Source: Thermococcus argininiproducens (GTDB lineage: Archaea; Methanobacteriota_B; Thermococci; Thermococcales; Thermococcaceae). Taken from it: a DNA stretch of 64,000 nt. The position numbers and the translations under genes were made by a program. The notes beneath the pieces were generated by a model. That model saw nothing but the letters and a program-made list of their open reading frames with translations. It did no database searches and was not told where the DNA came from. The stretch is from positions 496,001 through 560,000 of the forward strand of contig NZ_CP080572.1 in NCBI RefSeq assembly GCF_023746595.1. The letters run 5' to 3'. Shown here one piece after another: positions 1-64,000 of this stretch. Numbering within the stretch: the stretch's first letter is position 1; each line of letters begins with the position of its first letter.

Positions 1-309
1 ACTCCCACCACCAGCAACATAGGCCAAAAGAGCACCGTAACTCATTAAAGAGATGCTAACAAACATTAGTACTCCCCCTGGCCTTCCTAATATCTCCCTA
101 GCCAAAGTAGACATCTGTTTTCCACCATTTTTTGCAGAAAGTTCAAGAACAAAAAGGGCAGTAATATACATGGTTAAAGCCACCAAAAACATTAGAGCCA
201 CGCTTGGGATCAAACCGATTTTTCTTGCTGCATAGGGCAAACCCAAAACACCTGCACCAACTTGGGTTCCTATAGCTAAAGCAAGAGCTTCATTCCTACT
301 CAATGCCAC
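1..309 (-). CDS. Amino-acid permease, N-terminal part (runs off window)
   Basis: Integral-membrane transporter of the aromatic/branched amino-acid permease type. The visible 103 residues begin with EALALAIGTQVGAGVLGLPY, the glycine-rich first helix of the HAAAP/APC superfamily, followed by two more hydrophobic segments. I chose the GTG at 309 because a strong ribosome site (GGAGGTG, 316-322) lies 6 nt upstream; no ATG fits as well. The stop lies outside the window. The neighbour is tryptophanyl-tRNA synthetase on the same strand, so a Trp/Tyr substrate is conceivable, but substrate is inference only. Confidence 0.8.
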   Translation of the reverse strand, partial: MALSRNEALALAIGTQVGAGVLGLPYAARKIGLIPSVALMFLVALTMYITALFVLELSAKNGGKQMSTLAREILGRPGGVLMFVSISLMSYGALLAYVAGGGS

Positions 310-499
310 TTCTTTCACCTCCAAAAAACGAAAGCTTTTCGAAGGTAATAAAACTTGCTCTATGTAAAATTCATTCTTTAATGAAGAAATAGAAACGTCC
401 ATCTGCATACATGTACACGAAGGACAAAAAGAAAAGAACACGGTATGAAATAATTTTCAGAGAAAAATGGGAAATCCCGAAGCCATATATTACTTTTCT

Positions 500-537
500 T
501 TGAAAGCCTCGCCCTTAAGGACGGGGAGGAGGTCAGT
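500..537 (+). repeat. Solo IS605-like right-end hairpin at trpS 3' end
   Basis: The segment reads TTGAAAGCCTCGCCC, then TTAAGG, then ACGGGGAGGAGGTCAG, and folds as a short stem-loop. It matches copies at 59815, 60201 (inverted) and, more degenerately, 20551 and 56676. The architecture resembles the right-end/guide-RNA scaffold hairpin of IS200/IS605 tnpB elements (compare 23173-23194). No transposase is attached. The trpS stop codon lies inside the repeat. Confidence 0.6.
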
Positions 538-1696
538 TCTTTAGAGCTTCGGGAATCGATTTGTCCCATTGTTCTTGGGCAAGTTTTCCAGTATACTTGA
601 ATCTCTCTACCAGATCTCTTGCTTTCTCTCTTTTCTCCTGGTGTTCTTTTAAGAAGTTCTGGACCTTTTCTATGAGATAGCGCTTGCATTGACCGCAAAG
701 TATTTCTCCACTCTTACAGGCATTGTACCTTTCGAGGAGTTTTTTATCATCAGGTTCAAAGAATATTTCAAGCCATTTAAATACAACACACTTGTCGGGT
801 TCGCCTCCCTTTTCGCGCTGCTCTTTTGCAGTAGCCCTCCCACCAGTTAAAGCATATTTCCAGATTTTTTTACCAGCCTCTTCTGGATTATCCGTTAGAT
901 AAATAGCTGTTTCTGGCTTTGAAGCACTCATTTTTCCCCCCAAACCCAATAAACCAGGTACAAACTTTGAATGAAGTGCTGCCGCTTTATAATACCCCAA
1001 ACTCTCCGCAAAGTCTCTTTGAATTCTCCAATAGGGATCTTGGTCAATAGCAGCAGGGATTAAAGAACGTTTCTCTTCGAAAAATGTTGGAGCAGCTTGA
1101 ATAGCAGGGTAGAATATCATTCCAACCTTGCTTTGATCATTAAATCCAAAAACAGCCTTTGCCATAGAGTAAGTTACTTTTTTCGCTATAGGGATGGCCA
1201 TCTCGTATATCTTGGTGAACTCAGTGTCCTGAAAGATGAATGTCTTATCGGGGTCAAACCCAACAGCAATTATATCAAGTATGTTCTCATATGCCCATCT
1301 TTTTGTTTCTTCAAGGGTAAGCTTGGGTTTAAAGAGGAATTTCTCATCATCTGTGATTTGAACATACAGGTTAACTCCAAAATTATCCTGAAGCCACTTT
1401 GTGGCAAAGAATGGAATTATGTGACCAATATGCATTGGGCCGCTTGGCCCCCTACCCGTGTAGAGGAAAAATCCCTTTCCTGCTTCGTAGTCCTTAAGCA
1501 CTAAATCATAGTCCCTGTGGGAAAAGAAGAACTTCCTCTTGAAATAAAGTGGCAGATCACTTTTTGTAAGTTCTCTTGTCTTCTCCAGTAGGTCGTCTGT
1601 AAGGGGTGTTGTTCCAAATTCTTTGATAAGCTTGTTGTAGTCCACTATTCCCGTAACTTCCCATGGAGTTACCTCAAATTCTGGCACAGAATTCAC
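533..1696 (-). CDS. trpS: Tryptophanyl-tRNA synthetase
   Basis: Charges tRNA-Trp with tryptophan in the cytoplasm (class I aminoacyl-tRNA synthetase). The 387-residue protein carries the HIGH motif as PMHIGH (H89-H92) and the KMSKS loop as KMSAS (255-259), with a DxxK-type Rossmann core between. Length and the N-terminal extension before the catalytic core match archaeal/eukaryotic-type TrpRS. A Cys-rich stretch (CKSGEILCGQC, about 340) is present in the C-terminal part. The ATG at 1696 is preceded by AGGAGGTGAATT. The stop codon falls within a dispersed hairpin repeat (500-537). It stands alone, with a permease downstream on the same strand. Confidence 0.97.
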   Translation of the reverse strand: MNSVPEFEVTPWEVTGIVDYNKLIKEFGTTPLTDDLLEKTRELTKSDLPLYFKRKFFFSHRDYDLVLKDYEAGKGFFLYTGRGPSGPMHIGHIIPFFATKWLQDNFGVNLYVQITDDEKFLFKPKLTLEETKRWAYENILDIIAVGFDPDKTFIFQDTEFTKIYEMAIPIAKKVTYSMAKAVFGFNDQSKVGMIFYPAIQAAPTFFEEKRSLIPAAIDQDPYWRIQRDFAESLGYYKAAALHSKFVPGLLGLGGKMSASKPETAIYLTDNPEEAGKKIWKYALTGGRATAKEQREKGGEPDKCVVFKWLEIFFEPDDKKLLERYNACKSGEILCGQCKRYLIEKVQNFLKEHQEKREKARDLVERFKYTGKLAQEQWDKSIPEALKN

Positions 1697-1806
1697 CTCC
1701 TAAAAAGACTAAGCTAGTCAAAAGAAGGATAGAATTTTTACTACCAAAGCCAAAAGCAATCACCGAACATGAACTAAAAATGGGAAAAGAAAATTTAAAG
1801 TTTTCC

Positions 1807-3195
1807 CTAACCTTCAACTTCTTTGAGATATTGTCCATATTTAACAAGTGCATACGCTGCATCGACTCCATCTTCTACAGTCTCAAAAACTGGTACTCCT
1901 ACTTTTTCTATTCTTCTAGCCATCTTCTCTGGGTAAGCTCCTCCAGGAGCTATGAATATAACTGGCTTGCCGTATTCTTGCATTCTTGCAACTGCATCAA
2001 CAATGCCATCATCCAACGCGGGACTCTGGAAAAGGGCTATAACAGCTAAGACATCAACATTTTCATCTTCTATAGCATAGCGCATGGCTATTTCGTACCT
2101 ACTTGAGGGAGCATCACCAATAATGTCAATTGGGTTCTTATAACTCATGTGTTCTGGAAGTTTTCCTTCTTCTATAGCTTTTGCAAACCTCTCTTTAGTC
2201 TCTTCGCTCAATTCGGCCATTTTTAGCCCGGACTCTAGCACCCCATCGCTCATCATAACTCCTGCGCCACCACCATTTGTAACTATCGCTATCCTGTTCC
2301 CTTTTGCAGGTTTTTGCATTGCTAAAGCTTTAGCATAGTTGAATAGCTGTCTCATGCTTCTTGCTTCTAAAACTCCACTTTGCTCAAATGCTGCCTGGTA
2401 AATAGCATAACTTCCCGCGAGAGACCCTGTGTGGGAGGCCGCAGCTTTTGCCCCAGCCTCAGTTCTTCCACTTTTAAGAATTACAACAGGCTTCTTCCTT
2501 GTAGCATCTCTCGCTGCCTGTAAAAACTTTCTTCCATCTTTAACTCCTTCAAGATACGCCGTTATAACTTTAGTAGCATTATCATCTTTTAAATACTCCA
2601 TAAAGTCACTCTCATCCAAATCAGCCATGTTTCCAAGGCTTATGAACTTGCTCATTCCAACCTCGTGCCTCGCAGCCCAATCAAGAATTGCCGCTCCAAA
2701 CGCTCCACTCTGACTCATGAATGCTATACCACCAAATTCTGGCCTAGCCTGTCTCTCAGGTGGATTAAACGTACAGTCAAAACCGTTTTCAATGTTAGTG
2801 ACACCCAAACAATTTGGCCCAACCACCTTTATGTTCCATTTTTTGGCTACTTCAACAAGTTTTTCTTCAAGTTCAATGTTTCCAGCCTCTTTAAAACCGG
2901 CACTTATTACAACTGCCCCCCTAATTCCTTTTTGTCCACATTCCTCGAGGGTTTGGGGAACAAATTTTCCTGGAATCGCTATTACTGCAACATCAACCTG
3001 ATCTGGAATCTCTAAAACATTTTTGTAGGCTTTAAGGCCCATTACCGTCTCTTCCTTCACGTTAACAGGGTATATTTTTCCCTTGAATCCAAAGTTTATG
3101 AGGTTCTTCATTATTGCGTTACCGATTTTTCCCTCTTTATTTGAAGCTCCAATGACAGCAACGCTCTGTGGGTAGAACAGAAAATCTAAATCCAT
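1807..3195 (-). CDS. acdA: Acetyl-CoA synthetase (ADP-forming), alpha subunit
   Basis: Alpha subunit of the archaeal energy-conserving enzyme that turns acetyl-CoA, ADP and phosphate into acetate, CoA and ATP at the end of sugar and peptide fermentation. The N-terminal CoA-binding Rossmann domain has SVAVIGASNKEGKIG (11-25). The succinyl-CoA-ligase-like domain carries SHTGSL, with the phosphorylated catalytic histidine at about residue 255. The open frame extends to a GTG at 3204, but GAGGTG (3202-3207) sits 6 nt before the ATG at 3195, so I use that start (462 aa). The beta (ATP-grasp) subunit is not adjacent. A TATA-like ATTTTATAAATG on the minus strand near 3251-3262 is a likely promoter. 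Confidence 0.96.
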   Translation of the reverse strand: MDLDFLFYPQSVAVIGASNKEGKIGNAIMKNLINFGFKGKIYPVNVKEETVMGLKAYKNVLEIPDQVDVAVIAIPGKFVPQTLEECGQKGIRGAVVISAGFKEAGNIELEEKLVEVAKKWNIKVVGPNCLGVTNIENGFDCTFNPPERQARPEFGGIAFMSQSGAFGAAILDWAARHEVGMSKFISLGNMADLDESDFMEYLKDDNATKVITAYLEGVKDGRKFLQAARDATRKKPVVILKSGRTEAGAKAAASHTGSLAGSYAIYQAAFEQSGVLEARSMRQLFNYAKALAMQKPAKGNRIAIVTNGGGAGVMMSDGVLESGLKMAELSEETKERFAKAIEEGKLPEHMSYKNPIDIIGDAPSSRYEIAMRYAIEDENVDVLAVIALFQSPALDDGIVDAVARMQEYGKPVIFIAPGGAYPEKMARRIEKVGVPVFETVEDGVDAAYALVKYGQYLKEVEG

Positions 3196-3351
3196 GTTTT
3201 TCACCTCTTTACAGTAATGTTCATCCTTGCTGTGTGATGTGGGGATTTTACATTTATAAAATTTTCCAGAGAAGAGAAATCTCTAAAAAGAGAAAAGGTT
3301 ATATTCTCGAGCGCTTAAATTTCTGTTAGAACGTTAAAATTGGTGAGAGTT

Positions 3352-3933
3352 ATGAAAAAGAAAGTTAAAGTCATCACAGATCCAGAGGTAATAAAACTTA
3401 TGCTTGAGGATACAAGAAGACAGATACTAAGACTGTTAAGAAGCAGAGAAATGACAATTTCACAACTTTCTGAAATACTTGGAAAAACCCCACAAACTGT
3501 TTATCACCACATCGAAAAACTCAAAGAAGCTGGCCTCGTCGAGGTAAAAAGAACCGAGATGAAGGGAAATCTAGTAGAGAAGTACTATGGAAGAACCGCA
3601 GATGTGTTCTACATAAACCTATATCTTGGAGATGAGGAGTTGAGATATTTAGCAAAGTCCAAACTAAAAACAAAACTCGAGATCTTTAAAATACTGGGCT
3701 ACAAGTTTGACGAAGAAGAACTTTTGAATCTCATGGACAAAATTACAGAAAAGGAACATTCGTATACAACAAGGATTTCCAAAGAATTGGAGGAAAAAGG
3801 GGAGGCTCTGAAAGAATTTTCAAACGAAGACATAATCCACGCCGTAGACTGGCTCACCATGGCCGAGTTAGGAAGGGATGGGGAGGCCCTAGAGCTCCTG
3901 AGAAAACTTGGAGAAATCCTTAAAAAGGAGTAA
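3352..3933 (+). CDS. ArsR-type winged-helix transcription regulator
   Basis: Cytoplasmic DNA-binding regulator. Residues 10-75 form a winged helix typical of the archaeal ArsR/helix_turn_helix_5 group (MTISQLSEILGKTPQTVYHH as recognition region), followed by a wing and a charged helical C-terminal half likely for dimerisation. TTG, GTG and ATG starts are possible. The ATG at 3352 is favoured because GGTGAG ends 4 nt upstream, giving 193 aa. It is the first of three same-strand genes (regulator, DUF211, second regulator) diverging from acdA. Target and effector are unknown. Confidence 0.88.
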   Translation: MKKKVKVITDPEVIKLMLEDTRRQILRLLRSREMTISQLSEILGKTPQTVYHHIEKLKEAGLVEVKRTEMKGNLVEKYYGRTADVFYINLYLGDEELRYLAKSKLKTKLEIFKILGYKFDEEELLNLMDKITEKEHSYTTRISKELEEKGEALKEFSNEDIIHAVDWLTMAELGRDGEALELLRKLGEILKKE

Positions 3934-3957
3934 TTTCAAGAGTCGTTGGGATAAAAG

Positions 3958-4263
3958 ATGGCAAAGGGAATTAGACTTCTCGTATTGGATGTGCTCAAAC
4001 CCCATCAGCCCATGGTAACTGAGCTGGCTCTGGGGTTAAGTGAGCTAAAAGGGGTTGATGGGGTTAACATTACCCTTGTGGAAATCGATAAAGAAACTGA
4101 AAATGTTAAGATAACCATTGTTGGTGACAATTTGGATTATGAAGAAATAGTGAGAACCATCGAGGAATTCGGGGGAGTTGTACACAGTATTGATATGGTG
4201 GCCGCTGGTAAAAAGATTATTGAAGAAAGTGAAACTCCTCAAGATAGATTAGAGGAATTTTGA
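3958..4263 (+). CDS. DUF211 family protein
   Basis: Small (101 aa) archaeal protein of the DUF211 family, predicted ferredoxin-like fold. Visible features are an N-terminal beta strand (GIRLLVLDVLKPH), a helix, and the GVDGVNITLVEID strand typical of the family; no membrane segment or signal is present. It lies between two winged-helix regulators with spacing of 24 and 4 nt, suggesting one transcript. DUF211 has no assigned reaction; a ligand-sensing or metal-related role with the flanking regulators is only inference. Confidence 0.85.
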   Translation: MAKGIRLLVLDVLKPHQPMVTELALGLSELKGVDGVNITLVEIDKETENVKITIVGDNLDYEEIVRTIEEFGGVVHSIDMVAAGKKIIEESETPQDRLEEF

Positions 4264-4267
4264 TATC

Positions 4268-4828
4268 ATGAAAGATGTTCTTATAGTTACCGACCCCAAG
4301 AAAATTAGGATATTAGCTGAGACGACCCGCTTAGATATTATTTCATTGCTCAGGGAACGTGCAATGACAGTATCTGAACTTAGCATGTTACTTAATAAAG
4401 ACCCTTCAACAATACATCGACACATAAACCTGCTTAAGCAGGCAGGTTTCATTGAAGAGGTTGGAAGGGAAGGAAGTGAAAAACTCTATAGAAGGAGCGC
4501 AAAAGTGTTCCTAATATCCCCTTATGAAAATGATGCCAGTGCGTGGGTAGCGATGGACAGGATACACACGAAGGAGGCCGTGAGACTCTATGAGATATTC
4601 ACTGAAGCCGGATTCATAATACCCAATAAAAAAGAGTTCGTAAATCTGATAAAGAAGTTTTTAAGTAATTTTGAATTTCTCTCCAGGGACATCGTTAAAA
4701 GACTTGAAGGCGTCGAAATGAATCGTCTTGAGTTTATTCGGATAATGGTATTACTGGCCCTCATAAACTCCCCCAAACTGCAAGAAGAAGCAAAAAAATT
4801 AAGGAAGATTTTAAAACTTGAGGACTAA
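4268..4828 (+). CDS. Winged-helix transcription regulator
   Basis: 186-residue paralogue-like companion of the gene at 3352: both start with a V-TDP-KI motif, then a winged helix (here MTVSELSMLLNKDPSTIHRH) and an all-helical C-terminal domain. Likely a DNA-binding regulator. It follows the DUF211 gene by 4 nt, so the three are probably co-transcribed. Its 3' end overlaps the convergent NAD(P)HX repair gene by 4 nt. Target unknown. Confidence 0.87.
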   Translation: MKDVLIVTDPKKIRILAETTRLDIISLLRERAMTVSELSMLLNKDPSTIHRHINLLKQAGFIEEVGREGSEKLYRRSAKVFLISPYENDASAWVAMDRIHTKEAVRLYEIFTEAGFIIPNKKEFVNLIKKFLSNFEFLSRDIVKRLEGVEMNRLEFIRIMVLLALINSPKLQEEAKKLRKILKLED

Positions 4829-6267
4829 AACTCCAAAGCCCACTTAATAGCAAAAGGAACTTTTTTAGCAACTTCTAATGCAGTGTAATTTTCCCCCATT
4901 TCTTCTTTTACAATATCCCCTGCAAATCCCGTAAGAAAGGCCCCTACTGCGGAAGCTCTCAATGGATTGTTGCCCAAAGCCAATAAACCACCAATAATCC
5001 CCGAGAGAACATCCCCCGTTCCACCAGTGGTCATTCCCCTATTTCCTGTTTTATTATATTTCCAAGTAGTTCCATCACTTATTATATCATAAACCCCTTT
5101 TAGTAGAATTGTACCTTCTATTTGCTTTGCTTTTTCCATTACAATTCTGACTTTTTCAATCAAGTCTCCTTCAGGTTTTTCTCCAAAAAGAATCTTGAAC
5201 TCCCCTGCATGTGGGGTTAATACGAATGTTTTACCTTCAAGAATATTTAGATCTTCTGCTATCGCTTTTAATCCATCAGCATCTATAACTAAAGGTTTTT
5301 CACACTGTTTTACAAACCCTCTAACAAATTTTTTAGTTTCTTCTTTTTGGCCAATTCCAGGGCCTATAACAACAGCATCAACATTTTTTGAAAGCTCTAA
5401 AGCTCTTTTAACATGAACTTCTATGAAATTTTCGCCATTAAAAGGCCTCAAAATTAAATCTGGATCATTAATCCTTCTAGCCGAATATTCAGGCATGGCT
5501 AGATAAACCAAATCCACTATATAGCTAGCAGCTTTCGCTGCCAGGTAGGGTGCGCCAAAGTAATCTTCACTCCCCCCAATCACCAAAAGTTTCCCATTTT
5601 GGCCTTTATGTTCACCTTTTTTCCTCAAGGCAAATTTTACATCTCCCGGACCAATTAAATGGTAAAGTTCTTTTGGATAACCGATTTTCGCTATTATCCG
5701 CTCAAAACCCCCATATTCCTCCTTGTCCCATTGGAAAGTTACTGCAAAGTCACAATTTACCTTAACGCTCGATGGATAGCCGGTTGGCAAATCAACGCTA
5801 ACTATCCTAGCTTTTCCTGAATATTCATTGATTTTCTCGACAGCACTCTTTATTGGTTCCCTTAGCTCACCTTTAGTACCTGCACCAAGAAGAGCATCAA
5901 CAATCACATTAAACTTAGCAAGATCTAATCCTTTTATTTGAGTTGAGTCTTTTAGAGTTTTAATCTTTACAAAATCAAGCTTTTTGAGAATTTCCCAGTT
6001 GTGTTTGGCTTCCTCACTTTTGATCTTTATCTCATCCCCTACCAAAAACACGGTAACATCATTTTCAAAGCTCAAATGCCTCGCTATTACAAAACCATCC
6101 CCGCCATTGTTGCCTGTCCCACAAAAAATCGCCACTTTAAGTCCCTTTCCAAATTTTTCTTCTATAATTCGAGCAACTCCAGCCCCAGCATTTTCCATGA
6201 GCTGAAATGGCGAAATGCCGAGCCACTTAGCATTTATGTCCCAGATGTAGACATCCTCAATTTTCAT
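4825..6267 (-). CDS. nnr: Bifunctional NAD(P)HX epimerase / ADP-dependent dehydratase
   Basis: Repairs hydrated NADH/NADPH, which forms readily at high temperature: the N-terminal YjeF_N domain epimerises (R)/(S)-NAD(P)HX and the C-terminal ribokinase-like domain dehydrates it. The N-terminal domain shows CGTGNNGGDG (49-58). The C-terminal domain shows VVIGPGIG, LTPHAGEF and TTGGTGDVLSG, the nucleotide/phosphate-binding signature. The frame opens at 6279, but GGTGAT before the ATG at 6267 makes a 480-residue protein more likely. The fusion order matches the usual bacterial/archaeal two-domain form. Confidence 0.94.
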   Translation of the reverse strand: MKIEDVYIWDINAKWLGISPFQLMENAGAGVARIIEEKFGKGLKVAIFCGTGNNGGDGFVIARHLSFENDVTVFLVGDEIKIKSEEAKHNWEILKKLDFVKIKTLKDSTQIKGLDLAKFNVIVDALLGAGTKGELREPIKSAVEKINEYSGKARIVSVDLPTGYPSSVKVNCDFAVTFQWDKEEYGGFERIIAKIGYPKELYHLIGPGDVKFALRKKGEHKGQNGKLLVIGGSEDYFGAPYLAAKAASYIVDLVYLAMPEYSARRINDPDLILRPFNGENFIEVHVKRALELSKNVDAVVIGPGIGQKEETKKFVRGFVKQCEKPLVIDADGLKAIAEDLNILEGKTFVLTPHAGEFKILFGEKPEGDLIEKVRIVMEKAKQIEGTILLKGVYDIISDGTTWKYNKTGNRGMTTGGTGDVLSGIIGGLLALGNNPLRASAVGAFLTGFAGDIVKEEMGENYTALEVAKKVPFAIKWALEF

Positions 6268-6314
6268 GAGCATCACCATGAGAAGATTTAGAGCAGGAGA
6301 ATTAAAGGATATCG

Positions 6315-6656
6315 CTAGAAAAGAGTTCTCAGTTCAACTACCGTGACCACCCAAAGAGTATATAATACAACAACCAGAAGGGAGTGGCTTAAAACTGTTC
6401 TTACCTTCGGATTTCTAATCTTCTTGAGCCCAAAAATCTCAAAACCGGCATATGAATGAAGGAGTAACAAAGCTGTAAACCCATAGCGAATCAAAACATA
6501 AGAATGAACTGAAGAAGAGTTCTCATAAGATAAGAGGCCAAAAGTGAAAGTGTTTAGGGTTTTTGGACTTATGATCCCGTAACCACTCAAGACCAAAATA
6601 AGGGAGAGTATGAACAAAGGAATAGAGGTAAGTTCGACAATTTTGAATGCTCTCAC
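6315..6656 (-). CDS. Small multi-pass membrane protein, likely partner of molybdopterin oxidoreductase
   Basis: 113-residue protein with three to four hydrophobic segments (about 8-28, 55-72, 88-108). Histidines H51 and H67 lie close to membrane segments (SSSVHSYVL and LLLLHSYAG) and could ligate heme as in small cytochrome b-like anchors, but this is inference. The start ATG overlaps the stop of the upstream molybdopterin-binding protein by 4 nt (ATGA), indicating translational coupling. The arrangement of a soluble Mo subunit and membrane electron carrier is like YedY/YedZ, though this protein is shorter than YedZ. Confidence 0.7.
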   Translation of the reverse strand: MRAFKIVELTSIPLFILSLILVLSGYGIISPKTLNTFTFGLLSYENSSSVHSYVLIRYGFTALLLLHSYAGFEIFGLKKIRNPKVRTVLSHSLLVVVLYTLWVVTVVELRTLF

Positions 6657-7282
6657 GACCTCTCACCTATGTAAGCATCGTCAGGATAACCCTCGCTTTC
6701 ATATGTCCCTAAGAAATTGTAATCAACAAGCTCTATTCTAATAAGGTACTTTATCCATTTATAACCCCACATATCTGGAGCAACCAGCCTGGGCTCGATA
6801 GACTCATTATTGAATTCATAAGCAATAATTATCTCCTCATTTTTAAATGGCTCATCCACTGGAAGGTCTGTCATAAAACCATCTTGTGCATAAAAAGCTA
6901 TTTTTATTGCATTTTCTTTCACACCCGCTCGCTCCAAGATATAAGAGAGCTTAACTCCCTTCCATAAACCTTGTTTTCTAGCTTTACCGGGATAACCTAC
7001 ACAATAAAGTTCAGAAAAAACCAAAGTCTGCGGCATATCCTTAAGCTGCGAGAGGGTAATGTTCATAGGCCTTTCAACAAGTCCTGTAACTTCTATAACC
7101 CACTCACCCACCTCTTGGGAAGTATTTTCCCCCAATATTGGGGAGGGCTGCTCATAGGAAGAGTTTTGAAAAATTTCTTTCTCAGAAACTTGATCGACTT
7201 TTGGTTCGGAATCCAATCGCAGTAGAGTAAATATTGCCAAAATGGCAATAAAAAAGGCAGCAACAATAAGTTTTTTCTCCAC
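6653..7282 (-). CDS. Membrane-anchored molybdopterin-binding oxidoreductase (sulfite-oxidase fold)
   Basis: Extracytoplasmic redox protein with an N-terminal hydrophobic anchor (LIVAAFFIAILAIFTLL) and a single oxidoreductase molybdopterin-binding domain. Family motifs visible are YCVG (candidate Mo-ligating Cys), GLWKGVKLSYILERAGV and LVAPDMWGYKWIKYL. Length (209 aa) is that of single-domain YedY-like proteins. The frame begins at an ATG at 7294, but GGTGGG lies upstream of the GTG at 7282; I favour the GTG. Its stop overlaps the start of the small membrane protein downstream. Substrate unknown; in this sulfur-metabolising lineage the cofactor could be tungsten rather than molybdenum. Confidence 0.82.
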   Translation of the reverse strand: MEKKLIVAAFFIAILAIFTLLRLDSEPKVDQVSEKEIFQNSSYEQPSPILGENTSQEVGEWVIEVTGLVERPMNITLSQLKDMPQTLVFSELYCVGYPGKARKQGLWKGVKLSYILERAGVKENAIKIAFYAQDGFMTDLPVDEPFKNEEIIIAYEFNNESIEPRLVAPDMWGYKWIKYLIRIELVDYNFLGTYESEGYPDDAYIGERS

Positions 7283-7383
7283 AATACCCACCATTTTTGA
7301 ATAATTGTTCCAGAGTTATAACATTAACTGGACATTTTTGAGAAGTTCATTGGATTAATGAGAATATATCAGCCATAATTAGC

Positions 7384-7405
7384 TTCTCTTTTTTAAAAAA
7401 GAGAA
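7384..7405. terminator. Perfect 22-nt palindrome in intergenic region
   Basis: TTCTCTTTTTT followed immediately by AAAAAAGAGAA is a perfect dyad, in the 230-nt gap upstream of the molybdopterin gene. It could be a protein-binding site or act as a termination/pausing signal through its T-run. Nothing else is recognisable between 7295 and 7515. Confidence 0.35.
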
Positions 7406-7515
7406 CTGCAAAAAACCCGATTAAGGCACTTAAATGTCATACCAGGGCAAAGACTAACAAACCACTTAAATTACCCACTAAAAGAGTTTTTAACAGTACA
7501 TATGAGAATTCGAAA

Positions 7516-7629
7516 ATGAGTGAACAATGGTACATTGTAGAAAAAGACCACTTCAAGAGCAAAGTCCATCACCGTGATGAAGCGAAAAGCCAATCTGAAT
7601 ATGAAAAGGAAAGGGAACCAAAGAGTTAG
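7516..7629 (+). CDS. Possible small protein, 37 aa
   Basis: An ATG at 7516 opens a 37-codon frame ending TAG at 7629, encoding a very hydrophilic, charged peptide that begins MSEQWYIVEKDHF and ends REPKS. Codon use resembles neighbouring genes. There is no clear ribosome site; TTTTTAACAG about 30 nt upstream could be a TATA element for a short-leader transcript. It lies convergent to the macro-domain gene. No family recognised; it may be a chance frame. Confidence 0.35.
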   Translation: MSEQWYIVEKDHFKSKVHHRDEAKSQSEYEKEREPKS

Positions 7630-7637
7630 ATCATTTT

Positions 7638-8225
7638 TCATGAGTTTCCATCCTTCTCAGCCCCAAAAATGTCTTTGGCCCTCTCGTAGTCCTTCTTAGA
7701 ATAGAGCACTAGATAAACTTCTTTCAAACTCTTTGCTTCCTTTGAAAACTCATTAACCACCTCTATGAACGTTTTCACAACTTCTTCAAAAGGACAGCCA
7801 TAAATCCCAGCGCTTATAGCTGGAAATGCTATGCTTTCAGCTTTCAACTCACCAGCCTTTCTCAAAGCTCCAAGAATAGCTTTCCTAAGTTTATCCTTTT
7901 TATTCTCATCCCACTTACCGCCACAATAAGGACCAACTGTATGAATGACATACTTAATCCCATGTTGTTCCATTTTTAAGGCTGGTGTTACAACCACTTC
8001 CCCATGTTCAATCCAATCCCTTCCAATCTGCTCTCTCATGGCTTCTTTGCTTATTTTTATGTACTCTCTCACATTTCCAATTGCTGCTTTTGCTATTGCA
8101 TAGGCCACGCCACCACCATGTTCAAGATATTTGTTAGCAGCGTTAACAATAGCTTCAGCAGGGAACTTTGTTATGTCTCCTTGAGTCACTTTAAATGTGA
8201 GAGAACCAAAACTAAGCTCAACCAT
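7638..8225 (-). CDS. Macro-domain (ADP-ribose-binding) protein
   Basis: Single macro domain of 195 residues that binds ADP-ribose or O-acetyl-ADP-ribose and may remove ADP-ribose from proteins or nucleic acids. Signature segments: AIVNAANKYLEHGGGVAYAI (25-44), with Asn/Gly residues of the distal-ribose loop, IHTVGPYCGG, and PAISAGIYGCP (phosphate loop). Start ATG at 8225 is preceded by GGTGGGAGC. Monocistronic, downstream of mtaD with a 40-nt gap. Confidence 0.92.
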   Translation of the reverse strand: MVELSFGSLTFKVTQGDITKFPAEAIVNAANKYLEHGGGVAYAIAKAAIGNVREYIKISKEAMREQIGRDWIEHGEVVVTPALKMEQHGIKYVIHTVGPYCGGKWDENKKDKLRKAILGALRKAGELKAESIAFPAISAGIYGCPFEEVVKTFIEVVNEFSKEAKSLKEVYLVLYSKKDYERAKDIFGAEKDGNS

Positions 8226-8265
8226 GCTCCCACCAAAAATAAGTTGAATTTACAAAATAAAAAGA

Positions 8266-9540
8266 TTAGTGAAGCTTGTCCACTATCTTCTGCACTTTAT
8301 TTATAATCTCCTCCTCATCCACAGTTAAGACTTCCCCATCAAGCATGATGATTTCCCCATCAATTATCACTGTCTCTACATCGTTGCCACTGGCCGAATA
8401 TACTAGGTGAGAGACTACATTGGTTATTGGCCTTAAATGGGGCTTGTTGAAGTCAATTATGGCAATGTCTGCAAGAGCTCCTTCTTTTATAATCCCGGCA
8501 TTCAAATGCAAAGCCTTTGCACCATTTTGTGTGGCCATTTTGTAAATAGTCTTTGCATCAGCAACCGTTGGATTTAATGTATGTACCTTATGAACTAGGG
8601 CAGCCAATTTCATCTCCTCAAGCATGTCCAAACTGTTGTTACTTGCTGCCCCATCAGTACCGAGAGCAATGTTAACACCCGCTTTTAGGAGCTTTTCAAT
8701 GGGCATAACACCACTAGCAAGTTTCATGTTGCTTGCAGGGTTATGAACTATCGTTACCCTCCTCTTGGCTAAAATCTCAATCTCTTTATCACTCAACCAA
8801 ACACCATGGGCCGCTATGATATCATCTCCAAGAAATCCAAGTTCATCGAGGAATTCAACTGGAGTCATCCCATATTTTTCTTTTATATCCTGCACTTCTC
8901 TTTTTGTCTCATTCAGATGAATAGTTATCATTTTTCCCGTTTCATTCGCTTTCTCTCTAACCCATTTTAAAAGCTCAGGGGAACAGGTGTAAGGAGCATG
9001 AGGCCCAAAGAGAAACTCTATTCTTGGTGAGTCTAATTTTTTAATGAACTCTAAAAGCTTGAGAGTTTCCTTAATCTCAACATTTCTCTTTTCTTCATCC
9101 CCCAAATCCACCATACCATAACTCAAATAGGCCCTTATCCCGGTTTTTTCAACAACTTTTGCTACTTCTTCCATGTGAAAGTACATATCAACAAAAGTCG
9201 TTGTCCCACCTTTGATCATCTCAAGAATACCAAGAAGGGCACCCCAATAGATATGTTTTGAGGTCAACTTTTTTTCAACAGGCCACACATATTCCTGAAG
9301 CCACTCCATTAAGGGGAGATCATCGGCAAGCCCCCTTAAAAGGACCATAGGGGAATGTGTATGAGCATTGATAAATCCTGGAGAAATCACCTTCCCGTTT
9401 GCATCAATAACGTATTCTGCCGAAAGTTTAAGACCTCTACCAACCTTAGCTATTCTATTTCCTTCGATGTAAATATCACCGTTAATAATATCAAGATTCT
9501 CACCGTAAATTATCCGTCCATTTTTAATTAAGATGCTCAT
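8266..9540 (-). CDS. mtaD: 5-methylthioadenosine / S-adenosylhomocysteine deaminase
   Basis: Amidohydrolase that deaminates methylthioadenosine and SAH to their inosine forms. The 424 residues show the metal-binding HxH (NAHTHSP, H60/H62), a third His in ITIHLNETK, a fourth in IIAAHGVWL, and the catalytic Asp in LGTDGAASNNS. Length is the family norm. It lies just downstream of MTA phosphorylase on the same strand (59-nt gap), grouping two MTA/SAH salvage enzymes. ATG at 9540. Confidence 0.93.
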   Translation of the reverse strand: MSILIKNGRIIYGENLDIINGDIYIEGNRIAKVGRGLKLSAEYVIDANGKVISPGFINAHTHSPMVLLRGLADDLPLMEWLQEYVWPVEKKLTSKHIYWGALLGILEMIKGGTTTFVDMYFHMEEVAKVVEKTGIRAYLSYGMVDLGDEEKRNVEIKETLKLLEFIKKLDSPRIEFLFGPHAPYTCSPELLKWVREKANETGKMITIHLNETKREVQDIKEKYGMTPVEFLDELGFLGDDIIAAHGVWLSDKEIEILAKRRVTIVHNPASNMKLASGVMPIEKLLKAGVNIALGTDGAASNNSLDMLEEMKLAALVHKVHTLNPTVADAKTIYKMATQNGAKALHLNAGIIKEGALADIAIIDFNKPHLRPITNVVSHLVYSASGNDVETVIIDGEIIMLDGEVLTVDEEEIINKVQKIVDKLH

Positions 9541-9599
9541 TAGATCACCCCTTAAGGGGGATAAAAGATAGAATTAATAAAATTTTGCAAAAGAAAAAT

Positions 9600-10373
9600 T
9601 CAAACAAAAGCAGTCTTAAGAACATCAGCACAGCCACACTTTCTTTCTTCTGAAATCTTCGGAACACCCGCTTTTAAAAGCTTTCTAACCTTCTCGTTGT
9701 TCTCTTGCATAACTTTTATAACCTCCTGAGCATCTACTGGCTTTTCTGCCCAAACATCATAGTCCGTAACCGCTGCTATGTTAACATAGCACATTCCAAG
9801 CTCCCTAGCTAAAACAACCTCTGGAACAAGTGTCATCCCAATTATGTGAGCAAATTGTCTAAACATCATTGACTCAGCCCTTGTGGAAAATCTTGGGCCT
9901 TCAATACATACATAAGTACCCCTTTCATGAACTGGGATCTCAAGCTCTTTTGCAGCATTGTAGAATATTTCTCTCATCTCAGGACAGAACGGATCGGCCA
10001 TGCTAAAGTGGGCAACTCTTGGGCCATTATAAAATGTATAGTCCCTCTTCTTTGTAAAGTCAATGAATTGATCAGTTATCACAATATCGCCAGGCCTGTA
10101 TTCCTCTCTAAGAGATCCAACCGCTGTTATTCCTATAATCCGCTCTACTCCAAGTTCTTTGAGAGCCCAAATGTTTGCCCTGTATGGTACCTCGTGTGGA
10201 GGAAACTCATGAGTTTTACCGTGCCTTGGAATAAAAGCCACCTCAACACCCTCAATCTCTCCGATTTCCACTGGAGCTGATGGCCTTCCATATGGAGTGT
10301 GGACTTTTATACTCTCTTTTGGCTCAAATACTCCGTAAACGCCAGAACCACCAATTATCCCTATTTTTGGCAT
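9600..10373 (-). CDS. mtnP: S-methyl-5'-thioadenosine phosphorylase
   Basis: Trimeric/hexameric purine nucleoside phosphorylase-family enzyme that splits methylthioadenosine with phosphate, recycling the by-product of polyamine synthesis. Phosphate loop GGSGVYG (8-14), [23 protein letters not shown], and the MTAP hallmark [14 protein letters not shown] are all present. C-terminal CGCADVL gives a CxC pair as in thermostable Pyrococcus enzymes, where disulfides add stability. The frame opens at 10406, but GGTGAT precedes the ATG at 10373, giving the 257-residue protein typical of the genus. Confidence 0.95.
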
Positions 10374-10455
10374 TGACATCACCATCCGAGGTATAGAATA
10401 TTGCAATATTTAAGTTTTCTTGATTAGATTAAAAAAGAAAAACCAAGAGAGTTTG

Positions 10456-12276
10456 CTATCCACCAGGAACAATTTTAGGATTTCCATCGTTCCAATCTAC
10501 AAAAATTGGCTTTTCTGAAATATAATCTAGATCCTTAAGTATTTCAACACCTGCCTTTGTTCCCCACCTATCTGAGCCAGCCACTAGAATATAGATTTTC
10601 CCATCTATCACTGTTGCCTCAATGACTCCTTTTCCTTTTCCAGGATACTCATTTGTAACTTCCACTGGAAAATTATCCATGTAATCTCTAGTCAACTTAT
10701 TGGCCACAGGCCCCCCAATTAATACTACTATTTCGGATTCAGTACAGTGTGCGGGAACTCTATCGGAACACATTTTCCTCCAGAATGTCCATGCATACTC
10801 TTTGTCGACTCTTCCTTCCCCATAAATTACTGGAGAAGCACGAATCCTAGACACATCTAATTTATCTCCAACCTTAAGAGAGATGGGAGTACTTGTGAGG
10901 AGGGAAATTGGAGTCACTGTGAGTTCACTATTCTCTCCATACAAAATCAAGGAAAAGCTCTTATCATAGTTGCTCGAGTTGAATATTAGTGTTGGGGGTT
11001 TCATATTAACTATGGAGGAAGAATAAACCGAATTTCCTTCAGGATCCTTTATCTCAATTGAATAGTTCTTATAAGCATTGTAGAACATCCCTTCCTTTAG
11101 AATAATTGGATACCTACGCTTAACAATTGAATCATGCCATTTAAGTCCAAACATGAAGTTGAGAGTATTTGGGAATATGGTTACATTACCATCAATCCTT
11201 ATTTCTTGAGTTGTTTCAGTTTCTTTGTAGATACTAACCCACCCAGTTATTGTGACGTGATCAAATGTTATTGAGCCTTTGAAGTCTTTTATTTCAAGCC
11301 AAGATATTTCTGAGTCTTTTATAAGTACTGTAGAATTCGTATCCTGTGCTGTAAGAGCAATATGGGCAAGTTTAGACCCTTGGAGTGTAACCTTGGTGTT
11401 GGAAAGTATGTTCACATCCCATTCAAGGATCCTTGAATTTTCAAGTCTTAAAAACCAAGCTCCTTCATGAGTTAGGTCAATGGTGTAGTTTTCATAAAAC
11501 CCAGGGTTTAAACTCATGCTAACTTCAATACCCTCCAAACGTGGAGTAAATGTCCCAACAGTAGAATTCACGAGGTAAATGTTGGGAAAGTCCCTTATCT
11601 CAATAGTACCCACATACGAATCTTTGATAATGACCTCAGCATCTTTTTGGATCCACATCCATGCTCCAGAGATCGTAGAATTGTGAATGTTTACCGTGTA
11701 TTTCTCAGAAACTATTGACGCACTTCCAAGTTTAAATCCCTCATAGAGATTCGTAACATTTACTTTTCCAACTAACCAAGAATAAAGAGCAAATTCTGAA
11801 TTTTTAATAGTTACCTGGGCCCCAGACAAGTAAGAGGTCACTTCTAATCCATCAAAGATTGAATCAACGATTTCAAGAATCGGACGACCACTAGATAATG
11901 AAATAATGGGAGCTTTCTTGGTGAATGATAACCCCACAAAACTCCCTTTTGAATTACTGTGGAATCTAATGTAGAATTGGTAGTCCGATGTAATTATGGA
12001 GTTCTCTACTATTAGTTGAGAGTTATCTTTAATAATAATCCCATAGTGGGCGTGATAATCCTGAAGGAGCTCGAGAGTGGCATTTTTAATTATTAGTTTT
12101 CCACCATTCTGTACTATTATGTTGCCCTCTTGAAGAAGTGTAGAATCTTCTATTTTATATTCTGTGCCATCTATGATCAAAGTTCCACTATGAAATGATC
12201 CAGCACTAACAGGAGGAACTAAAAAGAGACTGAAAAATACCAATAAAACGAAAACCAATGCAGTTGAATCTTTCAT
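10456..12276 (-). CDS. Secreted beta-helix protein with S-layer-like C-terminal domain
   Basis: 606-residue exported protein. Signal peptide: short charged start, hydrophobic ALVFVLLVFFSLFLV, then PPVSAG cleavage region. Residues about 30-360 are strand-rich repeats with many N, I and V ladders (for example NGGKLIIKNATLELL), as in right-handed parallel beta-helices (pectate-lyase/carbohydrate-binding type); no catalytic motif is evident. The C-terminal about 130 residues contain VVLIGGPVANKLT and YILVAGSDRWGTKAGV, which resemble the C-terminal module of Thermococcales S-layer proteins. Probably a cell-surface or envelope protein. Monocistronic, with a palindrome (12303) over its promoter. Confidence 0.78.
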   Translation of the reverse strand: MKDSTALVFVLLVFFSLFLVPPVSAGSFHSGTLIIDGTEYKIEDSTLLQEGNIIVQNGGKLIIKNATLELLQDYHAHYGIIIKDNSQLIVENSIITSDYQFYIRFHSNSKGSFVGLSFTKKAPIISLSSGRPILEIVDSIFDGLEVTSYLSGAQVTIKNSEFALYSWLVGKVNVTNLYEGFKLGSASIVSEKYTVNIHNSTISGAWMWIQKDAEVIIKDSYVGTIEIRDFPNIYLVNSTVGTFTPRLEGIEVSMSLNPGFYENYTIDLTHEGAWFLRLENSRILEWDVNILSNTKVTLQGSKLAHIALTAQDTNSTVLIKDSEISWLEIKDFKGSITFDHVTITGWVSIYKETETTQEIRIDGNVTIFPNTLNFMFGLKWHDSIVKRRYPIILKEGMFYNAYKNYSIEIKDPEGNSVYSSSIVNMKPPTLIFNSSNYDKSFSLILYGENSELTVTPISLLTSTPISLKVGDKLDVSRIRASPVIYGEGRVDKEYAWTFWRKMCSDRVPAHCTESEIVVLIGGPVANKLTRDYMDNFPVEVTNEYPGKGKGVIEATVIDGKIYILVAGSDRWGTKAGVEILKDLDYISEKPIFVDWNDGNPKIVPGG

Positions 12277-12302
12277 ATAATCACCCTATAGAATTAGTAT
12301 TT

Positions 12303-12319
12303 AAACCCTATAAGGGTTT
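12303..12319. promoter_or_regulatory. Palindrome over promoter of the secreted beta-helix gene
   Basis: AAACCCT-ATA-AGGGTTT is a perfect dyad containing a TATA core, 27-43 nt upstream of the minus-strand start at 12276 and about 120 nt upstream of the plus-strand PAC2 gene. It may be an operator. Confidence 0.4.
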
Positions 12320-12436
12320 TTGTATTATACTAGCTCTTAACTAAGTTTTCAAAGTATCCCTCAAACACGCGTTTGCTGTGAAATACATCAAAAACTTTAA
12401 TAACTTTTCATAACTAAATGATGTAAGGGTGATAAC

Positions 12437-13159
12437 ATGAAAAAGCCCGTAGAGCTTATTCTGCCAGACATTGAAAACCCCATTTTCATTGAAGGATATC
12501 CAGGAATAGGATTAGTGGGCCACATAGCCGCCAATTTTCTTACAAAAGAGCTTAAAATGGAACCAATAGGGTATGTTGAAAGTTCTTTCTTACCCCCTGT
12601 CTCTATAATTCTCGAAGGAAAACCAAACCCCCCGTTAAGATTTTACAAGAAGGACAACATAATTGTGGCTGTGGCAGATATTTATATTCCCCCAACCCTT
12701 GTAAACGAAATAGCAAGAGAAATAACAACATATTTAAAGCGTAACAATGCTGAAAAAGTAATCTCTCTTGGTGGAATGGGTATTGGACTCTTCAAAGAAC
12801 ACATGGATGTTTGGGGAATTGGAGGAAGTGAAGAAGAAAATAAAGATTTAGAAAATCTCGGTGTCAAAATACTAAAATATGGCTCAATCATGGGGATGAG
12901 TGGAAAACTTCTATGGGAGGCCAGTAAAGAAAAACTTAAGGCGTACGCTTTATTAGGTGAGACTTTTGGAGATAGGCCAGATCCAAGGGCCGCAGCAAAC
13001 ATTATAGAGATTCTAAAGAAACTTGTTCCTATAGGTGTTTCAACAGAACCACTCCTTAAAGAGGCCCAAATGATTGAAGAACAGTTAAGAAGAATGCATG
13101 AACAAATGGAATCTGCTAGAAGGAGAGCAGAAAAAGAGTATGAAAGAGTTTACCTGTGA
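12437..13159 (+). CDS. PAC2-family proteasome assembly chaperone homologue
   Basis: 240-residue archaeal PAC2-family protein, related to PbaA/PbaB which bind proteasome alpha or ATPase partners and act in assembly. Diagnostic N-terminal motif IFIEGYPGIGLVGHIAANFL (17-36); a second conserved piece is SLGGMGIG. The final about 40 residues form a charged coiled helix (EEQLRRMHEQMESARRRAEK). Strong ribosome site GGTGAT before the ATG. The DUF473 gene follows after 9 nt, likely same transcript. Exact paralogue not assigned. Confidence 0.88.
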   Translation: MKKPVELILPDIENPIFIEGYPGIGLVGHIAANFLTKELKMEPIGYVESSFLPPVSIILEGKPNPPLRFYKKDNIIVAVADIYIPPTLVNEIAREITTYLKRNNAEKVISLGGMGIGLFKEHMDVWGIGGSEEENKDLENLGVKILKYGSIMGMSGKLLWEASKEKLKAYALLGETFGDRPDPRAAANIIEILKKLVPIGVSTEPLLKEAQMIEEQLRRMHEQMESARRRAEKEYERVYL

Positions 13160-13168
13160 GGTGAGACT

Positions 13169-13549
13169 ATGGAGCTTCTTGTACTTGCGGGAATAGCCCG
13201 AAAAGCTCTTGATCAAATTTTAAGAAATCCTTACCGGACAATAGAGATAAGAAGTGCCAGGAATGTGATAGTCATTCAAAACTTAAAACCCGGAGAAAGA
13301 CTTTTCTTAACATATGAAACCCCCCAAGACATAACACATGGAACTGAGGGTGTAATAGCTGAGATTCTTAGAATAGAGAGAATGGAGCAAAGAATCCCAT
13401 GGGAAGAGAGCGATGAAAGAGAACAAACAGTTTGCAGAGTTCAATTGAGACTCAAAGGATTGGGGAAAGTCATTGAAGTTTCAAAAGAGGAAAATATGGT
13501 GAAAGTAAAAGTTAGGGAAATGCTCCCACATGAAATGGCCATGGGTTAA
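13169..13549 (+). CDS. DUF473-like protein
   Basis: 126-residue soluble protein resembling the archaeal DUF473 family: it starts ELLVLAGIARKALDQIL and contains a beta-rich middle (FLTYETPQDITHGTEGVI). No catalytic motif or membrane segment is visible. The gene is 9 nt downstream of the PAC2-family gene, with GGTGAG as ribosome site, so co-transcription is likely. It overlaps nucS convergently by 4 nt. Function unknown. Confidence 0.75.
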   Translation: MELLVLAGIARKALDQILRNPYRTIEIRSARNVIVIQNLKPGERLFLTYETPQDITHGTEGVIAEILRIERMEQRIPWEESDEREQTVCRVQLRLKGLGKVIEVSKEENMVKVKVREMLPHEMAMG

Positions 13550-14298
13550 TCAAACAGTGTCTTCTGTCTTCCTTTTCTAGATTTTTCCTGTTTGGGAGGA
13601 TTTAGTTTTTTAAACTCGAGGCCTTCTTTCTTCAGAAGTTTTCTAGCACCAGAAGTTAATGATGGTGCCACAAGAATCCCCCTAACTTTTTCATACTCCT
13701 CTCTCATTGTCTCCACATATCTCTTGAGTTGGCTCACAGCATGTAAATCAGCTCTTCTTCGTTTAAACTCTAAAATAACAATATTTCCATCTTTATCTTT
13801 GCCAAGAAGATCGACAATACCATGCCTAATAGATTTTTCTTTAGATATGGGTTTAAAGCCTTCCTCAATCAATTCAGGATTCTTAAAGACCAAGTCTGCC
13901 ATCTCAGCCTCACTTCCAACAAGCGCCAGAGCCTCATAATCTTCAGCTTGAAAATACGAGAAAAGATAAACATCAATAAGTTCAACTTCCAAGATTTCTT
14001 TGGGTTTTCTTCTAACACTCCTCAGAATTAGCTTATCCTCCCTCACATCCAAACTTACAGAACTTCCAGGAGGCTGCCAATTAACAGGCTCTCTTTTTTC
14101 TTTCTGATGAATTAAAAATGAGCCATCAGGTTTTATTATTATAACCCTATCCCCCGGCCCAAGCTCACTCTTTGCCCTACCATCATAAAAGACCCTGCAA
14201 TGGGCAAAAATCGTCACTATAGCTTCGGTTGAAAGACCCTTGCTAAAGAGGTCAACGATATCATCTCTACTAGGATTAAGCTTTGCTTCTACCTTCAT
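13546..14298 (-). CDS. nucS: Mismatch-specific endonuclease NucS (EndoMS)
   Basis: RecB-like nuclease acting on mismatched or branched DNA with PCNA. An N-terminal beta-barrel DNA-binding domain (1-120) is followed by the PD-(D/E)xK nuclease domain: HGIVDLLGKDKDGNIVILEF gives the Asp and the E-x-K (LEFKRR) catalytic residues. The C-terminal QKTLFD is a PIP-box-like PCNA-binding tail. Length 250 aa matches Thermococcales NucS. It lies directly downstream of radA on the same strand (45-nt gap); the pair recalls the nucS-radA order near the origin of T. kodakarensis (established knowledge, from memory). Confidence 0.95.
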   Translation of the reverse strand: MKVEAKLNPSRDDIVDLFSKGLSTEAIVTIFAHCRVFYDGRAKSELGPGDRVIIIKPDGSFLIHQKEKREPVNWQPPGSSVSLDVREDKLILRSVRRKPKEILEVELIDVYLFSYFQAEDYEALALVGSEAEMADLVFKNPELIEEGFKPISKEKSIRHGIVDLLGKDKDGNIVILEFKRRRADLHAVSQLKRYVETMREEYEKVRGILVAPSLTSGARKLLKKEGLEFKKLNPPKQEKSRKGRQKTLFD

Positions 14299-14343
14299 GA
14301 CACATCAACGAGAATTAAAAAAGAGGTTTAAAAAGTTAAAGGA

Positions 14344-15411
14344 TTAGTCCTCAATACCCTTCTCTGTTATTCTAAAGGCCGCTTCACCTTCAGGCAGATG
14401 AGGGGAATCTATTAGTCTAGCAACCCTCTTTCCAGCTTTTCCTTTTCGTAAATATACCCTGACAGTAGCCGAGTGAGCCAAGATGTGACCACCTATTGGC
14501 CTAGTTGGATCCCCAAAGAAAGCATCGGGCCTTGCTTGTACTTGGTTTGTAACAAATACCGCTATATCATAAAGGTTGGCCAAACGATGAAGATCTGCCA
14601 AATGTTTGGCAAGTTTTTGTTGCCTTTCCGCAAGAGTTCCCCTACCAATATATTCAGATCTAAAGTGGCCAGTTAAAGAATCAACAACAAGAAGCTTAAC
14701 CGGTTTATCTGTAGGCAATTTTTCTTTTATTATCTCCTCAGCCTTCTCTACAAGAAGCATCTGATGGTTCGAGTTGAAGGCCCTTGCAACATAAATATTC
14801 TTTAAGACTTCATCAGGATCCAGCCCTCTATTCTCAGCGATCTGTCTTATTCTTTCAGGCCTAAATGTGTTCTCTGTGTCAATCCAAACAACACTCCCAT
14901 TTAAACCCCCTTCTTCAGGAGGTTTTTGAACAATGACAGCAAGAGTATGGGCTAGTTGAGTTTTTCCTGATCCAAATTCCCCAAATACTTCAGAAACAGC
15001 CTGTGTTTCTATCCCCCCACCCAACAGCTTATCCAGAGACTTGCTTCCTGTTGTTATCTTCCCAACAATTGCTCTTTTTTGAAAATACTCATCAGCACGC
15101 ATAAACGTTCCAATGTTGGCTGCATCTCTTGCAGCTTGAATTATTTTTAATGCTGCACCCTCACTAATACCTGCAAGCTCTTTCAACTCCAATGGTGAAG
15201 CTACTGCTATTGCCTCCAAACTATCATAGCCTGCTTCTCTAAGCTTTTCAGCAGTGGCAGGACCAACTCCAGGAAGATCTTCAAGAGTTTTTATCTTTTT
15301 CTTATTAGATTTTTGAGAAGGCTTCTCAAGTGGCAATTCCTCAAGCCCATCGAGTTCTTCAAACTCTTCAAGTTCTTTAATTTCATTCTCAACCTTTTTC
15401 TTTCTCGCCAT
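14344..15411 (-). CDS. radA: DNA repair and recombination protein RadA
   Basis: Archaeal RecA/Rad51 recombinase that forms filaments on ssDNA for strand exchange. Order of parts: acidic/basic N-terminal tail, helix-hairpin-helix domain ([19 protein letters not shown]), polymerisation motif ([13 protein letters not shown]), Walker A GEFGSGKT, Walker B LLVVDSLT, and the L1/L2 region ending [15 protein letters not shown]. Length 355 from the ATG at 15411, chosen because GGTGAT sits 5-6 nt upstream rather than the GTG at 15420. No intein is present, unlike some relatives. Confidence 0.97.
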
Positions 15412-15565
15412 GCATATCACCCATAAGCGTAATCCTAAATAGTAGTGAATTTAAAGTGCTTATATATTTTTCTCATGCCTTAGAAAAAGTTCAAAGGGGC
15501 CGAAATTACAAAACCAAATATTAGTAAAAGAATAATTGGGAAACTAAAGCATCAGAGGGCTAATC

Positions 15566-15582
15566 CCTAGTGGAAATGAGGG
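15566..15582 (+). promoter_or_regulatory. Degenerate mini-ORB
   Basis: CCTAGTGGAAATGAGGG resembles the origin recognition dyad (TTCCAGTGGAAAYGAAR) with mismatches in the left half. It sits between radA and the K+ channel gene, outside the core origin. Confidence 0.4.
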
Positions 15583-16584
15583 CTATCTTGTAGACCGAAT
15601 AACTAATAACTTAGCCCCTGGAGGTATCTTTTCATCCAACGGCGGTATAAGGTAAATCTTATCCTTTGCATATCCCAAAAGGAAAAGGCCTCTTGGATAA
15701 AGAGCCTCAAAAGCTTCTCTAAATGTCTTCCCTTCCATTTCTTGCACTTTTATAGAAGTAATATCATAATCCCCAAGAGCTGTCGTTATATCATCTATAA
15801 CATCCACAACTTCTGGTTCAAATATTGAACTGGCCAGTAATCTTCCAGTTAGAGTCCTGCTTGTTATTACCCTATCAGCCCCAGCTTGCTTTAACAAATG
15901 GACACTTTCATGTTTGAGGACCTCAACAAAGACTTTAGCTTTTGAGATCTGTTTTATCATTAAGGTTACAAAAACGGACTCTGAATCATCGTCTAGTGCC
16001 AGAAGAACGTGACTAGCATCTCTAACATTCACCCGTTCTAAAGTTTCCCTATTTGTGAACTCCCCAATTATGACCTCTGTTTCCTCTGGAAGATTTAACC
16101 TCTTTCGTTCATTTTCGTCTGGCAACACCACAATAATCGGCCTGTTCTCAGCTTGCTTGTTCGATATAGCATCCTTAAGTTCCAAAAGTGCACTTTCCAC
16201 ACTCTCTCCCCTACCCATGATAATATAATGATCCTTAAATTTCACTTTGTGCATTCCCATCATCCTCCTTATTGATCCAGACAAAAAATACTCAGCCAAA
16301 ATTGAAACAAAAGCCGTAAAAGTAGCAATTCCAGCAATAGATGCAAATATTGCTATTATTCTCCCCAAAAGCGTGTTTGGAGTCACATCACCATACCCAA
16401 TAGTGGCCATTGTAATAACAGCCCAATAAAGAGCTGTAAAAAAGTTCACATTTTCTGCATACATATATAAAAGGGCCAATATAATTGCAAGTAGAATAAC
16501 AGCGAAGGCTAGTGCAAATATCTTGCTTCTCTTAAGTTTAAACTTTAGTTTTATGAGCCTCCTAACAAGCGGAACCGGTATCAT
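15583..16584 (-). CDS. Two-TM potassium channel with RCK (TrkA) domains
   Basis: MthK-like ligand-gated K+ channel. TM1 at about 22-41, pore helix and selectivity filter TIGYGD (61-66), TM2 at about 72-92, then a cytoplasmic RCK_N domain (DHYIIMGRGESVESALLEL with Rossmann nucleotide-type site) and an RCK_C domain at 265-333. 333 residues matches the family. No ribosome site precedes the ATG at 16584; CTTTTTAATG about 30 nt upstream could be a TATA box for a near-leaderless mRNA. Its promoter adjoins the origin region. Confidence 0.93.
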   Translation of the reverse strand: MIPVPLVRRLIKLKFKLKRSKIFALAFAVILLAIILALLYMYAENVNFFTALYWAVITMATIGYGDVTPNTLLGRIIAIFASIAGIATFTAFVSILAEYFLSGSIRRMMGMHKVKFKDHYIIMGRGESVESALLELKDAISNKQAENRPIIVVLPDENERKRLNLPEETEVIIGEFTNRETLERVNVRDASHVLLALDDDSESVFVTLMIKQISKAKVFVEVLKHESVHLLKQAGADRVITSRTLTGRLLASSIFEPEVVDVIDDITTALGDYDITSIKVQEMEGKTFREAFEALYPRGLFLLGYAKDKIYLIPPLDEKIPPGAKLLVIRSTR

Positions 16585-16626
16585 GACATTTACTATATTT
16601 GTCTAGAACATTAAAAAGATTAGCAC

Positions 16627-16639
16627 CTCCAGTGGAAAT
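16627..16639 (+). promoter_or_regulatory. Mini-ORB
   Basis: CTCCAGTGGAAAT matches the core origin recognition dyad but lacks the G-tract. It is 43 nt upstream of the K+ channel start. Confidence 0.6.
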
Positions 16640-16703
16640 TCTACTCCAAATTGTTGCATTAAGTAGGCCATTACAAATCAACAAAATACATTGGTGTCCA
16701 TAT

Positions 16704-16722
16704 GTTCCAGTGGAAATGAAGG
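16704..16722 (+). promoter_or_regulatory. Mini-ORB
   Basis: GTTCCAGTGGAAATGAAGG is a near-perfect match to the ORB dyad half, without the downstream G-string. Confidence 0.7.
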
Positions 16723-16764
16723 TCTTTTTCGATATCCATATTAACGCTTAACCAAATATCACAT

Positions 16765-16797
16765 CCACCCCCCAGAGTTATATTTCCACTGGAACCC
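16765..16797 (-). promoter_or_regulatory. Origin recognition box (ORB), left, inverted
   Basis: Read on the minus strand: GGGTTCCAGTGGAAATATAA followed by CTCTGGGGGGTGG. It carries both dyad and G-tract and matches the right ORB over about 32 nt with only a few differences. Confidence 0.85.
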
Positions 16798-17043
16798 AGT
16801 TTGAAATAATGGACGGATCTTGTATGCGAATCAAGGATAAAGGCTGCTTATAAAGCTCTTTTTTGTTCGTAAATATGAGTTTGTTCACTCACTTTAATTA
16901 TTGTTTTTAATTTCTCATAGAACTTTACTAATATTTATTAAATTTTCTGAACAATGTTCATAGATAAATATATATACCCCAAAGAATAAAAATAATGGGA
17001 GTGTTTACACCATTTTAATTAAAGTGGATGGTGTTTCCGCACA
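16798..17043. other. AT-rich duplex unwinding candidate between ORBs
   Basis: About 246 nt, strongly AT-rich in its second half (around 16900-16990), bounded by the inverted ORBs. It contains the palindrome TGAACAATGTTCA and, near 17010-17036, ACACCAT...ATGGTGT flanking the near-palindrome CCATTTTAATTAAAGTGG. It is a likely site of initial melting. Confidence 0.6.
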
Positions 17044-17076
17044 GGTTCCAGTGGAAATGAAACTCTGGGGGGTAGG
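17044..17076 (+). promoter_or_regulatory. Origin recognition box (ORB), right
   Basis: GGTTCCAGTGGAAATGAAAC followed by TCTGGGGGGTAGG. The 28-nt segment GCACAGG...AACTCT including the dyad recurs at 17956-17983 without the G-tract. Confidence 0.87.
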
Positions 17077-17102
17077 TCTTCTGTTTACTTGAATGACAAA
17101 AT

Positions 17103-17120
17103 TTAAACAAATTTGTTTAA
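17103..17120. other. Perfect 18-nt palindrome beside the right ORB
   Basis: TTAAACAAATTTGTTTAA is a perfect dyad 27 nt beyond the right ORB. It could be an extra protein-binding site or an operator for the gene starting near 17326. Confidence 0.45.
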
Positions 17121-17325
17121 CAACATGGATATAAATGTACTTTAATGATCACATTTTAATGAACATAAATGTGCATTTTTCTTCCAAGAGAAATCCTCAA
17201 TTGGATACGTCTGCTTCTTTCTATTTGTAAAATTTTTTCATGATTTCTCTTGAGTTTGGGAGTGGGTTTCCATTGGAAGCGTGGACTTAAATACTTCAAG
17301 TGTTCATTTTCATATGGTGGTTCAA

Positions 17326-17922
17326 GTGGAAGTTATTAAGTGGTTGAAAGAAGGACATGATAGTGCGAAGGATATTGTAGATCTCCCATGGAATGTAATG
17401 AAAAAGACAGAGGGCGTGTTCATAGCTGAATATCCTAAGATTCCATTCGTATTGAACGTGGTGATAACAGAAGAGTTTGTTCATTTGATAGTCCCCAGTG
17501 GGGTAGAAACTGTAGCTTTGGACCTGCCCGAGCGGTTAAAAATTTATCACACATTGTTGATTCTCAATGAAAAATTAAATCTTCTTAAGTTCACTATAAG
17601 TGGGATGAATGAAGAAATAATGTTGAGGGTGGATCTTGACAGAAAAACTCTTGGAAAAGCAGAGTTTAATGACGCCCTAACAGCTCTCCTCATAGGTTTG
17701 AATCAACTAATATTGGCTTTGGGTTTGGAAGAGGAATTTGCTCGTGCAGTGTTTGAGAGGATTGCTTTGATGGTTATGGATCGTCTGGAAAAAGGCATGA
17801 AAAAAGATGAAATTTTGAAATTCTTAATTGTCAAAGTTGGGATGGATACTAAAGATGCTGAAGAGTTCTTAAAGAGGATAATTGAAGAAAGAAAACCAAA
17901 GGAGGAAGTTGGTTATCTTTAA
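17326..17922 (+). CDS. Uncharacterised protein next to oriC
   Basis: About 198 residues, not recognised. The first half is beta-rich (GVFIAEYPKIPFVLNVVIT, then EEFVHLIVPSGVETV) and the second half helical, with an amphipathic stretch near ALLIGLNQLILALGLE and a charged C-terminus; overall it recalls chaperone-like/YbjN-type folds but without sequence proof. No signal or clear TM helix. The frame opens at GTG 17281. An ATG at 17314 has no ribosome site, whereas GGTGG (17316-17320) precedes GTG 17326, which I prefer; a TATA-like CTTAAATAC lies at 17285. It ends 1 nt before the convergent PIN gene stop. Confidence 0.75.
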   Translation: MEVIKWLKEGHDSAKDIVDLPWNVMKKTEGVFIAEYPKIPFVLNVVITEEFVHLIVPSGVETVALDLPERLKIYHTLLILNEKLNLLKFTISGMNEEIMLRVDLDRKTLGKAEFNDALTALLIGLNQLILALGLEEEFARAVFERIALMVMDRLEKGMKKDEILKFLIVKVGMDTKDAEEFLKRIIEERKPKEEVGYL

Positions 17923-18921
17923 TCATCTCTCAATTTTCAACTCTTCTAATTTTCTGCACAGGTTCCAGTGGAAATGAAACTCTTGATATATGTCTTTCAT
18001 AAATCTTAACTTTAACTCATTAAGTTTTGTTTTTCCTCCAAATTCGCCAAATACTAACACGTTGTTTATCTCAATTACTCCAAAAACTGCTGCCAAGTTA
18101 AACAAAAGCGTTCTCAACTGGTATCCACTTGCATAGTGTTCATTAAGTTCTTCATGTGGGTACTGAAAAAGGAAATACTCAAGCCCCTCCATCCTTGCCA
18201 TGTCTGTCATTGCTATATCTGCAGTTAAGAGGACAACTAGGGAAGGTGTGTTCCTATCAAATTCCTTTAAGGTTTTGATTATTAATTCGTCATTAGTGTT
18301 TGTCTTTTCGTTAATACTCTTGACTTCGATTATCTTGTCTTTGATCTTTTCATACTCTCTTAGAGCAATATAAGTGGCTTTTCGCGATTTCTTCATTCTT
18401 CTGTTGCTAAATTCGTGCAGGAGGTGAGAATTGTGCAAAATCCTCTTAAACTCTCTCAATTGGCCAGGGCTGTATTTAAAATTCATTGCATTTTCTATTT
18501 CCTTTTTCACAAGATCCACTATTGCTATTTGAACCCCTTCTACACCCCTGAACTTAGAAAGGAATGCATGATATAGGAGGTTTGTATCTGGAGCGAAGAT
18601 AATCTTCTTCGTTAAGCTTTTATAAGCTTTTAATTTTTTATCAAATTCATCCATGTTTTCATATGTTATCACTCCACTGGAGATGAAGCATTCATAGAAA
18701 TCCCTATAATTTGGGAGGTCATAAAAGTACCTTTCATTTCCTTTTAAAATATGGTAAAAGTCATTTTCATGTGCGAGAACATTTATCTTGTAACCTTGTT
18801 TGTATGGATAGGCCTCGAGAAGTGGAAGTTCGTATAGGGGTGCCTTCACTTGGATCTTATTGTTTCTCTGGATTAAGTTGATCAAGATTTGTAGTTCAGC
18901 TTTTTCTATAATCTCTTCCAT
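17923..18921 (-). CDS. PIN-domain nuclease-like protein paired with a CARF protein
   Basis: 332 residues. An N-terminal about 105-residue region of unknown fold precedes a PIN-like nuclease domain with candidate acidic metal ligands D112 (FAPDTNLLYHAFL), E141 (DLVKKEIENAM), D211/E212 (TNDELIIKTL) and D235 (LLTADIAMTDMA); the spacing is as in PIN ribonucleases. It overlaps the upstream CARF-domain gene by 16 nt, with GGAGGG as ribosome site, so the two are co-expressed. CARF-nuclease pairs usually sense cyclic oligoadenylate from type III CRISPR systems. The last about 20 codons include an ORB-like sequence (17961), giving the peptide HFHWNLCRK. Confidence 0.8.
   Translation of the reverse strand: MEEIIEKAELQILINLIQRNNKIQVKAPLYELPLLEAYPYKQGYKINVLAHENDFYHILKGNERYFYDLPNYRDFYECFISSGVITYENMDEFDKKLKAYKSLTKKIIFAPDTNLLYHAFLSKFRGVEGVQIAIVDLVKKEIENAMNFKYSPGQLREFKRILHNSHLLHEFSNRRMKKSRKATYIALREYEKIKDKIIEVKSINEKTNTNDELIIKTLKEFDRNTPSLVVLLTADIAMTDMARMEGLEYFLFQYPHEELNEHYASGYQLRTLLFNLAAVFGVIEINNVLVFGEFGGKTKLNELKLRFMKDIYQEFHFHWNLCRKLEELKIER
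17961..17982 (+). promoter_or_regulatory. Mini-ORB inside a coding sequence
   Basis: GGTTCCAGTGGAAATGAAAC plus TC lies in the 3' end of the PIN-like gene, identical over 28 nt (GCACAGG...AACTCT) to the right ORB at 17044 but lacking GGGGGG. Confidence 0.65.
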
Positions 18922-19385
18922 CTTCGGCCCTCCATGAAGTCTTTTAACCTTTGCACATGTAGGGGAATCATCATATATGGCCTGCTAGCATATTCAAGAT
19001 CTCTGAGAGAGAGGTAGAAAAGGTGCTCTACTTCCAGTGGAAGTGCATGGATAGTAGCTCCTGCAACAAGAGCTTTTCTTCCAGAGGTTATATCCATTGC
19101 TATCTCATACTCTTTCTCTTTCAATGTCTTTAAAAGGCTTCCAATCTTCTCATCAGCTTCAAGAAAGTTGTCTTCTTCAATGATTTCCCACTCAATTTTT
19201 GGAGAAAAATCATAAGCTTCTGAGATTATTTTTAAAGCCTCCACAGCCTTTGGAAGATTTTGTTTGTAGGCATTTTCTAGAAAAATGTAAATTTCGTTGG
19301 GTTTGTATCCATTCATAACTGTGGCATAGTAAGCGTTCACCATGGCCCATGTGGATCTTCCAAGCATTGTTATGTATGCTTTCAT
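18906..19385 (-). CDS. CARF-domain protein (CRISPR-associated Rossmann fold)
   Basis: 159-residue stand-alone CARF-like domain. It starts with the typical first strand and loop (MKAYITMLGRSTWAMVNAYY), has strand EIYIFLE, and carries the family signature DITSGRK (98-104; compare DITGGTK) followed by HLFYLSL. CARF domains bind cyclic oligoadenylates and switch on an attached or associated effector. Here the effector would be the overlapping PIN-like nuclease. No Cas10, Cas6 or CRISPR array is visible in the window. Start: ATG 19385 with GAGG just upstream; GTG 19394 lacks a ribosome site. Confidence 0.75.
   Translation of the reverse strand: MKAYITMLGRSTWAMVNAYYATVMNGYKPNEIYIFLENAYKQNLPKAVEALKIISEAYDFSPKIEWEIIEEDNFLEADEKIGSLLKTLKEKEYEIAMDITSGRKALVAGATIHALPLEVEHLFYLSLRDLEYASRPYMMIPLHVQRLKDFMEGRRWKRL
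19031..19045 (+). promoter_or_regulatory. Mini-ORB-like dyad inside CARF gene
   Basis: CTTCCAGTGGAAGTG contains the perfect dyad CTTCCAGTGGAAG. It is the most distal ORB-like match, 2 kb from the core origin, and could be chance. Confidence 0.35.
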
Positions 19386-19395
19386 TCTCCTCACT

Positions 19396-19857
19396 TTAAT
19401 CTATAAGTATGAGACCATACAAAACACTTTCGGAAAAGTCTAGATTAACGATAGTTGAGAGTTCTATTCCGATTGCATCTATTGAGGGCCTCACTTTCTC
19501 TGGCATTTTGCATTTTCCACTTTTTTCAAACTCACATTCTTTGCATAGGTTGCAATCTCCAGGAAAGAATGCTATTGTGTAGAAGTTTCCATTTTTAAAT
19601 AGTTCTTGCTCTTTGTTGAGAAGATACCTTAAAATTTCTCGTTTTTCATTTTCGAATTTTTCAGGGTCAATTGTAAATTTTATTAAAAGAGCTGTATGAT
19701 AATGTTTTAGTAATTCTTTTGTTTCTTTCCATGAAGGAACATATGGGGGGCAAGAAGGGCTTTTCCCATAACTTGGACAGCTTCTGCACTTCCATACTGG
19801 TCTTGGTGAAATTTTAATGCTACTTGTGGGGATTTCTTTTTCCCAAACGATTTTCAT
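19396..19857 (-). CDS. DUF2284 metal-binding protein
   Basis: 153 residues with eight or more cysteines in the pattern of DUF2284: CRSCPSYGKSPSCPPYVP (24-41) and CNLCKECEFEKSGKCKMPEK (101-120), then RPSIDAIGIEL. Probably binds an Fe-S cluster or another metal; no reaction is established. Located 10 nt upstream of the CARF gene on the same strand, so it may share the transcript, though this protein is widespread outside defence loci. Start ATG at 19857. Confidence 0.85.
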   Translation of the reverse strand: MKIVWEKEIPTSSIKISPRPVWKCRSCPSYGKSPSCPPYVPSWKETKELLKHYHTALLIKFTIDPEKFENEKREILRYLLNKEQELFKNGNFYTIAFFPGDCNLCKECEFEKSGKCKMPEKVRPSIDAIGIELSTIVNLDFSESVLYGLILID

Positions 19858-20017
19858 GGAAAAATGTTGAAGGATGACGTTAAAAATTTAATCCCTTTGC
19901 CGTCTATAGCTTTCACTTTTCCAATCATGTCTATACATCCAAATCTTCACCACTATTATGTACTAAGCAAAATTTAATTCCGAAATATTTTTACGTTCCT
20001 AAATAAAATATTGAATC

Positions 20018-20554
20018 ATGAAAACTTTGGGATGTTTAATTGCCATTTTTGTCTTTGCAGCTGGCTGTCTTGGGGGAGGTGAGAAAGTGAGTTTGAAAGT
20101 TAGTTCGGTCTTTGGAGAAAATGAGTTGATTCCTTCTAAATACACCTGTGAGGGGATAGATGTAAGCCCCCCACTACATCTTGAAGGGCTTAGTGACAAG
20201 GCAGTAAGCATTGCAATAATAGTGGATGACCCTGATGCTCCTGTAGGAACTTTCACTCATTGGGTTGCTTGGAATATTCCTCCTGTAGATGAAATTCCAG
20301 AAGGTGTTCCAAAGGAAAAAGTAGTCGAATCTCCGATAAAGGCTTTGCAAGGTAAGAATGATTTTGGAAGAATTGGATACAATGGTCCATGCCCTCCGAG
20401 AGGTCATGGGGTGCACCACTACCACTTCAAGATTTACGTACTTGATACAACTCTTGACTTAAAACCTGGAGCTACAAAGAAGGAGTTAGAGAAGGCTATT
20501 CAGGGCCATATCATTCAGTTTGGGGAACTTGTTGGGCTTTATGAAAGAAGCTGA
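20018..20554 (+). CDS. Secreted YbhB/PEBP-family lipoprotein
   Basis: 178-residue phosphatidylethanolamine-binding/RKIP-like protein. The lipobox FVFAAGC (C17) marks membrane attachment outside the cell. The PEBP signature is complete: VDDPDAPVGTFTHWVAWNIP, then GPCPPRGHGVHHYHFKIYVL. PEBP proteins bind small anionic groups; the archaeal role is unknown. There is no ribosome site, and ATATTTTTAC about 30 nt upstream suggests a leaderless mRNA. The stop codon TGA lies in the dispersed hairpin repeat at 20551. Confidence 0.9.
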   Translation: MKTLGCLIAIFVFAAGCLGGGEKVSLKVSSVFGENELIPSKYTCEGIDVSPPLHLEGLSDKAVSIAIIVDDPDAPVGTFTHWVAWNIPPVDEIPEGVPKEKVVESPIKALQGKNDFGRIGYNGPCPPRGHGVHHYHFKIYVLDTTLDLKPGATKKELEKAIQGHIIQFGELVGLYERS

Positions 20555-20580
20555 CTTCATCCTTTGAAGTGAGGCTTGAA
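20551..20580 (-). repeat. Diverged IS605-like right-end hairpin
   Basis: CTGACTTCATCC-TTTGA-AGTGAGGCTTGAA resembles the minus-strand version of the 500-537 repeat (CTGACCTCC...GAGGCTTTCAA). Like the trpS copy, its CTGA supplies the stop codon of the adjoining gene. Confidence 0.45.
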
Positions 20581-20590
20581 AAAGAAAAAA

Positions 20591-20836
20591 TCACTTATAG
20601 CGGAGCTTAACGTATAGATTAATTCCACTTTGAAATGCTGCAAGTGAATTCAACGTTAAAAACACAATGTCTCCAATTAGATATGAATAGATTGTTAACA
20701 ATGTAGAAGCGGTAACATATACCATAATGAACTCTAAATTCAGTGGACATTTTTTATTTTTTATCGTTTCCAGTGTTTGAGGAATCCAAGAGCTCACGAG
20801 AAGAAGCATTCCTATTAGCCCCACTGCTTCTTTCAT
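20591..20836 (-). CDS. SemiSWEET-like PQ-loop membrane protein
   Basis: 81 residues, three predicted TM helices and the PQ-loop motif SSWIPQTLETIK (15-26), as in SemiSWEET half-transporters that dimerise to carry sugars. Ribosome site GAGGTGAT precedes the ATG at 20836. Stands alone; substrate not predictable. Confidence 0.85.
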   Translation of the reverse strand: MKEAVGLIGMLLLVSSWIPQTLETIKNKKCPLNLEFIMVYVTASTLLTIYSYLIGDIVFLTLNSLAAFQSGINLYVKLRYK

Positions 20837-20952
20837 TTTATCACCTCTCTCCCCTTTTGCCTCTCAAAGCTTGAGCCAGGTATTAAAAAGTCTTGTGAAC
20901 TATTTTGGTTATATTTTAATGGAAAGAAAAGTAGAAAATAATCAGAAAAATG

Positions 20953-21426
20953 TTAACCTCTTTTTAGTTCTGAGGCGAGCTTTGAAGTGGCCCAGGTTTT
21001 TACGTCATCATCGAGAATATCGTTAATTATCTTAAACGCTTCGTGTATTTTTCCCTCTCTTGCTAAGGCCAGTCCAACTTCTGCTTGGATTTTTGATCTA
21101 TTGGAGACATCTTTTATAAATTCGGCTATTCTTAAGGCTTCATCAAACCTTTTGAGTGCTAAGAACTCAAAAGCGAGACTCATAAGGGCCTTTGTCACAT
21201 TTTCGTAGTTTTCTATCTCCATTATTGCTTCTATCGTTTTCTCAAGGGCTTCTTTATAATCCATCCTTTGTTTAGCCATCTCAACAGTTACCATGGAAAG
21301 TGACTTTGCTCTTATCCCCTTATCCGGGATTGATTGGGCTATTTCGAAGGCATTAGCGAAATCCCCACGAGTTATGAGTTTTGAAACAGTTTCATAAAGG
21401 GCCCGTGATTGATACCACTCTTGCAT
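20953..21426 (-). CDS. Helical-repeat (TPR-like) protein
   Basis: 157 residues entirely composed of paired amphipathic helices with TPR-like spacing (for example FANAFEIAQSIPDKGIRAKS, then ALMSLAFEFLALKRFDEALR, then GLALAREGKIHEAFKIIN). Likely a protein-protein interaction scaffold. The frame opens at 21450, but GGTG precedes the ATG at 21426. It lies directly left of the IS element. Confidence 0.75.
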   Translation of the reverse strand: MQEWYQSRALYETVSKLITRGDFANAFEIAQSIPDKGIRAKSLSMVTVEMAKQRMDYKEALEKTIEAIMEIENYENVTKALMSLAFEFLALKRFDEALRIAEFIKDVSNRSKIQAEVGLALAREGKIHEAFKIINDILDDDVKTWATSKLASELKRG

Positions 21427-21485
21427 ATGAACACCACATAAGTTTTGCATTTGAAAGATTTAACTTTTTTGTTGCTGTTAAGTCT

Positions 21486-21501
21486 CCTTCCGAAAGGGAG
21501 G
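21486..21501 (+). repeat. IS left-end hairpin
   Basis: CCTTCC-GAAA-GGGAGG stem-loop, 74 nt upstream of tnpA; a likely TnpA recognition hairpin. Confidence 0.6.
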
Positions 21502-21574
21502 AAATACGGCAGGAGGGGCGAGATGGGGTGGTAGATGGAAAGTTTTATATAGTTTCAACAAAAAATATGTAACT

Positions 21575-21991
21575 ATGAAATACAAACTTGACAGAGGAGC
21601 TCACTCCGTATACTCTCTTCACTATCATCTCATCTTCGTAGTAAAGTACCGTAGAAAAGTTTTTACAAATGATAAAATCATTGACTTCCTCAAACAGAAG
21701 ATTCACGAGATTTCAGAAACTTTTGAAGTTGAAGTTCTTGCAATAGAGTGTGATGCGGATCATGTTCACATTTTGTTCAAAGCAAAGCCAACCCTGAACA
21801 TCCCCAAGTACATCAACGCCCTGAAAACCATAACTTCGAGAGAGATAAGGAGAAAGTTTCCAGAGGTGAAGAAGAAGCTGTGGAAGAACGTCTTCTGGTC
21901 TCCTTCATATTTTCTCGCAACGACTGGACAAGTTACGTTGGATGTTTTGAAGAAGTATGTGGAATCACAAGGTGAGAATGGTGCTGATTAG
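21575..21991 (+). CDS. tnpA: IS200-type TnpA transposase (Y1 HUH)
   Basis: 138-residue HUH single-strand transposase. The HUH motif is CDADHVHILF (H63, H65) and the catalytic tyrosine is Y112 in SPSYFLATTGQVTL. Length is full for the family. Uses hairpin ends to excise and insert the element as ssDNA. Its last codons overlap the start of tnpB. A decayed relative of its C-terminal part is found at 26326-26480. Confidence 0.95.
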   Translation: MKYKLDRGAHSVYSLHYHLIFVVKYRRKVFTNDKIIDFLKQKIHEISETFEVEVLAIECDADHVHILFKAKPTLNIPKYINALKTITSREIRRKFPEVKKKLWKNVFWSPSYFLATTGQVTLDVLKKYVESQGENGAD

Positions 21992-23222
21992 CTACAAATT
22001 CCGCATATATCCCTCAAAGACTATAGAAGCAAAACTAAACGAACAGCTTGAGTTATGTCGCTGGTTGTATAACCGTTTGCTTGAAGAAGTCAACAAAGCT
22101 CGTAGAGAAGGTAGAAAGATAACTTGGAGAGACACTCAAGCTCTTATCGTGAAGATTAAGCAAGAAAAACCAGAGCTGAAGAACGTTTACTCCAAAGTTT
22201 TACAGATGGTGAACCACCAGCTCTGGTCAAACATTAAAGGCTTAAACGAGCTGAGAAAGAAGGGAAAGAAGGTTGGATGGCTTCGTTATAAGACCTCACC
22301 AAACTCATTTAAAACTCTGAATTTCAACCAGAGCGGATTCAGAATTGACTTCAAGAGGAGGAAGTTAGTCCTGTCCAAAGTTGGAGAGATCACGATAGAG
22401 CTTCACCGTCCAATTGAAGGTAAGATTAAGGGTGTAATAATCAAGAGAACCAAACGCGGTAAGTGGTTCGCAATCGTGCAAGCTGAAGTGGAGCCAGAAC
22501 CCCTACCTCCAACGGGGAGAGCTATTGCTATAGACTTGGGAATTCAGAACTTCTGCGTTGATTCTGATGGACTTGCGTTCGAGAATCCAAAGTTCATCGA
22601 TAAAACTCTTGAGAAAATAAAGAGGGTGCAGAAACAGCTATCAAGAAAGCAGAAGGGATCAAAAAGAAGAGAGAAAGTCAGACTTAGGCTGGCTAAACTC
22701 TATGAGAAGCTCGAAAATCAACGCAACGATTTCCTGCATAAACTCTCTCGATATTATGTCAACAACTATGACGTAATTTGCGTGGAAGATCTCGACATTA
22801 GGGATATGGTAGAGAACGGTAACTCCTCAACTCTGAATAGACACATTCACGATTCTGCTTGGTATAAATTCCTCTCACTGCTCGCCTACAAGGCTGAAAG
22901 AGCTGGTAGGTGGGTGCTGAGAATTAAGCCTGCTAACACTTCAAAAAGATGTGCTAGGTGTGGTTATGTCATGGAAAACCTAACCTTGAAGGATAGATGG
23001 TTTGTTTGTCCTATTTGTGGATGGGAGGCGGACAGAGATTACAACGCTTCCCTAAACATCTTAGATGTGGGGCTGGGACGGTCCCGAACGCCCGTGGAGA
23101 GAGAACCTCTACTCCTAATTATTCCCTATCGGAAGGTGATCGAGGGGCAAGTTCTCTCAGTGAAGCGGGAAGCCCCCTTGCGTAAGCGAGGGGGTAGTTC
23201 ACGTTTTCCTACATCTCAATGA
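21978..23222 (+). CDS. tnpB: TnpB RNA-guided nuclease
   Basis: About 414 residues. RuvC-like residues are all present: D186 (AIAIDLGIQNF), E270 (VICVEDLDIRD), D354 (ADRDYNASLN), with the zinc ribbon CARCG...CPICG. TnpB uses an RNA made from the element's right end to cut DNA. Starts at 21957, 21978 or 21981 are possible inside the tnpA end; GGTGAG precedes the last two. The last about 6 codons lie beyond the right-end hairpin in host DNA and overlap the ccdA stop by 14 nt, so the C-terminus was set by the insertion site. Confidence 0.92.
   Translation: MVLISYKFRIYPSKTIEAKLNEQLELCRWLYNRLLEEVNKARREGRKITWRDTQALIVKIKQEKPELKNVYSKVLQMVNHQLWSNIKGLNELRKKGKKVGWLRYKTSPNSFKTLNFNQSGFRIDFKRRKLVLSKVGEITIELHRPIEGKIKGVIIKRTKRGKWFAIVQAEVEPEPLPPTGRAIAIDLGIQNFCVDSDGLAFENPKFIDKTLEKIKRVQKQLSRKQKGSKRREKVRLRLAKLYEKLENQRNDFLHKLSRYYVNNYDVICVEDLDIRDMVENGNSSTLNRHIHDSAWYKFLSLLAYKAERAGRWVLRIKPANTSKRCARCGYVMENLTLKDRWFVCPICGWEADRDYNASLNILDVGLGRSRTPVEREPLLLIIPYRKVIEGQVLSVKREAPLRKRGGSSRFPTSQ
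23173..23194 (+). repeat. IS right-end hairpin (probable guide-RNA scaffold end)
   Basis: A 9-bp stem (one T-G pair) capped by GTAA, within the last codons of tnpB and followed by TAGTTCACG. It is similar in layout to the solo hairpins at 500, 59815 and 60201. Confidence 0.7.
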
Positions 23223-23934
23223 TCACGTATATTCCTAGGGCTATCAAAATAACTCCTGCTATCATCGAAAGTTCTCTTGATCTCTGTACAATTTTTTGAG
23301 AGATTGATTTACTTTCTGTTATACTCCCTACAGTGAAGAGTATTATCAACAAAGGCAGAATAAAGATGATGTTGTATAGGGCCAGAAGTATCAGCGTTAA
23401 TGTTCTTCCAACTTTGGAGATTAAGATGGCATAGGCCAAATAAGTACCAGAAGAGCAGGGTAAAAGCGTGAATGATATTATAACTCCTAATGAAAAGGCC
23501 CCAAAAATTGTTGCTTCTTTTCTGAATATATTTCGTCTTGCTTCTTTTTTTCCAACAATTCTGCTCTTTTCTAGATACCCTGTGGCAAATGTATAAGCTC
23601 CAAAGATTATTGATATTGCCCCAGCAACCCATACTGGAATTGTTTTGGTTAGTATTACTAGGCCAACCCCGAGTAGGTAGTAAGAGATGTAAATTGCACT
23701 CACAAAGGCCATCCCAACAGCATAAATTCTTTTTTTAGTGATGTTCTCCTTTAGAGATAATGCTATGAGCAACATGGTATAGATGACAAATGTGCATGGG
23801 TTTATGGAATCTGCCCCCGCAAGTCCTAAAAGAGGATAAATTAAGTCTTTCAGACCAAGAAAGGTTAGGATTCCTGCAGTTAATCCGAGGGAAGAGAAGA
23901 TAATTAAAAGCAAAACTTTGATTTCAGACCTCAC
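23209..23934 (-). CDS. CcdA/DsbD-like thiol-disulfide transmembrane protein
   Basis: About 241 residues with six or more TM helices and paired cysteines in SINPCTFVIYTML and TLLPCSSGTYLAYA, the CcdA/DsbD core that passes electrons across the membrane. The longer frame starts at ATG 23964, but GGTGAG precedes GTG 23934, which I use. It follows and overlaps the thioredoxin-like lipoprotein gene, a natural redox partner. Its 3' end is overlapped by tnpB; the IS inserted immediately after this gene. Confidence 0.88.
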   Translation of the reverse strand: MRSEIKVLLLIIFSSLGLTAGILTFLGLKDLIYPLLGLAGADSINPCTFVIYTMLLIALSLKENITKKRIYAVGMAFVSAIYISYYLLGVGLVILTKTIPVWVAGAISIIFGAYTFATGYLEKSRIVGKKEARRNIFRKEATIFGAFSLGVIISFTLLPCSSGTYLAYAILISKVGRTLTLILLALYNIIFILPLLIILFTVGSITESKSISQKIVQRSRELSMIAGVILIALGIYVIIEM

Positions 23935-24454
23935 TCGGCTCACCATTGGTGAAAACGTATTCAAGTTTATTAATGATTTCGGTGTTGTTTTCTGGGATCA
24001 AATAAACCTTGTCAGTTATAAAGAGAATTCCTTTTGCTTTTTTTGCTTCTTCTACGAAATCATCGGCATAATCGACTGGGAATTCGCCATTGACTATTGC
24101 ATAGAGCTTTCCATCATAGAATATTCCTATTACAGGAACTCCAGTTACACCGAGTATCTGATAGAGCTGTTCAAACATTTTGCCATTGTATTCATTCCCT
24201 TGTATTTCATAGTAAGTTAAGGAGTTTTCTCCGAAGAATTTTGGGAGTTCTTCTTTCATCTTTTTACAATGGGGGCACGTGGCCAGCCCATACATGTAAA
24301 AGTGGAACTTTGATTTGTCAAGAGTGAATGTGTTAGAGTCTGTTGGGGTTGTGGATTCTGTGGTGCTCTGGGGGGTGTTTTCTCCACCAATGCACCCGCT
24401 TGCAACGACAGCAATTATGAGAAGTGCAAGAATCCCTACAACAATTTTTTTCAT
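23924..24454 (-). CDS. Thioredoxin-fold lipoprotein
   Basis: 176 residues: lipobox VVASGC (C21), a Ser/Thr-rich linker (about 28-42), then a thioredoxin fold with active site ATCPHCKK (C60-C63) and cis-proline loop VTGVPVIGIF. Located outside the membrane, where it would make or reduce disulfides with the CcdA-like protein encoded just downstream (overlap). GGTGG ribosome site before ATG 24454. Confidence 0.9.
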   Translation of the reverse strand: MKKIVVGILALLIIAVVASGCIGGENTPQSTTESTTPTDSNTFTLDKSKFHFYMYGLATCPHCKKMKEELPKFFGENSLTYYEIQGNEYNGKMFEQLYQILGVTGVPVIGIFYDGKLYAIVNGEFPVDYADDFVEEAKKAKGILFITDKVYLIPENNTEIINKLEYVFTNGEPSEV

Positions 24455-24568
24455 TAAGTACCACCTTATGCAAGGGTATGCTTTATGGGTTATAAATGTT
24501 TAGGAATGTAGATTTTTTGGCACGTATCTTTTTAAGAACTTTTAAATTATGTTTGTGGTGGTGAGAGC

Positions 24569-25093
24569 ATGACTGGCGTAGAAAAGGCCCTTCAGACTTT
24601 TTATTCCATGAAGCTGAGTGATATCATGCCACCAATAATCTCAATGCCAATTGTTACTTTGGATTCACCTATCGTTAACGTGCTTAAACTGCTTAGAACA
24701 AGACATCACGTTTGGGTTGTGAGTGATAGGGAAAGTATGAAACTTGAAGGTGTAATAAGGTATCTTGACGTTATGTGCATTCTTTTACCACCAGAGACCA
24801 CTAAAGCAAGACTTGGAAATATAAGTGCAGTCTTTAAGTCGATTTTGGGTGGGGCAGAAAAGGCTGCTGATGTCATGGAACGAAATATAATGACAATAGA
24901 CGAAGAGTCTACAGTGCTAGATGCTCTAACAAAAATGAGGCGCTATAAAGTTCAGATCTTAGCAATTGTTGATGAAAATAATACTTTAAAAGGCGAAATA
25001 AGCCTAAGACTGCTCATTGATGAATTTTTAAGGCTGATTAAGGTGGGTGGTGTCCAATGGACGCAACATGGCTCCTCTTCACCCTGGGAGTAG
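24569..25093 (+). CDS. CBS-domain pair protein
   Basis: 174 residues with two CBS motifs (about 18-70, MPIVTLDSPIVNVLKLLRTR; and about 100-152, NIMTIDEESTVLDALTKMRR), an adenosine-nucleotide-sensing module. It overlaps the following antiporter gene by 37 nt in another frame, so the CBS protein probably regulates the antiporter. Confidence 0.9.
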   Translation: MTGVEKALQTFYSMKLSDIMPPIISMPIVTLDSPIVNVLKLLRTRHHVWVVSDRESMKLEGVIRYLDVMCILLPPETTKARLGNISAVFKSILGGAEKAADVMERNIMTIDEESTVLDALTKMRRYKVQILAIVDENNTLKGEISLRLLIDEFLRLIKVGGVQWTQHGSSSPWE

Positions 25094-26325
25094 CCTTGGT
25101 TTTTAGCAAATTAGGCGATCATATAATGGAGCGTTTTGAACTCCCTGGCGTTTTGGGAGAAATACTTATGGGTATGATTCTCGGAAATCTGATTTATTTT
25201 GGGCTCATTAGCCCACAATATTTGACTCTACACTCAAATGAGACTTTTGAGTTTTTAGCTAGGCTTGGAATAATATTTCTCCTTTTCCTGGGTGGTCTTG
25301 ATACTGATGTTAAAATGCTTAAAAAGACTGGTGCAGTTGCAACGGTTTCTACCCTCTTGGGGGTTTTTGTACCTTTGGTTCTTGGTTACTCTGGACTTAA
25401 GTTTATGGGATATCCCTCTAGAGAGGCCTTTGCTGGGGGAGTTCTTTTAACTGCCACAAGCATAGGAATTACCGTTAGGGTTATGATGGATCTTGGGGTT
25501 TTAAGAAGTGAAGTTGGTGCTGCTTCTTTAAGTGCAAGTGTTATGGATGATTTCTTGGGTATAGCACTTATCATATTTGCAGTTGGTACTGGGAGTATTT
25601 TGGGTTTAATTAGTAAAATGGCGGTGTTTTTTATAATCACAGGTTTAGTGGCCTGGTACAGCATAGATAAATATCTCCGCTTTGTGGAATGGCTCCATGT
25701 GGAAAAGGGTATTCTTGGAATGGTGCTTGCTTTGATGTTCCTGTTTTCTGCTTTGGCTGAACATTGGTTTGATGCTGCTATTGAGGGGGCTTTCATGGCG
25801 GGGCTTGTCCTTTCAAGGCTTCCTGAGGGTAAGAGGATAATGGAAGATGTGAGGGCTATTGGTTATGGTTTTTTGGTCCCTGTTTTCTTTGTTTACACTG
25901 GAGCAATGCTTGATTTGAGGGTTTTTACAAGTTTTGATGCCTTATCTTTAGCTGGGGTTTTGACCCTCGTAGCAGTGGTTGGAAAAGTGCTTGGTAGGGG
26001 TGTTGGGGCAGTTATAATGGGTTGGAGCACTAAGAAGGCCCTTCAAATGGGGATAGGCTCAATTCCAAGGACGGAGGTGGCTTTGGTCGATCTTATGGTG
26101 GCTATCCATGGTGGGGCGATTCCAGAAAGCGATGCTCCAAAATTTATAGCGGCCACTTTGATTTTCATTACAATATCTGTCTTGATAACACCCCCGCTTC
26201 TTAAGTGGGCTTTTAAGGAGGAAGTTGAAGCCATGAAACAAGGGAAGGCCCAAAAGAGGGTCGAGGCTCTCAAAGAAACAAAGAGGAGGATACATACCTT
26301 GAAGAGACCACGAAAAAACCGGTGA
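25057..26325 (+). CDS. CPA2-type cation/proton antiporter
   Basis: 422 residues with about 12 TM helices. Family features: LPGVLGEILMGMILGN in the early helices, LTATSIGITVRVMMDLG, and the ion-binding acidic pair in SVMDDFLGIAL, as in NapA/KefB-like Na+(K+)/H+ antiporters. The C-terminal tail is basic. Ribosome site GGTGG lies inside the upstream CBS gene. The gene is followed immediately by a decayed tnpA fragment. Confidence 0.92.
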   Translation: MDATWLLFTLGVALVFSKLGDHIMERFELPGVLGEILMGMILGNLIYFGLISPQYLTLHSNETFEFLARLGIIFLLFLGGLDTDVKMLKKTGAVATVSTLLGVFVPLVLGYSGLKFMGYPSREAFAGGVLLTATSIGITVRVMMDLGVLRSEVGAASLSASVMDDFLGIALIIFAVGTGSILGLISKMAVFFIITGLVAWYSIDKYLRFVEWLHVEKGILGMVLALMFLFSALAEHWFDAAIEGAFMAGLVLSRLPEGKRIMEDVRAIGYGFLVPVFFVYTGAMLDLRVFTSFDALSLAGVLTLVAVVGKVLGRGVGAVIMGWSTKKALQMGIGSIPRTEVALVDLMVAIHGGAIPESDAPKFIAATLIFITISVLITPPLLKWAFKEEVEAMKQGKAQKRVEALKETKRRIHTLKRPRKNR

Positions 26326-26480
26326 TTTTCTCACCTTGGCTCTCAGCGTATGCTTTGAGAATGTTGAGGGTTACTTGGCCTGAGGTGGCGAGGAAGTATG
26401 AGGTGACCAGAAGGCGTTCCTCCACAGTTTTATTTACGTTTTTCGGGCTTTCGTCCCTTCTGAAGGGGCTTCCCATCTGA
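26326..26480 (-). pseudogene. Decayed IS200 tnpA fragment
   Basis: Read on the minus strand, a hairpin-like GGAAGCCCCTTCAGAAGGGA (near 26465) is followed after about 40 nt by sequence matching the last third of TnpA: TSYFLATSGQVTLNILKAYA (compare SPSYFLATTGQVTLDVLKKY). A one-base deletion shifts the frame before the tyrosine motif, and the N-terminal two-thirds and tnpB are missing. It is a relic of a second IS of the same family. Confidence 0.75.
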
Positions 26481-26484
26481 TAAG

Positions 26485-26934
26485 TTAAAAGACTCTTGCA
26501 TATCCCCATTTTTTAACACTTGTTAATATTGAGGTTTCAGTACTTTTTATTCCTTCCACTTTTCCTAGCTTTTCTATAAGGAAGTTCTCTAGCTCTTGAA
26601 GATCTCTCACAGTTACTTGCATTAAAATATCATGGGCCCCGGTTGCTATCCCTAATACGTCCACTTCTGGGAGTTTGGATAATTCTTCTACGGCTCTCTT
26701 GATTTTGCTTGGCTCAACGTCTACTGCTATAAACGCCACTATTGTATAACCCGCCTTAAAAGGGTTTATAAGGGCGGCAAATTTCCTTATTACTCCCTCT
26801 TCCATGAGCCTTTTTACTCTTAACCGCACTGTGGATTCCGGAACCCCGGTTCTTCTTGCTATCTCTGAATAACTCATTCTTCCATTCTCTTGGAGGAGTC
26901 TTAAAATCATCCTATCAATATTATCAAGTGCCAC
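26485..26934 (-). CDS. Lrp/AsnC-family transcription regulator
   Basis: About 149 residues: an N-terminal winged/HTH domain (MSYSEIARRTGVPESTVRLR) and a C-terminal RAM ligand-binding domain (IVAFIAVDVEPSKIKRAVEE). It probably senses an amino acid. The start is GTG 26934 with GGTGAT 4 nt upstream (the frame opens at TTG 26946). It is divergent from the aminotransferase at 27070, its likely target. Confidence 0.92.
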   Translation of the reverse strand: MALDNIDRMILRLLQENGRMSYSEIARRTGVPESTVRLRVKRLMEEGVIRKFAALINPFKAGYTIVAFIAVDVEPSKIKRAVEELSKLPEVDVLGIATGAHDILMQVTVRDLQELENFLIEKLGKVEGIKSTETSILTSVKKWGYARVF

Positions 26935-27069
26935 CTTTATCACCAATTAGCATTTTGTTTAAATATTGTATTGTTGGTTTTTAAATATATTCTATTATTT
27001 TTGTCAGATTAAGCAGAAATTGACCGAAACTTCTATTAATTTCAAACGCATATATCAAGCGGTGAAACC

Positions 27070-28401
27070 ATGAAAAAAGAAGATGTAATTGAACGATATT
27101 CCAAGATCTTTCCAAAAGCTTCTCGCGTTACTTACGCTCCCATAGTTGGGATTAGGGCCAATAATGCGAGAGTTTGGGATATAGAAGGGAGAGAGTACAT
27201 AGATTTTCTAAGTGATGCTGCTGTTCAGAATGTTGGTCATAACAACGAAAGGGTTGTGAAGACAATAAAGGAACAAGTAGAAAGGCTTATTCACTTTACC
27301 TTTGTTTATGGTTTTACCTTAGAACCACTTCTTTTGGCTGAAAAACTTGCTGGGATTTCACCTGTGGAGAATCCAAAAGTATCCCTTGGCTTAAGTGGGA
27401 GTGATGCTAATGACGGTGCAATAAAGTTTGCTCGCGCTTACACAAAAAGGAGAACCCTTCTAAGTTACCTCAAAAGCTATTATGGTTGTACTTATGGGGC
27501 TTCAAGTATTACTGGATTAGATTTTCACGTCAGGGCGTTGGTTGGAGAGCTTAGTGATGTTCATTACATCCCATATCCCGATTGTTACAGGTGTCCTTTC
27601 GGCAAAGAAAGAGGCTCTTGTAAGATGGAATGTGTTGAATACTTAAAAGCCAAATTTGAGGGTGAAGTTTACGCAGATGGTGTTGCAGCTCTTTTTGCTG
27701 AGCCGATTCAAGGAGATGCTGGAATGGTTGTACCACCCGAGGATTATTTTAGACGGATTAAGAAGATCTTGGATGAGCATGGGATTCTTCTAGTTGTTGA
27801 TGAAGTGCAAAGTGGCCTTGGGAGAACTGGAAAATGGTTTGCAATAGAGCACTTTGGAGTTGAGCCAGATATATTAACAGTGGCCAAACCTTTGGGTGGA
27901 GGGTTGCCTATAAGCGCTGTTATTGGAAAAGCCGAGATCATGGATTCTCTTCCTTCTTTAGGGCATGCCTTTACATTGAGCGGAAATCCACTTATAAGCA
28001 GAGCAGCACTTGCTGTTATAGAGGAGATAGAGGAAAAGGATCTACTTAAACGTGCCAAAAAGCTTGGAGATTACATCATGAGAAGACTTAACAAGATGAA
28101 AGAAGAGCACCAGTTGATTGGGGATGTTCGGGGTAAGGGATTGATGATAGGAATCGATCTAGTAAAGAACAGGGAGACCAAAGAAAGGGCCTATGATGAA
28201 GCTAAAAAGGTCATATGGAGAGCGTATGAGCTTGGTTTAATTCTTGCCTTTCTCCAGGGAAATGTGCTGAGGATCCAACCTCCGCTTACAGTTGAGGAAG
28301 AAATCCTCGAAGAGGGCCTCAACAGACTTGAACAAGCAATAACTGATGTAGAAGAGGGCAAGGTTGGGGATGAGGTTCTTCAGAAGGTTCAAGGTTGGTA
28401 A
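27070..28401 (+). CDS. Class III PLP aminotransferase / amino-acid racemase family
   Basis: 443 residues of the fold-type I, class III family (GABA/ornithine aminotransferases and the Thermococcales racemases that resemble them). PLP-binding Lys is K273 in [12 protein letters not shown]244 in [10 protein letters not shown] contacts the pyridine ring. An unusual Cys-rich insertion [17 protein letters not shown] (172-188) could bind metal or form disulfides. The divergent Lrp regulator suggests amino-acid control. Substrate not determined; racemase and transaminase activities cannot be told apart from sequence here. Confidence 0.88.
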
Positions 28402-28507
28402 ATTTTTCTTCTCTTCTCTGTTCATCTCTGTTCATTAGGCCTCTTTTTGCGTCCCAAAACTTTATAAAGCGAACTTCGTTCGGCGAGAGTATCGTGGTGG
28501 TTGAAAA

Positions 28508-29824
28508 ATGAGGAAAAAGGTAAACGCAACAATGCAGGCTAGAAAAGCTTCCCTGCTTAGTCCAAACTCCAAAATGCCTAGGTGGTTTTACTCTTTCATT
28601 CCGTTTAAGGTAGCTACGGGTGGATCTTCTCAAATCATCTCCCTTTATGCACTTCAGCTTGGTGCTGAGGCAGGTGAAATCGGTTTGTTAACTTCTCTGT
28701 CGGCATTTGCATCAACATTGGGGACAGTTTTCTGGGGTAAATTAAGTGATAAGCTTCTTAAAAGGAAGCTTTTTATCTTAATGGGCTTTTTTAGTGTATC
28801 CGTATTCCTCAGCGCTCTTTCACTTGTATCAAACTTTTGGGAATTAATTCTCGTTAATGCTCTTTATTCATTCTTCTTGGCGTCAACAGTCTCTATACCA
28901 ATTGTTTTGCTTTTTAGAAATGTTAGAAAGACAAGATGGGAAGAAGGTGTTGGAAAGTTCAACAAAATTGGGGGTTGGGCGTGGGTAATTGGCCTTTTAC
29001 TGGGGTTTATACTCGTCAGGTTTCTTGCTTTTAGAGAGCTTCTTCTATTATTTGCTCTCTTAAATATTCCTGCGTTCATTATAGCTTGGAAGACTATTAG
29101 AGAAGCACCAGTTTACCTTCATAGGAATAATATCAAACCTCTTGTGAATCAGGTAATTCAAAAGGGAAGATACTTGCCCAACTTCTTAATTCATCTTCCC
29201 ATGAGACTAAAACTCTCGCCAAAATTCAGAGGGTTTTATTTATCTTCTTTCTTATTTTGGGTATCATCTGGAATGTATACCACTCAACTCCCTGTATTTT
29301 TAATAAAAAATGGGTTTACTAGTCAAGAAGTCTTTGGATTGGCTCTCCTAAACTCTTCAACATCAGCAATGCTTTATCAAAGGGTTGGGAAAAAGCTCAG
29401 ATCAAAGAACCCTGTTTTAGGGTTGGTACAGGGGTATTTCTTTAGGGCTCTTGGAATTTTCCTCCTATTAGTACAAATGGACTTTCAATATTCCTTGATG
29501 CTCTCAAGCACTGCAAGTTATCTCCTTTGGGGCTATTCTTGGTCTTACATAAGTGTTTCTTCAACGTCATTTATAGGGAGAAGGAGTAGTACAAAAGAGC
29601 AGGGAAGCATTTTAGCAACTTCTAACTTGGTCAATTCAACTGGATTTATTTTGGGAAGTTTAATCGGTGGTGGTATAGCCTCTCAAATAGGTTTTGACAT
29701 GAATTTTGCTTCAGCCTCTGTGATGGGCTTTCTGGCAATGTTTCCTCTTGTCCCATTGCTTGGAATTTCCCTTAGTACTTCAATTTCAAAAAGACCGATC
29801 CCACAAATTAGAAAAAGGGATTAG
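28508..29824 (+). CDS. Major facilitator superfamily transporter
   Basis: 438 residues, about 12 TM helices. The MFS signature between TM2 and TM3 is GKLSDKLLKRKLF. Ribosome site GGTGG is 7 nt before the ATG; CTTTATAAAG (about 28460) is a good TATA box. Substrate unknown. It ends convergently with the helicase gene, overlapping by 4 nt. Confidence 0.88.
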   Translation: MRKKVNATMQARKASLLSPNSKMPRWFYSFIPFKVATGGSSQIISLYALQLGAEAGEIGLLTSLSAFASTLGTVFWGKLSDKLLKRKLFILMGFFSVSVFLSALSLVSNFWELILVNALYSFFLASTVSIPIVLLFRNVRKTRWEEGVGKFNKIGGWAWVIGLLLGFILVRFLAFRELLLLFALLNIPAFIIAWKTIREAPVYLHRNNIKPLVNQVIQKGRYLPNFLIHLPMRLKLSPKFRGFYLSSFLFWVSSGMYTTQLPVFLIKNGFTSQEVFGLALLNSSTSAMLYQRVGKKLRSKNPVLGLVQGYFFRALGIFLLLVQMDFQYSLMLSSTASYLLWGYSWSYISVSSTSFIGRRSSTKEQGSILATSNLVNSTGFILGSLIGGGIASQIGFDMNFASASVMGFLAMFPLVPLLGISLSTSISKRPIPQIRKRD

Positions 29825-31794
29825 TGTATTTCCATGTTTCTTAGTCTTATGGATCTTCCATATCTTTTTACAAACTCTATGAAGCGTTTGTAAGTATCAT
29901 GCTCTTTTAGAGTTTCACTGTCTCCAATGGCAATAAGCTTTCTCTTTGCTCTTGTTATAGAAACATTTAATCTTCTTAAATCCGTCAAGAACCCGAGTTC
30001 ATGATTTTTATTGGATCGAACAAAAGATAGGATTATAACTTCCTTTTCTCTCCCTTGATATCCATCCACTGTGTGGATCTCTATGTCTTCATCTTCGATA
30101 AGAGAGCGTATTAAGTCAACTTGGTCATCATAGGGCGTTATAACTCCAATCCAATTCTTTTTAATACCTATTCGAAGAAGTCTTTCGACAATCTCCTTAA
30201 CTAAAAGGGCCTCTAGGGGGTTCTCTCTTGAAGTTGAACCTTTTCTCTGTCTTTCCCATTTGTCTGTTCTATCACTGGTATCTACAAAGACAAGGGGCTC
30301 TTCTCTTTTTAATATTGAATCCCAGGGTTCGCCAAAGAAGGGTTCTCTAACCTTTAAATCGGCCAGCGTTATATCTTTTACGCTCTCATCGGCCTTTATC
30401 CTCCCCTTGTAGAACTCTCTGCTTGGAAATTCCATTAAAAGTTGATTCATTCGGTATTGGACTTCAAGCATTCTCGCCTTGGATGGATATAAACTTATGA
30501 GCTTTTCAAAAAGGGTCTCACTCAGCTCTTTGGCTTCTTCACTCAAAATTGTTGGGGGAAGTTGTTTGTGGTCTCCAGCAAGAATAAATCGCTTGGCCTT
30601 TGCAATTGGGATTAAAACACTTGGGATCGTTGCTTGGGAAGCTTCATCTATGATGACAACGTCAAATTCAACATCTTTTATGAATTCAAGGGCTGAGGAG
30701 GAGTTTGTACTCAGAACAACGTCCACATCTTCGATTATCTCCCGTATTATCTCACTTTCAATCTTTTCTGCAAATTTATAGAGCTTCTGAATTTGCTCGT
30801 TTAGTGTTATCCATTGGGCCATCTGCCTAACATCCTTAGCTGGAACACCTCTGGTTCCTCTGCCTCTCTCTGCCAACTTAAGTATTTGTTTATTGGTTAA
30901 TCCTCTCCTCATTTGTGGTGTGGGTTTTTTATATTGATCTCTCATCATTGCAAGCCTTTCTGCTTTATTTCTCAGTTCTCTAACCCTTCTATATCGCTCA
31001 TGGGATTCGACTTGAAAGGCGAGTGTTGATTCCTTTAGGTGGACTGAGACTCTTGAAGGGTGGCCCAACCTGACGAGTTTAACTTTCCCCCAAAGCCTTT
31101 CTACAAGATTATCAACGGCTACATTGCTTTCGGCCGTTGCAAGAACTTTGCTTCCTCTCTTGACCTCCTGTATAATGAGTTCTACTAAAGTTCTTGTTTT
31201 ACCGGTACCAAAGGGCCCGTGGATTAGAAAGAAATCATCGCTTCCTAAGGCGTAGCTTACGGCCTCCTTTTGACTCTGGTTTAAGTTCCTGTCAAAAGGT
31301 GTAAACTCTTCAGGAAAACTTTTTAATGGGGCTTCTTGGCCCAGAATAAGCTTTAAGGCCCTAATACCACTTTCACTCAGTTTTTTAAGATTCTCGAGCT
31401 GTCTTCTGAAGGTTACATCGTTAGCGTAGAGGTCTATTCTAACGTTTTTAAAAGCCCAAGAGGGCACAGCTTCGACGGCTACCACAATAAATCTGCTTCC
31501 TTTTTCTACAACAGTACCAACAAGATCACTCGCTAGTGGATTTCCCTTGCTTATTACAATCAGGTCCCCAACTCCAATTTCAGTTTTAAATGGCTCTTTC
31601 CTTCCATACTTTACAAGTTTGAAGCCAAATTCTTCACCAATTACTTTCCCGTTGAGATTTAAAATCGCTCTACCAACTTTCTCTCTTTCATATCCCTTAA
31701 GTCTTCGCATTTCTTCTCGCATGGCCTCTATTTCGGCCTCTCTTTCAAGCTCCACAAGATCAACGAGTTTAGCAATGTAAGTTTTAACGTGCAT
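29821..31794 (-). CDS. SF1 helicase, IGHMBP2/UPF1-like
   Basis: 657-residue superfamily 1B DNA/RNA helicase. An N-terminal beta-barrel accessory region is followed by Walker A GPFGTGKTRT, Walker B VVIIDEASQAT, motif III AGDHKQLPPT, QYRMN (motif IV region), and VDGYQGREKEVIILSFVRSN plus LNVSITRAKRKL (motifs V and VI). The open frame continues upstream through two tRNA genes, which cannot be coding; the ATG at 31794 (MHVKTYIAKL) with GTGAT upstream is the true start. Confidence 0.92.
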   Translation of the reverse strand: MHVKTYIAKLVDLVELEREAEIEAMREEMRRLKGYEREKVGRAILNLNGKVIGEEFGFKLVKYGRKEPFKTEIGVGDLIVISKGNPLASDLVGTVVEKGSRFIVVAVEAVPSWAFKNVRIDLYANDVTFRRQLENLKKLSESGIRALKLILGQEAPLKSFPEEFTPFDRNLNQSQKEAVSYALGSDDFFLIHGPFGTGKTRTLVELIIQEVKRGSKVLATAESNVAVDNLVERLWGKVKLVRLGHPSRVSVHLKESTLAFQVESHERYRRVRELRNKAERLAMMRDQYKKPTPQMRRGLTNKQILKLAERGRGTRGVPAKDVRQMAQWITLNEQIQKLYKFAEKIESEIIREIIEDVDVVLSTNSSSALEFIKDVEFDVVIIDEASQATIPSVLIPIAKAKRFILAGDHKQLPPTILSEEAKELSETLFEKLISLYPSKARMLEVQYRMNQLLMEFPSREFYKGRIKADESVKDITLADLKVREPFFGEPWDSILKREEPLVFVDTSDRTDKWERQRKGSTSRENPLEALLVKEIVERLLRIGIKKNWIGVITPYDDQVDLIRSLIEDEDIEIHTVDGYQGREKEVIILSFVRSNKNHELGFLTDLRRLNVSITRAKRKLIAIGDSETLKEHDTYKRFIEFVKRYGRSIRLRNMEIH

Positions 31795-31853
31795 AGTTAT
31801 CACTGGGTTTTTGTGTATAAAAAGCTCTCGAAACGTTTCCTTAGAAGAGTTTT

Positions 31854-31931
31854 TGGTGGGCCCGCGGGGCTTCGAACCCCGGACCTCCCGCTTATCAGGC
31901 GGGCGCTCTGACCAGGCTGAGCCACGGGCCC
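31854..31931 (-). tRNA. tRNA-Ile (GAT)
   Basis: 78 nt including encoded CCA. Acceptor GGGCCCG/CGGGCCC, D arm GCTC...GAGC, anticodon loop CTGATAA with GAT, T arm CCGGGGTTCGAAGCCCCG. It lies 6 nt downstream of tRNA-Glu, so the pair is transcribed together. Confidence 0.96.
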
Positions 31932-31937
31932 GCTTTC

Positions 31938-32015
31938 TGGTGCCCCGGCCGGGATTTGAACCCGGGTCGCGGGATCGAGAGTCCCGCATGATTGACCGGG
32001 CTACACCACCGGGGC
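31938..32015 (-). tRNA. tRNA-Glu (CTC)
   Basis: 78 nt including encoded CCA. Acceptor GCCCCGG/CCGGGGC, anticodon stem GCGGGA/TCCCGC with loop CTCTCGA (anticodon CTC), T arm CCCGGGTTCAAATCCCGG. First gene of a two-tRNA unit. Confidence 0.95.
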
Positions 32016-32037
32016 GTCGATGTTGATAACCAAAAAT

Positions 32038-32050
32038 TAATTTATAAATC
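32038..32050 (-). promoter_or_regulatory. TATA box of the tRNA unit
   Basis: On the minus strand the segment reads GATTTATAAATTA, about 28 nt before the tRNA-Glu 5' end, the normal archaeal TATA distance. Confidence 0.7.
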
Positions 32051-32128
32051 TTTCGATGCTTTTTGTATTGAATTTATTAGAAAATTTGGGATGTTAAACT
32101 GTTCTAAAAAGCTGAGAACGAGACCAAA

Positions 32129-33484
32129 TTAATATGGAAGGATCACACACTGGAACGGAAGGGGGGAGTTAGGGATTTTAGCTCCAGGAATTTCCATGAA
32201 AATATCCTCTTTTACATCCACCTTTAACAGGTAATATGGTGTTTTAAAAGAGGCCTTTTCGTCTATTATTGGGATATCACTTTCTCTGTACACGTAATAC
32301 TCTCCCTTTTTATATAATGGTTTTACAATCTTGTCTCTGTTTGTGAAATATAAAGGCATTTCAATTCCATCGATTTTAACATAGTACTTTCCTTTTCTGT
32401 GTATTACCGTTATATTCGTGTTTATTGTGGTGTTCTGGAAGTACCTCCCATAAGACCAATTAAATGATTGGGGGATTATTAATGCATAACCACCAGAATA
32501 GTAATCAATTTGATCCTCTTTGGGGTTGTAAATTACTATGCCTGTTTCGCTGGATTCAATTATTTTCATACCCTTATATCTCACTTCATTAGCGTTGGTA
32601 GTGTAATTCTCTACACTTTCAAGTCTGAAAAGAGGGATTTCGTCTGGTGCAAAGGGGGTGTAATTTCCAACGTATACTGCGATGTTGTCGTGGAGTATCG
32701 GATGGAGAGGATCTCTCTGTCTTGTTGGATCTATGGGGTACCAACCTACTTCAGGATCATTTACAATGACCCATGCATGACCTAGGCCCGTGTGGGTTGA
32801 GAACTGTACTAATTCTGGTATTGTATTGAGTTCGGACGGGTCAATATATTTGTGGCTTCCACTTACAGGGACTAAAACGTAGCCTCCAACGTATTTAGCT
32901 TTAATACCAGCATATCTAAGCATTTGTTGTGCTAAAATTGCCTTGTGTCTACAAACACCTTTTTTCTTTTCCCATATTTCGTCAATCAGCCAATTCGTTT
33001 CATTTTTGGTAAAAATCACGCGCCCAAGTTCAGTTATGTAAGAAACATCTTCATATGTTATGGTTTTGTGGACAAACCATGAAACTCGCCATACAAATTC
33101 AGCGACGGTGTCACTAGACTCTGCAATTTCTTTAACTATTTTTTTCAAATCTTCAGGAAGATAAACGGACTCGTTATATCGTGGGATAAATTTTGAGGAC
33201 TTAACCGGGGGTGCCCAGATAATTTTCCTTTTTCCTGTATACATAGCATACTCAACGCTGTAGTTTGCTAGGCTTATTTCATACTTTCCTTCTATTATTG
33301 AGCCATATAACTCACTCATTGAGATATCGTAATTTAGGGCCACCCCTAGGATTGTGGGACGGTTTTTGGATATAATTATGTACTTGGTTTCGAGGGTGCC
33401 AATGGGGATTGTTAAAGCACTTATGGGGGCGGCCGTGAAGACTAATAGCACTAAAAGCGTTAATTTTATTTTTATGTACTTCAT
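32129..33484 (-). CDS. Secreted transglutaminase-like cysteine protein
   Basis: 451 residues with a signal peptide (LTLLVLLVFTAAPISA). The central transglutaminase/protease core has a Cys-His-Asp triad: C178 in KKKGVCRHKAIL, H236 in GLGHAWVIV, D252 in WYPIDPT. The C-terminal 170 residues are beta-rich and unassigned. Likely an extracellular peptidase or cross-linking enzyme. GGTG ribosome site before ATG 33484. Diverges from the small-peptide module at 33730. Confidence 0.85.
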   Translation of the reverse strand: MKYIKIKLTLLVLLVFTAAPISALTIPIGTLETKYIIISKNRPTILGVALNYDISMSELYGSIIEGKYEISLANYSVEYAMYTGKRKIIWAPPVKSSKFIPRYNESVYLPEDLKKIVKEIAESSDTVAEFVWRVSWFVHKTITYEDVSYITELGRVIFTKNETNWLIDEIWEKKKGVCRHKAILAQQMLRYAGIKAKYVGGYVLVPVSGSHKYIDPSELNTIPELVQFSTHTGLGHAWVIVNDPEVGWYPIDPTRQRDPLHPILHDNIAVYVGNYTPFAPDEIPLFRLESVENYTTNANEVRYKGMKIIESSETGIVIYNPKEDQIDYYSGGYALIIPQSFNWSYGRYFQNTTINTNITVIHRKGKYYVKIDGIEMPLYFTNRDKIVKPLYKKGEYYVYRESDIPIIDEKASFKTPYYLLKVDVKEDIFMEIPGAKIPNSPLPFQCVILPY

Positions 33485-33643
33485 TTTAGCACCCCCGTAA
33501 AGAGGCTTATTAGCAAATTACGTTGACATATAGGGCATAAAAATGTTGTGGAACTATAAGATAACTTACGCAGTTCAGTAGATATTTGTTAAAGTAAAGA
33601 TATTCGAATATTGGTCGGGAATCTTTGGCAATTGTTCAATCTC

Positions 33644-33729
33644 GATTCAAAACTCCAATAGTGGTAATCAACTTTCTTTCAAAAAACTTTTTATCGTAGT
33701 TGCTTAGTTATAATCATTGGTGGTAATCA
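33644..33729 (+). repeat. Duplicated leader, copy A
   Basis: 86 nt ending at the start codon of the 78-aa peptide gene and differing at 3 positions from copy B (35578-35663). It contains a TATA-like CTTTTTATCG and GTGGTAATCA twice, the second copy being the ribosome site. Confidence 0.9.
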
Positions 33730-33966
33730 ATGTGGAGGAAGGCGCTTGCTTTGGGGTTAGTGTTAATGGCTCTAGGGGTTGCAATTAGTGGAACAGTAAC
33801 AGAAGAGAGTCTTTTAGTGTGGAAAATTACACACTCAGAAAAAATGGGGGGAGCTACAATTACTGGTGGTTTGGCAATGGGAGCAGTACTAATAAAAGCA
33901 GGTATTATAACTACTTTGGCAGCAGCAACAGGCTGGTTTTTATTAGTTGTTGGAGCATCACTATGA
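33730..33966 (+). CDS. Small secreted hydrophobic peptide, circular-bacteriocin-like precursor
   Basis: 78 residues: leader MWRKALALGLVLMALGVAIS, then a Gly/Ala/Ile-rich hydrophobic body (GGLAMGAVLIKAGIITTLAA) of about 56 residues. The leader is shared with the 110-aa peptide at 35664. Size, leader and hydrophobic helices recall circular bacteriocin precursors, whose clusters carry a DUF95/SpoIIM membrane protein like the one at 34100. This function is inference; no cysteines or other modification motif are present. The ribosome site GGTGG lies within the duplicated leader. Confidence 0.75.
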   Translation: MWRKALALGLVLMALGVAISGTVTEESLLVWKITHSEKMGGATITGGLAMGAVLIKAGIITTLAAATGWFLLVVGASL

Positions 33967-33976
33967 GGGGATTAAA

Positions 33977-34072
33977 ATGAAGAAAACAAAAATCCGGAGT
34001 GGCCATGATTGGCTTGGAGATGCAGTAATACTTCTACTCTTTGTATTTGCAATGTTACTTGTATTGTTATAA
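33977..34072 (+). CDS. 31-aa single-pass membrane peptide
   Basis: ATG 33977 to TAA 34072. A basic N-terminus (MKKTKIRSGHDW) is followed by one TM helix (AVILLLFVFAMLLVLL). GAGGGG ribosome site 6 nt upstream; 10 nt after the 78-aa peptide gene and 27 nt before the SpoIIM gene. Small cationic TM proteins act as immunity proteins in circular bacteriocin loci, but here that is speculation. Confidence 0.65.
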   Translation: MKKTKIRSGHDWLGDAVILLLFVFAMLLVLL

Positions 34073-34099
34073 GTTAATTAAAAATGCGAGGAAGAGAAT

Positions 34100-34618
34100 A
34101 TGAATAGAGCAGTATCTCCACTTATTTTTATTTTTGGTTTGATTTTTGGTCTTTTTTCTGCTTCTCAAAATGATTACTCAGCATATTTCGGCTTTGATCC
34201 ATTTGATAATTTCAACCCTGGATTTTTGTTCTTTTTCAGACACAATATCAACGTAGCCTTTTTATTATGGTCAGGAGCAGTGACATTTGGCATAACCACT
34301 TTAGTGAACTTGCTATTTAATGCCTTTGTTATAGGCTCAGCAATAGGTACAACGGCAACCCAAATTGGATTAACAAAAACCCTTCTTATCATCCTCCCAC
34401 ATGGTGTCTTTGAGATTCCGGCTTTAATTATTGCTGGTGCTGCGGGTTTTAAAATTCCTTACGAGCTATTGAGATTTGCCTTAGGCAAGAAGAAAGAAAT
34501 GATCACTGAAGAAGACGCAAAAGGGTTCTTCAAGTTTGTAGGCATATCAATAGTTTTAATATTCATTGCAGCAGTAATTGAAAGCACAATCACCATGAAA
34601 ATAGCTAAAAATATCTGA
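34100..34618 (+). CDS. SpoIIM/DUF95-family membrane protein, copy A
   Basis: 172 residues, about five TM segments, with the SpoIIM family core LPHGVFEIPALIIAGAAGFK (approx 98-117). DUF95/SpoIIM proteins occur in sporulation, with MoxR systems, and as required genes of circular bacteriocin clusters. It is third in a small operon with two hydrophobic peptides. The stretch 34391-34533 is nearly identical in DNA to 36547-36689 of copy B. Confidence 0.85.
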   Translation: MNRAVSPLIFIFGLIFGLFSASQNDYSAYFGFDPFDNFNPGFLFFFRHNINVAFLLWSGAVTFGITTLVNLLFNAFVIGSAIGTTATQIGLTKTLLIILPHGVFEIPALIIAGAAGFKIPYELLRFALGKKKEMITEEDAKGFFKFVGISIVLIFIAAVIESTITMKIAKNI

Positions 34619-34658
34619 AGAGTCAGAAGGAATTTTCTAAGAGTGTTACTTGGAAAGT

Positions 34659-35066
34659 TTATCTCTTAACTTTCATCCATCCATTTTCAATGCGTTTAAA
34701 TGACCTTTTGGCCTTTTTAAAGAGTTTGTTGGCTTCTTGCAAGAATTCTTTCTTTGAAAAGAGTACTACCCCATCCTCTAGAGCATCTAACACAAGGGGA
34801 TGGCCCTTTAATATCATCTTCTTGAACTCTTTACTTGTATATCCTTTTATATCAAGCGGGGCTCTTGTGTTGTCCAATTCGTAAAGTAGCTTCAATCTCT
34901 CATTGAAATTCTTGGGAAGCTCATCTGAGACCACAAGAAGATCAACATCACTCCCCAGACCAAATGTTCCCTTTGCTATTGATCCGTGAAGAATAATCAG
35001 CTTGGGGTCGAGTTTTTCTTTAATACTCTTGACGTATTCTTTAATCTCTTTTTCGTATGGAATCAT
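34659..35066 (-). CDS. MNT-type nucleotidyltransferase (antitoxin of HEPN/MNT pair)
   Basis: 135 residues with the minimal nucleotidyltransferase signature LHGSIAKG...GSDVDLLVV. In HEPN/MNT modules this protein neutralises the HEPN RNase, in studied cases by AMPylation. It overlaps the HEPN gene by 26 nt. Start ATG 35066 follows GGGTG; the frame opens at TTG 35075. Confidence 0.88.
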   Translation of the reverse strand: MIPYEKEIKEYVKSIKEKLDPKLIILHGSIAKGTFGLGSDVDLLVVSDELPKNFNERLKLLYELDNTRAPLDIKGYTSKEFKKMILKGHPLVLDALEDGVVLFSKKEFLQEANKLFKKAKRSFKRIENGWMKVKR

Positions 35067-35457
35067 TTGCAACACCCATTATGAAGTTTATTATGACATT
35101 AGCGGCTCTAATTGCCTCTTCAGCATCCTCGATACCGTAAAATTCGTAGGGAGACCCTTCTACATATGCATCTGGATATCTGGGTGGGATATAATGCCTA
35201 TCTAAAATCCTTGCATATCTAAACATTTCATTTGGGACATCTACATCCTTTGACAGAACATCTAAGAGCTTCTTTATTGAATGTCCGTATGCCATTATTC
35301 CCAGCCCATATAAAAGAGCTTTTACCGCAAGTTCTCCGGCTTGTTGAGCCTTAAAACATGCCCAAGAGTAATCTCCACTGTTTTTATCGCGCTCTGCACT
35401 TTTAAGTGTATACTCCGCCTGTTTAATCCATCGAGTAAATTCTTCTATATCAAACAT
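35041..35457 (-). CDS. HEPN-domain protein (toxin of HEPN/MNT pair)
   Basis: 138 residues, all-helical HEPN domain with CFKAQQAGELAVKALLYGLG and SIKKLLDVL. The RxxxxxH-type RNase motif is not clear: RHY (ILDRHYIPPRYPDAY) is nearby, so activity is uncertain. The ATG at 35457 was preferred to TTG 35466. Paired with the overlapping MNT gene as a type VII-like toxin-antitoxin. Confidence 0.85.
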   Translation of the reverse strand: MFDIEEFTRWIKQAEYTLKSAERDKNSGDYSWACFKAQQAGELAVKALLYGLGIMAYGHSIKKLLDVLSKDVDVPNEMFRYARILDRHYIPPRYPDAYVEGSPYEFYGIEDAEEAIRAANVIINFIMGVANDSIRKRD

Positions 35458-35577
35458 GATATTCAATACGTTTGGGACTTATTAAACCTTTTTGGGTGTT
35501 TTAGCTAGTTAATGGCTTCTGAAGATTTTGTCAAAAATACGCAGACTTTGAATGTTGGTTGATAGTTATTTAACTAT

Positions 35578-35663
35578 GATTCAAAACCCCAATGGTGGTA
35601 ATCAACTTTCTTTCAAAAAACTTTTTATCGTAGTTGCTTAGTTATAATCATTGGTGGTAATTA
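35578..35663 (+). repeat. Duplicated leader, copy B
   Basis: 86 nt matching copy A (33644-33729) at 83 positions, again ending exactly at a start codon. Confidence 0.9.
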
Positions 35664-35996
35664 ATGTGGAAGAAACTTCTTGCCCTTGGGTTAGTGTTGA
35701 TGGCTTTTGGAGTAGTTGTTGGAGAGGTAACTAACCAAGCAAACTATGCAATCCACAAGTACAACAGTGCAAAAGAAAAATATCACCGTTATATGGAGTT
35801 GTACAGAAAAGCATTATTAAATGGCAACAATAGAATGGCAGATTATTATAAATCGCTAGCAGAGGAATATAGTTCAGAAATGAATCTTTACACAACTTGG
35901 ATTAGCATGTTTGGGGCCGCAGCTCTTGCTGGTGCCGCTAGTGGGAATCCACTTGGGTTAGGGGTTTCAGTGTTGGCATTAGCGGGACTTGCATAG
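35664..35996 (+). CDS. Small secreted peptide, paralogue of the 78-aa peptide
   Basis: 110 residues. The leader MWKKLLALGLVLMAFGVVVG is nearly the same as in the gene at 33730; then a charged helical insert (KYHRYMELYRKALL) and a Gly/Ala-rich hydrophobic C-terminus (MFGAAALAGAASGNPLGLGV). The insert is repeated in the next gene (36009). It heads the second copy of the SpoIIM module. Confidence 0.75.
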   Translation: MWKKLLALGLVLMAFGVVVGEVTNQANYAIHKYNSAKEKYHRYMELYRKALLNGNNRMADYYKSLAEEYSSEMNLYTTWISMFGAAALAGAASGNPLGLGVSVLALAGLA

Positions 35997-36008
35997 GAGG
36001 GGAGAAGT

Positions 36009-36206
36009 ATGAATGATAATTACATCTTGTTTGGTCTGTTTACAATTTCAATTCTTTTGCTGGGGATCATGCAAACAAAGCGGGTGAGTAAATATCACCA
36101 TTATATGGAGCTTTATAGAGAAGCACTGAAAGAGGGGGATGAAAGAAAAGCAAAAATTTACAAGTCATATGCTGAGGAGTATTCACATTGGTGGTTTATT
36201 AAATAG
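36009..36206 (+). CDS. Small membrane protein sharing the YMELYR motif
   Basis: 65 residues: an N-terminal TM helix (ILFGLFTISILLLGI) and a charged helix KYHHYMELYREALKEGDERK matching the insert of the preceding peptide (KYHRYMELYRKALLNGNNRM). GGAGGGG ribosome site. Fills the position held by the 31-aa membrane peptide in copy A; it may bind or protect against the preceding product (inference). Confidence 0.7.
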   Translation: MNDNYILFGLFTISILLLGIMQTKRVSKYHHYMELYREALKEGDERKAKIYKSYAEEYSHWWFIK

Positions 36207-36216
36207 AGGTGAAATA

Positions 36217-36792
36217 ATGCAGATTTTTTACAGGCTTTTAGTTTTTTCGATGTTTCTGTTCTTAATTGGGGCTTTTCTTGGTTTTAATTTATTGAATACA
36301 CCTAAGAGTGAAAACGTGCCCAATATTTTTGGGTTTTATGAAAAACAAAATGAAATAGTGCCAAACTTCAGATTTCTTTTTATAAATAATTTGAAAGTTA
36401 TCCTCATTCTATCCTTTGGTGGTATTTTGACCTTTGGTGGTTTGACTATTTGGGGTTTGATATTTAATGGGATTCCTTTGGGGTTATTTTTGCATTCTTC
36501 ATGGAACTTGCGTCATGTGGGCGAACTTAACTCGTTCTTCTTTCTTATCCTACCTCATGGCATTTTTGAGATTCCAGCTTTAATTATTGCTGGTGCTGCG
36601 GGTTTTAAAATTCCTTACGAACTGTTGAGATTTGCGTTGGGTAAGAAGAAAGAAATGATCACTGAAGAAGACGCAAAAGAGTTCTTCAAACTCCTGGCAA
36701 TTTCAGTTATCTTAATTTTTATTGCGGCCATGGTAGAAAGCAGAGTAACATTAAAATTGGCTACATACTTGGTGGAATATAAATTGTTTTAA
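36217..36792 (+). CDS. SpoIIM/DUF95-family membrane protein, copy B
   Basis: 191 residues with an unrelated N-terminal half but the same core (LPHGIFEIPALIIAGAAGFK) as copy A. The longer frame opens at 36139 inside the preceding gene; GAGGTGA before ATG 36217 sets the start. The paralogues are far closer in the 143-nt block than elsewhere, suggesting gene conversion. Confidence 0.85.
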   Translation: MQIFYRLLVFSMFLFLIGAFLGFNLLNTPKSENVPNIFGFYEKQNEIVPNFRFLFINNLKVILILSFGGILTFGGLTIWGLIFNGIPLGLFLHSSWNLRHVGELNSFFFLILPHGIFEIPALIIAGAAGFKIPYELLRFALGKKKEMITEEDAKEFFKLLAISVILIFIAAMVESRVTLKLATYLVEYKLF

Positions 36793-36816
36793 AGGTTGGA
36801 CTGTTAATAGTACAAA

Positions 36817-36826
36817 TATTTATAAA
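36817..36826 (+). promoter_or_regulatory. TATA box, leaderless promoter
   Basis: ATTTATAAAG about 25 nt before ATG 36849, with TAGTACA repeated on either side (about 36806 and 36843). No ribosome site is present, so the mRNA is probably leaderless. Confidence 0.55.
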
Positions 36827-36848
36827 GTATTAGCACTATATATAGTAC

Positions 36849-38138
36849 ATGATACCAAAAGACGTATGGGGAAGAATCATAAGAGATTATCTTGAATGGG
36901 ATGTTGAACTTATTGAGAGAAACATAAAATACACCATACCTAAGGTCCAAAGAGCTTTAGTTATTATTGGGCCGCGAAGAGCTGGAAAAACTTATTTCAT
37001 GTTTCAGATAATTAAGGAACTTCTAAAACAGGGAGTTAGGAAAGAAGAGACGGTTTACATTAATTTGGAAGATCCCAGACTAATAGATACCAGTTTGGAG
37101 GATTTATTGGGTTTTTTGGATGTCTATTACTCCCAATTCCCTGAAAATGTCAAGAAATATAATCACTTCTTCCTAGATGAAATTCAAACAGTCAAAAATT
37201 GGGAAAAGTTTGTGAGGTTCTTACTTGATAAAAATCAGCGAGTGGTAGTTTCAGGGTCTTCCTCTCGACTTTTATCAAAAGAAATAGCAACCGAACTGAG
37301 GGGAAGGAGTATTCCTATAAAAGTTTACCCATTTTCATTCAAGGAGATATTGATTTCTCATGGAATAAAGCTCGATACATTCTACTCCACCTACGAGGAG
37401 GCAAAGATCAAGAAGTTGCTTAGGCAATATCTCCTTTGGGGAGGTTATCCCGAGGTTGTACTGGACTTTTCTTTGAGGAGAGATATTCTTCAAGAGATAG
37501 TTGACCTCACTATTTACAGAGATATTATTGAAAGGTGGAGAGTAACCAACATAAAAGCTTTGAGAGTCCTTTTCAAGATGCTTGCTTTCTCATCGCATCT
37601 TTCGATTTCCAAGGCTTATAAAAACCTGAAGGGAATTGGTATTGAAGTTGGAAAAACGACGGTTGCGAATTATTTGGAGTATTTAGATGATTCTCTGATC
37701 TTCTATGCTCTTAAACCTCTGGTGAAGTCGTATAAGTTGCAAGAGTTGTATGGGTTCAAGCCCTATTTGGTGGACAATGGACTACTGGCTGTTTTAGGTA
37801 TTGAAGATGAGGGCAAACTACTGGAGAATTTGGTTTTTGTCGAACTTTTAAAAGCGGGCCTGGAGCCAAATAGGGATCTATATTACTACAGGACAAGGGA
37901 CAACAAAGAGGTGGATTTTGTCCTAAAGGAAAAGAAGGGTGTAAAGGAAATAGTTCAGGTTACCTACGAAATTAACGATAACAACTATGAAAGAGAGGTC
38001 TCTGCCCTAATCAAAGCATCAAGAGAACTTGGCTGTAATGATCTTCTAATTATTACGTGGGATCAGGAAGAAGTGATTAAAGAGAAAGGGAAGGAAATTA
38101 AGATAGTGCCTCTGTGGAAGTGGCTTTTGTCTCGGTAG
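36849..38138 (+). CDS. Archaeal AAA ATPase with DUF4143
   Basis: 429 residues: Walker A IIGPRRAGKTYF (about 38-49), Walker B NHFFLDEIQTV, arginine-rich sensor VVSGSSSRLLS, then the DUF4143 C-terminal domain, ending in a PD-(D/E)xK-like segment (RTRDNKEVDFVL, residues about 343-354). This widespread family of unknown function is often linked to mobile or defence DNA. Convergent with the epimerase gene (1 nt apart). Confidence 0.9.
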   Translation: MIPKDVWGRIIRDYLEWDVELIERNIKYTIPKVQRALVIIGPRRAGKTYFMFQIIKELLKQGVRKEETVYINLEDPRLIDTSLEDLLGFLDVYYSQFPENVKKYNHFFLDEIQTVKNWEKFVRFLLDKNQRVVVSGSSSRLLSKEIATELRGRSIPIKVYPFSFKEILISHGIKLDTFYSTYEEAKIKKLLRQYLLWGGYPEVVLDFSLRRDILQEIVDLTIYRDIIERWRVTNIKALRVLFKMLAFSSHLSISKAYKNLKGIGIEVGKTTVANYLEYLDDSLIFYALKPLVKSYKLQELYGFKPYLVDNGLLAVLGIEDEGKLLENLVFVELLKAGLEPNRDLYYYRTRDNKEVDFVLKEKKGVKEIVQVTYEINDNNYEREVSALIKASRELGCNDLLIITWDQEEVIKEKGKEIKIVPLWKWLLSR

Positions 38139-39092
38139 TTATTCTTTCCCCAATAACTCTCTCACCGTTTTTTCAACAGCTTCTCTGCTGTTCATCTTTG
38201 GTTTCCATCCCTTTGCTTTGGCCTTCTCTATGCTTAGGAGCATGATCTTAACGTCACCCTTCCATCCTCTTCCTCCATCTACGCCGCCGGTGAAGTAGAA
38301 CTCTGGACTTAGGCCCATTTCCCTGCTCACTATCTCCGCTATCTCTGTAACCGTGATCCAATCTTCACTGCCGATATTATAAGCATCGTAGATTTTGTCC
38401 TCCTTTAAAAATTCCTTAAATAAATAGAGCATGGCCTCAATGGTATCGCTAACGTGGAGGTAGCTTTTCCTCTGTGTTCCATCGCCTAAAATCTCCAAGC
38501 GGTCGGGATTTGCCTTGAGCTTGTTTATAAAATCATAGATAACCCCATGGTTTGATCTCTTCCCTATTATGTTTGCCAGCCTAAAAACCACAGCTTTTAT
38601 ATCAAAGGTATGGGCATAACCCGATATTAAGGCTTCAGCTGCTAACTTTGCCCCTCCATAGACGCTTATTGGCTCCAAGGGACCATAATCTTCAGGAGTT
38701 GGTATCCTTTTTGCCTCTCCATAAACTGTGGATGAGGAAGTGAATGCCAGCAGTTTTATCCTTCTCTCTCGCATGGCCTCAAGGAGGTTGTAAGTTATGA
38801 GAACATTGGTCTCGTAGAGTAATTGTGGACTTTGTGAGCCAATTCTTACTTCCGGGTTTGCAGCAAGATGAAAAACAGCATCAACTCCATCAACAGCTTT
38901 CTTGAGGATCTCAAGATCTCTCATGTCTCCCTGCATAAACTCAAAACGTTCGTGATTAATCCATTTTTTGAGATTTTCCAAGCTTCCTGCACTTAAATCA
39001 TCGAGAACTCTAACTTCATATCCCTCTTCCATGAGCCTGTCAACAAGATGAGAACCTATAAATCCAGCACCGCCAGTAACCAGAATTTTCAT
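38139..39092 (-). CDS. NAD-dependent sugar epimerase/dehydratase (GalE-like)
   Basis: Extended SDR of 317 residues: GGAGFIGSHLVD (nucleotide-binding GxxGxxG), DGVDAVFHLAANPEVR, catalytic S-Y-x3-K (SSSTVYGEA and SVYGGAKLAAE). It acts on a UDP- or GDP-sugar, probably as a UDP-glucose/galactose-type 4-epimerase. The ATG at 39092 follows GGTGGTGAT. It diverges from the nucleotidyltransferase gene, marking the start of the glycan locus. Confidence 0.88.
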   Translation of the reverse strand: MKILVTGGAGFIGSHLVDRLMEEGYEVRVLDDLSAGSLENLKKWINHERFEFMQGDMRDLEILKKAVDGVDAVFHLAANPEVRIGSQSPQLLYETNVLITYNLLEAMRERRIKLLAFTSSSTVYGEAKRIPTPEDYGPLEPISVYGGAKLAAEALISGYAHTFDIKAVVFRLANIIGKRSNHGVIYDFINKLKANPDRLEILGDGTQRKSYLHVSDTIEAMLYLFKEFLKEDKIYDAYNIGSEDWITVTEIAEIVSREMGLSPEFYFTGGVDGGRGWKGDVKIMLLSIEKAKAKGWKPKMNSREAVEKTVRELLGKE

Positions 39093-39168
39093 TTTAATCA
39101 CCACCTTAATTATGACAAAGGATTTAAATATGTTTAGAGTAACTTTAACACTGCTTGGAGGGAGAGAT

Positions 39169-40164
39169 ATGAAAGTTTTAATAATGGCTGGCGGCTATGC
39201 CACTCGTTTGTGGCCGATTACAAAAGGTAAACCAAAACCTCTTTTGCCTGTGGGAGATAGGTATATCATCGATTACATCCTTGAGAAGACTAAGGATCTT
39301 GGGTTGGAAGTTCATGTATCCACCAACAAGTTCTTTGAGAAGCATTTTAAGAACTGGGCCGAGAGGAACAACATTGAACTTATTGTGGAAGAAACCATAA
39401 GTGAAGAGGAAAAGCTGGGGACTATTGGAGCTATTAAATATGCAGTCTCGGAACTTGGTGTTGATGATTATCTCATAGTCGCTGGTGACAATTTGTTCTC
39501 CTTTTCTCTGGAAGACTTTTTGAAACACTACAGTGGAAAGCCGTTAATAGCGGTCTATGATGTTGGTGATTTTGAACTGGCAAGGAGATATGGTGTAGTG
39601 CTCGTTGAAGGAAATAAAGTCGTTGATTTTCAAGAGAAACCTCCGCAGCCAAAGTCCACATTGATAAGCACGGGTGTTTATGCTTTTCCGAAGGAGGTTA
39701 TGGAGAAGGTTGACGAATATCTTAAGAACGGCAATAGAGATTCCCCCGGCTATTTTATTGAGTGGCTTTTGAGACAGGGCATAGAGGTTTATGCCTACAA
39801 GTTTGATGATTATTGGTATGACATTGGTTCTGCGGATAGTTATCTTGAGGCAATGAAGACTCTTTTAAAGGAGAGTAAGATTGAAGAGATTCAGATAAGC
39901 CCCTATTCCAAAATAATCCCACCGGTTGTGATTAAAAAGGGAGCAAAGATTCTTGGGAGGTCAATAGTTGGACCCTATGCTTATATTGGAGAAAACTGTG
40001 TGATTGAGAATTCTGATGTGAGTGATTCAATAATCTTTGATGGGACTGTGATAAGGAGTTCAACAATCTGGCGTTCGATCATTGATGAGAAGTGTGAAAT
40101 AAGGAATTTAGAGTTAAAGAAGAGTTTAGTTGGGGGACATGCGAAGATACAGAGGGGAGATTAG
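39169..40164 (+). CDS. Sugar-1-phosphate nucleotidyltransferase
   Basis: 331 residues: N-terminal NTP-transferase domain with MAGGYATRLWPITKGKPKPL (5-24) and VAGDNLFSF, plus a C-terminal left-handed hexapeptide region (GRSIVGPYAYIGENCVIENS). Makes an NDP-sugar (glucose-1-P thymidylyl/uridylyl or similar) for the adjacent glycan genes. GGAGGGAGA precedes ATG 39169; the upstream frame to 39112 is noncoding. Confidence 0.9.
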   Translation: MKVLIMAGGYATRLWPITKGKPKPLLPVGDRYIIDYILEKTKDLGLEVHVSTNKFFEKHFKNWAERNNIELIVEETISEEEKLGTIGAIKYAVSELGVDDYLIVAGDNLFSFSLEDFLKHYSGKPLIAVYDVGDFELARRYGVVLVEGNKVVDFQEKPPQPKSTLISTGVYAFPKEVMEKVDEYLKNGNRDSPGYFIEWLLRQGIEVYAYKFDDYWYDIGSADSYLEAMKTLLKESKIEEIQISPYSKIIPPVVIKKGAKILGRSIVGPYAYIGENCVIENSDVSDSIIFDGTVIRSSTIWRSIIDEKCEIRNLELKKSLVGGHAKIQRGD

Positions 40165-40171
40165 CTTCCCC

Positions 40172-41044
40172 TTATAAATAACCATATTTCTTTAAGTGGT
40201 CTTTAAGAACTTCTTCAAGTATTTGTTTTTGGTAATCAGTGAGTCCATTCCTCCATTTTTCATTTCCACTTATCCAACGATGTTTTCTTATTCTTTCTTC
40301 GAATTTTTGATCCCATTTCAACTCTGTGAACTCTACAGCATTTTTGAATACTTCAACTGGATCTTCGCATAGGTCTTCGTATTTTATCTCAAGGTAATTT
40401 TCTTTTGGAATGCTCTTTTTTGCTTCTTCCATGGCATCTAGTAGGATTTTCCAGTATATACCGGCAAGTACAATGAATGATTTTTGGTATTTCTCCCACT
40501 CGGCTTTGTACTGTGGGGGGAGTTCTCCTAGTCTCCAATTTGGGGGCCCCCTCCAGCCCCACCACCATGGTTGTTGCAAGAGAGAATATGCAACGGCCCT
40601 TCCATCCCTGATTAGGTGAATGAATTTTGCATCTTCGAATATTTCATGAAGAAATCCAATTCTGGGCCAGCCGGTGATTTTAATCAAAAGTCTATTTCGC
40701 TTTTTGGTTAGGGTTTTAGAGAATTCAATGGGCAATTTTCTTTTAATTTCAACTGTTACGTCATCAGCTCTAAGATCTCTGCATGGATTGCTAAATCCTT
40801 TACAATGGTAATCCCAGAACTGATACACCTCTCCGGGTCCAGTTTTTTTAGTTATTTTATTGATAAGAGGTATATCGAGGGAGTACATTATGAGCTTGTT
40901 CAGAATAATTTTGTCTGGAAATCTCTTTAAAACATAAGAGAACCATGCTACGTTTGGATGTGTAGAAAATACTCTGTGAAACACTGTAGAACCTGATCGT
41001 CCAGTCCCAACAATGAATATTGGTTTTTTAACTTCATTACTCAT
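40172..41044 (-). CDS. Sulfotransferase 1
   Basis: 290 residues, PAPS-dependent sulfotransferase. 5'-phosphosulfate loop FIVGTGRSGSTVFHRVF near residue 10, and the 3'-phosphate site AKFIHLIRDGRAVAYS. It transfers sulfate to a sugar or lipid hydroxyl. The ATG at 41044 follows GGTGAG. One of four sulfotransferases in this locus. Confidence 0.88.
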   Translation of the reverse strand: MSNEVKKPIFIVGTGRSGSTVFHRVFSTHPNVAWFSYVLKRFPDKIILNKLIMYSLDIPLINKITKKTGPGEVYQFWDYHCKGFSNPCRDLRADDVTVEIKRKLPIEFSKTLTKKRNRLLIKITGWPRIGFLHEIFEDAKFIHLIRDGRAVAYSLLQQPWWWGWRGPPNWRLGELPPQYKAEWEKYQKSFIVLAGIYWKILLDAMEEAKKSIPKENYLEIKYEDLCEDPVEVFKNAVEFTELKWDQKFEERIRKHRWISGNEKWRNGLTDYQKQILEEVLKDHLKKYGYL

Positions 41045-41288
41045 TTTTCTCACCTTTTCCTATATGGGGGTAGTGGCTTTAAATTATTAGTCATGTTATA
41101 GGAAGATTATCAACATTGATAATCCTTTAGATTAAAACTTTTTGCCATGACAAAGGGTTCTTGAGATAATTGGTTTGCTACTTTTTCTATTGAAGTTTAG
41201 CTCTTTAAGGTGGGGCTTTTTCGTAGTAAAGTTTTAATAATGCTTGAAAGGATAATGACTTTTGTGCGGAAGTTACTTGGGTGAGAGA

Positions 41289-42818
41289 ATGAGTGAGGTT
41301 AACAGGGCTTTACAGAGGATTGCAAGGGGCGCTGGGATAATATTTACTGGAATAATTATTTCGACATTCTTTGGATTTTTAAATAAAGCAATTATTGCTC
41401 GATATTTTTCCAGAGGAGAGTATGGTGTCTTTAACATGGCCCTTACTGTTCTTAGTATTTCTCTTGTTATAGGTACTTTAGGGTTTGGGAATTCTCTTCC
41501 TAGACAAGTTGCTATATATAGGGAGAGGAAACCTTCCCAATTGAAGGATTTAATATCAACGGCACTTTTTATTGCAATTCTAACTAATGTCTCTTTAGCA
41601 GTCTTGTTGGTGATTGGTGCTGATAAAGTGGCCCTGCTTTTTCATGATGAAAGATTGGACTATCCGCTGAGAATACTTGGAATTTCTTTGCCCTTTTCTG
41701 CATTGACGTATCTTTTGGTCGCAATTTCTAGAGGCTTTGGGAGGGTTAGAGAGAAAGTCTATTTCCAGAATGTGACCTACCCAACAGTTTTCTTCATCCT
41801 GATTCTAACCGGTGCTTTGTTAAAAATGGGGTTCTCATACATATTTTTTGCTTATGTGGTTGCGCAGGGCATAACTTTATTCTTATTGCTCTTTGATGTG
41901 ACACGAATAGGTCTTATTAAGGTTAGCCCCTCGTTTATACCTTCTTTAGGGAAAGAACTAATATTTTTCTCCTTACCTTTAATGTTAACTGGGATTTTAG
42001 CGTTTGTAATGAATTGGACTGATACATTAATGCTTGGTTATTATTTGAGTTTAGAAGTTGTTGGGGTTTATAATGCAGCGGCTCCATTAGCTAGAATGCT
42101 CCCTATGTTTTTGAACTCCGCAGGGTTTCTTTACACGCCGATAGCTTCTCAACTTTATGCTCAAGGGAGAATTGAAGAGATGGGTAGAGTTTATCAAATT
42201 CTAACAAAGTGGGTGTTTTTATTGACGTTGCCTATTTTTGCTGTGATGTTTCTTTTCCCAGAGGTCACTATTAATTTCATCTTTGGAAAGGAATATTTGG
42301 GGGCTACTACCGCTCTTCAAATTCTCGCGTTAGGTTTTATGTTTCACACGTTTTTGGGGTTAAATGGATTGAGTTTGACAGTTATTGGCAAACCCAAGTT
42401 AAACCTCCTTGGAAACCTTATTGCAGCTTCCCTCAATGTAATATTAAACATGTTGTTAATTCCTAAATATGGCTTGAATGGGGCTGCCATTGCTACTGCA
42501 GTTTCATATTTTGCGGCCAATGCTTCTAGGTCATTTTGGCTTTATGTGAAAAGTGGAATCCATCCGTTTGGTCGGAATTACGTGAAGCCTTTGGTTATTA
42601 GCTTTGTTTTACTCGGAATCATCAAGAGTTTGCACTTGAGAGTTCCAACCATATGGTATGTAATTCCAGTTTTGATGGTATTTCTTATGGCCTATGTGTT
42701 CTTGATTCTTCTAAGCAAAAGTATAGATAAAGAGGATATTGAGATGATATTGGCAATAGAAAAACGATTAGGGCTTGACCTTAGAGTTGTGAAAAAGATC
42801 CTCAAAAGGTTTGTTTGA
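41289..42818 (+). CDS. Polysaccharide flippase (Wzx/MATE-like)
   Basis: 509 residues, about 12-14 TM helices, beginning ARGAGIIFTGIIISTFFGFL and ending in a short charged cytoplasmic tail. MOP-superfamily flippases move lipid-linked glycans across the membrane. GGGTGAG before ATG 41289. It sits between sulfotransferase genes facing the other way. Confidence 0.88.
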   Translation: MSEVNRALQRIARGAGIIFTGIIISTFFGFLNKAIIARYFSRGEYGVFNMALTVLSISLVIGTLGFGNSLPRQVAIYRERKPSQLKDLISTALFIAILTNVSLAVLLVIGADKVALLFHDERLDYPLRILGISLPFSALTYLLVAISRGFGRVREKVYFQNVTYPTVFFILILTGALLKMGFSYIFFAYVVAQGITLFLLLFDVTRIGLIKVSPSFIPSLGKELIFFSLPLMLTGILAFVMNWTDTLMLGYYLSLEVVGVYNAAAPLARMLPMFLNSAGFLYTPIASQLYAQGRIEEMGRVYQILTKWVFLLTLPIFAVMFLFPEVTINFIFGKEYLGATTALQILALGFMFHTFLGLNGLSLTVIGKPKLNLLGNLIAASLNVILNMLLIPKYGLNGAAIATAVSYFAANASRSFWLYVKSGIHPFGRNYVKPLVISFVLLGIIKSLHLRVPTIWYVIPVLMVFLMAYVFLILLSKSIDKEDIEMILAIEKRLGLDLRVVKKILKRFV

Positions 42819-42822
42819 TGTA

Positions 42823-43668
42823 TTATTTTGGTTTTCTGGCGATTTTTTTCCAATACTTCCATTTTTCACAAGTTAGAAGTTCTTTGCCTAATCTTCTCAG
42901 AATTTTCATTCTGAGCATTAAAAGGGTTCTATAAACTTCATAATCCTCTTCATACCATTCGAGGAGATTTTTAACAGCTTCGGGATCTAGGTGTTTATCG
43001 ACATTAGTTGGGCTTTTGTGGGCTCTTGTGGGGTCTTCGGGTAGCTTTGCCATTTCGGGGGGTATTTCCAGAAGCTCTTTAAGGGTTTCAAAATCTCTGT
43101 TCAGATATTCTTGACAGCCAATAAATAGGAAGTCTTCTTTTCTACTGAGCAAATATTCTTCTGAACCCACCCAATCTTTAATGAATGTTTTTACATGTCC
43201 AATTCCATGCATTGCCTGGAATGCACTATTTCTTATTTCTTCATCCGGCGAGGATAAACTCTTTGCAAGCTCATTGGGAGTTCTAAATCTTTGAAATGCC
43301 AATTTTTCCACAGAATTCCAAGGTCTGTAGTGTCCAGGTTTTCCTTCTCGTTTTCTACTGTAAAAACCACTTATAAATCTATCAATTGGGTCACGGATAA
43401 AGAGAAAGACCTTATCACCTTTGGGAATGTCAGAAAGTTTGATGTGGTGGCGGTGTAACCAAATTTTGTACTTGGGTGTTGTTGTAATGTTGGATAAAGC
43501 TTCTTTTATTGCGGTGCCGCCAGTTTTGCTGACATGAAGAAAGTGAGCATTGAGCTTGCCTTGAGCCCTGTAAAATAAGGAAGCATTATGAATTAAAATC
43601 CATTTTAATGTTTGATTACGCATTGCTCTTTGTATCAGGTGATGAGATTTAGTCTTTACAGTTATCAT
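42823..43668 (-). CDS. Sulfotransferase 2 (Sulfotransfer_2-like)
   Basis: 281 residues. PAPS loop NAHFLHVSKTGGTAIKEAL and 3'-phosphate site FLFIRDPIDRFISGFYSRKR, typical of carbohydrate sulfotransferases of the Golgi/NodH-related type. C-terminal part basic. First of a run of minus-strand glycan genes. Confidence 0.85.
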   Translation of the reverse strand: MITVKTKSHHLIQRAMRNQTLKWILIHNASLFYRAQGKLNAHFLHVSKTGGTAIKEALSNITTTPKYKIWLHRHHIKLSDIPKGDKVFLFIRDPIDRFISGFYSRKREGKPGHYRPWNSVEKLAFQRFRTPNELAKSLSSPDEEIRNSAFQAMHGIGHVKTFIKDWVGSEEYLLSRKEDFLFIGCQEYLNRDFETLKELLEIPPEMAKLPEDPTRAHKSPTNVDKHLDPEAVKNLLEWYEEDYEVYRTLLMLRMKILRRLGKELLTCEKWKYWKKIARKPK

Positions 43669-43732
43669 AGTGCTTCATCAATATTATTTATTGTTAGGAG
43701 TCTATATAATTTATTGATTTATAACGATTCTT

Positions 43733-44737
43733 CTATGGTTTCCAATTCCTTAACTTATCATAATCAGGCTCTGGATGTTCTGTGTAAAAATCCAAACCGA
43801 ACCAGTGAATTACTTTTAATATGTTTTTTACTTGACGCGTGGATAGTTTTTTCTTCCACTTTGTGAGTTGTTTGGAGGTTCCCAAATGTGATTTATCGTG
43901 TGTTGTTGCACTGGGCTTTCTAAATTTCTCATAGACTTCGTCTGGGACTTCTTCATTAATGTATTCAAAAACTTTCTCAATCTCTTCATCGAAATCTGTG
44001 ATCAATTTTTCATATGTGGTGGTATACCACGCATTTGGATGTCTGCTCAGATAAAGGAGGGGTACATAATTATCTAAGCTCCAGATAGTTGCAAGGATTT
44101 CCTCAGGGCTCTGGATTGTAGTGAGTTTTTTCATTAACCATTCATTTTCTTTTATCTGTGGAATTTGAGAAGCTTCTTTTAGAATTGTCTCTTTTGGGAT
44201 AGAGGCAGATTTTGGTATAAAATATCCTCTAGCTCCTGTTTCAAGTTGGGAAGCTATTGTGGCACAAGGGTGGCGGAGTAGAAAATACGTGGCTCTTATT
44301 TTAAAATTGTTAATAATCCATGGCAAAAGTCTATTTGCACGTATAAATTTAACCACCACCTTTGTTGCTAATAGACGTTTTTTAATGGATCTTGGAGTCA
44401 AGGAAAATCTTGGTGCTCGACTTACCGTTTGACCAGTAAAAACGAGATTTAAATAGTCTTTAAGGGGGTTATTTTCAGTATCTGGTTCTAAATATGGCCT
44501 TGGTGGTAGATTAAGCTTTTTTACGCCCGGGAACCATTTTTTATTGAATGGCTCAAATATTGACTTATACTCTGGAAGAGTTTCTAGAAGTTCCATAAAC
44601 CACGTTGTTCCTCCTCGTGGTGTTCCTGCAATTATAATGGTATCTTGGATATTGAACTTATGTTTAATTAATTTATACGAAATCAGGTCAATTGGATAGT
44701 GGATCAAGTTATATCTTCTTATTTGAGGTATTTTCAT
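43733..44737 (-). CDS. Sulfotransferase 3
   Basis: 334 residues. PAPS loop IIIAGTPRGGTTWFMELLE near residue 35, 3'-phosphate region ATYFLLRHPCATIASQLE. GGAGGG before ATG 44737. Member of the general sulfotransferase family; acceptor unknown. Confidence 0.85.
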   Translation of the reverse strand: MKIPQIRRYNLIHYPIDLISYKLIKHKFNIQDTIIIAGTPRGGTTWFMELLETLPEYKSIFEPFNKKWFPGVKKLNLPPRPYLEPDTENNPLKDYLNLVFTGQTVSRAPRFSLTPRSIKKRLLATKVVVKFIRANRLLPWIINNFKIRATYFLLRHPCATIASQLETGARGYFIPKSASIPKETILKEASQIPQIKENEWLMKKLTTIQSPEEILATIWSLDNYVPLLYLSRHPNAWYTTTYEKLITDFDEEIEKVFEYINEEVPDEVYEKFRKPSATTHDKSHLGTSKQLTKWKKKLSTRQVKNILKVIHWFGLDFYTEHPEPDYDKLRNWKP

Positions 44738-44751
44738 GATGAATTTCCCTC

Positions 44752-45618
44752 CTATCTGTACCAGTAATGGATATTCCTTTTCAGCTCTTTTTCCAATTCC
44801 CTGTTGTATTTTTTAAAGTAATTTAACAGTCTTTCTCTAGTGTCTGGGTTCATTGGGGGATATCCGGGGATCAGGTTAATTTTATCAATCCCATATATAA
44901 GTGGTTTGATGATAATTGAGAGTCTGGGAAAATCGTAAGTTTTAATTTTGTGTAATTTGCCTCTGAGAGATTGTATTTCTTTGATTCTGGGCCTTCTTCC
45001 TACATTGGCCTTCTTTTTATGCCATAAATCGCTTTTGAAGTTGGGATCTACTTCTAGAAATTCAAACAGAGTTTTCATAACTTTTTCGGGATTTTTTCTA
45101 AGCTCTTCTGTAAACAATATCAACATCTGGTCTTTTGAAAAGTATTTTTTAAATCTCCTAATTTGCTCAATGTATTTTCCCCGATCTAGGTAAGAATAAT
45201 GCCGTACGCTGATTATGTCACCATTGGATAGCCTTTCTTTTTCTATCTTTATAGCTTCTTCAAATGATAACTTTTCATACCCAAGTTTAACTTCGTGCCA
45301 GTAATGGGAATAAGCTCTGTCAACTGGGTTTCTTAAGATAAAAATGAGTTTGACATCTGGGAGTAATTCATGAATTCTCTCTGGAACTTCCGAGAAATAC
45401 ATATATGATGGGGAAGCTTCTCCTATGGCTTTATAATTTGATGTAGAAGATATAAAATGCTTTTCATACCAGTCTAGACCCTTGTTGTAGTTCAAATCAA
45501 AATAATGAACTTCTTTTATCGAGCTCATGAGTATCTCTGGATGCTCATTAAGGTAGTGATATAGAGATGAGGTTCCTCCCCTTTGAGTTCCACAAATTAT
45601 AAAATTTGGGAGTGTCAT
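44752..45618 (-). CDS. Sulfotransferase 4 (heparan-sulfate-type)
   Basis: 288 residues, close in motif to heparan sulfate N/O-sulfotransferases: FIICGTQRGGTSSLYHYLNE (6-25), KEVHYFD, and the 3'-phosphate site LIFILRNPVDRAYSHYWHE; the substrate loop GEASPSYMYF is present. Acts on a glycan; 14 nt from sulfotransferase 3, likely same operon. Confidence 0.9.
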   Translation of the reverse strand: MTLPNFIICGTQRGGTSSLYHYLNEHPEILMSSIKEVHYFDLNYNKGLDWYEKHFISSTSNYKAIGEASPSYMYFSEVPERIHELLPDVKLIFILRNPVDRAYSHYWHEVKLGYEKLSFEEAIKIEKERLSNGDIISVRHYSYLDRGKYIEQIRRFKKYFSKDQMLILFTEELRKNPEKVMKTLFEFLEVDPNFKSDLWHKKKANVGRRPRIKEIQSLRGKLHKIKTYDFPRLSIIIKPLIYGIDKINLIPGYPPMNPDTRERLLNYFKKYNRELEKELKRNIHYWYR

Positions 45619-45628
45619 TTGTATTCCC

Positions 45629-47059
45629 TTAAATTTTTCCTTTTAATTTAAGTTCTTTAATAACATTTTTTAATTTTTCTTCATTGTTCGTTCTTTTATA
45701 GTAACTTGGACTAACATATTTGGGCTCTCTATTTGCGAATTCTGAATCCTCTTCAAAGATTTCTATTAGAACTCTCCCGTCCATATCATTTGGGATAGGC
45801 AGACCAAAAATGTGGAGAATTGTTGGGGCTATATCGTACACAGTAGGAGGACTATTAAAGGTAATGGATGTTTTAATTCCTTCTCCATAGGGTGCAAAAA
45901 TTCCATGTAAGTCGTGATCACCCATATAAATTGGCTCTATAAGTTTTCCTTTGATATGACGTGACAGTTTTACGCCCTTTTCTGGAATTATAAATAAGTC
46001 GGGAAGTGAATATAAATGGGGCCCATTATATATTTCCTCAGGAGATAACACATTGGAAATCTCTGGAAATTCTTTAAGTGCTTTCTTCACGTGTTCTTTA
46101 ATGGTTTTGTCGGCTAAATATACTCCCCAAGAGGGACTGGATGTCATAAAAGCTTTACGTTTCTGGGGATCAGAGGAGAATGAAATTTGGGTTTTTCCAG
46201 TTTTAACGAACATTTTTATAATTTTTTTAGGGAGTATTTTTCCGCCAAATCTAGCTAAAGTTGCTTTAACGTGATTATATTTTATAAAACCAGAACGGGC
46301 TAGGGCTTCATTTACATAGAAAATTTTGTGCTTAACCTCAAATCCATGGTCACTAGTAATGAACGTTATATCCGCAATATCCATAGCTCTGTCAATAAAT
46401 TCTTTTATTTTTTGAAAAACAGGATTTATTGTATGAACATTCTTTCCTTCTAAAATTTGGGGAAATATGTGAGATAGCCAATCCGTTTCACTGAATACGA
46501 TAAAATACATATCCCACTCATAATCTTCTAGCAGATCATAGTATAAATTAAGTCTAGTTGTTGTGTACTCCTCCACAACGTTTGCATATTCTTGCAAATT
46601 GGCAGCTTTTCTCCAAGAAGAAGGTGGGTCAAGTAAATATTCCTGGTACTTCTCATTGAGTCTTTGTGGGTATATCTCCTGTCGTGGGGCCGCCCAGTCA
46701 GAGACGATTATATTCTCTTTTTTGAATCTAATACCATCAAAGGGATATGTCATTGGTAGATTAATAAGAATGCTTTTCAGCCCATGCATATTGAGTAGCT
46801 CTGATATTCTATAGTATTTCACATCATGAGAAGTTGTGAGTCTTGGTGTAAACGTCTTGAAGTCAATTTTCTGAAAGTCCATAATCCCATGTTTTGCGGG
46901 ATTTACTCCAGTTAAGATTGAAGTCCACGCTGGAGGAGTGTAGGGAGGAATCGTCGATAACATGTCATGGATATTTTTTGTATCTAACCCTATAAATCCT
47001 GCAGTGTTTTTATTCGCTCCATCCAATCCAATTATAACAATTTTTTTATCTTTCTTCAT
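45629..47059 (-). CDS. Type I phosphodiesterase / alkaline-phosphatase superfamily protein
   Basis: 476 residues with the metal-dependent hydrolase fold: VIIGLDGANK (N-terminal Asp), PPYTPPAWTSILTG (nucleophile Thr), FITSDHGFEV (metal-binding DH), and GDHDLHGIFAPYGEG. Such enzymes hydrolyse phosphodiesters or transfer phospho-groups to glycans; no signal peptide, so probably cytoplasmic. 10 nt from sulfotransferase 4. Similar protein at 62710. Confidence 0.85.
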   Translation of the reverse strand: MKKDKKIVIIGLDGANKNTAGFIGLDTKNIHDMLSTIPPYTPPAWTSILTGVNPAKHGIMDFQKIDFKTFTPRLTTSHDVKYYRISELLNMHGLKSILINLPMTYPFDGIRFKKENIIVSDWAAPRQEIYPQRLNEKYQEYLLDPPSSWRKAANLQEYANVVEEYTTTRLNLYYDLLEDYEWDMYFIVFSETDWLSHIFPQILEGKNVHTINPVFQKIKEFIDRAMDIADITFITSDHGFEVKHKIFYVNEALARSGFIKYNHVKATLARFGGKILPKKIIKMFVKTGKTQISFSSDPQKRKAFMTSSPSWGVYLADKTIKEHVKKALKEFPEISNVLSPEEIYNGPHLYSLPDLFIIPEKGVKLSRHIKGKLIEPIYMGDHDLHGIFAPYGEGIKTSITFNSPPTVYDIAPTILHIFGLPIPNDMDGRVLIEIFEEDSEFANREPKYVSPSYYKRTNNEEKLKNVIKELKLKGKI

Positions 47060-47074
47060 GTACTGTTTCGCCTC

Positions 47075-48214
47075 CTATGTTTGATTAGATATCTCTTCAT
47101 AAGCCACCTCATACCTTTTAATGACGTTCTTTAATGAATGTTCCATTTCTGCATATCTTTTGGCTTTTCTCCCCATTTTTTTGACTTCATCCGGGTTTTC
47201 TAGGAAGTATAGTATCTTCTCTGCAATATCCATTTCGTTAAAGGGGTCAATTAAGAGTCCTCTCTCATTATCCCCTGTCATATATTGGGCTCCACCAACG
47301 TTAGAAGCTATCACAGGTTTTCCAGCGGCAAATGCTTCCGATATAACCATGGGGGCCGTTTCTTGGAAAGAGGGCAAAATTAAGAAACTCATTTTAGAGA
47401 ACTCTTCGTATTTTCTTTCTTCACTTATTGTTCCCAGAAATTCAACGTTCTCTGACAACCCATGTTTGGTAATATGATTTTGTATTTGTTGGAAGTAAGT
47501 TTTATCTCTTACTTTTCCGGCAATTACAAGTTTAAAATCTTTAACTTCTTTTCTCACGTAGGGAAGAGCCTTTATTAATGTAAATAAGTTCTTTCTTTTC
47601 CCAATCACTCCGATATAGAACATTCTATTTTCCTCAGTCATGTCTGTGGGGATTTTAAAAAATTCCTCGGGCACTGGGTTTGGAATGTCAAAAATCGTTG
47701 CATTGGTTTTACCGTTTACGACCTCTCTTACGTAGGGGTTAATTGCCACAAGATATTTTAACTCATTTAATACTCTTTTTAGGCGCTTTACATATAGGAT
47801 ATCCCACCCTATCTGACTCCATTTTGGCAGATACTTTTTCTCTTCCCATGTCACTCCGTGTAACGTAAAAACCAACTTATCCACCTTTTTTTGGGTGATA
47901 GCATAGTATGCAAAATCTAGGGAATGAGCATTTATCACGTCGAAGTCCATTCTTTGTATCTGTGTTTTTACTCTAAATGGGTATCTGGACAGGAATGTAC
48001 TCCCTATGGCTTTTTTGGGCTTTTTTATATACACAATATCATCATAGGTTTCATAGTCTTGTTTGGCTTCTGGAGTTCCACTGAGAACTTTAATCGAAAC
48101 CTTATCTCCATATTTACGAAACCCCTGATAGAGGTTAAATACTACTGCAGAAGCGCCTCCAGTAATCTCTTGGCCGATGTATGGGTATGGGCCTGCCAAT
48201 ACGGCTTTGATCAT
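47075..48214 (-). CDS. Glycosyltransferase family 4-like, GT1
   Basis: 379 residues, GT-B fold. N-terminal VLAGPYPYIGQEITGGASAV; C-terminal donor domain with GVIGKRKNLFTLIKAL and the EX7E-type motif LPSFQETAPMVISEAFAAGK. Adds sugars from an NDP donor to the growing glycan. 15 nt upstream of the phosphodiesterase gene. Confidence 0.9.
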   Translation of the reverse strand: MIKAVLAGPYPYIGQEITGGASAVVFNLYQGFRKYGDKVSIKVLSGTPEAKQDYETYDDIVYIKKPKKAIGSTFLSRYPFRVKTQIQRMDFDVINAHSLDFAYYAITQKKVDKLVFTLHGVTWEEKKYLPKWSQIGWDILYVKRLKRVLNELKYLVAINPYVREVVNGKTNATIFDIPNPVPEEFFKIPTDMTEENRMFYIGVIGKRKNLFTLIKALPYVRKEVKDFKLVIAGKVRDKTYFQQIQNHITKHGLSENVEFLGTISEERKYEEFSKMSFLILPSFQETAPMVISEAFAAGKPVIASNVGGAQYMTGDNERGLLIDPFNEMDIAEKILYFLENPDEVKKMGRKAKRYAEMEHSLKNVIKRYEVAYEEISNQT

Positions 48215-48233
48215 AGTTTAGACACCTCAGGAA

Positions 48234-49613
48234 TCATAACTTTAACCTTTTCATTTTAATCCTGAGTTTAGACATTTCTATCTCTTTCAAATGCTCTCTA
48301 ATCTTATTTTTCATGTATGAAACAATCTCTTGGGAGTTCGGGTCATTAATTAAATTATTTCTCTCCTCTGGATCGTCCTCAAAATTGTAAAGTTGATAGC
48401 TGTTGTCCCCTTCATAATAGATCAGTTTGTAGGGATATTCAACGTATGCAATTGCTTTCTTTCTCTCTTTCATGATGTTGCCTACGATCTCGCTCTCCTG
48501 GTATTCATGCTCCGAGTAGAATGCCCTATGTCCCTCTTCTTCTCCACCCATTAAGGGTAATAAACTCTTCCCCATAAATTTCTTCACTTTCTGACCAGAG
48601 ACAATATCTACAATGGTTGGGGCAAGATCCATTAGTGAGACATTAGGCTTAACATCCTGGTATTCCCAGCTTCCACTGTAAAATATCAGAGGCACATGAA
48701 TGTGGACGTTGTAGAGCGTTGGTTTGTCTTTATCGACTCTGTGGGTGAAGTCTTCATGTTCGCCAAATTCTTCCCCATGGTCTGCGGTGATTACAATTAG
48801 TGTTTCATTGAGCAATCCATTCTCATCAAGATACTCGAGGATTTTCTTAATCTCTTGATCTATTGTGTAAATTTGGGCATCGTAAAGGTTGATTAAAATC
48901 TGGGCTTCCTCTGGGGTAACTTTCTCTGGGGCGTTGAGCATCTTGGTGAAGAGCCTTGCTTTTTTGAAGTCACTCACATCTTTGAAACCAAGTTTCTCCA
49001 TTATATCTTTATCTGGGAGGTAGGGATAATGGGCATCCATAAAATGGGCCCATAGAAAGAGTTTTTCATCCTTGTACTTTTCAAGATAATCAATAACCCT
49101 TGCTCTAAGTTCATCCGCCGTAATGTACGGGGTTTTGCGGTTTTTTATCGCCCTGTATTTATCAGCAAACTGAAGGAATCTATAAATCACACTTCCCTTT
49201 GGAATTTTCTTTCTTAACTTTACAGCCAGAGAACTCTTCTTCTTGGCTTCTTCTCCACTCAGAAAGTCGTTGAAAATATCAAATCCCTTTCCATACCCAA
49301 AGTATTCGGATAAAAATGGATTGGAATTTAATCCCACTGTTTTAAATCCAAGCATTTTCATGACTTCGGCTAAAGTTATTCTTCCCGCTCCTATTTTGGG
49401 ACCCTCAAACATCAGGGGATATGTGGATGTTAAAATTGATGGAAACGAGTAGTGTGTGTGCGGGCCGTTTGAGAAGGCCATGAAGAAGTTTGAGCCTTCT
49501 TTGGCAAGTTTGTCTATTGTGGGGGTGACATTTCTCTCATAACCGTTATAGTGAAGGTGATCACCACGAAGACAGTCAATTGTGATAAGCAGTACTTTTT
49601 TGATTTCACTCAT
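48234..49613 (-). CDS. Sulfatase-superfamily hydrolase
   Basis: 459 residues of the sulfatase/phosphonate hydrolase fold: VLLITIDCLRGDHLHYNGY (metal Asp residues), ITADHGEEFGEHEDF, HIHVPLIFYSG. The position of the formylglycine Cys (C/S-x-P-S-x-R) reads YSFPSIL, so a serine-type or non-sulfatase nucleophile is likely; activity could be sulfatase or phosphotransferase. No signal peptide. Within the minus-strand glycan run. Confidence 0.85.
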   Translation of the reverse strand: MSEIKKVLLITIDCLRGDHLHYNGYERNVTPTIDKLAKEGSNFFMAFSNGPHTHYSFPSILTSTYPLMFEGPKIGAGRITLAEVMKMLGFKTVGLNSNPFLSEYFGYGKGFDIFNDFLSGEEAKKKSSLAVKLRKKIPKGSVIYRFLQFADKYRAIKNRKTPYITADELRARVIDYLEKYKDEKLFLWAHFMDAHYPYLPDKDIMEKLGFKDVSDFKKARLFTKMLNAPEKVTPEEAQILINLYDAQIYTIDQEIKKILEYLDENGLLNETLIVITADHGEEFGEHEDFTHRVDKDKPTLYNVHIHVPLIFYSGSWEYQDVKPNVSLMDLAPTIVDIVSGQKVKKFMGKSLLPLMGGEEEGHRAFYSEHEYQESEIVGNIMKERKKAIAYVEYPYKLIYYEGDNSYQLYNFEDDPEERNNLINDPNSQEIVSYMKNKIREHLKEIEMSKLRIKMKRLKL

Positions 49614-49648
49614 ATTCTCTCACCTTTAGAGTCATCTCGGGGGATAAC

Positions 49649-50854
49649 TTATATGTTTTGCGGCATCAGAGAATTATAAATTTGCTTTATATTTTCTCCA
49701 TAGCTTTCCCAGGTGTAGCCGAGCCTAAATAATAACTGTCGACTCTCCTTTTTCATTCTCTCCAGTTCTTGCTGGTTTTCCAGTAAATAGATAATTTTCT
49801 CTGCAAGATCTTGGGTATCACTTGGATTTATGAGGAATCCATTCACGTTGTCAAAAACTTGCTCTGGGATTCCGTTTATGTTGGATGCTATGATTGCACA
49901 TTCACTGCTCATGGCTTCGTAGATTGCTACGGGCTTCCCTTCGGAGAGGCTGGGTAGGACAAATACGTCTGCAATCCCATACCACTCTTTGAGCTCATTA
50001 AATGGAACTCTGCCGGTGAAAATAACATAGTCCCTAATATTTAGCTCTAGGGCCAGCTTTTGTAATTTTTTCTCTTCGGGGCCGCCTCCAACAATGACAA
50101 ATTTGATGTTCTTCTTAACTTCTTGGGAAAGTCTTTGTAAAACTACTGGAATTGCATGCAAGAGGGTTTTGACGTTCTTTCTCGGTATCAGCTGGCCGAC
50201 ATACAGCACTATCATGTTCTCAGGAGTGATTCCATACTTTTGAATAACGATTTTTGAGTCCTCCCGCTTTAGAGGCTTAAATTCATTGGGGTCAACTCCA
50301 AGGCTTATGTGTTCAATTTTTTCCTCAGAGATGCCCAAATTTATTAGGGTTCTTTTAAGGAATTCTGCAATTGTTATGACTTTATCTGCAGCTTGGAGTG
50401 TTGAAAGGACATTTTTTGAGCATATGTTAAGATTGTTTGGGCTGTGTACTGTTACTATGACTGGGGTATTCAGCTTTTTTGCTATGGGGATGCCTCCGTA
50501 TCCGTCAAGATAAGGATGTAAAGCGTGGATAATATCTGGCTTTGCAATTTCCCCTCTCTTCAAGCTTTTCGTGATGAATTTGCTAACAGAATATCTGTAA
50601 AGCTCCCCGGTAATGCAATAAAAGAGGGATTTTGGAAGGGGATACAAAAATCTTGGATAGTATACAGGATAACCATAAGAGAGGTCTTGGTTTGGAATCT
50701 GGGCAAATTTGGAAAATGGGGGAGCGAAGGGCCTTGGAGCTATTACCACAGGGTTTGCAAATTCTAAAACACTGTCAACTGCGCTTTTGTTCCAAGGTGC
50801 CCACGTTTTGTTCACTGGATCTGGGAAGTTGGACGCTAGGAAGAGGATATTCAT
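49649..50854 (-). CDS. Glycosyltransferase family 4-like, GT2
   Basis: 401 residues, GT-B. Motifs: VLYVGQLIPRKNVKTLLHAI and LPSLSEGKPVAIYEAMSSEC (EX7E region). The ATG overlaps the previous gene's stop by 4 nt (ATGA), so translation is coupled to the alpha/alpha-toroid protein. Confidence 0.92.
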   Translation of the reverse strand: MNILFLASNFPDPVNKTWAPWNKSAVDSVLEFANPVVIAPRPFAPPFSKFAQIPNQDLSYGYPVYYPRFLYPLPKSLFYCITGELYRYSVSKFITKSLKRGEIAKPDIIHALHPYLDGYGGIPIAKKLNTPVIVTVHSPNNLNICSKNVLSTLQAADKVITIAEFLKRTLINLGISEEKIEHISLGVDPNEFKPLKREDSKIVIQKYGITPENMIVLYVGQLIPRKNVKTLLHAIPVVLQRLSQEVKKNIKFVIVGGGPEEKKLQKLALELNIRDYVIFTGRVPFNELKEWYGIADVFVLPSLSEGKPVAIYEAMSSECAIIASNINGIPEQVFDNVNGFLINPSDTQDLAEKIIYLLENQQELERMKKESRQLLFRLGYTWESYGENIKQIYNSLMPQNI

Positions 50855-52077
50855 TTGAATTCACCCTCAAGAAGCTTTAATGAATAGGTCAAACAATCAA
50901 GAATTTCAGACGTCATAAACATATCCGGAAAGTTCTTAGAAGGTTCAATCGTTGAGGCCTTTATGCCTAAAAGCTTTGTTACAATTTTAAAGAGCATGTC
51001 GTCCTTTACTTCCTTGGAGAACCTTCTCCTCGCTATCTGTCTGTAAATAGCGTAGCCAAACCTAAATAGTTTATGTGTTAATGCATAATCTCCAATCCAA
51101 GCGCTTTTGAATGAAGTTAGGACATCTGTTGGGAAACCTGGCCAGTTCCCTCTTTCCCATCTAAGAGCTATATCCGGGGTGTTTTCTTTTAAGATGGGTA
51201 GTGATTTCCTTGCATTCTCTAGGTAATGCTCATCCCATTTGGAGGTGTATAGGAAGGATGCAATTCCAAAAGCATAGGCCCCTGTTAGGTAATAAGCAAA
51301 CATGAGGCCACTTTTTGACCAATCAAACCTTCCATTATCTTTTTGGGCCTTTGAAAGCCATTGAGCTCCTTTGAGCATGCATTCTTTGAGCCATTCTTCT
51401 TGAATAACCTCATGAATTTTTGAGAGGTAATAAAGGGTAACCCCTTGATAGTGGATGCATGGGACTTTTAGGTGATGTTGTTGGTTTCCTTTTGTTACAG
51501 TATATGGGAAGGAACCATCGGTCTCTTGGAAATCACATACTCTCTTGGCAGCTCTCTTTGCACCTTCTAGGGCTTCTCCGTCATTAAAAACCTTGTAATA
51601 TTGGGCCAAAAATGCCCCGCAGGTGGCATCAACGTTAAGGTAGTCTGCCCTATATAGCTTGGACTTTAGGAAGTATCCAGGTTCTACCTCGCTGGAAAGA
51701 ACGAAATCTCGTGCTTTTATTAAGGCCTTTTGAATCGTTTCTTTAAGCTGGCTCTCCAAGTATGGTAATGATAAAAGCAGGGCTTCTCCCACAAATGATG
51801 TTACAAGGGCGGATTCTTGATTGTAATTTGGATGGATTTCATTCCATGAACCATTGGGGTTCTGTCTTAGTAAGAGAAAATTCACGAGTTTTTGAATGAC
51901 TTCTCTTTTCTTCTCTCCATGAAGTCTGATTATGGATTTTAGGTATTCAGCACTAACCCTATTTCTCACAATTCCAAACACGGGGTCTTTTATGTATGCA
52001 GTATCTTCTTCAATTATCAGATGCTGACTTGTGCTATTCTCCAATGAGTACAGATATTTTTCAATGCCCTTCTCCAT
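50851..52077 (-). CDS. Alpha/alpha-toroid protein of the glycan locus
   Basis: 408 residues, all-helical with repeated Q-x(2-3)-G-x-W/F patterns (RQNPNGSWNEIHPNYNQ, DFQETDGSFPYTV, AQKDNGRFDWSKSG), as in prenyltransferase/squalene-cyclase-like or glycan lyase/epimerase toroids. HHLKVPCIHYQG may hold active-site His residues. No signal peptide. Coupled with GT2 and overlapping GT3 by 17 nt. Role unknown; glycan epimerisation or lysis is conceivable. Confidence 0.75.
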   Translation of the reverse strand: MEKGIEKYLYSLENSTSQHLIIEEDTAYIKDPVFGIVRNRVSAEYLKSIIRLHGEKKREVIQKLVNFLLLRQNPNGSWNEIHPNYNQESALVTSFVGEALLLSLPYLESQLKETIQKALIKARDFVLSSEVEPGYFLKSKLYRADYLNVDATCGAFLAQYYKVFNDGEALEGAKRAAKRVCDFQETDGSFPYTVTKGNQQHHLKVPCIHYQGVTLYYLSKIHEVIQEEWLKECMLKGAQWLSKAQKDNGRFDWSKSGLMFAYYLTGAYAFGIASFLYTSKWDEHYLENARKSLPILKENTPDIALRWERGNWPGFPTDVLTSFKSAWIGDYALTHKLFRFGYAIYRQIARRRFSKEVKDDMLFKIVTKLLGIKASTIEPSKNFPDMFMTSEILDCLTYSLKLLEGEFK

Positions 52078-53260
52078 TTTGCTCCCTCACTACATCAAGC
52101 ACACGTAAAAACTTTCTTGCCGAGGCCTCACGGCTGTACTGTGAGACATATCTTAGGCTATATAGCCTCATTTTCCGCATGTTTGACCTTAAAAGTTTTT
52201 TAATGCATTCAGCAACCTCTTTGGGAGTTTTCCCTACACACCCTGCTTGGCTTTCTTTGGCTATTCTTTCAATTTCTCCGGCTCCAACACCAACAAATGG
52301 TAAGCCGCATGCCAGGTATTCATAGATTTTTGAGGGGATGGCATATTTTAAGCTCTCGTCTGCCTTTATCGGGGCCACTCCAATGATGGAAGAACATAAG
52401 AGGTTAACAACTTCCTCTCTTGACAGCATTCCAATGTAGCTTATCCATCTGGACAGACCAAGTTTTTCAGCCTTTTCCAGAGTTTCGTTGAGGTTTTCCC
52501 CACTTCCTGCAAGGATCAGGGGAATTCTATCCTTTTCATTAACTAAAGCATAGCCTTCCAAAAATGTATCAAAGTCTTGAGCATGACCGAAATAACCTGT
52601 ATAGACCATCTGGAGTTTTCTTGTTTTCTTCTTACATTTGAATGCTTCTAAATCAACGCCATTTGGGACAACGTAACATTTAGTGGGGTTTACTCCATAT
52701 TTTTTGATCAGCTGGCGTCTTATTTTGGGGGTGACTACTGTAATGGCATTGGCCGTTTGAAGGGCCTTTGATTCGAGAAATCTAAAGATCCTTTCAACAA
52801 TACTCCCCTTTTTTATGAAGCCTAAGCTTACGCTAACATCAAGAAAGAGATCTCTTATGTCTACGATAACTTTCTTTTTCAGGAGTTTTCCGGTTAATGC
52901 AACAATATACATCTGGGGGGGTGGGGAGGTTATTAGAATTACATCCGTACGCTTTCTATTCCGAATCAACCAGAGGCTCGCAAGTAAAGGAAAAAATGTG
53001 TAATACATGGCCCTTTCAAGTCCGGATGCTTCTTTTTTTGGCTGGTATGTGAAAAGTCTGATTACATCTCCCTCTCTCTTTGAAAATTTAAACTTTCGAG
53101 GAAACGTGCCAAAGGGATAGGTCTCGATCGCAGAAACAACGGTAATCCCAACCCCAAATTTTGTGAGATAGTTGTAAAGGTCGCCCATTCTTGATGCGTT
53201 CCCGCCCTTTTCTGGCGGAAAAGCTTGGGAGAATATTACTAAGTCACTCTTTGTTTCCAT
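52061..53260 (-). CDS. Glycosyltransferase family 4-like, GT3
   Basis: 399 residues; FSQAFPPEKGGNASRMGDLY at the N-terminus, WbuB-like linker with ITSPPPQMYIVALTGKLLKK, donor domain MVYTGYFGHAQDFDTFLEGY and PSKIYEYLACGLPFVG. WbuB-type enzymes often transfer N-acetylated sugars. The ATG at 53260 follows TGAGGT. Divergent from the WbpD-like gene. Confidence 0.9.
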   Translation of the reverse strand: METKSDLVIFSQAFPPEKGGNASRMGDLYNYLTKFGVGITVVSAIETYPFGTFPRKFKFSKREGDVIRLFTYQPKKEASGLERAMYYTFFPLLASLWLIRNRKRTDVILITSPPPQMYIVALTGKLLKKKVIVDIRDLFLDVSVSLGFIKKGSIVERIFRFLESKALQTANAITVVTPKIRRQLIKKYGVNPTKCYVVPNGVDLEAFKCKKKTRKLQMVYTGYFGHAQDFDTFLEGYALVNEKDRIPLILAGSGENLNETLEKAEKLGLSRWISYIGMLSREEVVNLLCSSIIGVAPIKADESLKYAIPSKIYEYLACGLPFVGVGAGEIERIAKESQAGCVGKTPKEVAECIKKLLRSNMRKMRLYSLRYVSQYSREASARKFLRVLDVVREQNGEGH

Positions 53261-53332
53261 GGGCATACCTCACATGAGTTATCTCAACAATGCTTTTATA
53301 ATTTAGGGATTCAATACTCTGTGGTGTTCAAA

Positions 53333-53938
53333 ATGGCTCAAAAGTATTTCGTTCATCCTCTGGCCGTTGTTGAAGAAAATGTTGAAATCGGTGAAGGGAC
53401 TAGAATTTGGCACTTTGCACACATTAGAAAAGAGGCCAAAATAGGCAAAAACTGTAACATCGGGAAAGACGTTTACATTGATGTTGGTGTTGAAATTGGC
53501 AACAATGTGAAGATCCAGAACGGGGTGAGTGTTTATCATGGTGTTAAAGTTGAGGATGACGTTTTTCTCGGCCCACACATGACATTTACTAACGATCTTT
53601 ATCCGAGAGCCTTTAATCAGGACTGGGAAGTTGTGCCAACTCTTGTAAAGAAGGGTGCAAGCATAGGAGCGCATGCAACAATAGTTTGTGGAGTTACAAT
53701 TGGAGAATACGCAATGGTTGGAGCGGGGGCTGTAGTTACAAAGGACGTTCCCCCATTTGGTCTGGTTTTTGGAAACCCAGCAAGGCTTAAAGGCTTTGTG
53801 TGTTATTGTGGGAGGAAATTAGAGGAGAAAATCGGAGAAGATGAGAGTGGAATAGTCTTTAAGTGTTCCCACTGTGGAAGAGAAGTTAAAATCAGAAGGG
53901 AAGATTATGAAAGATATCTAAGGGAGAAGGATTTGTGA
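53333..53938 (+). CDS. WbpD-like sugar N-acetyltransferase
   Basis: 201 residues. Left-handed beta-helix with hexapeptide repeats (IGEGTRIWHFAHIRKEAKIG; YIDVGVEIGNNVKIQNGVSV) followed by a C-terminal zinc-ribbon (CYCGRK...CSHCGRE). Resembles the acetyltransferase that makes UDP-2,3-diacetamido-2,3-dideoxyglucuronate. Followed after 9 nt by the matching aminotransferase. The ATG at 53333 follows GGTG. Confidence 0.88.
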   Translation: MAQKYFVHPLAVVEENVEIGEGTRIWHFAHIRKEAKIGKNCNIGKDVYIDVGVEIGNNVKIQNGVSVYHGVKVEDDVFLGPHMTFTNDLYPRAFNQDWEVVPTLVKKGASIGAHATIVCGVTIGEYAMVGAGAVVTKDVPPFGLVFGNPARLKGFVCYCGRKLEEKIGEDESGIVFKCSHCGREVKIRREDYERYLREKDL

Positions 53939-53947
53939 GGTGTTGTT

Positions 53948-55054
53948 ATGAGGAACATCCCAATAGCTAAACCTTTGATCGGGGATGAAGAGATTAACGG
54001 TGTTATTGAGGTTTTGAAGAGCGGGATGCTGGCGAGTGGAAAGGAAGTAGAAGAATTTGAAAAAGAATTTGCTCAATACTTGGGAGTGAAGCATGGAATA
54101 GCCGTTGTAAATGGAACTGCCGCACTTGATGTTGCCCTTAAGGCTTTGAGGATAGGGCCAGGAGATGAAGTTATAACCACTCCATTCACCTTCATCGCTT
54201 CAGCAAACTCAATTCTATTCCAAGGAGCAAAGCCAGTTTTTGCTGATATCGATCCAAAAACCTTCAACTTAGATCCAAATGAGGTCCTCGAAAAGATTAA
54301 CGAGAAGACCAAGGCGATATTGGTTGTTCACCTCTATGGCCAGCCTGCTGATATGAAGGCCTTTAAAGAAATAGCGGAGGATCACAAGCTCTATCTTGTT
54401 GAGGACTGTGCCCAGGCCCATGGAGCCGAGTTTAATGGCCAAAAGGTGGGAACCTTTGGAGACATTGCTGCATTCAGCTTTTACCCAACCAAGAACATGA
54501 CCACCGGGGAGGGCGGTATGGTTGTTACAAATGACGATGAGTTAGCAAAGAGGGCCGATTTAATAAGGAATCACGGCCAGGCGGAGAAGTACCTTCACGT
54601 TGAGCTTGGCTATAACTTGAGGATGACCAACATCGCGGCTGCTATTGGAAGGGCCCAACTCAAAAAGCTCGATGGATGGAATGAGAGAAGAATTGAGAAT
54701 GCAAGGCTTTTAACCGATGGAATAAGCGAGATTGATGGATTAACCCCACCTTATACTGATCCAAGAGTCAAGCACGTATTTCATCAATATGTGATTAGGG
54801 TGGAGGAGGAGTTTCCATTAAATAGAGACGAGCTCATGGTAAAATTGGGGGAAAAAGGGATCGGAAGCGCTGTACATTATCCGATTCCAGTTCATCATCA
54901 GCCTTTCTATCAAAAGCTTGGCTATCCAAATGACATTTGTTCGAATGCCGTTGAAGCCTCAAAGAAAGTGCTGAGCTTACCGGTGCACCCAGCTGTTAAT
55001 AGGGGAGACATTGATTATATAATCAATACCCTTAGGGAACTGGGGACTCTGTGA
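53948..55054 (+). CDS. DegT/DnrJ/EryC1-family aminotransferase (WbpE-like)
   Basis: 368-residue PLP aminotransferase of nucleotide-3-keto-sugars. Motifs: NGTAALDVALKALRIGPGDE, VEDCAQAHGAEFNGQKVG (Asp of PLP ring), and AFSFYPTKNMTTGEGGM with the PLP lysine. With the WbpD-like and WbpB-like genes it gives most of a diacetamido-uronic-acid pathway. GAGGTG ribosome site. Confidence 0.92.
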   Translation: MRNIPIAKPLIGDEEINGVIEVLKSGMLASGKEVEEFEKEFAQYLGVKHGIAVVNGTAALDVALKALRIGPGDEVITTPFTFIASANSILFQGAKPVFADIDPKTFNLDPNEVLEKINEKTKAILVVHLYGQPADMKAFKEIAEDHKLYLVEDCAQAHGAEFNGQKVGTFGDIAAFSFYPTKNMTTGEGGMVVTNDDELAKRADLIRNHGQAEKYLHVELGYNLRMTNIAAAIGRAQLKKLDGWNERRIENARLLTDGISEIDGLTPPYTDPRVKHVFHQYVIRVEEEFPLNRDELMVKLGEKGIGSAVHYPIPVHHQPFYQKLGYPNDICSNAVEASKKVLSLPVHPAVNRGDIDYIINTLRELGTL

Positions 55055-55169
55055 CGCCAATTTTTATTAGTGATTTCCCTTTTCTTTATAAACTAAAGAG
55101 AAAAAAGCAAGATTTGCTTCTCTCTTAGGGTTGATTTTAAGAGTTCCCTTTAGAGTTCATTCTTTCCGC

Positions 55170-56543
55170 TCAATTAGATATCTCAAAGTCCTTCAAATCC
55201 CACACCAGAAAACCCTTCTCTTCTAATTCTTCTTTATTCTCGACTCTTTTTGCTACCAATCCACAATTTTTCTCCCATCCTTCCAGTCCTACAACTTCAA
55301 TCTTATTTTCTAAGTCCTTCAGAATTCCTTGGGCTTTTTTTTCACTCAACTCCTTCCACTTAACTTCGACAAAAAGGGCTTTCTTCTCCTTCTTATTCAG
55401 TGCAACAATGTCAATCTCCTCTCCCTTATGCCACCAGCGACCAATCTTTGTGAACTTAAATGGCAGTCTTCCTTCGCGATTAAGTTCTATTAAAAGCTGC
55501 CTTACTATTTCTTCGAAGGCAAAGCCTATATACTGGTTGAAGCCTCGTCTGAACTCTTCAAGGGCTCCATCTGGAAAACCACTTTCAATTTCCTCGAAAT
55601 AAGGTGCCACGAAACGGAACCAGAAAGCAAAATAGAGGTCTCTGAAGCGGTAAATTCCTCTCTTTGCCTTCCTTGCCACTGGGAGTTCCCTCTTTAGTAT
55701 TCCCAAATCCTCAAGTATCCTTAGATAGCGGGCTGTATTTTTGGGCTCGATAAAAGAGTGCTGGGCTATCTCATTGACGCGTGTTTTTCCTTCAGCTACT
55801 GCCTCAAGTATTGTGTAGTATGTCTCTGGTTCCCTGAACTCTTCCTCTAAGAGCTCTTTGGCCTCTCTGAAGAGAAATGCATTTGGATCAAAGAAGTTCT
55901 TTTCAATGTCTTTTTCGGCACTTTTACCTTCAAAGAGCTCAAGGTATCTTGGAACACCGGAAGTTACTGCATAAATCTTCACAGCTTCCTCTGGATCTGT
56001 CCCATCAAACCACTCAAAGAGATGTTTAAACTTCAAGGGCTGGAGGTTAAGTGTTGCATCACTCCTCCCATAGAGTGGACTTGAGTAGTCAAAGAAGCTC
56101 CTCTTTAGAAGACCAACGGAGGAAGCTGACAGGATTAGCATTATACTACTGTCGGCTAAAATTTCGTCCACTATGCTCTGGAATTCAGCCTCGACCTCAG
56201 AATATCGAAGCAAGTAGGAGAATTCGTCGAGGAAAACTATAAGCCTCCCTTTTGCCTGCGAGCCTATGAAACGGAAAGCATCTGAGAAGGTTGAAAAGTT
56301 TGGCACGGGGATGCTAAAGTACTCTCCTATCGCCCTGTTGAGTTTTGTAAGGTTGTATTCCCACACCCTCTTCTCGAACTGCACTGTTATTGTGCTCTTG
56401 TTTGTCAAGAACTCTCTCACGAGTCTGCTTTTGCCTATTCTTCTCCTACCAGTGACGAGTACAAGAGTGAAGTCGCTTCTATTGTAAAGTTTTTCGAGTG
56501 TTTCAAGCTCTTCTTTTCGGTTTACAAATTTTCGAATTTTCAT
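55170..56543 (-). CDS. Archaeal ATPase with DUF234 domain, copy 1
   Basis: 457 residues: ATPase_2-type P-loop LVTGRRRIGKSRL (about 30-42), Walker B RLIVFLDEFSYLL, a winged-helix segment (RVNEIAQHSFIEPKNTARYL) and a C-terminal PD-(D/E)xK-like DUF234 region (EIDIVALNKKEKKALFVEVK). Family function unknown. It interrupts the Wbp-like gene series on the other strand. TATATAATT-like promoter, no ribosome site. Confidence 0.9.
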   Translation of the reverse strand: MKIRKFVNRKEELETLEKLYNRSDFTLVLVTGRRRIGKSRLVREFLTNKSTITVQFEKRVWEYNLTKLNRAIGEYFSIPVPNFSTFSDAFRFIGSQAKGRLIVFLDEFSYLLRYSEVEAEFQSIVDEILADSSIMLILSASSVGLLKRSFFDYSSPLYGRSDATLNLQPLKFKHLFEWFDGTDPEEAVKIYAVTSGVPRYLELFEGKSAEKDIEKNFFDPNAFLFREAKELLEEEFREPETYYTILEAVAEGKTRVNEIAQHSFIEPKNTARYLRILEDLGILKRELPVARKAKRGIYRFRDLYFAFWFRFVAPYFEEIESGFPDGALEEFRRGFNQYIGFAFEEIVRQLLIELNREGRLPFKFTKIGRWWHKGEEIDIVALNKKEKKALFVEVKWKELSEKKAQGILKDLENKIEVVGLEGWEKNCGLVAKRVENKEELEEKGFLVWDLKDFEISN

Positions 56544-56857
56544 AATATAATCTTAAGTCGAAATTATATAAAAAAGTTTTGTTGAATGCCATTCAAAGAG
56601 AAAACAAAAAAGGCCCATCATGTTTTGAAAATTCTTCAGAGTACATAGTATCTCCTCTATTTAAGAACTTACCTTTTGAAAACCTTATCCTTCAGGAGAG
56701 GAAGTCAGTTAAGCTGAATATTAGAGGTGTTTGTGCATCGGATAATATTCCTATCATTAAGATTATAATAACTAACGATAGTGCTTATATACCTTAACTT
56801 CTCAAAAAAGAACATCGATTGAAGCTGATCTATCATTTTTTATGCAAGGTGATCAAA
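56544..56857. other. Intergenic region with a degenerate hairpin repeat
   Basis: 314 nt between divergent ATPase and oxidoreductase genes. It contains a divergent copy (56676-56710: TTGAAAACCTTATCC-TTCAGG-AGAGGAAGTCAGTT) of the 500-537 repeat. A 72-codon frame (56579-56797) lacks a family or clear ribosome site and is not counted as a gene. Confidence 0.45.
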
Positions 56858-57808
56858 ATGCTCCGTGTTGGTGTAGTTGGCGTCGGAAATATGGGGAGGC
56901 ATCATGCGAGGATTTATTCTGAGCTGTCAAAGGAAGGAGAGGTAGAATTTGTTGGGGTGGCTGATGCTAACTTAGAGAGGGCTAAAGAAGTCGCTTCTCA
57001 ATTTAAAACAAAGGCTTTTGGTGATTACAGGGAACTGATAGGGAGAGTTGATGCTGTGAGTATTGCAGTTCCAACTTCTCTCCACAAACAAGTTGCTCTG
57101 GAGTTTATTGAAAATGGTGTCAGCGTTTTAGTAGAAAAACCAATAGCCGAGAGCATTGAGAGCGCTCAAGAAATAATAAGGGCAGCAAAGAAGAATAATG
57201 TCACCTTAATGGTTGGACATGTGGAAAGATTCAATCCCGGTGTTTTGAAACTTAAAGAGATTTTGGATGAGAATTTAATCGGAAAAGTGGTTACTCTCAC
57301 TGCCAAGCGTGTTGGGCCTTTGCCTCCACAGATCAAGGATGTTGGTGTAATAATAGATTTGGCTGTTCATGATATTGATGTCATGAGCTTTTTACTTGAG
57401 AGAAATGTGAGGAAAGTTTACGCTAGGGCTGGGAGTGCAAAGAATCCCCTTGAACTTGAGGATTATGCGATAATAATGCTTGACTTTGAAAACGCCACAG
57501 GAGTTGTGGAGACCAACTGGCTCACTCCTCATAAGGTTAGAACCCTTAGTGTGGTTGGGACTGAGGGCATAGCGGAATTGAATTACATAACCCAGAAGCT
57601 GATCCTATACAATCATGAGTGGGTCAAGGAGGCGAAGGTGCAGTTTAAGGAGCCTTTAAGAAACGAGCTTGAACATTTTGTTGAGTGTGTTAAAAAGGAA
57701 GAGAAACCATTAGTGAACGGAGAAGAGGGACTTCATGCGCTGATGGTTGCCATAAAGGCTTTAGAGAGCGCCAATAAGGATGAAGCAATAGACGTGGAGT
57801 TCACATAA
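56858..57808 (+). CDS. Gfo/Idh/MocA oxidoreductase (WbpB-like)
   Basis: 316 residues; N-terminal NAD-binding Rossmann VGVVGVGNMGRHHARIY, EKP motif (VLVEKPIAESIESA), and VHDIDVMSFLL in the catalytic domain. Probably oxidises the 3-OH of UDP-GlcNAc-uronate before transamination by the WbpE-like enzyme. The ATG at 56858 follows GGTGATC. Confidence 0.9.
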   Translation: MLRVGVVGVGNMGRHHARIYSELSKEGEVEFVGVADANLERAKEVASQFKTKAFGDYRELIGRVDAVSIAVPTSLHKQVALEFIENGVSVLVEKPIAESIESAQEIIRAAKKNNVTLMVGHVERFNPGVLKLKEILDENLIGKVVTLTAKRVGPLPPQIKDVGVIIDLAVHDIDVMSFLLERNVRKVYARAGSAKNPLELEDYAIIMLDFENATGVVETNWLTPHKVRTLSVVGTEGIAELNYITQKLILYNHEWVKEAKVQFKEPLRNELEHFVECVKKEEKPLVNGEEGLHALMVAIKALESANKDEAIDVEFT

Positions 57809-57835
57809 CTCAATTTTTAAGGTCTAATAGAACAA

Positions 57836-58010
57836 GTGAGGGACACCGCATGGTCCGGAGGCCTCAGTGAAGTTTCGCTCTGAGGCAGAGCTCACATCTT
57901 CACCCATAAACCTCACAACTCTGGGTAAGTTGCTCGGTTTACGGTTAGATATGAACTCTGGATCAGGGTGAAGCTTTCGCTTCGGTCCCTTCCCACACAG
58001 TGCCCCTCAA
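57836..58010 (+). ncRNA. Structured GC-rich RNA candidate
   Basis: About 175 nt noticeably richer in GC than its surroundings. The ends pair (TGAGGG-a-CAC at 57837 with GTG-c-CCCTCA at 58000). Inside are GCCTCAG/CTGAGGC, TTCACCC/GGGTGAA around 57899-57972, TAAACC/GGTTTA enclosing CAACT/AGTTG, and GAAGC-TTTC-GCTTC. A TATA-like TTTTTAA at 57814-57820 is about 25 nt upstream. No open frame. It recalls the GC-rich Hgc-type RNAs of Pyrococcus; the class is unproven. Confidence 0.65.
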
Positions 58011-58200
58011 TACATGATTGGTTTTGAAGTATATAAAGGTTCTTGTTCGAAAAAATATATATAAATCAAAAAATAATTTGAAATTCATTAAAAATAATCG
58101 GGAGTGATCTAGTTAAAAGATGATCAAAAATTAAAAATCGCAATTAGATTGGAAGCAGCGTCGGGAAAATGTTAGTCTTGGGGTTAAAAAATGCTTAATT

Positions 58201-58278
58201 TTGGAAAAATTTGCAAATAGGAAGAGGAAACTTGAGATCTTGGAGAGGGCTAATAAGAAGGTTTTAGGTTTTTGTGCC
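58201..58278 (+). pseudogene. Possible remnant of an ATPase N-terminus
   Basis: One frame reads LEKFANRKRKLEILERANKK, similar to the start of the ATPase at 55170 (RKFVNRKEELETLEKLYNR), without start or downstream domain. The rest of 58011-58288 shows only AT-rich sequence. Confidence 0.3.
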
Positions 58279-58288
58279 CTATACTTTT

Positions 58289-59692
58289 TCAAGTCCCTAA
58301 AATCTGGAGGATCTTCCTTTCATCCAGCACTATTAGGTTCTCTGGCGCATTCTTTACCTTTCTAGCTATCAGGAGATAATAGCTCTCTCCTTTCCAGTTG
58401 CTTAGCTCAACTTTTCTCTTCAGGTCCTCGAGGACTTTTTCACCATTTACGGGCTTGTTCCGCCACTTACACTCGCCAAAGAGAGCCCTTTTTCTGTCCC
58501 GACTGAGGGCCACTATGTCTATTTCATAGACTTTTCTCTGCTCGTTTTCCCTGTAATAGCCCCAGTGTCGTCCTATTTCGGTGAATTTGAAGGGTAACTC
58601 TCCCTTGCCATTTAAAATCCACAGCAATTCTCTGCAGATGAAGTCGAACCTCTTTCCAGTGAAGTCGGACAACATGGAGATTACTTCTTTTCCGAGCTCT
58701 TCACGCATTGCTTCATACTCACTCAGTCTCGGATGGACGAAGCGGAACCAGAAGTTGAGCAGCGGATGTCTTATGTAAATCACTCTCTCCTTTCCGAGAA
58801 TGGCTTTATCATAGGAGAGCAGCTTGAAGTAATCAACCAATTCCTTTATCTGTCTTGTCAGTGATGTTTCCTCCCGATTCATATAGCCTGCTATCTTGCT
58901 TAGCGATGTTGCTCCATTAGCCACAGCCTCGAGTATGTCATAGTACACTCCAGAACGTCTTCCAAACTCAAGGGAGAGTATCCTCGGTACTTCTTCTTCT
59001 AGTGGGGCTGAAGGAGAGAAGAAGAGATTTTTAATGATTTCCTCTGCACTTTTTCCTTCAAGCCCTTCATCCTCTATGGCCACGTAGTATTTGGGCAAAC
59101 CGCCAAAAACTGCATAAAGTTTCATAAAGTCATCAATCTCTTCTATTTCTAGCTCTCTTGACAGTTTATAGCTGGCTTTAATTCCAAGCTCCTTCAAATG
59201 GAGCTCTCGCTTTATCCTCCCGTAGAGTGGCTCCTTCGAGTCTCTGAAGATCTTTTCAATCATCCCAATTGTTGAGCCGGTGAAGACTAGCATGAGGTTT
59301 TTTCTGCTCTCATGGAGGTCTATGAGCTTCTGAAGGGTTGAGAACACTGAGGGTTCAACTCTCTGGAAATCCTGAAACTCATCAAAGACAACAACACCCT
59401 CAAATCTTTCAAAAAGCACTTCAAAAAACTCGTCCCAGCTTGATATATGTTCATACTTTGTTATGGCCCCTCTTTTCTTTAGAATTTCTTCATATTCTCT
59501 CAAAAGGGATTCAGAAGTCTTGCCTCTATTAACGAAGAAATAGAGGTCTTTCTCTCTTAAGAACTCAAGTAGGAGTCTTGTTTTGCCAACTCGTCTTAAT
59601 CCATAAACCACTAAAGTGTAGAGCTTCTTTTTTGAGCGTTTTTTTGCTTCTTCGAGTATTCTCATCTCAGTATCCCTGTCGATGAAGCGCAT
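58289..59692 (-). CDS. Archaeal ATPase with DUF234 domain, copy 2
   Basis: 467 residues, paralogue of 55170. P-loop VVYGLRRVGKTRL, Walker B VVVFDEFQDFQ, a winged-helix part and a C-terminal nuclease-like EIDIVALSRDRKRALFGECK. The ATG at 59692 follows AGGTGAA. Flanked on both sides by long noncoding stretches with repeats; such ATPases are commonly mobile or duplicated. Confidence 0.9.
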   Translation of the reverse strand: MRFIDRDTEMRILEEAKKRSKKKLYTLVVYGLRRVGKTRLLLEFLREKDLYFFVNRGKTSESLLREYEEILKKRGAITKYEHISSWDEFFEVLFERFEGVVVFDEFQDFQRVEPSVFSTLQKLIDLHESRKNLMLVFTGSTIGMIEKIFRDSKEPLYGRIKRELHLKELGIKASYKLSRELEIEEIDDFMKLYAVFGGLPKYYVAIEDEGLEGKSAEEIIKNLFFSPSAPLEEEVPRILSLEFGRRSGVYYDILEAVANGATSLSKIAGYMNREETSLTRQIKELVDYFKLLSYDKAILGKERVIYIRHPLLNFWFRFVHPRLSEYEAMREELGKEVISMLSDFTGKRFDFICRELLWILNGKGELPFKFTEIGRHWGYYRENEQRKVYEIDIVALSRDRKRALFGECKWRNKPVNGEKVLEDLKRKVELSNWKGESYYLLIARKVKNAPENLIVLDERKILQILGT

Positions 59693-59814
59693 TATATTCA
59701 CCTACTGAATTATTCATCTACTGAATATAAAAATTTATCGATGGGTAAACAAGTTTCGACTAATCATGATTAGAAAACCTCAGGGCAACATGTTCCAGTT
59801 ATTCAGAGTTGCCT

Positions 59815-59854
59815 CTTGAAAGCCTCGCCGTTCACGGTGAGGAGGAGGTCAGTC
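59815..59854 (+). repeat. Solo IS605-like hairpin, left member of inverted pair
   Basis: CTTGAAAGCCTCGCCG-TTCA-CGGTGAGGAGGAGGTCAG plus TC. Stem CCTCGCCG/CGGTGAGG. Confidence 0.6.
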
Positions 59855-59993
59855 CTATCAGTATATAGCCACCGTTAGAGTTGGTTAAGGCACATATTTC
59901 TCTTGCATATCTTTTGTGGCGTTAATTTTGAATTCTATTCGTTCGTTCTCCCCTTCTTTTATCAACATTATTGGATCATTCACGTCCATGTTT

Positions 59994-60065
59994 ACCGTTA
60001 AGTATTGTTATTCACAAAACTTTACAGTACCGTTAAGTTTCTTGGGTTTACTGTACTTAACGGTA
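59994..60065 (+). repeat. ACCGTTAAGT repeats
   Basis: Direct copies at 59994-60003 and 60029-60038 and an inverted copy (ACTTAACGGT) at 60055-60064; the last two form an 11-nt perfect inverted repeat (TACCGTTAAGT/ACTTAACGGTA) with a 16-nt loop. TACAGTA and TACTGTA also flank. A candidate operator cluster or mobile-element end. Confidence 0.5.
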
Positions 60066-60200
60066 GTGTACCGGAAGGTCTACATTGTCTCTAAAGTCTA
60101 TTCCTTAGGGCAAAAAGAGGTACTTATCATGTGTTGAAGAACTCAAAGGAATCATAAAGGGCTCATAAATTGAAGAAGGTGAACCCACATGAGAGAGGTA

Positions 60201-60240
60201 GCTGGCCTCCTCCCCGCCCTAAAGAGCGAGGCTTGAAAAG
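60201..60240 (-). repeat. Solo IS605-like hairpin, right member of inverted pair
   Basis: Minus strand reads CTTTTCAAGCCTCGCTC-TTTA-GGGCGGGGAGGAGGCCAG. Same family as 500-537 and 59815. Confidence 0.6.
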
Positions 60241-60305
60241 AAAAAGTAAATTATCCTAAATTCTCCTATTTCTAACTCGGCATGCTCCTTATTATCAATC
60301 AAAAC

Positions 60306-60354
60306 ATTTATAAGTTTTAATTAAGTTTAATTAAATGTAATTAAATATCATTAA
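60306..60354 (+). promoter_or_regulatory. TATA box plus four phased 10-bp repeats
   Basis: ATTTATAAG at 60306-60314 is followed by four consecutive 10-bp units at 60315-60354 (TTTTAATTAA, GTTTAATTAA, ATGTAATTAA, ATATCATTAA). The array spans the expected transcription start of the RHH-sat operon and is a likely autoregulatory operator. Confidence 0.6.
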
Positions 60355-60371
60355 AGCTGGAGGTGTTTATG

Positions 60372-60599
60372 ATGGATGAGGAAAGGAAATATACAACCGT
60401 TTCTATACCAAAGCCCCTTTATGAGAAGATAAAAAAGAGGATTGAGGGCACTGGGTTTACGTCAGTTTCAGACTACGTGACCTATGTTTTGAGAGAGGTT
60501 TTGGCAAGCCTTGAGGAAGAAGAGAAGGAAGAGGTCTTCAGCGAGGAGGAAGAGGAGAAGGTCAAAGAAAGGCTTAGGGCTTTGGGGTATCTCGACTGA
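60372..60599 (+). CDS. Ribbon-helix-helix (CopG-like) regulator
   Basis: 75 residues: N-terminal RHH fold (KYTTVSIPKPLYEKIKKRIE, then TSVSDYVTYVLREVLASLEE) and an acidic C-terminal helix. Binds DNA as a dimer. GGAGGTG sits 6 nt before ATG 60372 (alternatives ATG 60369, GTG 60363). 27 nt before sat, probably first gene of the sulfate-activation operon and its autorepressor (inference). Confidence 0.85.
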   Translation: MDEERKYTTVSIPKPLYEKIKKRIEGTGFTSVSDYVTYVLREVLASLEEEEKEEVFSEEEEEKVKERLRALGYLD

Positions 60600-60626
60600 T
60601 TCTCTAAAACTTTTTAGGTGATAGCG

Positions 60627-61766
60627 ATGGTTTCTAAGCCCCACGGAGGAAAACTGGTTAGGAGAATAGCTGCCCCGAAGACAAGGGAGAGGATTTTAAG
60701 TGAGCAGCATGAGTATCCGAGAGTTCAGATTGATCATGGAAGGGCCATTGACCTTGAGAACATAGCCCATGGTGTTTATTCTCCACTGAAGGGATTCTTA
60801 ACGAGAGATGATTTTGAGAGTGTTTTAGACCACATGAGGTTGAGTGATGACACTCCATGGACCATTCCAATAGTGCTTGATGTTGAAAATCCAACCTTTG
60901 AAGAAGGAGACGCGGTTCTTCTCTACTATGAGGACTTACCAGTAGCGAGAATGCATGTGGAGGAGATTTACACCTACGACAAGAAGGAGTTTGCCAAAAA
61001 CGTATTCAAAACCACTGAAGAGGCCCATCCGGGGGTTGCAAGGGTCTACTCAATGGGTGATTATCTAGTTGGTGGAGAGATAGAGCTCCTGAATGAGCTT
61101 CCGAATCCCTTTGCCAAGTACACTCTTAGACCGGTTGAAACGAGGATTCTTTTTAGGGAGAGGGGGTGGGAAACCATAGTTGCTTTCCAGACTAGGAACG
61201 TTCCACACGTGGGTCATGAATACGTCCAAAAGTCAGCCCTCACATTCGTTGACGGCCTCTTCATAAACCCTGTTTTGGGTAAGAAGAAAAAGGGCGACTA
61301 TAAGGATGAAGTGATTATCAAGGCCTATGAGGTGCTTTTCAAGCACTACTATCCAAAGGATGCCGCTACACTGGCAACCGTCAGGTATGAGATGCGCTAT
61401 GCCGGGCCTAGAGAAGCAATTCACCACGCCATAATGAGGAAGAACTTTGGAGCAACGCACTTCATCGTAGGAAGGGATCATGCAGGCGTTGGCAATTATT
61501 ACGGGCCTTACGATGCTCATGAGATCTTTAACCACTTCCCCGACCTGGGCATAACACCAATGTTCTTCAAGGAGTTCTTCTACTGCAGGAGATGTGGTTC
61601 AATAGTTAACGAAAGGATCTGTCCACATCCGATGGAAGATAGGGAATACTTCAGTGGAACAAAGATCAGAAATATGATAAGGGAGGGCAAAGTACCTCCA
61701 GCATACTTCATGAGGCCCGAGGTGTATGAGGTCATAAGGAGCTTTGATAATCCCTTTGTAGAGTGA
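60627..61766 (+). CDS. sat: ATP sulfurylase (sulfate adenylyltransferase)
   Basis: 379 residues; makes adenosine 5'-phosphosulfate from ATP and sulfate. Motifs FQTRNVPHVGHEY (QxRN...HxxH, active site) and FIVGRDHAGVGNYYGPYDAH are complete; a Cys/His cluster CRRCGSIVNERICPHP suggests a zinc site as in archaeal enzymes. The ATG at 60627 follows GGTGAT. Provides APS for PAPS synthesis and the sulfotransferases at 40172-45618. Confidence 0.95.
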   Translation: MVSKPHGGKLVRRIAAPKTRERILSEQHEYPRVQIDHGRAIDLENIAHGVYSPLKGFLTRDDFESVLDHMRLSDDTPWTIPIVLDVENPTFEEGDAVLLYYEDLPVARMHVEEIYTYDKKEFAKNVFKTTEEAHPGVARVYSMGDYLVGGEIELLNELPNPFAKYTLRPVETRILFRERGWETIVAFQTRNVPHVGHEYVQKSALTFVDGLFINPVLGKKKKGDYKDEVIIKAYEVLFKHYYPKDAATLATVRYEMRYAGPREAIHHAIMRKNFGATHFIVGRDHAGVGNYYGPYDAHEIFNHFPDLGITPMFFKEFFYCRRCGSIVNERICPHPMEDREYFSGTKIRNMIREGKVPPAYFMRPEVYEVIRSFDNPFVE

Positions 61767-61771
61767 TTTCT

Positions 61772-62704
61772 ATGCTGATAATCCACCACTGGGACACGGA
61801 TGGCATAACCTCAGCAGCTTTACTCGTTAAGGCCCTCAACCTAGTGGAATTTAAAAACATGAGTCCTCCCATTGGCGAGTTCCGCTTTGATGAGAGGATC
61901 AAGAGAGCTATTGAGAGATCGGAGGAAATTTACATCCTTGATCTAAACCTTCCCCACGAAGTTGAGGGCATTAATAAAAGCATAGTATTCATAGACCACC
62001 ACATCCAGCCAAGGATCAGAAACCCAAAAGTCAAGCAGATAAACCCGGCCCTTGAGGGTGAGGAGGCTCCCTCGGCTTCCTTTGTTGTTTCTCAATATTT
62101 TAATTTCTGGAACACTTGGAGCGCTCTGGGAGTTATTGGGGATATAGGGGAAAAGGCCTTTGAGATTCCTAAAGTTGGGGAGCTTTTAGAAAGGGAGGGC
62201 TTCACAAAGGAGGAAGCTTTGAGGCTAGTGGAGCTCATGGATTCGAATTATATAACCACGGAAAGGAAAAGCGTTGAAAAGGCCGTTAAAGTAGTTCTTG
62301 AAACCCCTGTGAGAGATCTTTTGACATATGGGCCATGGGTCAAAAAGGCTGAGGCAATAGGGGAGGCTATTAATGGGGCCCTTGCGGGGGCAGAGGTGAG
62401 GGATGGAATGGCCTTCATAACTTTCAAGAGCCCGTTCAACATTATCTCCAAGGTGGCCAGAAAGGCCGTCTGGGAGATAGGCTATGAGGGAGCGGTGGTT
62501 GTTAATGAGGACTTCCATGGGAAGGCCCAGATTTACTTCAGGATTTCGTCGAAAATGGCCAAGAAAATAAATATGGGTGAAATAATCTCTGAACTTAAGG
62601 GTAAAGGCTTCAATGCCGGAGGTAAGAGAGAGGTTTTAGGGTGTATTTGTGAGAAAGATAAAATTGAGGAAGTTTTGAGAATAATTAACGCTCATTTGGG
62701 GTGA
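61772..62704 (+). CDS. DHH-family phosphoesterase
   Basis: 310 residues. DHH domain motifs HHWDTDGITSAALL and FIDHHIQPR, with a DHHA1-type C-terminus (GKGFNAGGKREVLG). Located between ATP sulfurylase and a phosphodiesterase, it may hydrolyse 3'-phosphoadenosine-5'-phosphate (PAP), the product of sulfotransferases (inference from context). The ATG at 61772 follows GAGTGAT; GTG 61763 is the alternative and overlaps the sat stop. Confidence 0.88.
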   Translation: MLIIHHWDTDGITSAALLVKALNLVEFKNMSPPIGEFRFDERIKRAIERSEEIYILDLNLPHEVEGINKSIVFIDHHIQPRIRNPKVKQINPALEGEEAPSASFVVSQYFNFWNTWSALGVIGDIGEKAFEIPKVGELLEREGFTKEEALRLVELMDSNYITTERKSVEKAVKVVLETPVRDLLTYGPWVKKAEAIGEAINGALAGAEVRDGMAFITFKSPFNIISKVARKAVWEIGYEGAVVVNEDFHGKAQIYFRISSKMAKKINMGEIISELKGKGFNAGGKREVLGCICEKDKIEEVLRIINAHLG

Positions 62705-62709
62705 TCAAT

Positions 62710-64000
62710 ATGGAAGAAAAAATAAATGAAGGGATTGAAAAGGTCAAGAAGGTCTTTGTCATTGGCCTTGACTCAGCTCCGCCTGAACTTTTGTTTGGTA
62801 AGTTTTTGGACGATTTACCCAACATAAAGTGGCTTGTGGAGCGCTCTATTTATGGCCCAATGCAGAGCACAATTCCGGCCATTACAATTCCGGCCTGGAT
62901 GGTCATGGCCACGGGTAAAACACCGGGAGAACTTGGCCTTTACGGTTTTAGGCATAGGAAAGAGGGCACCTACAACGATATCTGGATTGCCCATGCTTTG
63001 ATGGTTAAGGAAAAGGCCGTTTGGCACCACATAGCCGAGAAGGGTAAAAAATCGATTTTAATTGGAATCCCCCCGAGTTATCCACCTAAAAGGGTAAACG
63101 GTTATCTTATAAGCTGTTTCATTACTCCTGATGCAACCGTTGACTACACCTATCCAAAGGAGCTCAAGGGAGAGATTGAGCGCTTGGTTGGTGAGTATAT
63201 CTTCGACGTTGTCTTTAGGAAGGAGAACAGAGATGAGACAAAGGAGCAGCTCTGGGAGATGACGAGAAAGAGGTTTGAGGTCATAAGATATTTAATTCAG
63301 GAGAAGGAGTGGGACTACTTCCAGTTCGTGGAGATAGGCCTTGACAGGGTTCACCACGCCTTCTGGAAGTACTTTGACGAGAACCATCATTTATACCCGG
63401 GCGATGACAATCCATACAAAAACGTCATTCCCGATTACTACAAGCTCCTTGATGAAGAAATAGGTAAAACTCTAAAGCTTCTTGACTTGGATGAGACCGC
63501 TGTGATTATAGTTTCCGATCATGGTATAAAGGCCATGAAAGGAGCTTTTGCCATAAATCAGTGGCTCATTGATGAGGGATTATTAAAGATCAAGAACCCG
63601 GAGATTCTTGAGGAAGGGAGACAGGTCAGGTTCAATGAACTTGATGTGGACTGGAGCAAAACAATAGCCTGGGCCTGGGGAGGTTATTACTCACGGGTTT
63701 TCCTCAACGTTAAAGGAAGGGAGCCCCACGGCATAATTGAGCCCTCGGAATACGATAAGGTTAGAGATGAAGTTGCCGAGAGAATAAAGAGCATCAGAGG
63801 GCCCAATGGGGAGAAGTGGAACACCAAAGTTTTCTATCCGGAGGAGATTTACCCAATAGCCAAGGGGGACAAACCGGATTTGATGGTTTACCTGGACGAT
63901 TTGAACTGGAGAGCAGCGGGAACTCTTGGCTATGAGAGTCCATATCTCTTGGAGAATGATTTAGGCCCAGATGATGCCGTGCACGCTGAATACGGAGTGT
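62710..64000 (+). CDS. Type I phosphodiesterase / nucleotide pyrophosphatase-like (runs off window)
   Basis: 430 residues visible. VFVIGLDSAPPELLFG with N-terminal metal Asp, STIPAITIPAWMVMATG with nucleophile Thr, and VIIVSDHGIKAMKG. Related in fold to the protein at 45629. GGGGTGAT ribosome site 4 nt before ATG 62710 and 5 nt after the DHH gene. Known archaeal sulfate-assimilation clusters contain this enzyme, then APS kinase; the next gene is outside the window. Confidence 0.9.
   Translation, partial: MEEKINEGIEKVKKVFVIGLDSAPPELLFGKFLDDLPNIKWLVERSIYGPMQSTIPAITIPAWMVMATGKTPGELGLYGFRHRKEGTYNDIWIAHALMVKEKAVWHHIAEKGKKSILIGIPPSYPPKRVNGYLISCFITPDATVDYTYPKELKGEIERLVGEYIFDVVFRKENRDETKEQLWEMTRKRFEVIRYLIQEKEWDYFQFVEIGLDRVHHAFWKYFDENHHLYPGDDNPYKNVIPDYYKLLDEEIGKTLKLLDLDETAVIIVSDHGIKAMKGAFAINQWLIDEGLLKIKNPEILEEGRQVRFNELDVDWSKTIAWAWGGYYSRVFLNVKGREPHGIIEPSEYDKVRDEVAERIKSIRGPNGEKWNTKVFYPEEIYPIAKGDKPDLMVYLDDLNWRAAGTLGYESPYLLENDLGPDDAVHAEYGV

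Follow-up and report, generated by a model that had tools for sequence, protein, structure and literature searches.

The oriC of P. abyssi and P. furiosus is a single origin marked by a skew minimum; it consists of two inverted ORBs with G-tracts ∼280 bp apart, mini-ORBs and an AT-rich core, and is located directly upstream of the cdc6-polD genes. The oriC of T. kodakarensis and T. barophilus also contains ORBs and mini-ORBs, with radA close on the left and cdc6-polD to the right; in T. barophilus, a homologue of ORF17314 (Table 1) is present on the right side as well. The cdc6-linked origins of haloarchaea and Sulfolobus are of similar build, with Orc1/Cdc6-recognised ORBs around an AT-rich unwinding element. 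These organisms have several origins, each adjoining its own initiator gene. Linkage between origin and initiator has been treated as an archaeal rule and as a possible control device, acting through timed cdc6 transcription after firing; in haloarchaea, cis linkage is not needed for plasmid ARS activity (PMC4010727).

The window, which is the whole 64-kb stretch of DNA analyzed here, contains an intergenic region that shares the ORBs, G-tracts, mini-ORBs, AT-rich core and skew minimum of the P. abyssi and P. furiosus origins. Different from these, its left neighbour is a K+ channel gene and cdc6 is 511 kb off. Compared to T. kodakarensis and T. barophilus, the radA gene, the ORBs and the mini-ORBs are alike, whereas in the present genus (g1) PIN and CARF genes take the place of cdc6-polD on the right. 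Unlike the origins of haloarchaea and Sulfolobus, this origin is single and unlinked. With a probability of about 0.92, the site is the single chromosomal oriC, an inversion put cdc6 511 kb away, and the mini-ORBs in the flanking genes act in cis as components of oriC. The origin itself is of a known kind; its unlinking and the turnover of its boxes are new, and earlier origin tables (Cossu 2015; Cortez 2010 Table S1) may already show the separation in T. litoralis or T. sibiricus.

The position of the origin and its bidirectionality follow from sequence and skew. Skews were fitted over 79 evenly spaced 10-kb stretches plus the window, which together represent 44% of the chromosome. With origin and terminus both free, the best two-step fit placed the origin at 510 kb, alike for GC, AT and keto skew (R2 of 0.65 for keto), and the terminus at 1.40-1.51 Mb; when the terminus was fixed opposite the origin, the latter was placed at 512.5 kb. 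Compared to this fitted range of 510-512.5 kb, the ORBs are at 512.77-513.07 kb of the chromosome. The keto skew is much cleaner than the GC or purine skew, the latter giving no useful fit over the sampled stretches. In the window, the cumulative GC and keto skews reach their lowest points at 16797 and 16798, at the inner edge of ORB1; the preliminary description had let its proposal of an origin depend on a skew minimum here, and the minimum is found at the site. The sign and shape of the skew are those of a bidirectional origin. For genome G078, which we take to be T. sibiricus, the best skew origin (40 stretches plus two loci) is at 1785 kb and the ORB pair at 1783.6-1783.9 kb.

We found one sole perfect dif-like inverted repeat in the genome (G000:C1:1286356-1286375), 120-200 kb from the skew terminus. 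It is 143 degrees from oriC and 122 degrees from cdc6. The dif-oriC angle in other Thermococcales has been published as 122-142 degrees, to which 143 degrees is close; the two angles found here do not allow the site to discriminate between the origin candidates.

ORBs were searched in the whole genome with a 25-base pattern allowing up to 3 mismatches, the reversed pattern serving as the control. In the 1,946,248-base genome, just two sites match the full ORB pattern with 0-1 mismatch, both at oriC, and the reversed pattern has none. The 11-bp dyad TTCCANTGGAA has 10 copies in the genome, compared to ∼2.3 expected, and seven of the 10 fall within one 8.4-kb stretch around oriC (P ∼3e-15). Taken together, the uniqueness of the full ORBs, the empty control and the clustering of the dyad indicate that the ORB cluster is not due to chance. 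A two-copy origin was ruled out, since the genome has no second full ORB pair. ORB1 and ORB2, which were aligned across 10 genomes of the genus, are spaced by 279 bp, leaving ∼250 nt between the elements. Two inverted, outward-facing elements with six Gs each had been described before, and both are present, the earlier positions being off by a few bases at most. They had also been said to share a dyad. This holds for the dyads, which are identical, whereas over their full length the elements show two differences (ATATAAC versus ATGAAAC). In the T. litoralis-like group (G075, G076, G077 and G080; L140, L138, L129 and L134), the ORB2 dyad is broken (CCACAGGAA) and the G-tract is intact; the two ORBs are therefore no longer equivalent in this group.

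The stretch between the ORBs is 71% AT, at the 99.8th percentile of the window, and includes the 100 bp with the lowest stability in the whole window by a nearest-neighbour scan (predicted unwinding element in Table 1), in agreement with the AT-rich DNA noted between the elements before. The palindrome and TATA-like element in this core are also present in sampled g2, g4, g5 and g6 genomes, which belong to other genera, and were not found in three sampled Pyrococcus; from its sequence, the combination looks like a regulated promoter within oriC, directed toward ORF17314. The two mini-ORBs previously seen to the left of the ORBs are real, the one at 16705 exact and the one at 16627 degenerate. 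To these, we add boxes at 17268, 17963 and 19032 on the right and at 10660 on the far left. An ORB-like dyad is located directly upstream of the TATA box of both the K+ channel gene and ORF17314; at the latter, TTCCNNTGGAA is present in all 10 aligned genomes.

Table 1. Features of the oriC region (window coordinates)
Feature	Position	Strand	Basis or remark
radA recombinase gene	14344-15420	minus	Pfam Rad51
K+ channel gene (Ion_trans_2 + TrkA_N), ancestral left neighbour of oriC	15583-16584	minus	Pfam
oriC intergenic region, K+ channel gene to ORF17314	16585-17313		ORB pair, skew minimum, AT-rich core
Outlying mini-ORB dyad within ORF 10456-12276	10655-10670	minus	also present in near relative G079
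Degenerate mini-ORB CTCCAGTGGAAA	16627-16642	plus	just upstream of K+ channel promoter
Exact mini-ORB TTCCAGTGGAAATGAA	16705-16720	plus	conserved in 10 aligned genomes
ORB1, full ORB, six-G tract toward left (outward)	16768-16794	minus	TTCCAGTGGAAATATAACTCTGGGGGG
Predicted unwinding element	16895-16994		nearest-neighbour stability scan
Palindrome TGAACAATGTTCA then TATA-like TATATATA, toward ORF17314, in inter-ORB core	16948-16977	plus	invariant in 10 genus genomes
ORB2, full ORB, six-G tract toward right (outward)	17046-17072	plus	TTCCAGTGGAAATGAAACTCTGGGGGG
ORB-like dyad TTCCATTGGAA	17268-17278	plus	directly upstream of ORF17314 TATA box (17286-17294)
ORF17314, uncharacterised, ancestral right neighbour	17314-17922	plus	gene order
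Putative inversion junction, 3' ends of ORF17314 and PIN gene	17900-17930		ancestral cdc6-polD place
PIN-domain gene, probably moved to oriC by inversion	17923-18921	minus	Pfam PIN_4; ancestral site beside TIP49
Mini-ORB in 3' end of PIN gene, probably gained after inversion	17963-17978	plus	10/10 genus vs 0/10 other genera
CARF-like gene, probably moved to oriC by inversion	18906-19394	minus	weak Csa3_N match, below cut-off
Mini-ORB in CARF-like gene, probably gained after inversion	19032-19047	plus	10/10 genus vs 0/10 other genera

The ORB pattern has matches in 84 of the 94 family genomes, in six of six genera. Spacing, orientation and G-tracts are common to the ORB pairs of all six, in support of the Orc1/Cdc6-type origin layout ascribed to this site before. 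Among 49 inverted pairs from the six genera, the spacing ranges from 277 to 300 bp and is most often 279 bp. The family spacings fall into groups of 279-281, 290-292 and 298-300 bp, which are separated by roughly one helical turn; values of 282-288 also occur. The ORB search placed a pair at 1,672.9-1,673.2 kb in G086, which we take to be T. barophilus, and one match at 1,711.4 kb in G024, assigned to T. kodakarensis from the coordinate match itself; G004, presumably P. abyssi, has its pair at 123 kb. The marker-frequency peaks are at 1,671 kb in T. barophilus and 1,712 kb in T. kodakarensis (PMC11005403). Given the assumed species identities, the positions found by the ORB search agree with the replication peaks measured in both species.

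Among the features of a Thermococcales oriC, the ORB pair, the skew switch, the AT-rich core and the intergenic location near radA (1.3 kb to the left) are all found here; proximity to orc1/cdc6 is not. Such closeness is a usual feature in the definition of Thermococcales oriC (PMC11005403); it is a description of gene order and no functional requirement. As cdc6 is not nearby, we file this oriC as a variant arrangement, homologous by its ORBs, core and left flank.

The orc1/cdc6 gene is at C1:1.8-3.0 kb, 511 kb from the ORBs. It is single copy, as the genome has one Cdc6_C match (C1:2.7 kb), and its product has 2qby (Cdc6-1 chain) and 2v1u as best PDB matches. The gene is intact, with TIP49 before it and both PolD subunit genes after it, the PolD and TIP49 identities coming from reading of the translations. 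In five other genera, cdc6 is ∼1.5-4 kb from the ORBs wherever both are on one contig; in the present genus, the ORBs are far from cdc6 or on another contig in 10 of the 10 genomes showing both. ORB-like dyads are located upstream of orc1/cdc6 (L048 1595-1620 and 1735-1750); their offsets are fixed both in the genus and in Pyrococcus. They are degenerate, two being present in most of the genus and one in all 12 genomes; one is beside a TATA-like sequence, and the one nearest the start overlaps the ribosome-binding site. This arrangement weakly points to a possible regulation of orc1/cdc6 by its own product, acting in trans.

The rearrangement was deduced from the gene order of 94 genomes. Genomes of g5 and g6, and many of g2 and g4, have the K+ channel gene followed by the two ORBs, ORF17314, cdc6 and polD, the channel gene being absent in some; the channel gene adjoins the ORBs in most of g1, g2, g4 and g5. 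Elsewhere in g5, g6 and some g4 genomes, TIP49 and PIN-CARF face each other. In g1, K+ channel, ORB, ORB and ORF17314 are followed by PIN and CARF in the opposite orientation, and the other junction reads TIP49, cdc6 and polD, with TIP49 beside cdc6 in 12 of 12 assessable genomes. A single inversion, of the cdc6-to-PIN segment, accounts for both new junctions. Judged by gene order, one inversion with breakpoints at ORF17314/cdc6 and TIP49/PIN is the event that split oriC from cdc6 in every assessable genome of the genus. In one draft genome (G084, L137), TIP49 is split by an in-frame stop, possibly a sequencing error.

The genes moved by this event differ in their boxes. DP1 beside oriC has internal boxes in 14 of 14 sampled genomes; DP1 moved away, in g1, has boxes in none of seven, the best 11-mer having at least 2 mismatches, although the gene is still in the same operon. 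In all 10 g1 genomes, PIN and CARF each have a box at a fixed place, which in a few of the genomes has one mismatch; the 10 homologues from other genera have none. Residues are changed by both: with the PIN box TTCCACTGG, the Leu of all ten other-genus copies becomes Trp in g1, and with the CARF box CCACTGGAA, a residue that is mostly Lys elsewhere becomes Glu. ORB2 and the 17963 box share a 27-28-bp identity (GCACAGGTTCCAGTGGAAATGAAACTCT). Duplication of ORB2 during the inversion was set aside as the source of this box, since the codons show gain by point changes; the box may still have arisen, or been tidied, through conversion from ORB2. Because all g1 genomes share one inversion and are not independent, the evidence consists of three genes moving as predicted after one event, not of dozens of cases. 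The loss from DP1 and the gain in PIN and CARF indicate that the boxes act like parts of the origin in cis, and we infer that both resulted from selection for Orc1 binding in the vicinity of oriC. It is probable that, after the genus-wide uncoupling, the origin rebuilt satellite Orc1 boxes in the adjoining genes at amino-acid cost while the departed DP1 lost its own, and that origin function reaches ∼2-3 kb into coding sequence, selected by position and not by gene identity. In the literature searched, we found no earlier report of such gain or loss.

A reading of the PIN, CARF and DP1 boxes as gene-specific regulation or protein constraint, such as a special role of DP1 at initiation, appears unlikely. 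ORBs and mini-ORBs inside DP1 of four Thermococcales were noted in 2008 and taken as a hint of DP1 acting at initiation (PMC2643942), and Orc1 may be a gene regulator (PMC5333045); however, DP1 away from oriC lost every box in an unchanged operon, and unrelated genes arriving at oriC gained boxes at the expense of their residues. Somewhat less likely still is a conserved but largely inactive oriC, with replication relying mainly on recombination and the skew left over from past use. Both T. kodakarensis and T. barophilus can grow in the absence of oriC or Cdc6, and deletion of radA was not achieved (PMC5663688, PMC11005403); oriC may for that reason be little used here in log phase, and by analogy its use may depend on growth phase. 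However, both the sharp skew minimum, which agrees with ORB1 at the base level, and the boxes newly gained since the inversion speak for ongoing selection on the origin.

It is very improbable that the true origin is upstream of orc1/cdc6 (C1:1.6 kb), with the ORB cluster of the window being a relic or a regulatory site. Archaeal origins usually adjoin cdc6 (PMC4010727, PMC5333045), and the degenerate dyads described above would fit such a location. The whole-genome search, however, found no full ORB near cdc6, and the keto skew keeps its negative sign across that gene and switches only at the ORB site; likewise, G078 has no skew switch at cdc6. Moreover, the core and the ORB pair, including the distance between the ORBs, are conserved throughout the genus. 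A second origin at cdc6 was rejected on the same two grounds, no full ORB and no skew switch.

With the ORB site as the single oriC, initiation can be outlined by analogy to Pyrococcus, where the binding and loading steps have been worked out (reviewed in PMC4010727, PMC5333045). The inversion would have carried the cdc6-polD operon away, leaving the initiator to act in trans: Orc1/Cdc6, made 511 kb away, would bind ORB1, ORB2 and the satellite mini-ORBs, the AT-rich core between the ORBs would melt, and MCM would be loaded, with two forks departing in opposite directions. DP1 would have lost its boxes after departure, and PIN and CARF would have gained theirs on arrival. A whole genus without linkage between origin and cdc6 makes possible a direct test of whether this linkage matters. 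The box gain and loss assigns the mini-ORBs inside DP1 to the origin and not to DP1, and marks coding stretches beside the origin where selection at the DNA level overrides the protein sequence. Origin prediction, or the setting of chromosome position 1, by cdc6 alone would fail in the present genus.

Two other features of the window were observed. An IS200/IS605-type transposase pair, TnpA and TnpB as judged from the translations, is located at 21575-23222. In the helicase ORF at 29821-31989, the N-terminal part (RSRDPGSNPGRGTRKRARG...) resembles a translated RNA gene, and the real start is probably further in.

Follow-up and report, generated by a model that had tools for sequence, protein, structure and literature searches.

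A conserved GC-rich structured RNA, apparently undescribed before, at glycan and sulfate loci of the Thermococcaceae

Introduction

The GC-rich block that lies in an AT-rich gap between a sugar oxidoreductase gene and an ATPase gene of Thermococcus argininiproducens raises the question of what it encodes and from which strand. To our knowledge, few archaeal RNA families are known beyond guides, SRP and RNase P. Hgc and SscA of Pyrococcus are GC-rich structured RNAs that, according to two reports, were found as GC islands in AT-rich Thermococcales DNA (PMC3124441, PMC5316973). A first-pass annotation of the 64,000-nucleotide stretch analyzed here (the window) had proposed a structured RNA at 57836-58010, and its description of a GC-rich segment in AT-rich intergenic DNA holds: GC content is 53.8% in a 173-nt block, against ~29% in the intergenic DNA on either side and 39.5% in the window as a whole. 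The block and its immediate neighbors are the following.

57837-58009, minus strand: structured RNA of 173 nt, counted between the outermost bases of its closing helix P1
56819-57808, plus strand: GFO/IDH/MocA sugar oxidoreductase gene (Pfam), convergent with the RNA and ~28 bp away
58289-59701, minus strand: DUF234 ATPase gene

Results

Fold and strand

The pairing of the segment's ends that had been proposed corresponds to a 17-bp helix, P1 (58009-57993 with 57853-57837), and the internal stems said to be visible resolve into P2, a two-part P3 and P4.

57993-58009, minus strand: 5′ strand of P1 (helix 1 of the model; 17 bp)
57970-57983, minus strand: P2 hairpin, GAAGC-GAAA-GCUUC, nearly invariant
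57886-57960, minus strand: P3, a long two-part arm (helices 3 and 4 of the model)
57862-57885, minus strand: P4 hairpin (helix 5 of the model)
57837-57853, minus strand: 3′ strand of P1 (helix 1 of the model; 17 bp)

The minus strand folds at -94.3 kcal/mol (z -9.7) and the plus strand at -77.5 kcal/mol (z -6.1), each better than all 200 of its dinucleotide shuffles. Wobble pairs in P1 discriminate between the strands, since a G-U pair on the minus strand would be an A-C mismatch on the other. Read on the minus strand, P1 holds 45 G-U and 2 A-C cells in clade I, with 86 and 16, respectively, in clade II, and the functional molecule is therefore the minus-strand RNA. Fold z score, this asymmetry and the minus-strand promoter described below together reverse the plus-strand orientation that the first-pass annotation had implied. 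The plus strand might instead be the functional molecule, as a stable structure in the 3′-UTR or terminator of the convergent sugar gene, a reading that would suit its folding better than its own shuffles and its frequent position 4-60 bp past the convergent gene's stop codon; given that both the G-U over A-C asymmetry and the conserved promoter favor the minus strand, we consider it very unlikely. Protein coding was rejected: the longest Met-initiated run in any copy is 38 aa, and the copies differ by indels.

Compensatory changes across the Thermococcales, which had been named as a check on the proposed RNA, are abundant in two alignments, one of 17 sequences (A2; clade I, including the window) and one of 27 (A3; clade II). 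Three of the 47 copies, one truncated (G109) and two divergent (G075 and G015b), were removed from both before pairs were counted; a further alignment, A4, omits G109 only. Among 46 copies, pairwise identity spans 39-99%. Under the P1-P4 model, 94.7% of 917 cells are paired in A2 and 92.5% of 1282 in A3, with both sides changed in 20 of 54 and 23 of 48 pairs, and in neither alignment did any of 500 shuffles match the percentage paired, the doubly changed pairs or cells, or the covariation score. With the partners offset by 1-3 columns as a control, pairing fell to 28-47% (A2) and 39-50% (A3). A measure of further pair types showed no excess over shuffles, 390 and 134 of 500 of which reached the observed value. 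The bulk of the covariation comes from P1 and P3, and P2, being almost invariant, affords no covariation test of its pairing.

P2 and P4 can alternatively pair with each other, which yields a continuous rod of energy similar to that of the four-way form and clearly favored by some copies (e.g., G028 and G017). A conserved switch between four-way and rod forms is possible; because the two are similar in energy and not uniformly conserved, we do not claim one. A kink-turn in P3, judged by eye, was not convincing.

Promoter and upstream elements

The TATA-like box that the first-pass annotation had placed ahead of a plus-strand segment gives way to the box TTTATATA on the minus strand (58037-58030), which is kept in 44 of the 47 copies.

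58030-58037, minus strand: promoter box TTTATATA, assigned from its sequence, 28 nt before P1 in the window
~58038-58042, minus strand: A/G-rich BRE-like bases adjoining the box
58038-58080, minus strand: match to an upstream element, approximately ATTTTGCTTTAAATAAAA, with approximate limits set by eye; weak in the window

The distance from box to P1 is 28 nt in 13 copies and 29 nt in 31, the exact 8-letter box being absent from the remaining three. This spacing would put the 5′ end of the RNA near 58009, and the gene would be transcribed from the minus strand by its own archaeal promoter. At the other end, conservation drops within ~4-6 nt past the aligned core, just after P1. The ATTTTGCTTTAAATAAAA element, read by eye in the relatives' upstream sequences, recurs in many members of both clades, and its spacing to the box, also by eye, varies by ~10 bp, or one helical turn. 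In clade II (L054-L089), an inverted repeat, TTTTGC-N11-GCAAA, lies ~20-60 bp upstream of the RNA and overlaps the BRE; it was found beside the RNA in 18 searched loci and at only 4 other places in 554 kb, and it possibly serves as the operator for a regulator.

A conserved fold supported by compensatory changes and a promoter of its own at fixed distance in 44 of 47 copies are both marks of a noncoding RNA gene, and we are close to certain that these copies constitute a real noncoding RNA family.

Distribution and copies

The RNA occurs in 41 of 94 genomes of one family, in all six of its genera, as found with model R1; from the named records, we take this family to be the Thermococcaceae. 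Across the 115 genomes of the class that were searched, R1 gave 42 genomes with a match at E ≤ 0.01, including a weak, partial one in G064, and no RNA outside the family. Forty genomes, nearly all previously without a match, yielded no more than weak matches when rescored under looser filters. Model R2, built from clade II only and so without the window in its training, recovers the window RNA at 3e-14 and found no additional full copies in the 40 + 27 genomes searched with it, some of which were already known positives. The 47 copies come from 40 genomes; the truncated copy of G008 counts among the 41 positive genomes and is outside the 47. Among named records, four Thermococcus or Thermococcales MAG contigs carry the RNA. 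The RNA-bearing genomes include, by our own assignment, T. barophilus and T. onnurineus, the latter being presumably G074. No match was obtained in the genomes that we take to be T. kodakarensis, T. gammatolerans, P. horikoshii and P. abyssi, and absence from T. kodakarensis and P. abyssi would explain why their transcriptome studies need not have encountered this RNA.

Full copies are ~160-186 nt long and mostly single, with two in each of seven genomes: tandem pairs ~320 bp apart in G074, G085 and G087, same-strand pairs 15-28 kb apart in G021, G086 and G089, and copies on separate contigs in G015. The G074 pair occupies 1723919-1724086 and 1724239-1724399 of that genome, on its minus strand. 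The copies of G089 (C6:85825 and C6:113622; L054 and L055), ~28 kb apart, are near-identical in different flanks, which suggests either gene conversion confined to the RNA or a recent duplication. Decayed copies were also seen. The weak match of G071 (L096) is an internally deleted remnant that keeps its promoter and lies 109 bp from an STT3/AglB-like gene, and the G008 copy (L094) retains only the 3′ part, in a genome without ATP sulfurylase.

The occurrence of two copies in a few genomes, and the fact that the DNA forms a long imperfect inverted repeat (on account of which the RNA model also scores the reverse strand), would fit a DNA element, either a MITE-like mobile inverted repeat or a cruciform site. 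This is extremely improbable in view of the strong G-U over A-C asymmetry, the fixed promoter distance and the limit of one or two full copies per genome. Moreover, searches of plasmid and phage collections returned no match, and no copy was confirmed in viral contigs, where the lone pattern match (L108) lies on a GC-rich contig with bacterial-phage-like ORFs, has no model match and is not this RNA.

Gene neighborhood

In the window, the RNA is surrounded by genes for glycan synthesis and sulfate activation, in addition to the two neighbors given above.

49649-55054: glycan genes encoding glycosyltransferases, a hexapeptide acyltransferase and a DegT aminotransferase (Pfam)
60618-61766, plus strand: ATP sulfurylase gene (Pfam PF01747)
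61763-62704, plus strand: DHH phosphoesterase gene (Pfam PF01368)

In other genomes, with neighbors labeled by Pfam and by BLAST to labeled clusters, the loci contain (i) an STT3/AglB-like protein (weak Pfam support), ATP sulfurylase, APS kinase, DHH phosphoesterase, a phosphodiesterase and TauE, and (ii) a sugar nucleotidyltransferase, an NDP-sugar epimerase, a UDP-sugar dehydrogenase, a flippase, a sulfatase and glycosyltransferases. By reading, and as a raw count, 46 of 47 copies have a glycan or sulfate gene nearby; nearby here means within the three closest ORFs to either side or, for G006 and G031, an ATP sulfurylase on the same contig at ~3 kb. Only the second copy of G015 departs from this. 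The RNA gene would be part of a variable locus in the chromosome at which surface glycans are made and sulfate is activated.

Several features of these loci deserve separate mention. Two DUF234 archaeal ATPase genes (55170-56543 and 58289-59701) flank the RNA/oxidoreductase pair in the window, and other genomes also have related ATPases close to the RNA. At L064:6414-9170, the UDP-sugar dehydrogenase gene adjoining the RNA has an intein with a LAGLIDADG domain. In G022, one ORF (L059:11018-12421) joins an ATP-sulfurylase-type N-terminal PUA_2 domain to a phosphodiesterase C-terminus and is apparently what is left of a second sulfate cluster next to the RNA.

The upstream neighbor is divergent in 37 of 47 copies, and the downstream neighbor is on the opposite strand, often 4-60 bp away, in 39 of 46, the window included. 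Where the RNA and its downstream gene converge, the RNA cannot serve as the leader of that gene. We therefore regard a role as 5′ leader, or as a riboswitch-like element acting in cis on the next gene, as highly improbable. The other 7 of 46 copies do share a strand with the next gene, an example being a glycosyltransferase gene 239 bp away in G089; that conservation stops directly past P1 argues against such a role as well.

Co-occurrence with ATP sulfurylase and the STT3/AglB-like gene

Of the 41 genomes with the RNA, 38 have ATP sulfurylase, as against 21 of the 53 genomes that lack the RNA (p = 8.5e-8); among genomes at least 90% complete, the figures are 34 of 37 and 19 of 38 (p = 9e-5), both p values ignoring phylogeny. 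The three RNA-positive genomes without it include G008, whose RNA is truncated, and G012, in which a stop-containing APS-kinase remnant lies ~3 kb from the RNA; conversely, 21 genomes have ATP sulfurylase and no RNA. In the 33 genomes with both on one contig, the two are at most 7 kb apart in 23, 22 kb in one and 129-184 kb in nine. APS kinase is useless as a presence/absence marker because all 94 genomes give weak matches. The STT3/AglB-like gene lies within 42 kb of the RNA in all 28 RNA-positive genomes with both on one contig, with 16 of these distances below 3 kb and 10 below 1 kb; in those 10 genomes the gene is divergent from the RNA. As a predictor of the RNA it was rejected, being present in 32 of 40 RNA-negative genomes searched.

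A rival proposal makes the RNA gene a passenger in, or an anchor of, a glycan island that recombines, in which copies at the edges allow cassettes to be swapped and the role of the RNA is unrelated to glycans. The neighboring genes vary widely while their functional class stays constant, DUF234 and AAA_14 ATPase genes are common near the RNA, three genomes (G021, G086 and G089) have same-strand copies 15-28 kb apart, and in G089 the copies are almost identical while the sequence past the RNA differs. We nevertheless think this rather unlikely: single copies prevail among the genomes, fold, promoter and strand asymmetry are under a selection for which a recombination site as such would have no use, and the co-occurrence with ATP sulfurylase persists in the nine genomes in which 129-184 kb separate the two.

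Comparison with known RNAs

That the RNA is GC-rich, structured and of no assigned family, as first annotated, is supported. Rfam gave no match in the window at gathering scores except two tRNAs, nothing better than chance in 57700-58200 when E values up to 10 were allowed, and no match on the RNA at five other loci. The parallel with Hgc had been drawn from the GC island, and it stands as a route of discovery, since this RNA, like Hgc and SscA, is a GC-rich structured RNA gene in the AT-rich DNA of hyperthermophilic Thermococcales. As kinship it fails: the Hgc, SscA, H/ACA and C/D models of Rfam do not match the RNA, which was not found in our presumed P. abyssi and P. horikoshii genomes.

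Another resemblance is to sRk48/sRk52 of P. abyssi, which have their own BRE/TATA promoter, a ~180-nt primary transcript and a near-invariant P1 hairpin, are present in several Thermococcales, and are related to OrfB/TnpB elements (PMC3124441). The new RNA likewise combines its own BRE/TATA promoter, a similar length and a near-invariant hairpin with presence in several Thermococcales. A relationship was rejected: blastn of three copies against both loci, located by the coordinates in PMC3124441 on the genome that we take to be P. abyssi, returned only chance stretches of 8-14 nt with E above 0.1. By eye and from the same report, the sRk48/sRk52 loci (L060 and L061) resemble TnpB-type guide RNA ends and not the new RNA (PMC3124441). 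A TnpB/OrfB guide RNA was likewise rejected, since TnpB-cluster ORFs are among the three nearest ORFs to each side in only 3 of 47 copies (G021b, G086a and G065) and never overlap the RNA in a regular way. The window has one such transposase gene of its own.

21957-23222: OrfB/TnpB transposase gene, 421 aa

With two tandem copies in G074, taken as T. onnurineus, the RNA may be among the unassigned noncoding RNAs of that species, and its transcript may already have been detected there without a name. In the accessible parts of the T. onnurineus NA1 study, 57 intergenic noncoding RNAs with TATA/BRE are reported, 22 of them assigned via Rfam, and none of this kind is named (PMC5316973). Literature searches, covering parts of PMC3124441, PMC4247193 and PMC5316973 among others, returned no description of the RNA and no archaeal RNA family tied to protein glycosylation or the cell coat, so that it is apparently undescribed.

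Discussion

On balance, we favor the view that the window contains a member of a new structured noncoding RNA family, with its own promoter, that resides in a glycan/sulfate locus and may act in trans as an RNP. The RNA ends would pair as the long P1, closing a junction with P2 and its GAAA tetraloop, the long P3 arm and P4. Stable RNP scaffolds typically show such a combination of paired ends, GNRA hairpin and long arm. On the reading that we find most likely, the RNA would be bound by protein and act in trans to serve or regulate the glycan/sulfate locus. The components of this proposal differ in strength. Whether the function of the RNA is tied to the glycan/sulfate locus is, in our judgment, an evenly balanced matter, and a trans-acting regulatory RNP in particular is put forward tentatively, as somewhat short of an even prospect. 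We speculate, with considerable doubt, that the RNP could be dedicated to the surface-glycan system, expressed from a specialized promoter and traveling with the STT3/AglB-like and sulfate-activation genes, and that it could time the production of a sulfated coat, possibly with control exerted through the four-way junction/rod switch. The family would give Rfam a new entry for which the alignment is ready, and the role of such an RNA in archaeal surface biology becomes directly testable.
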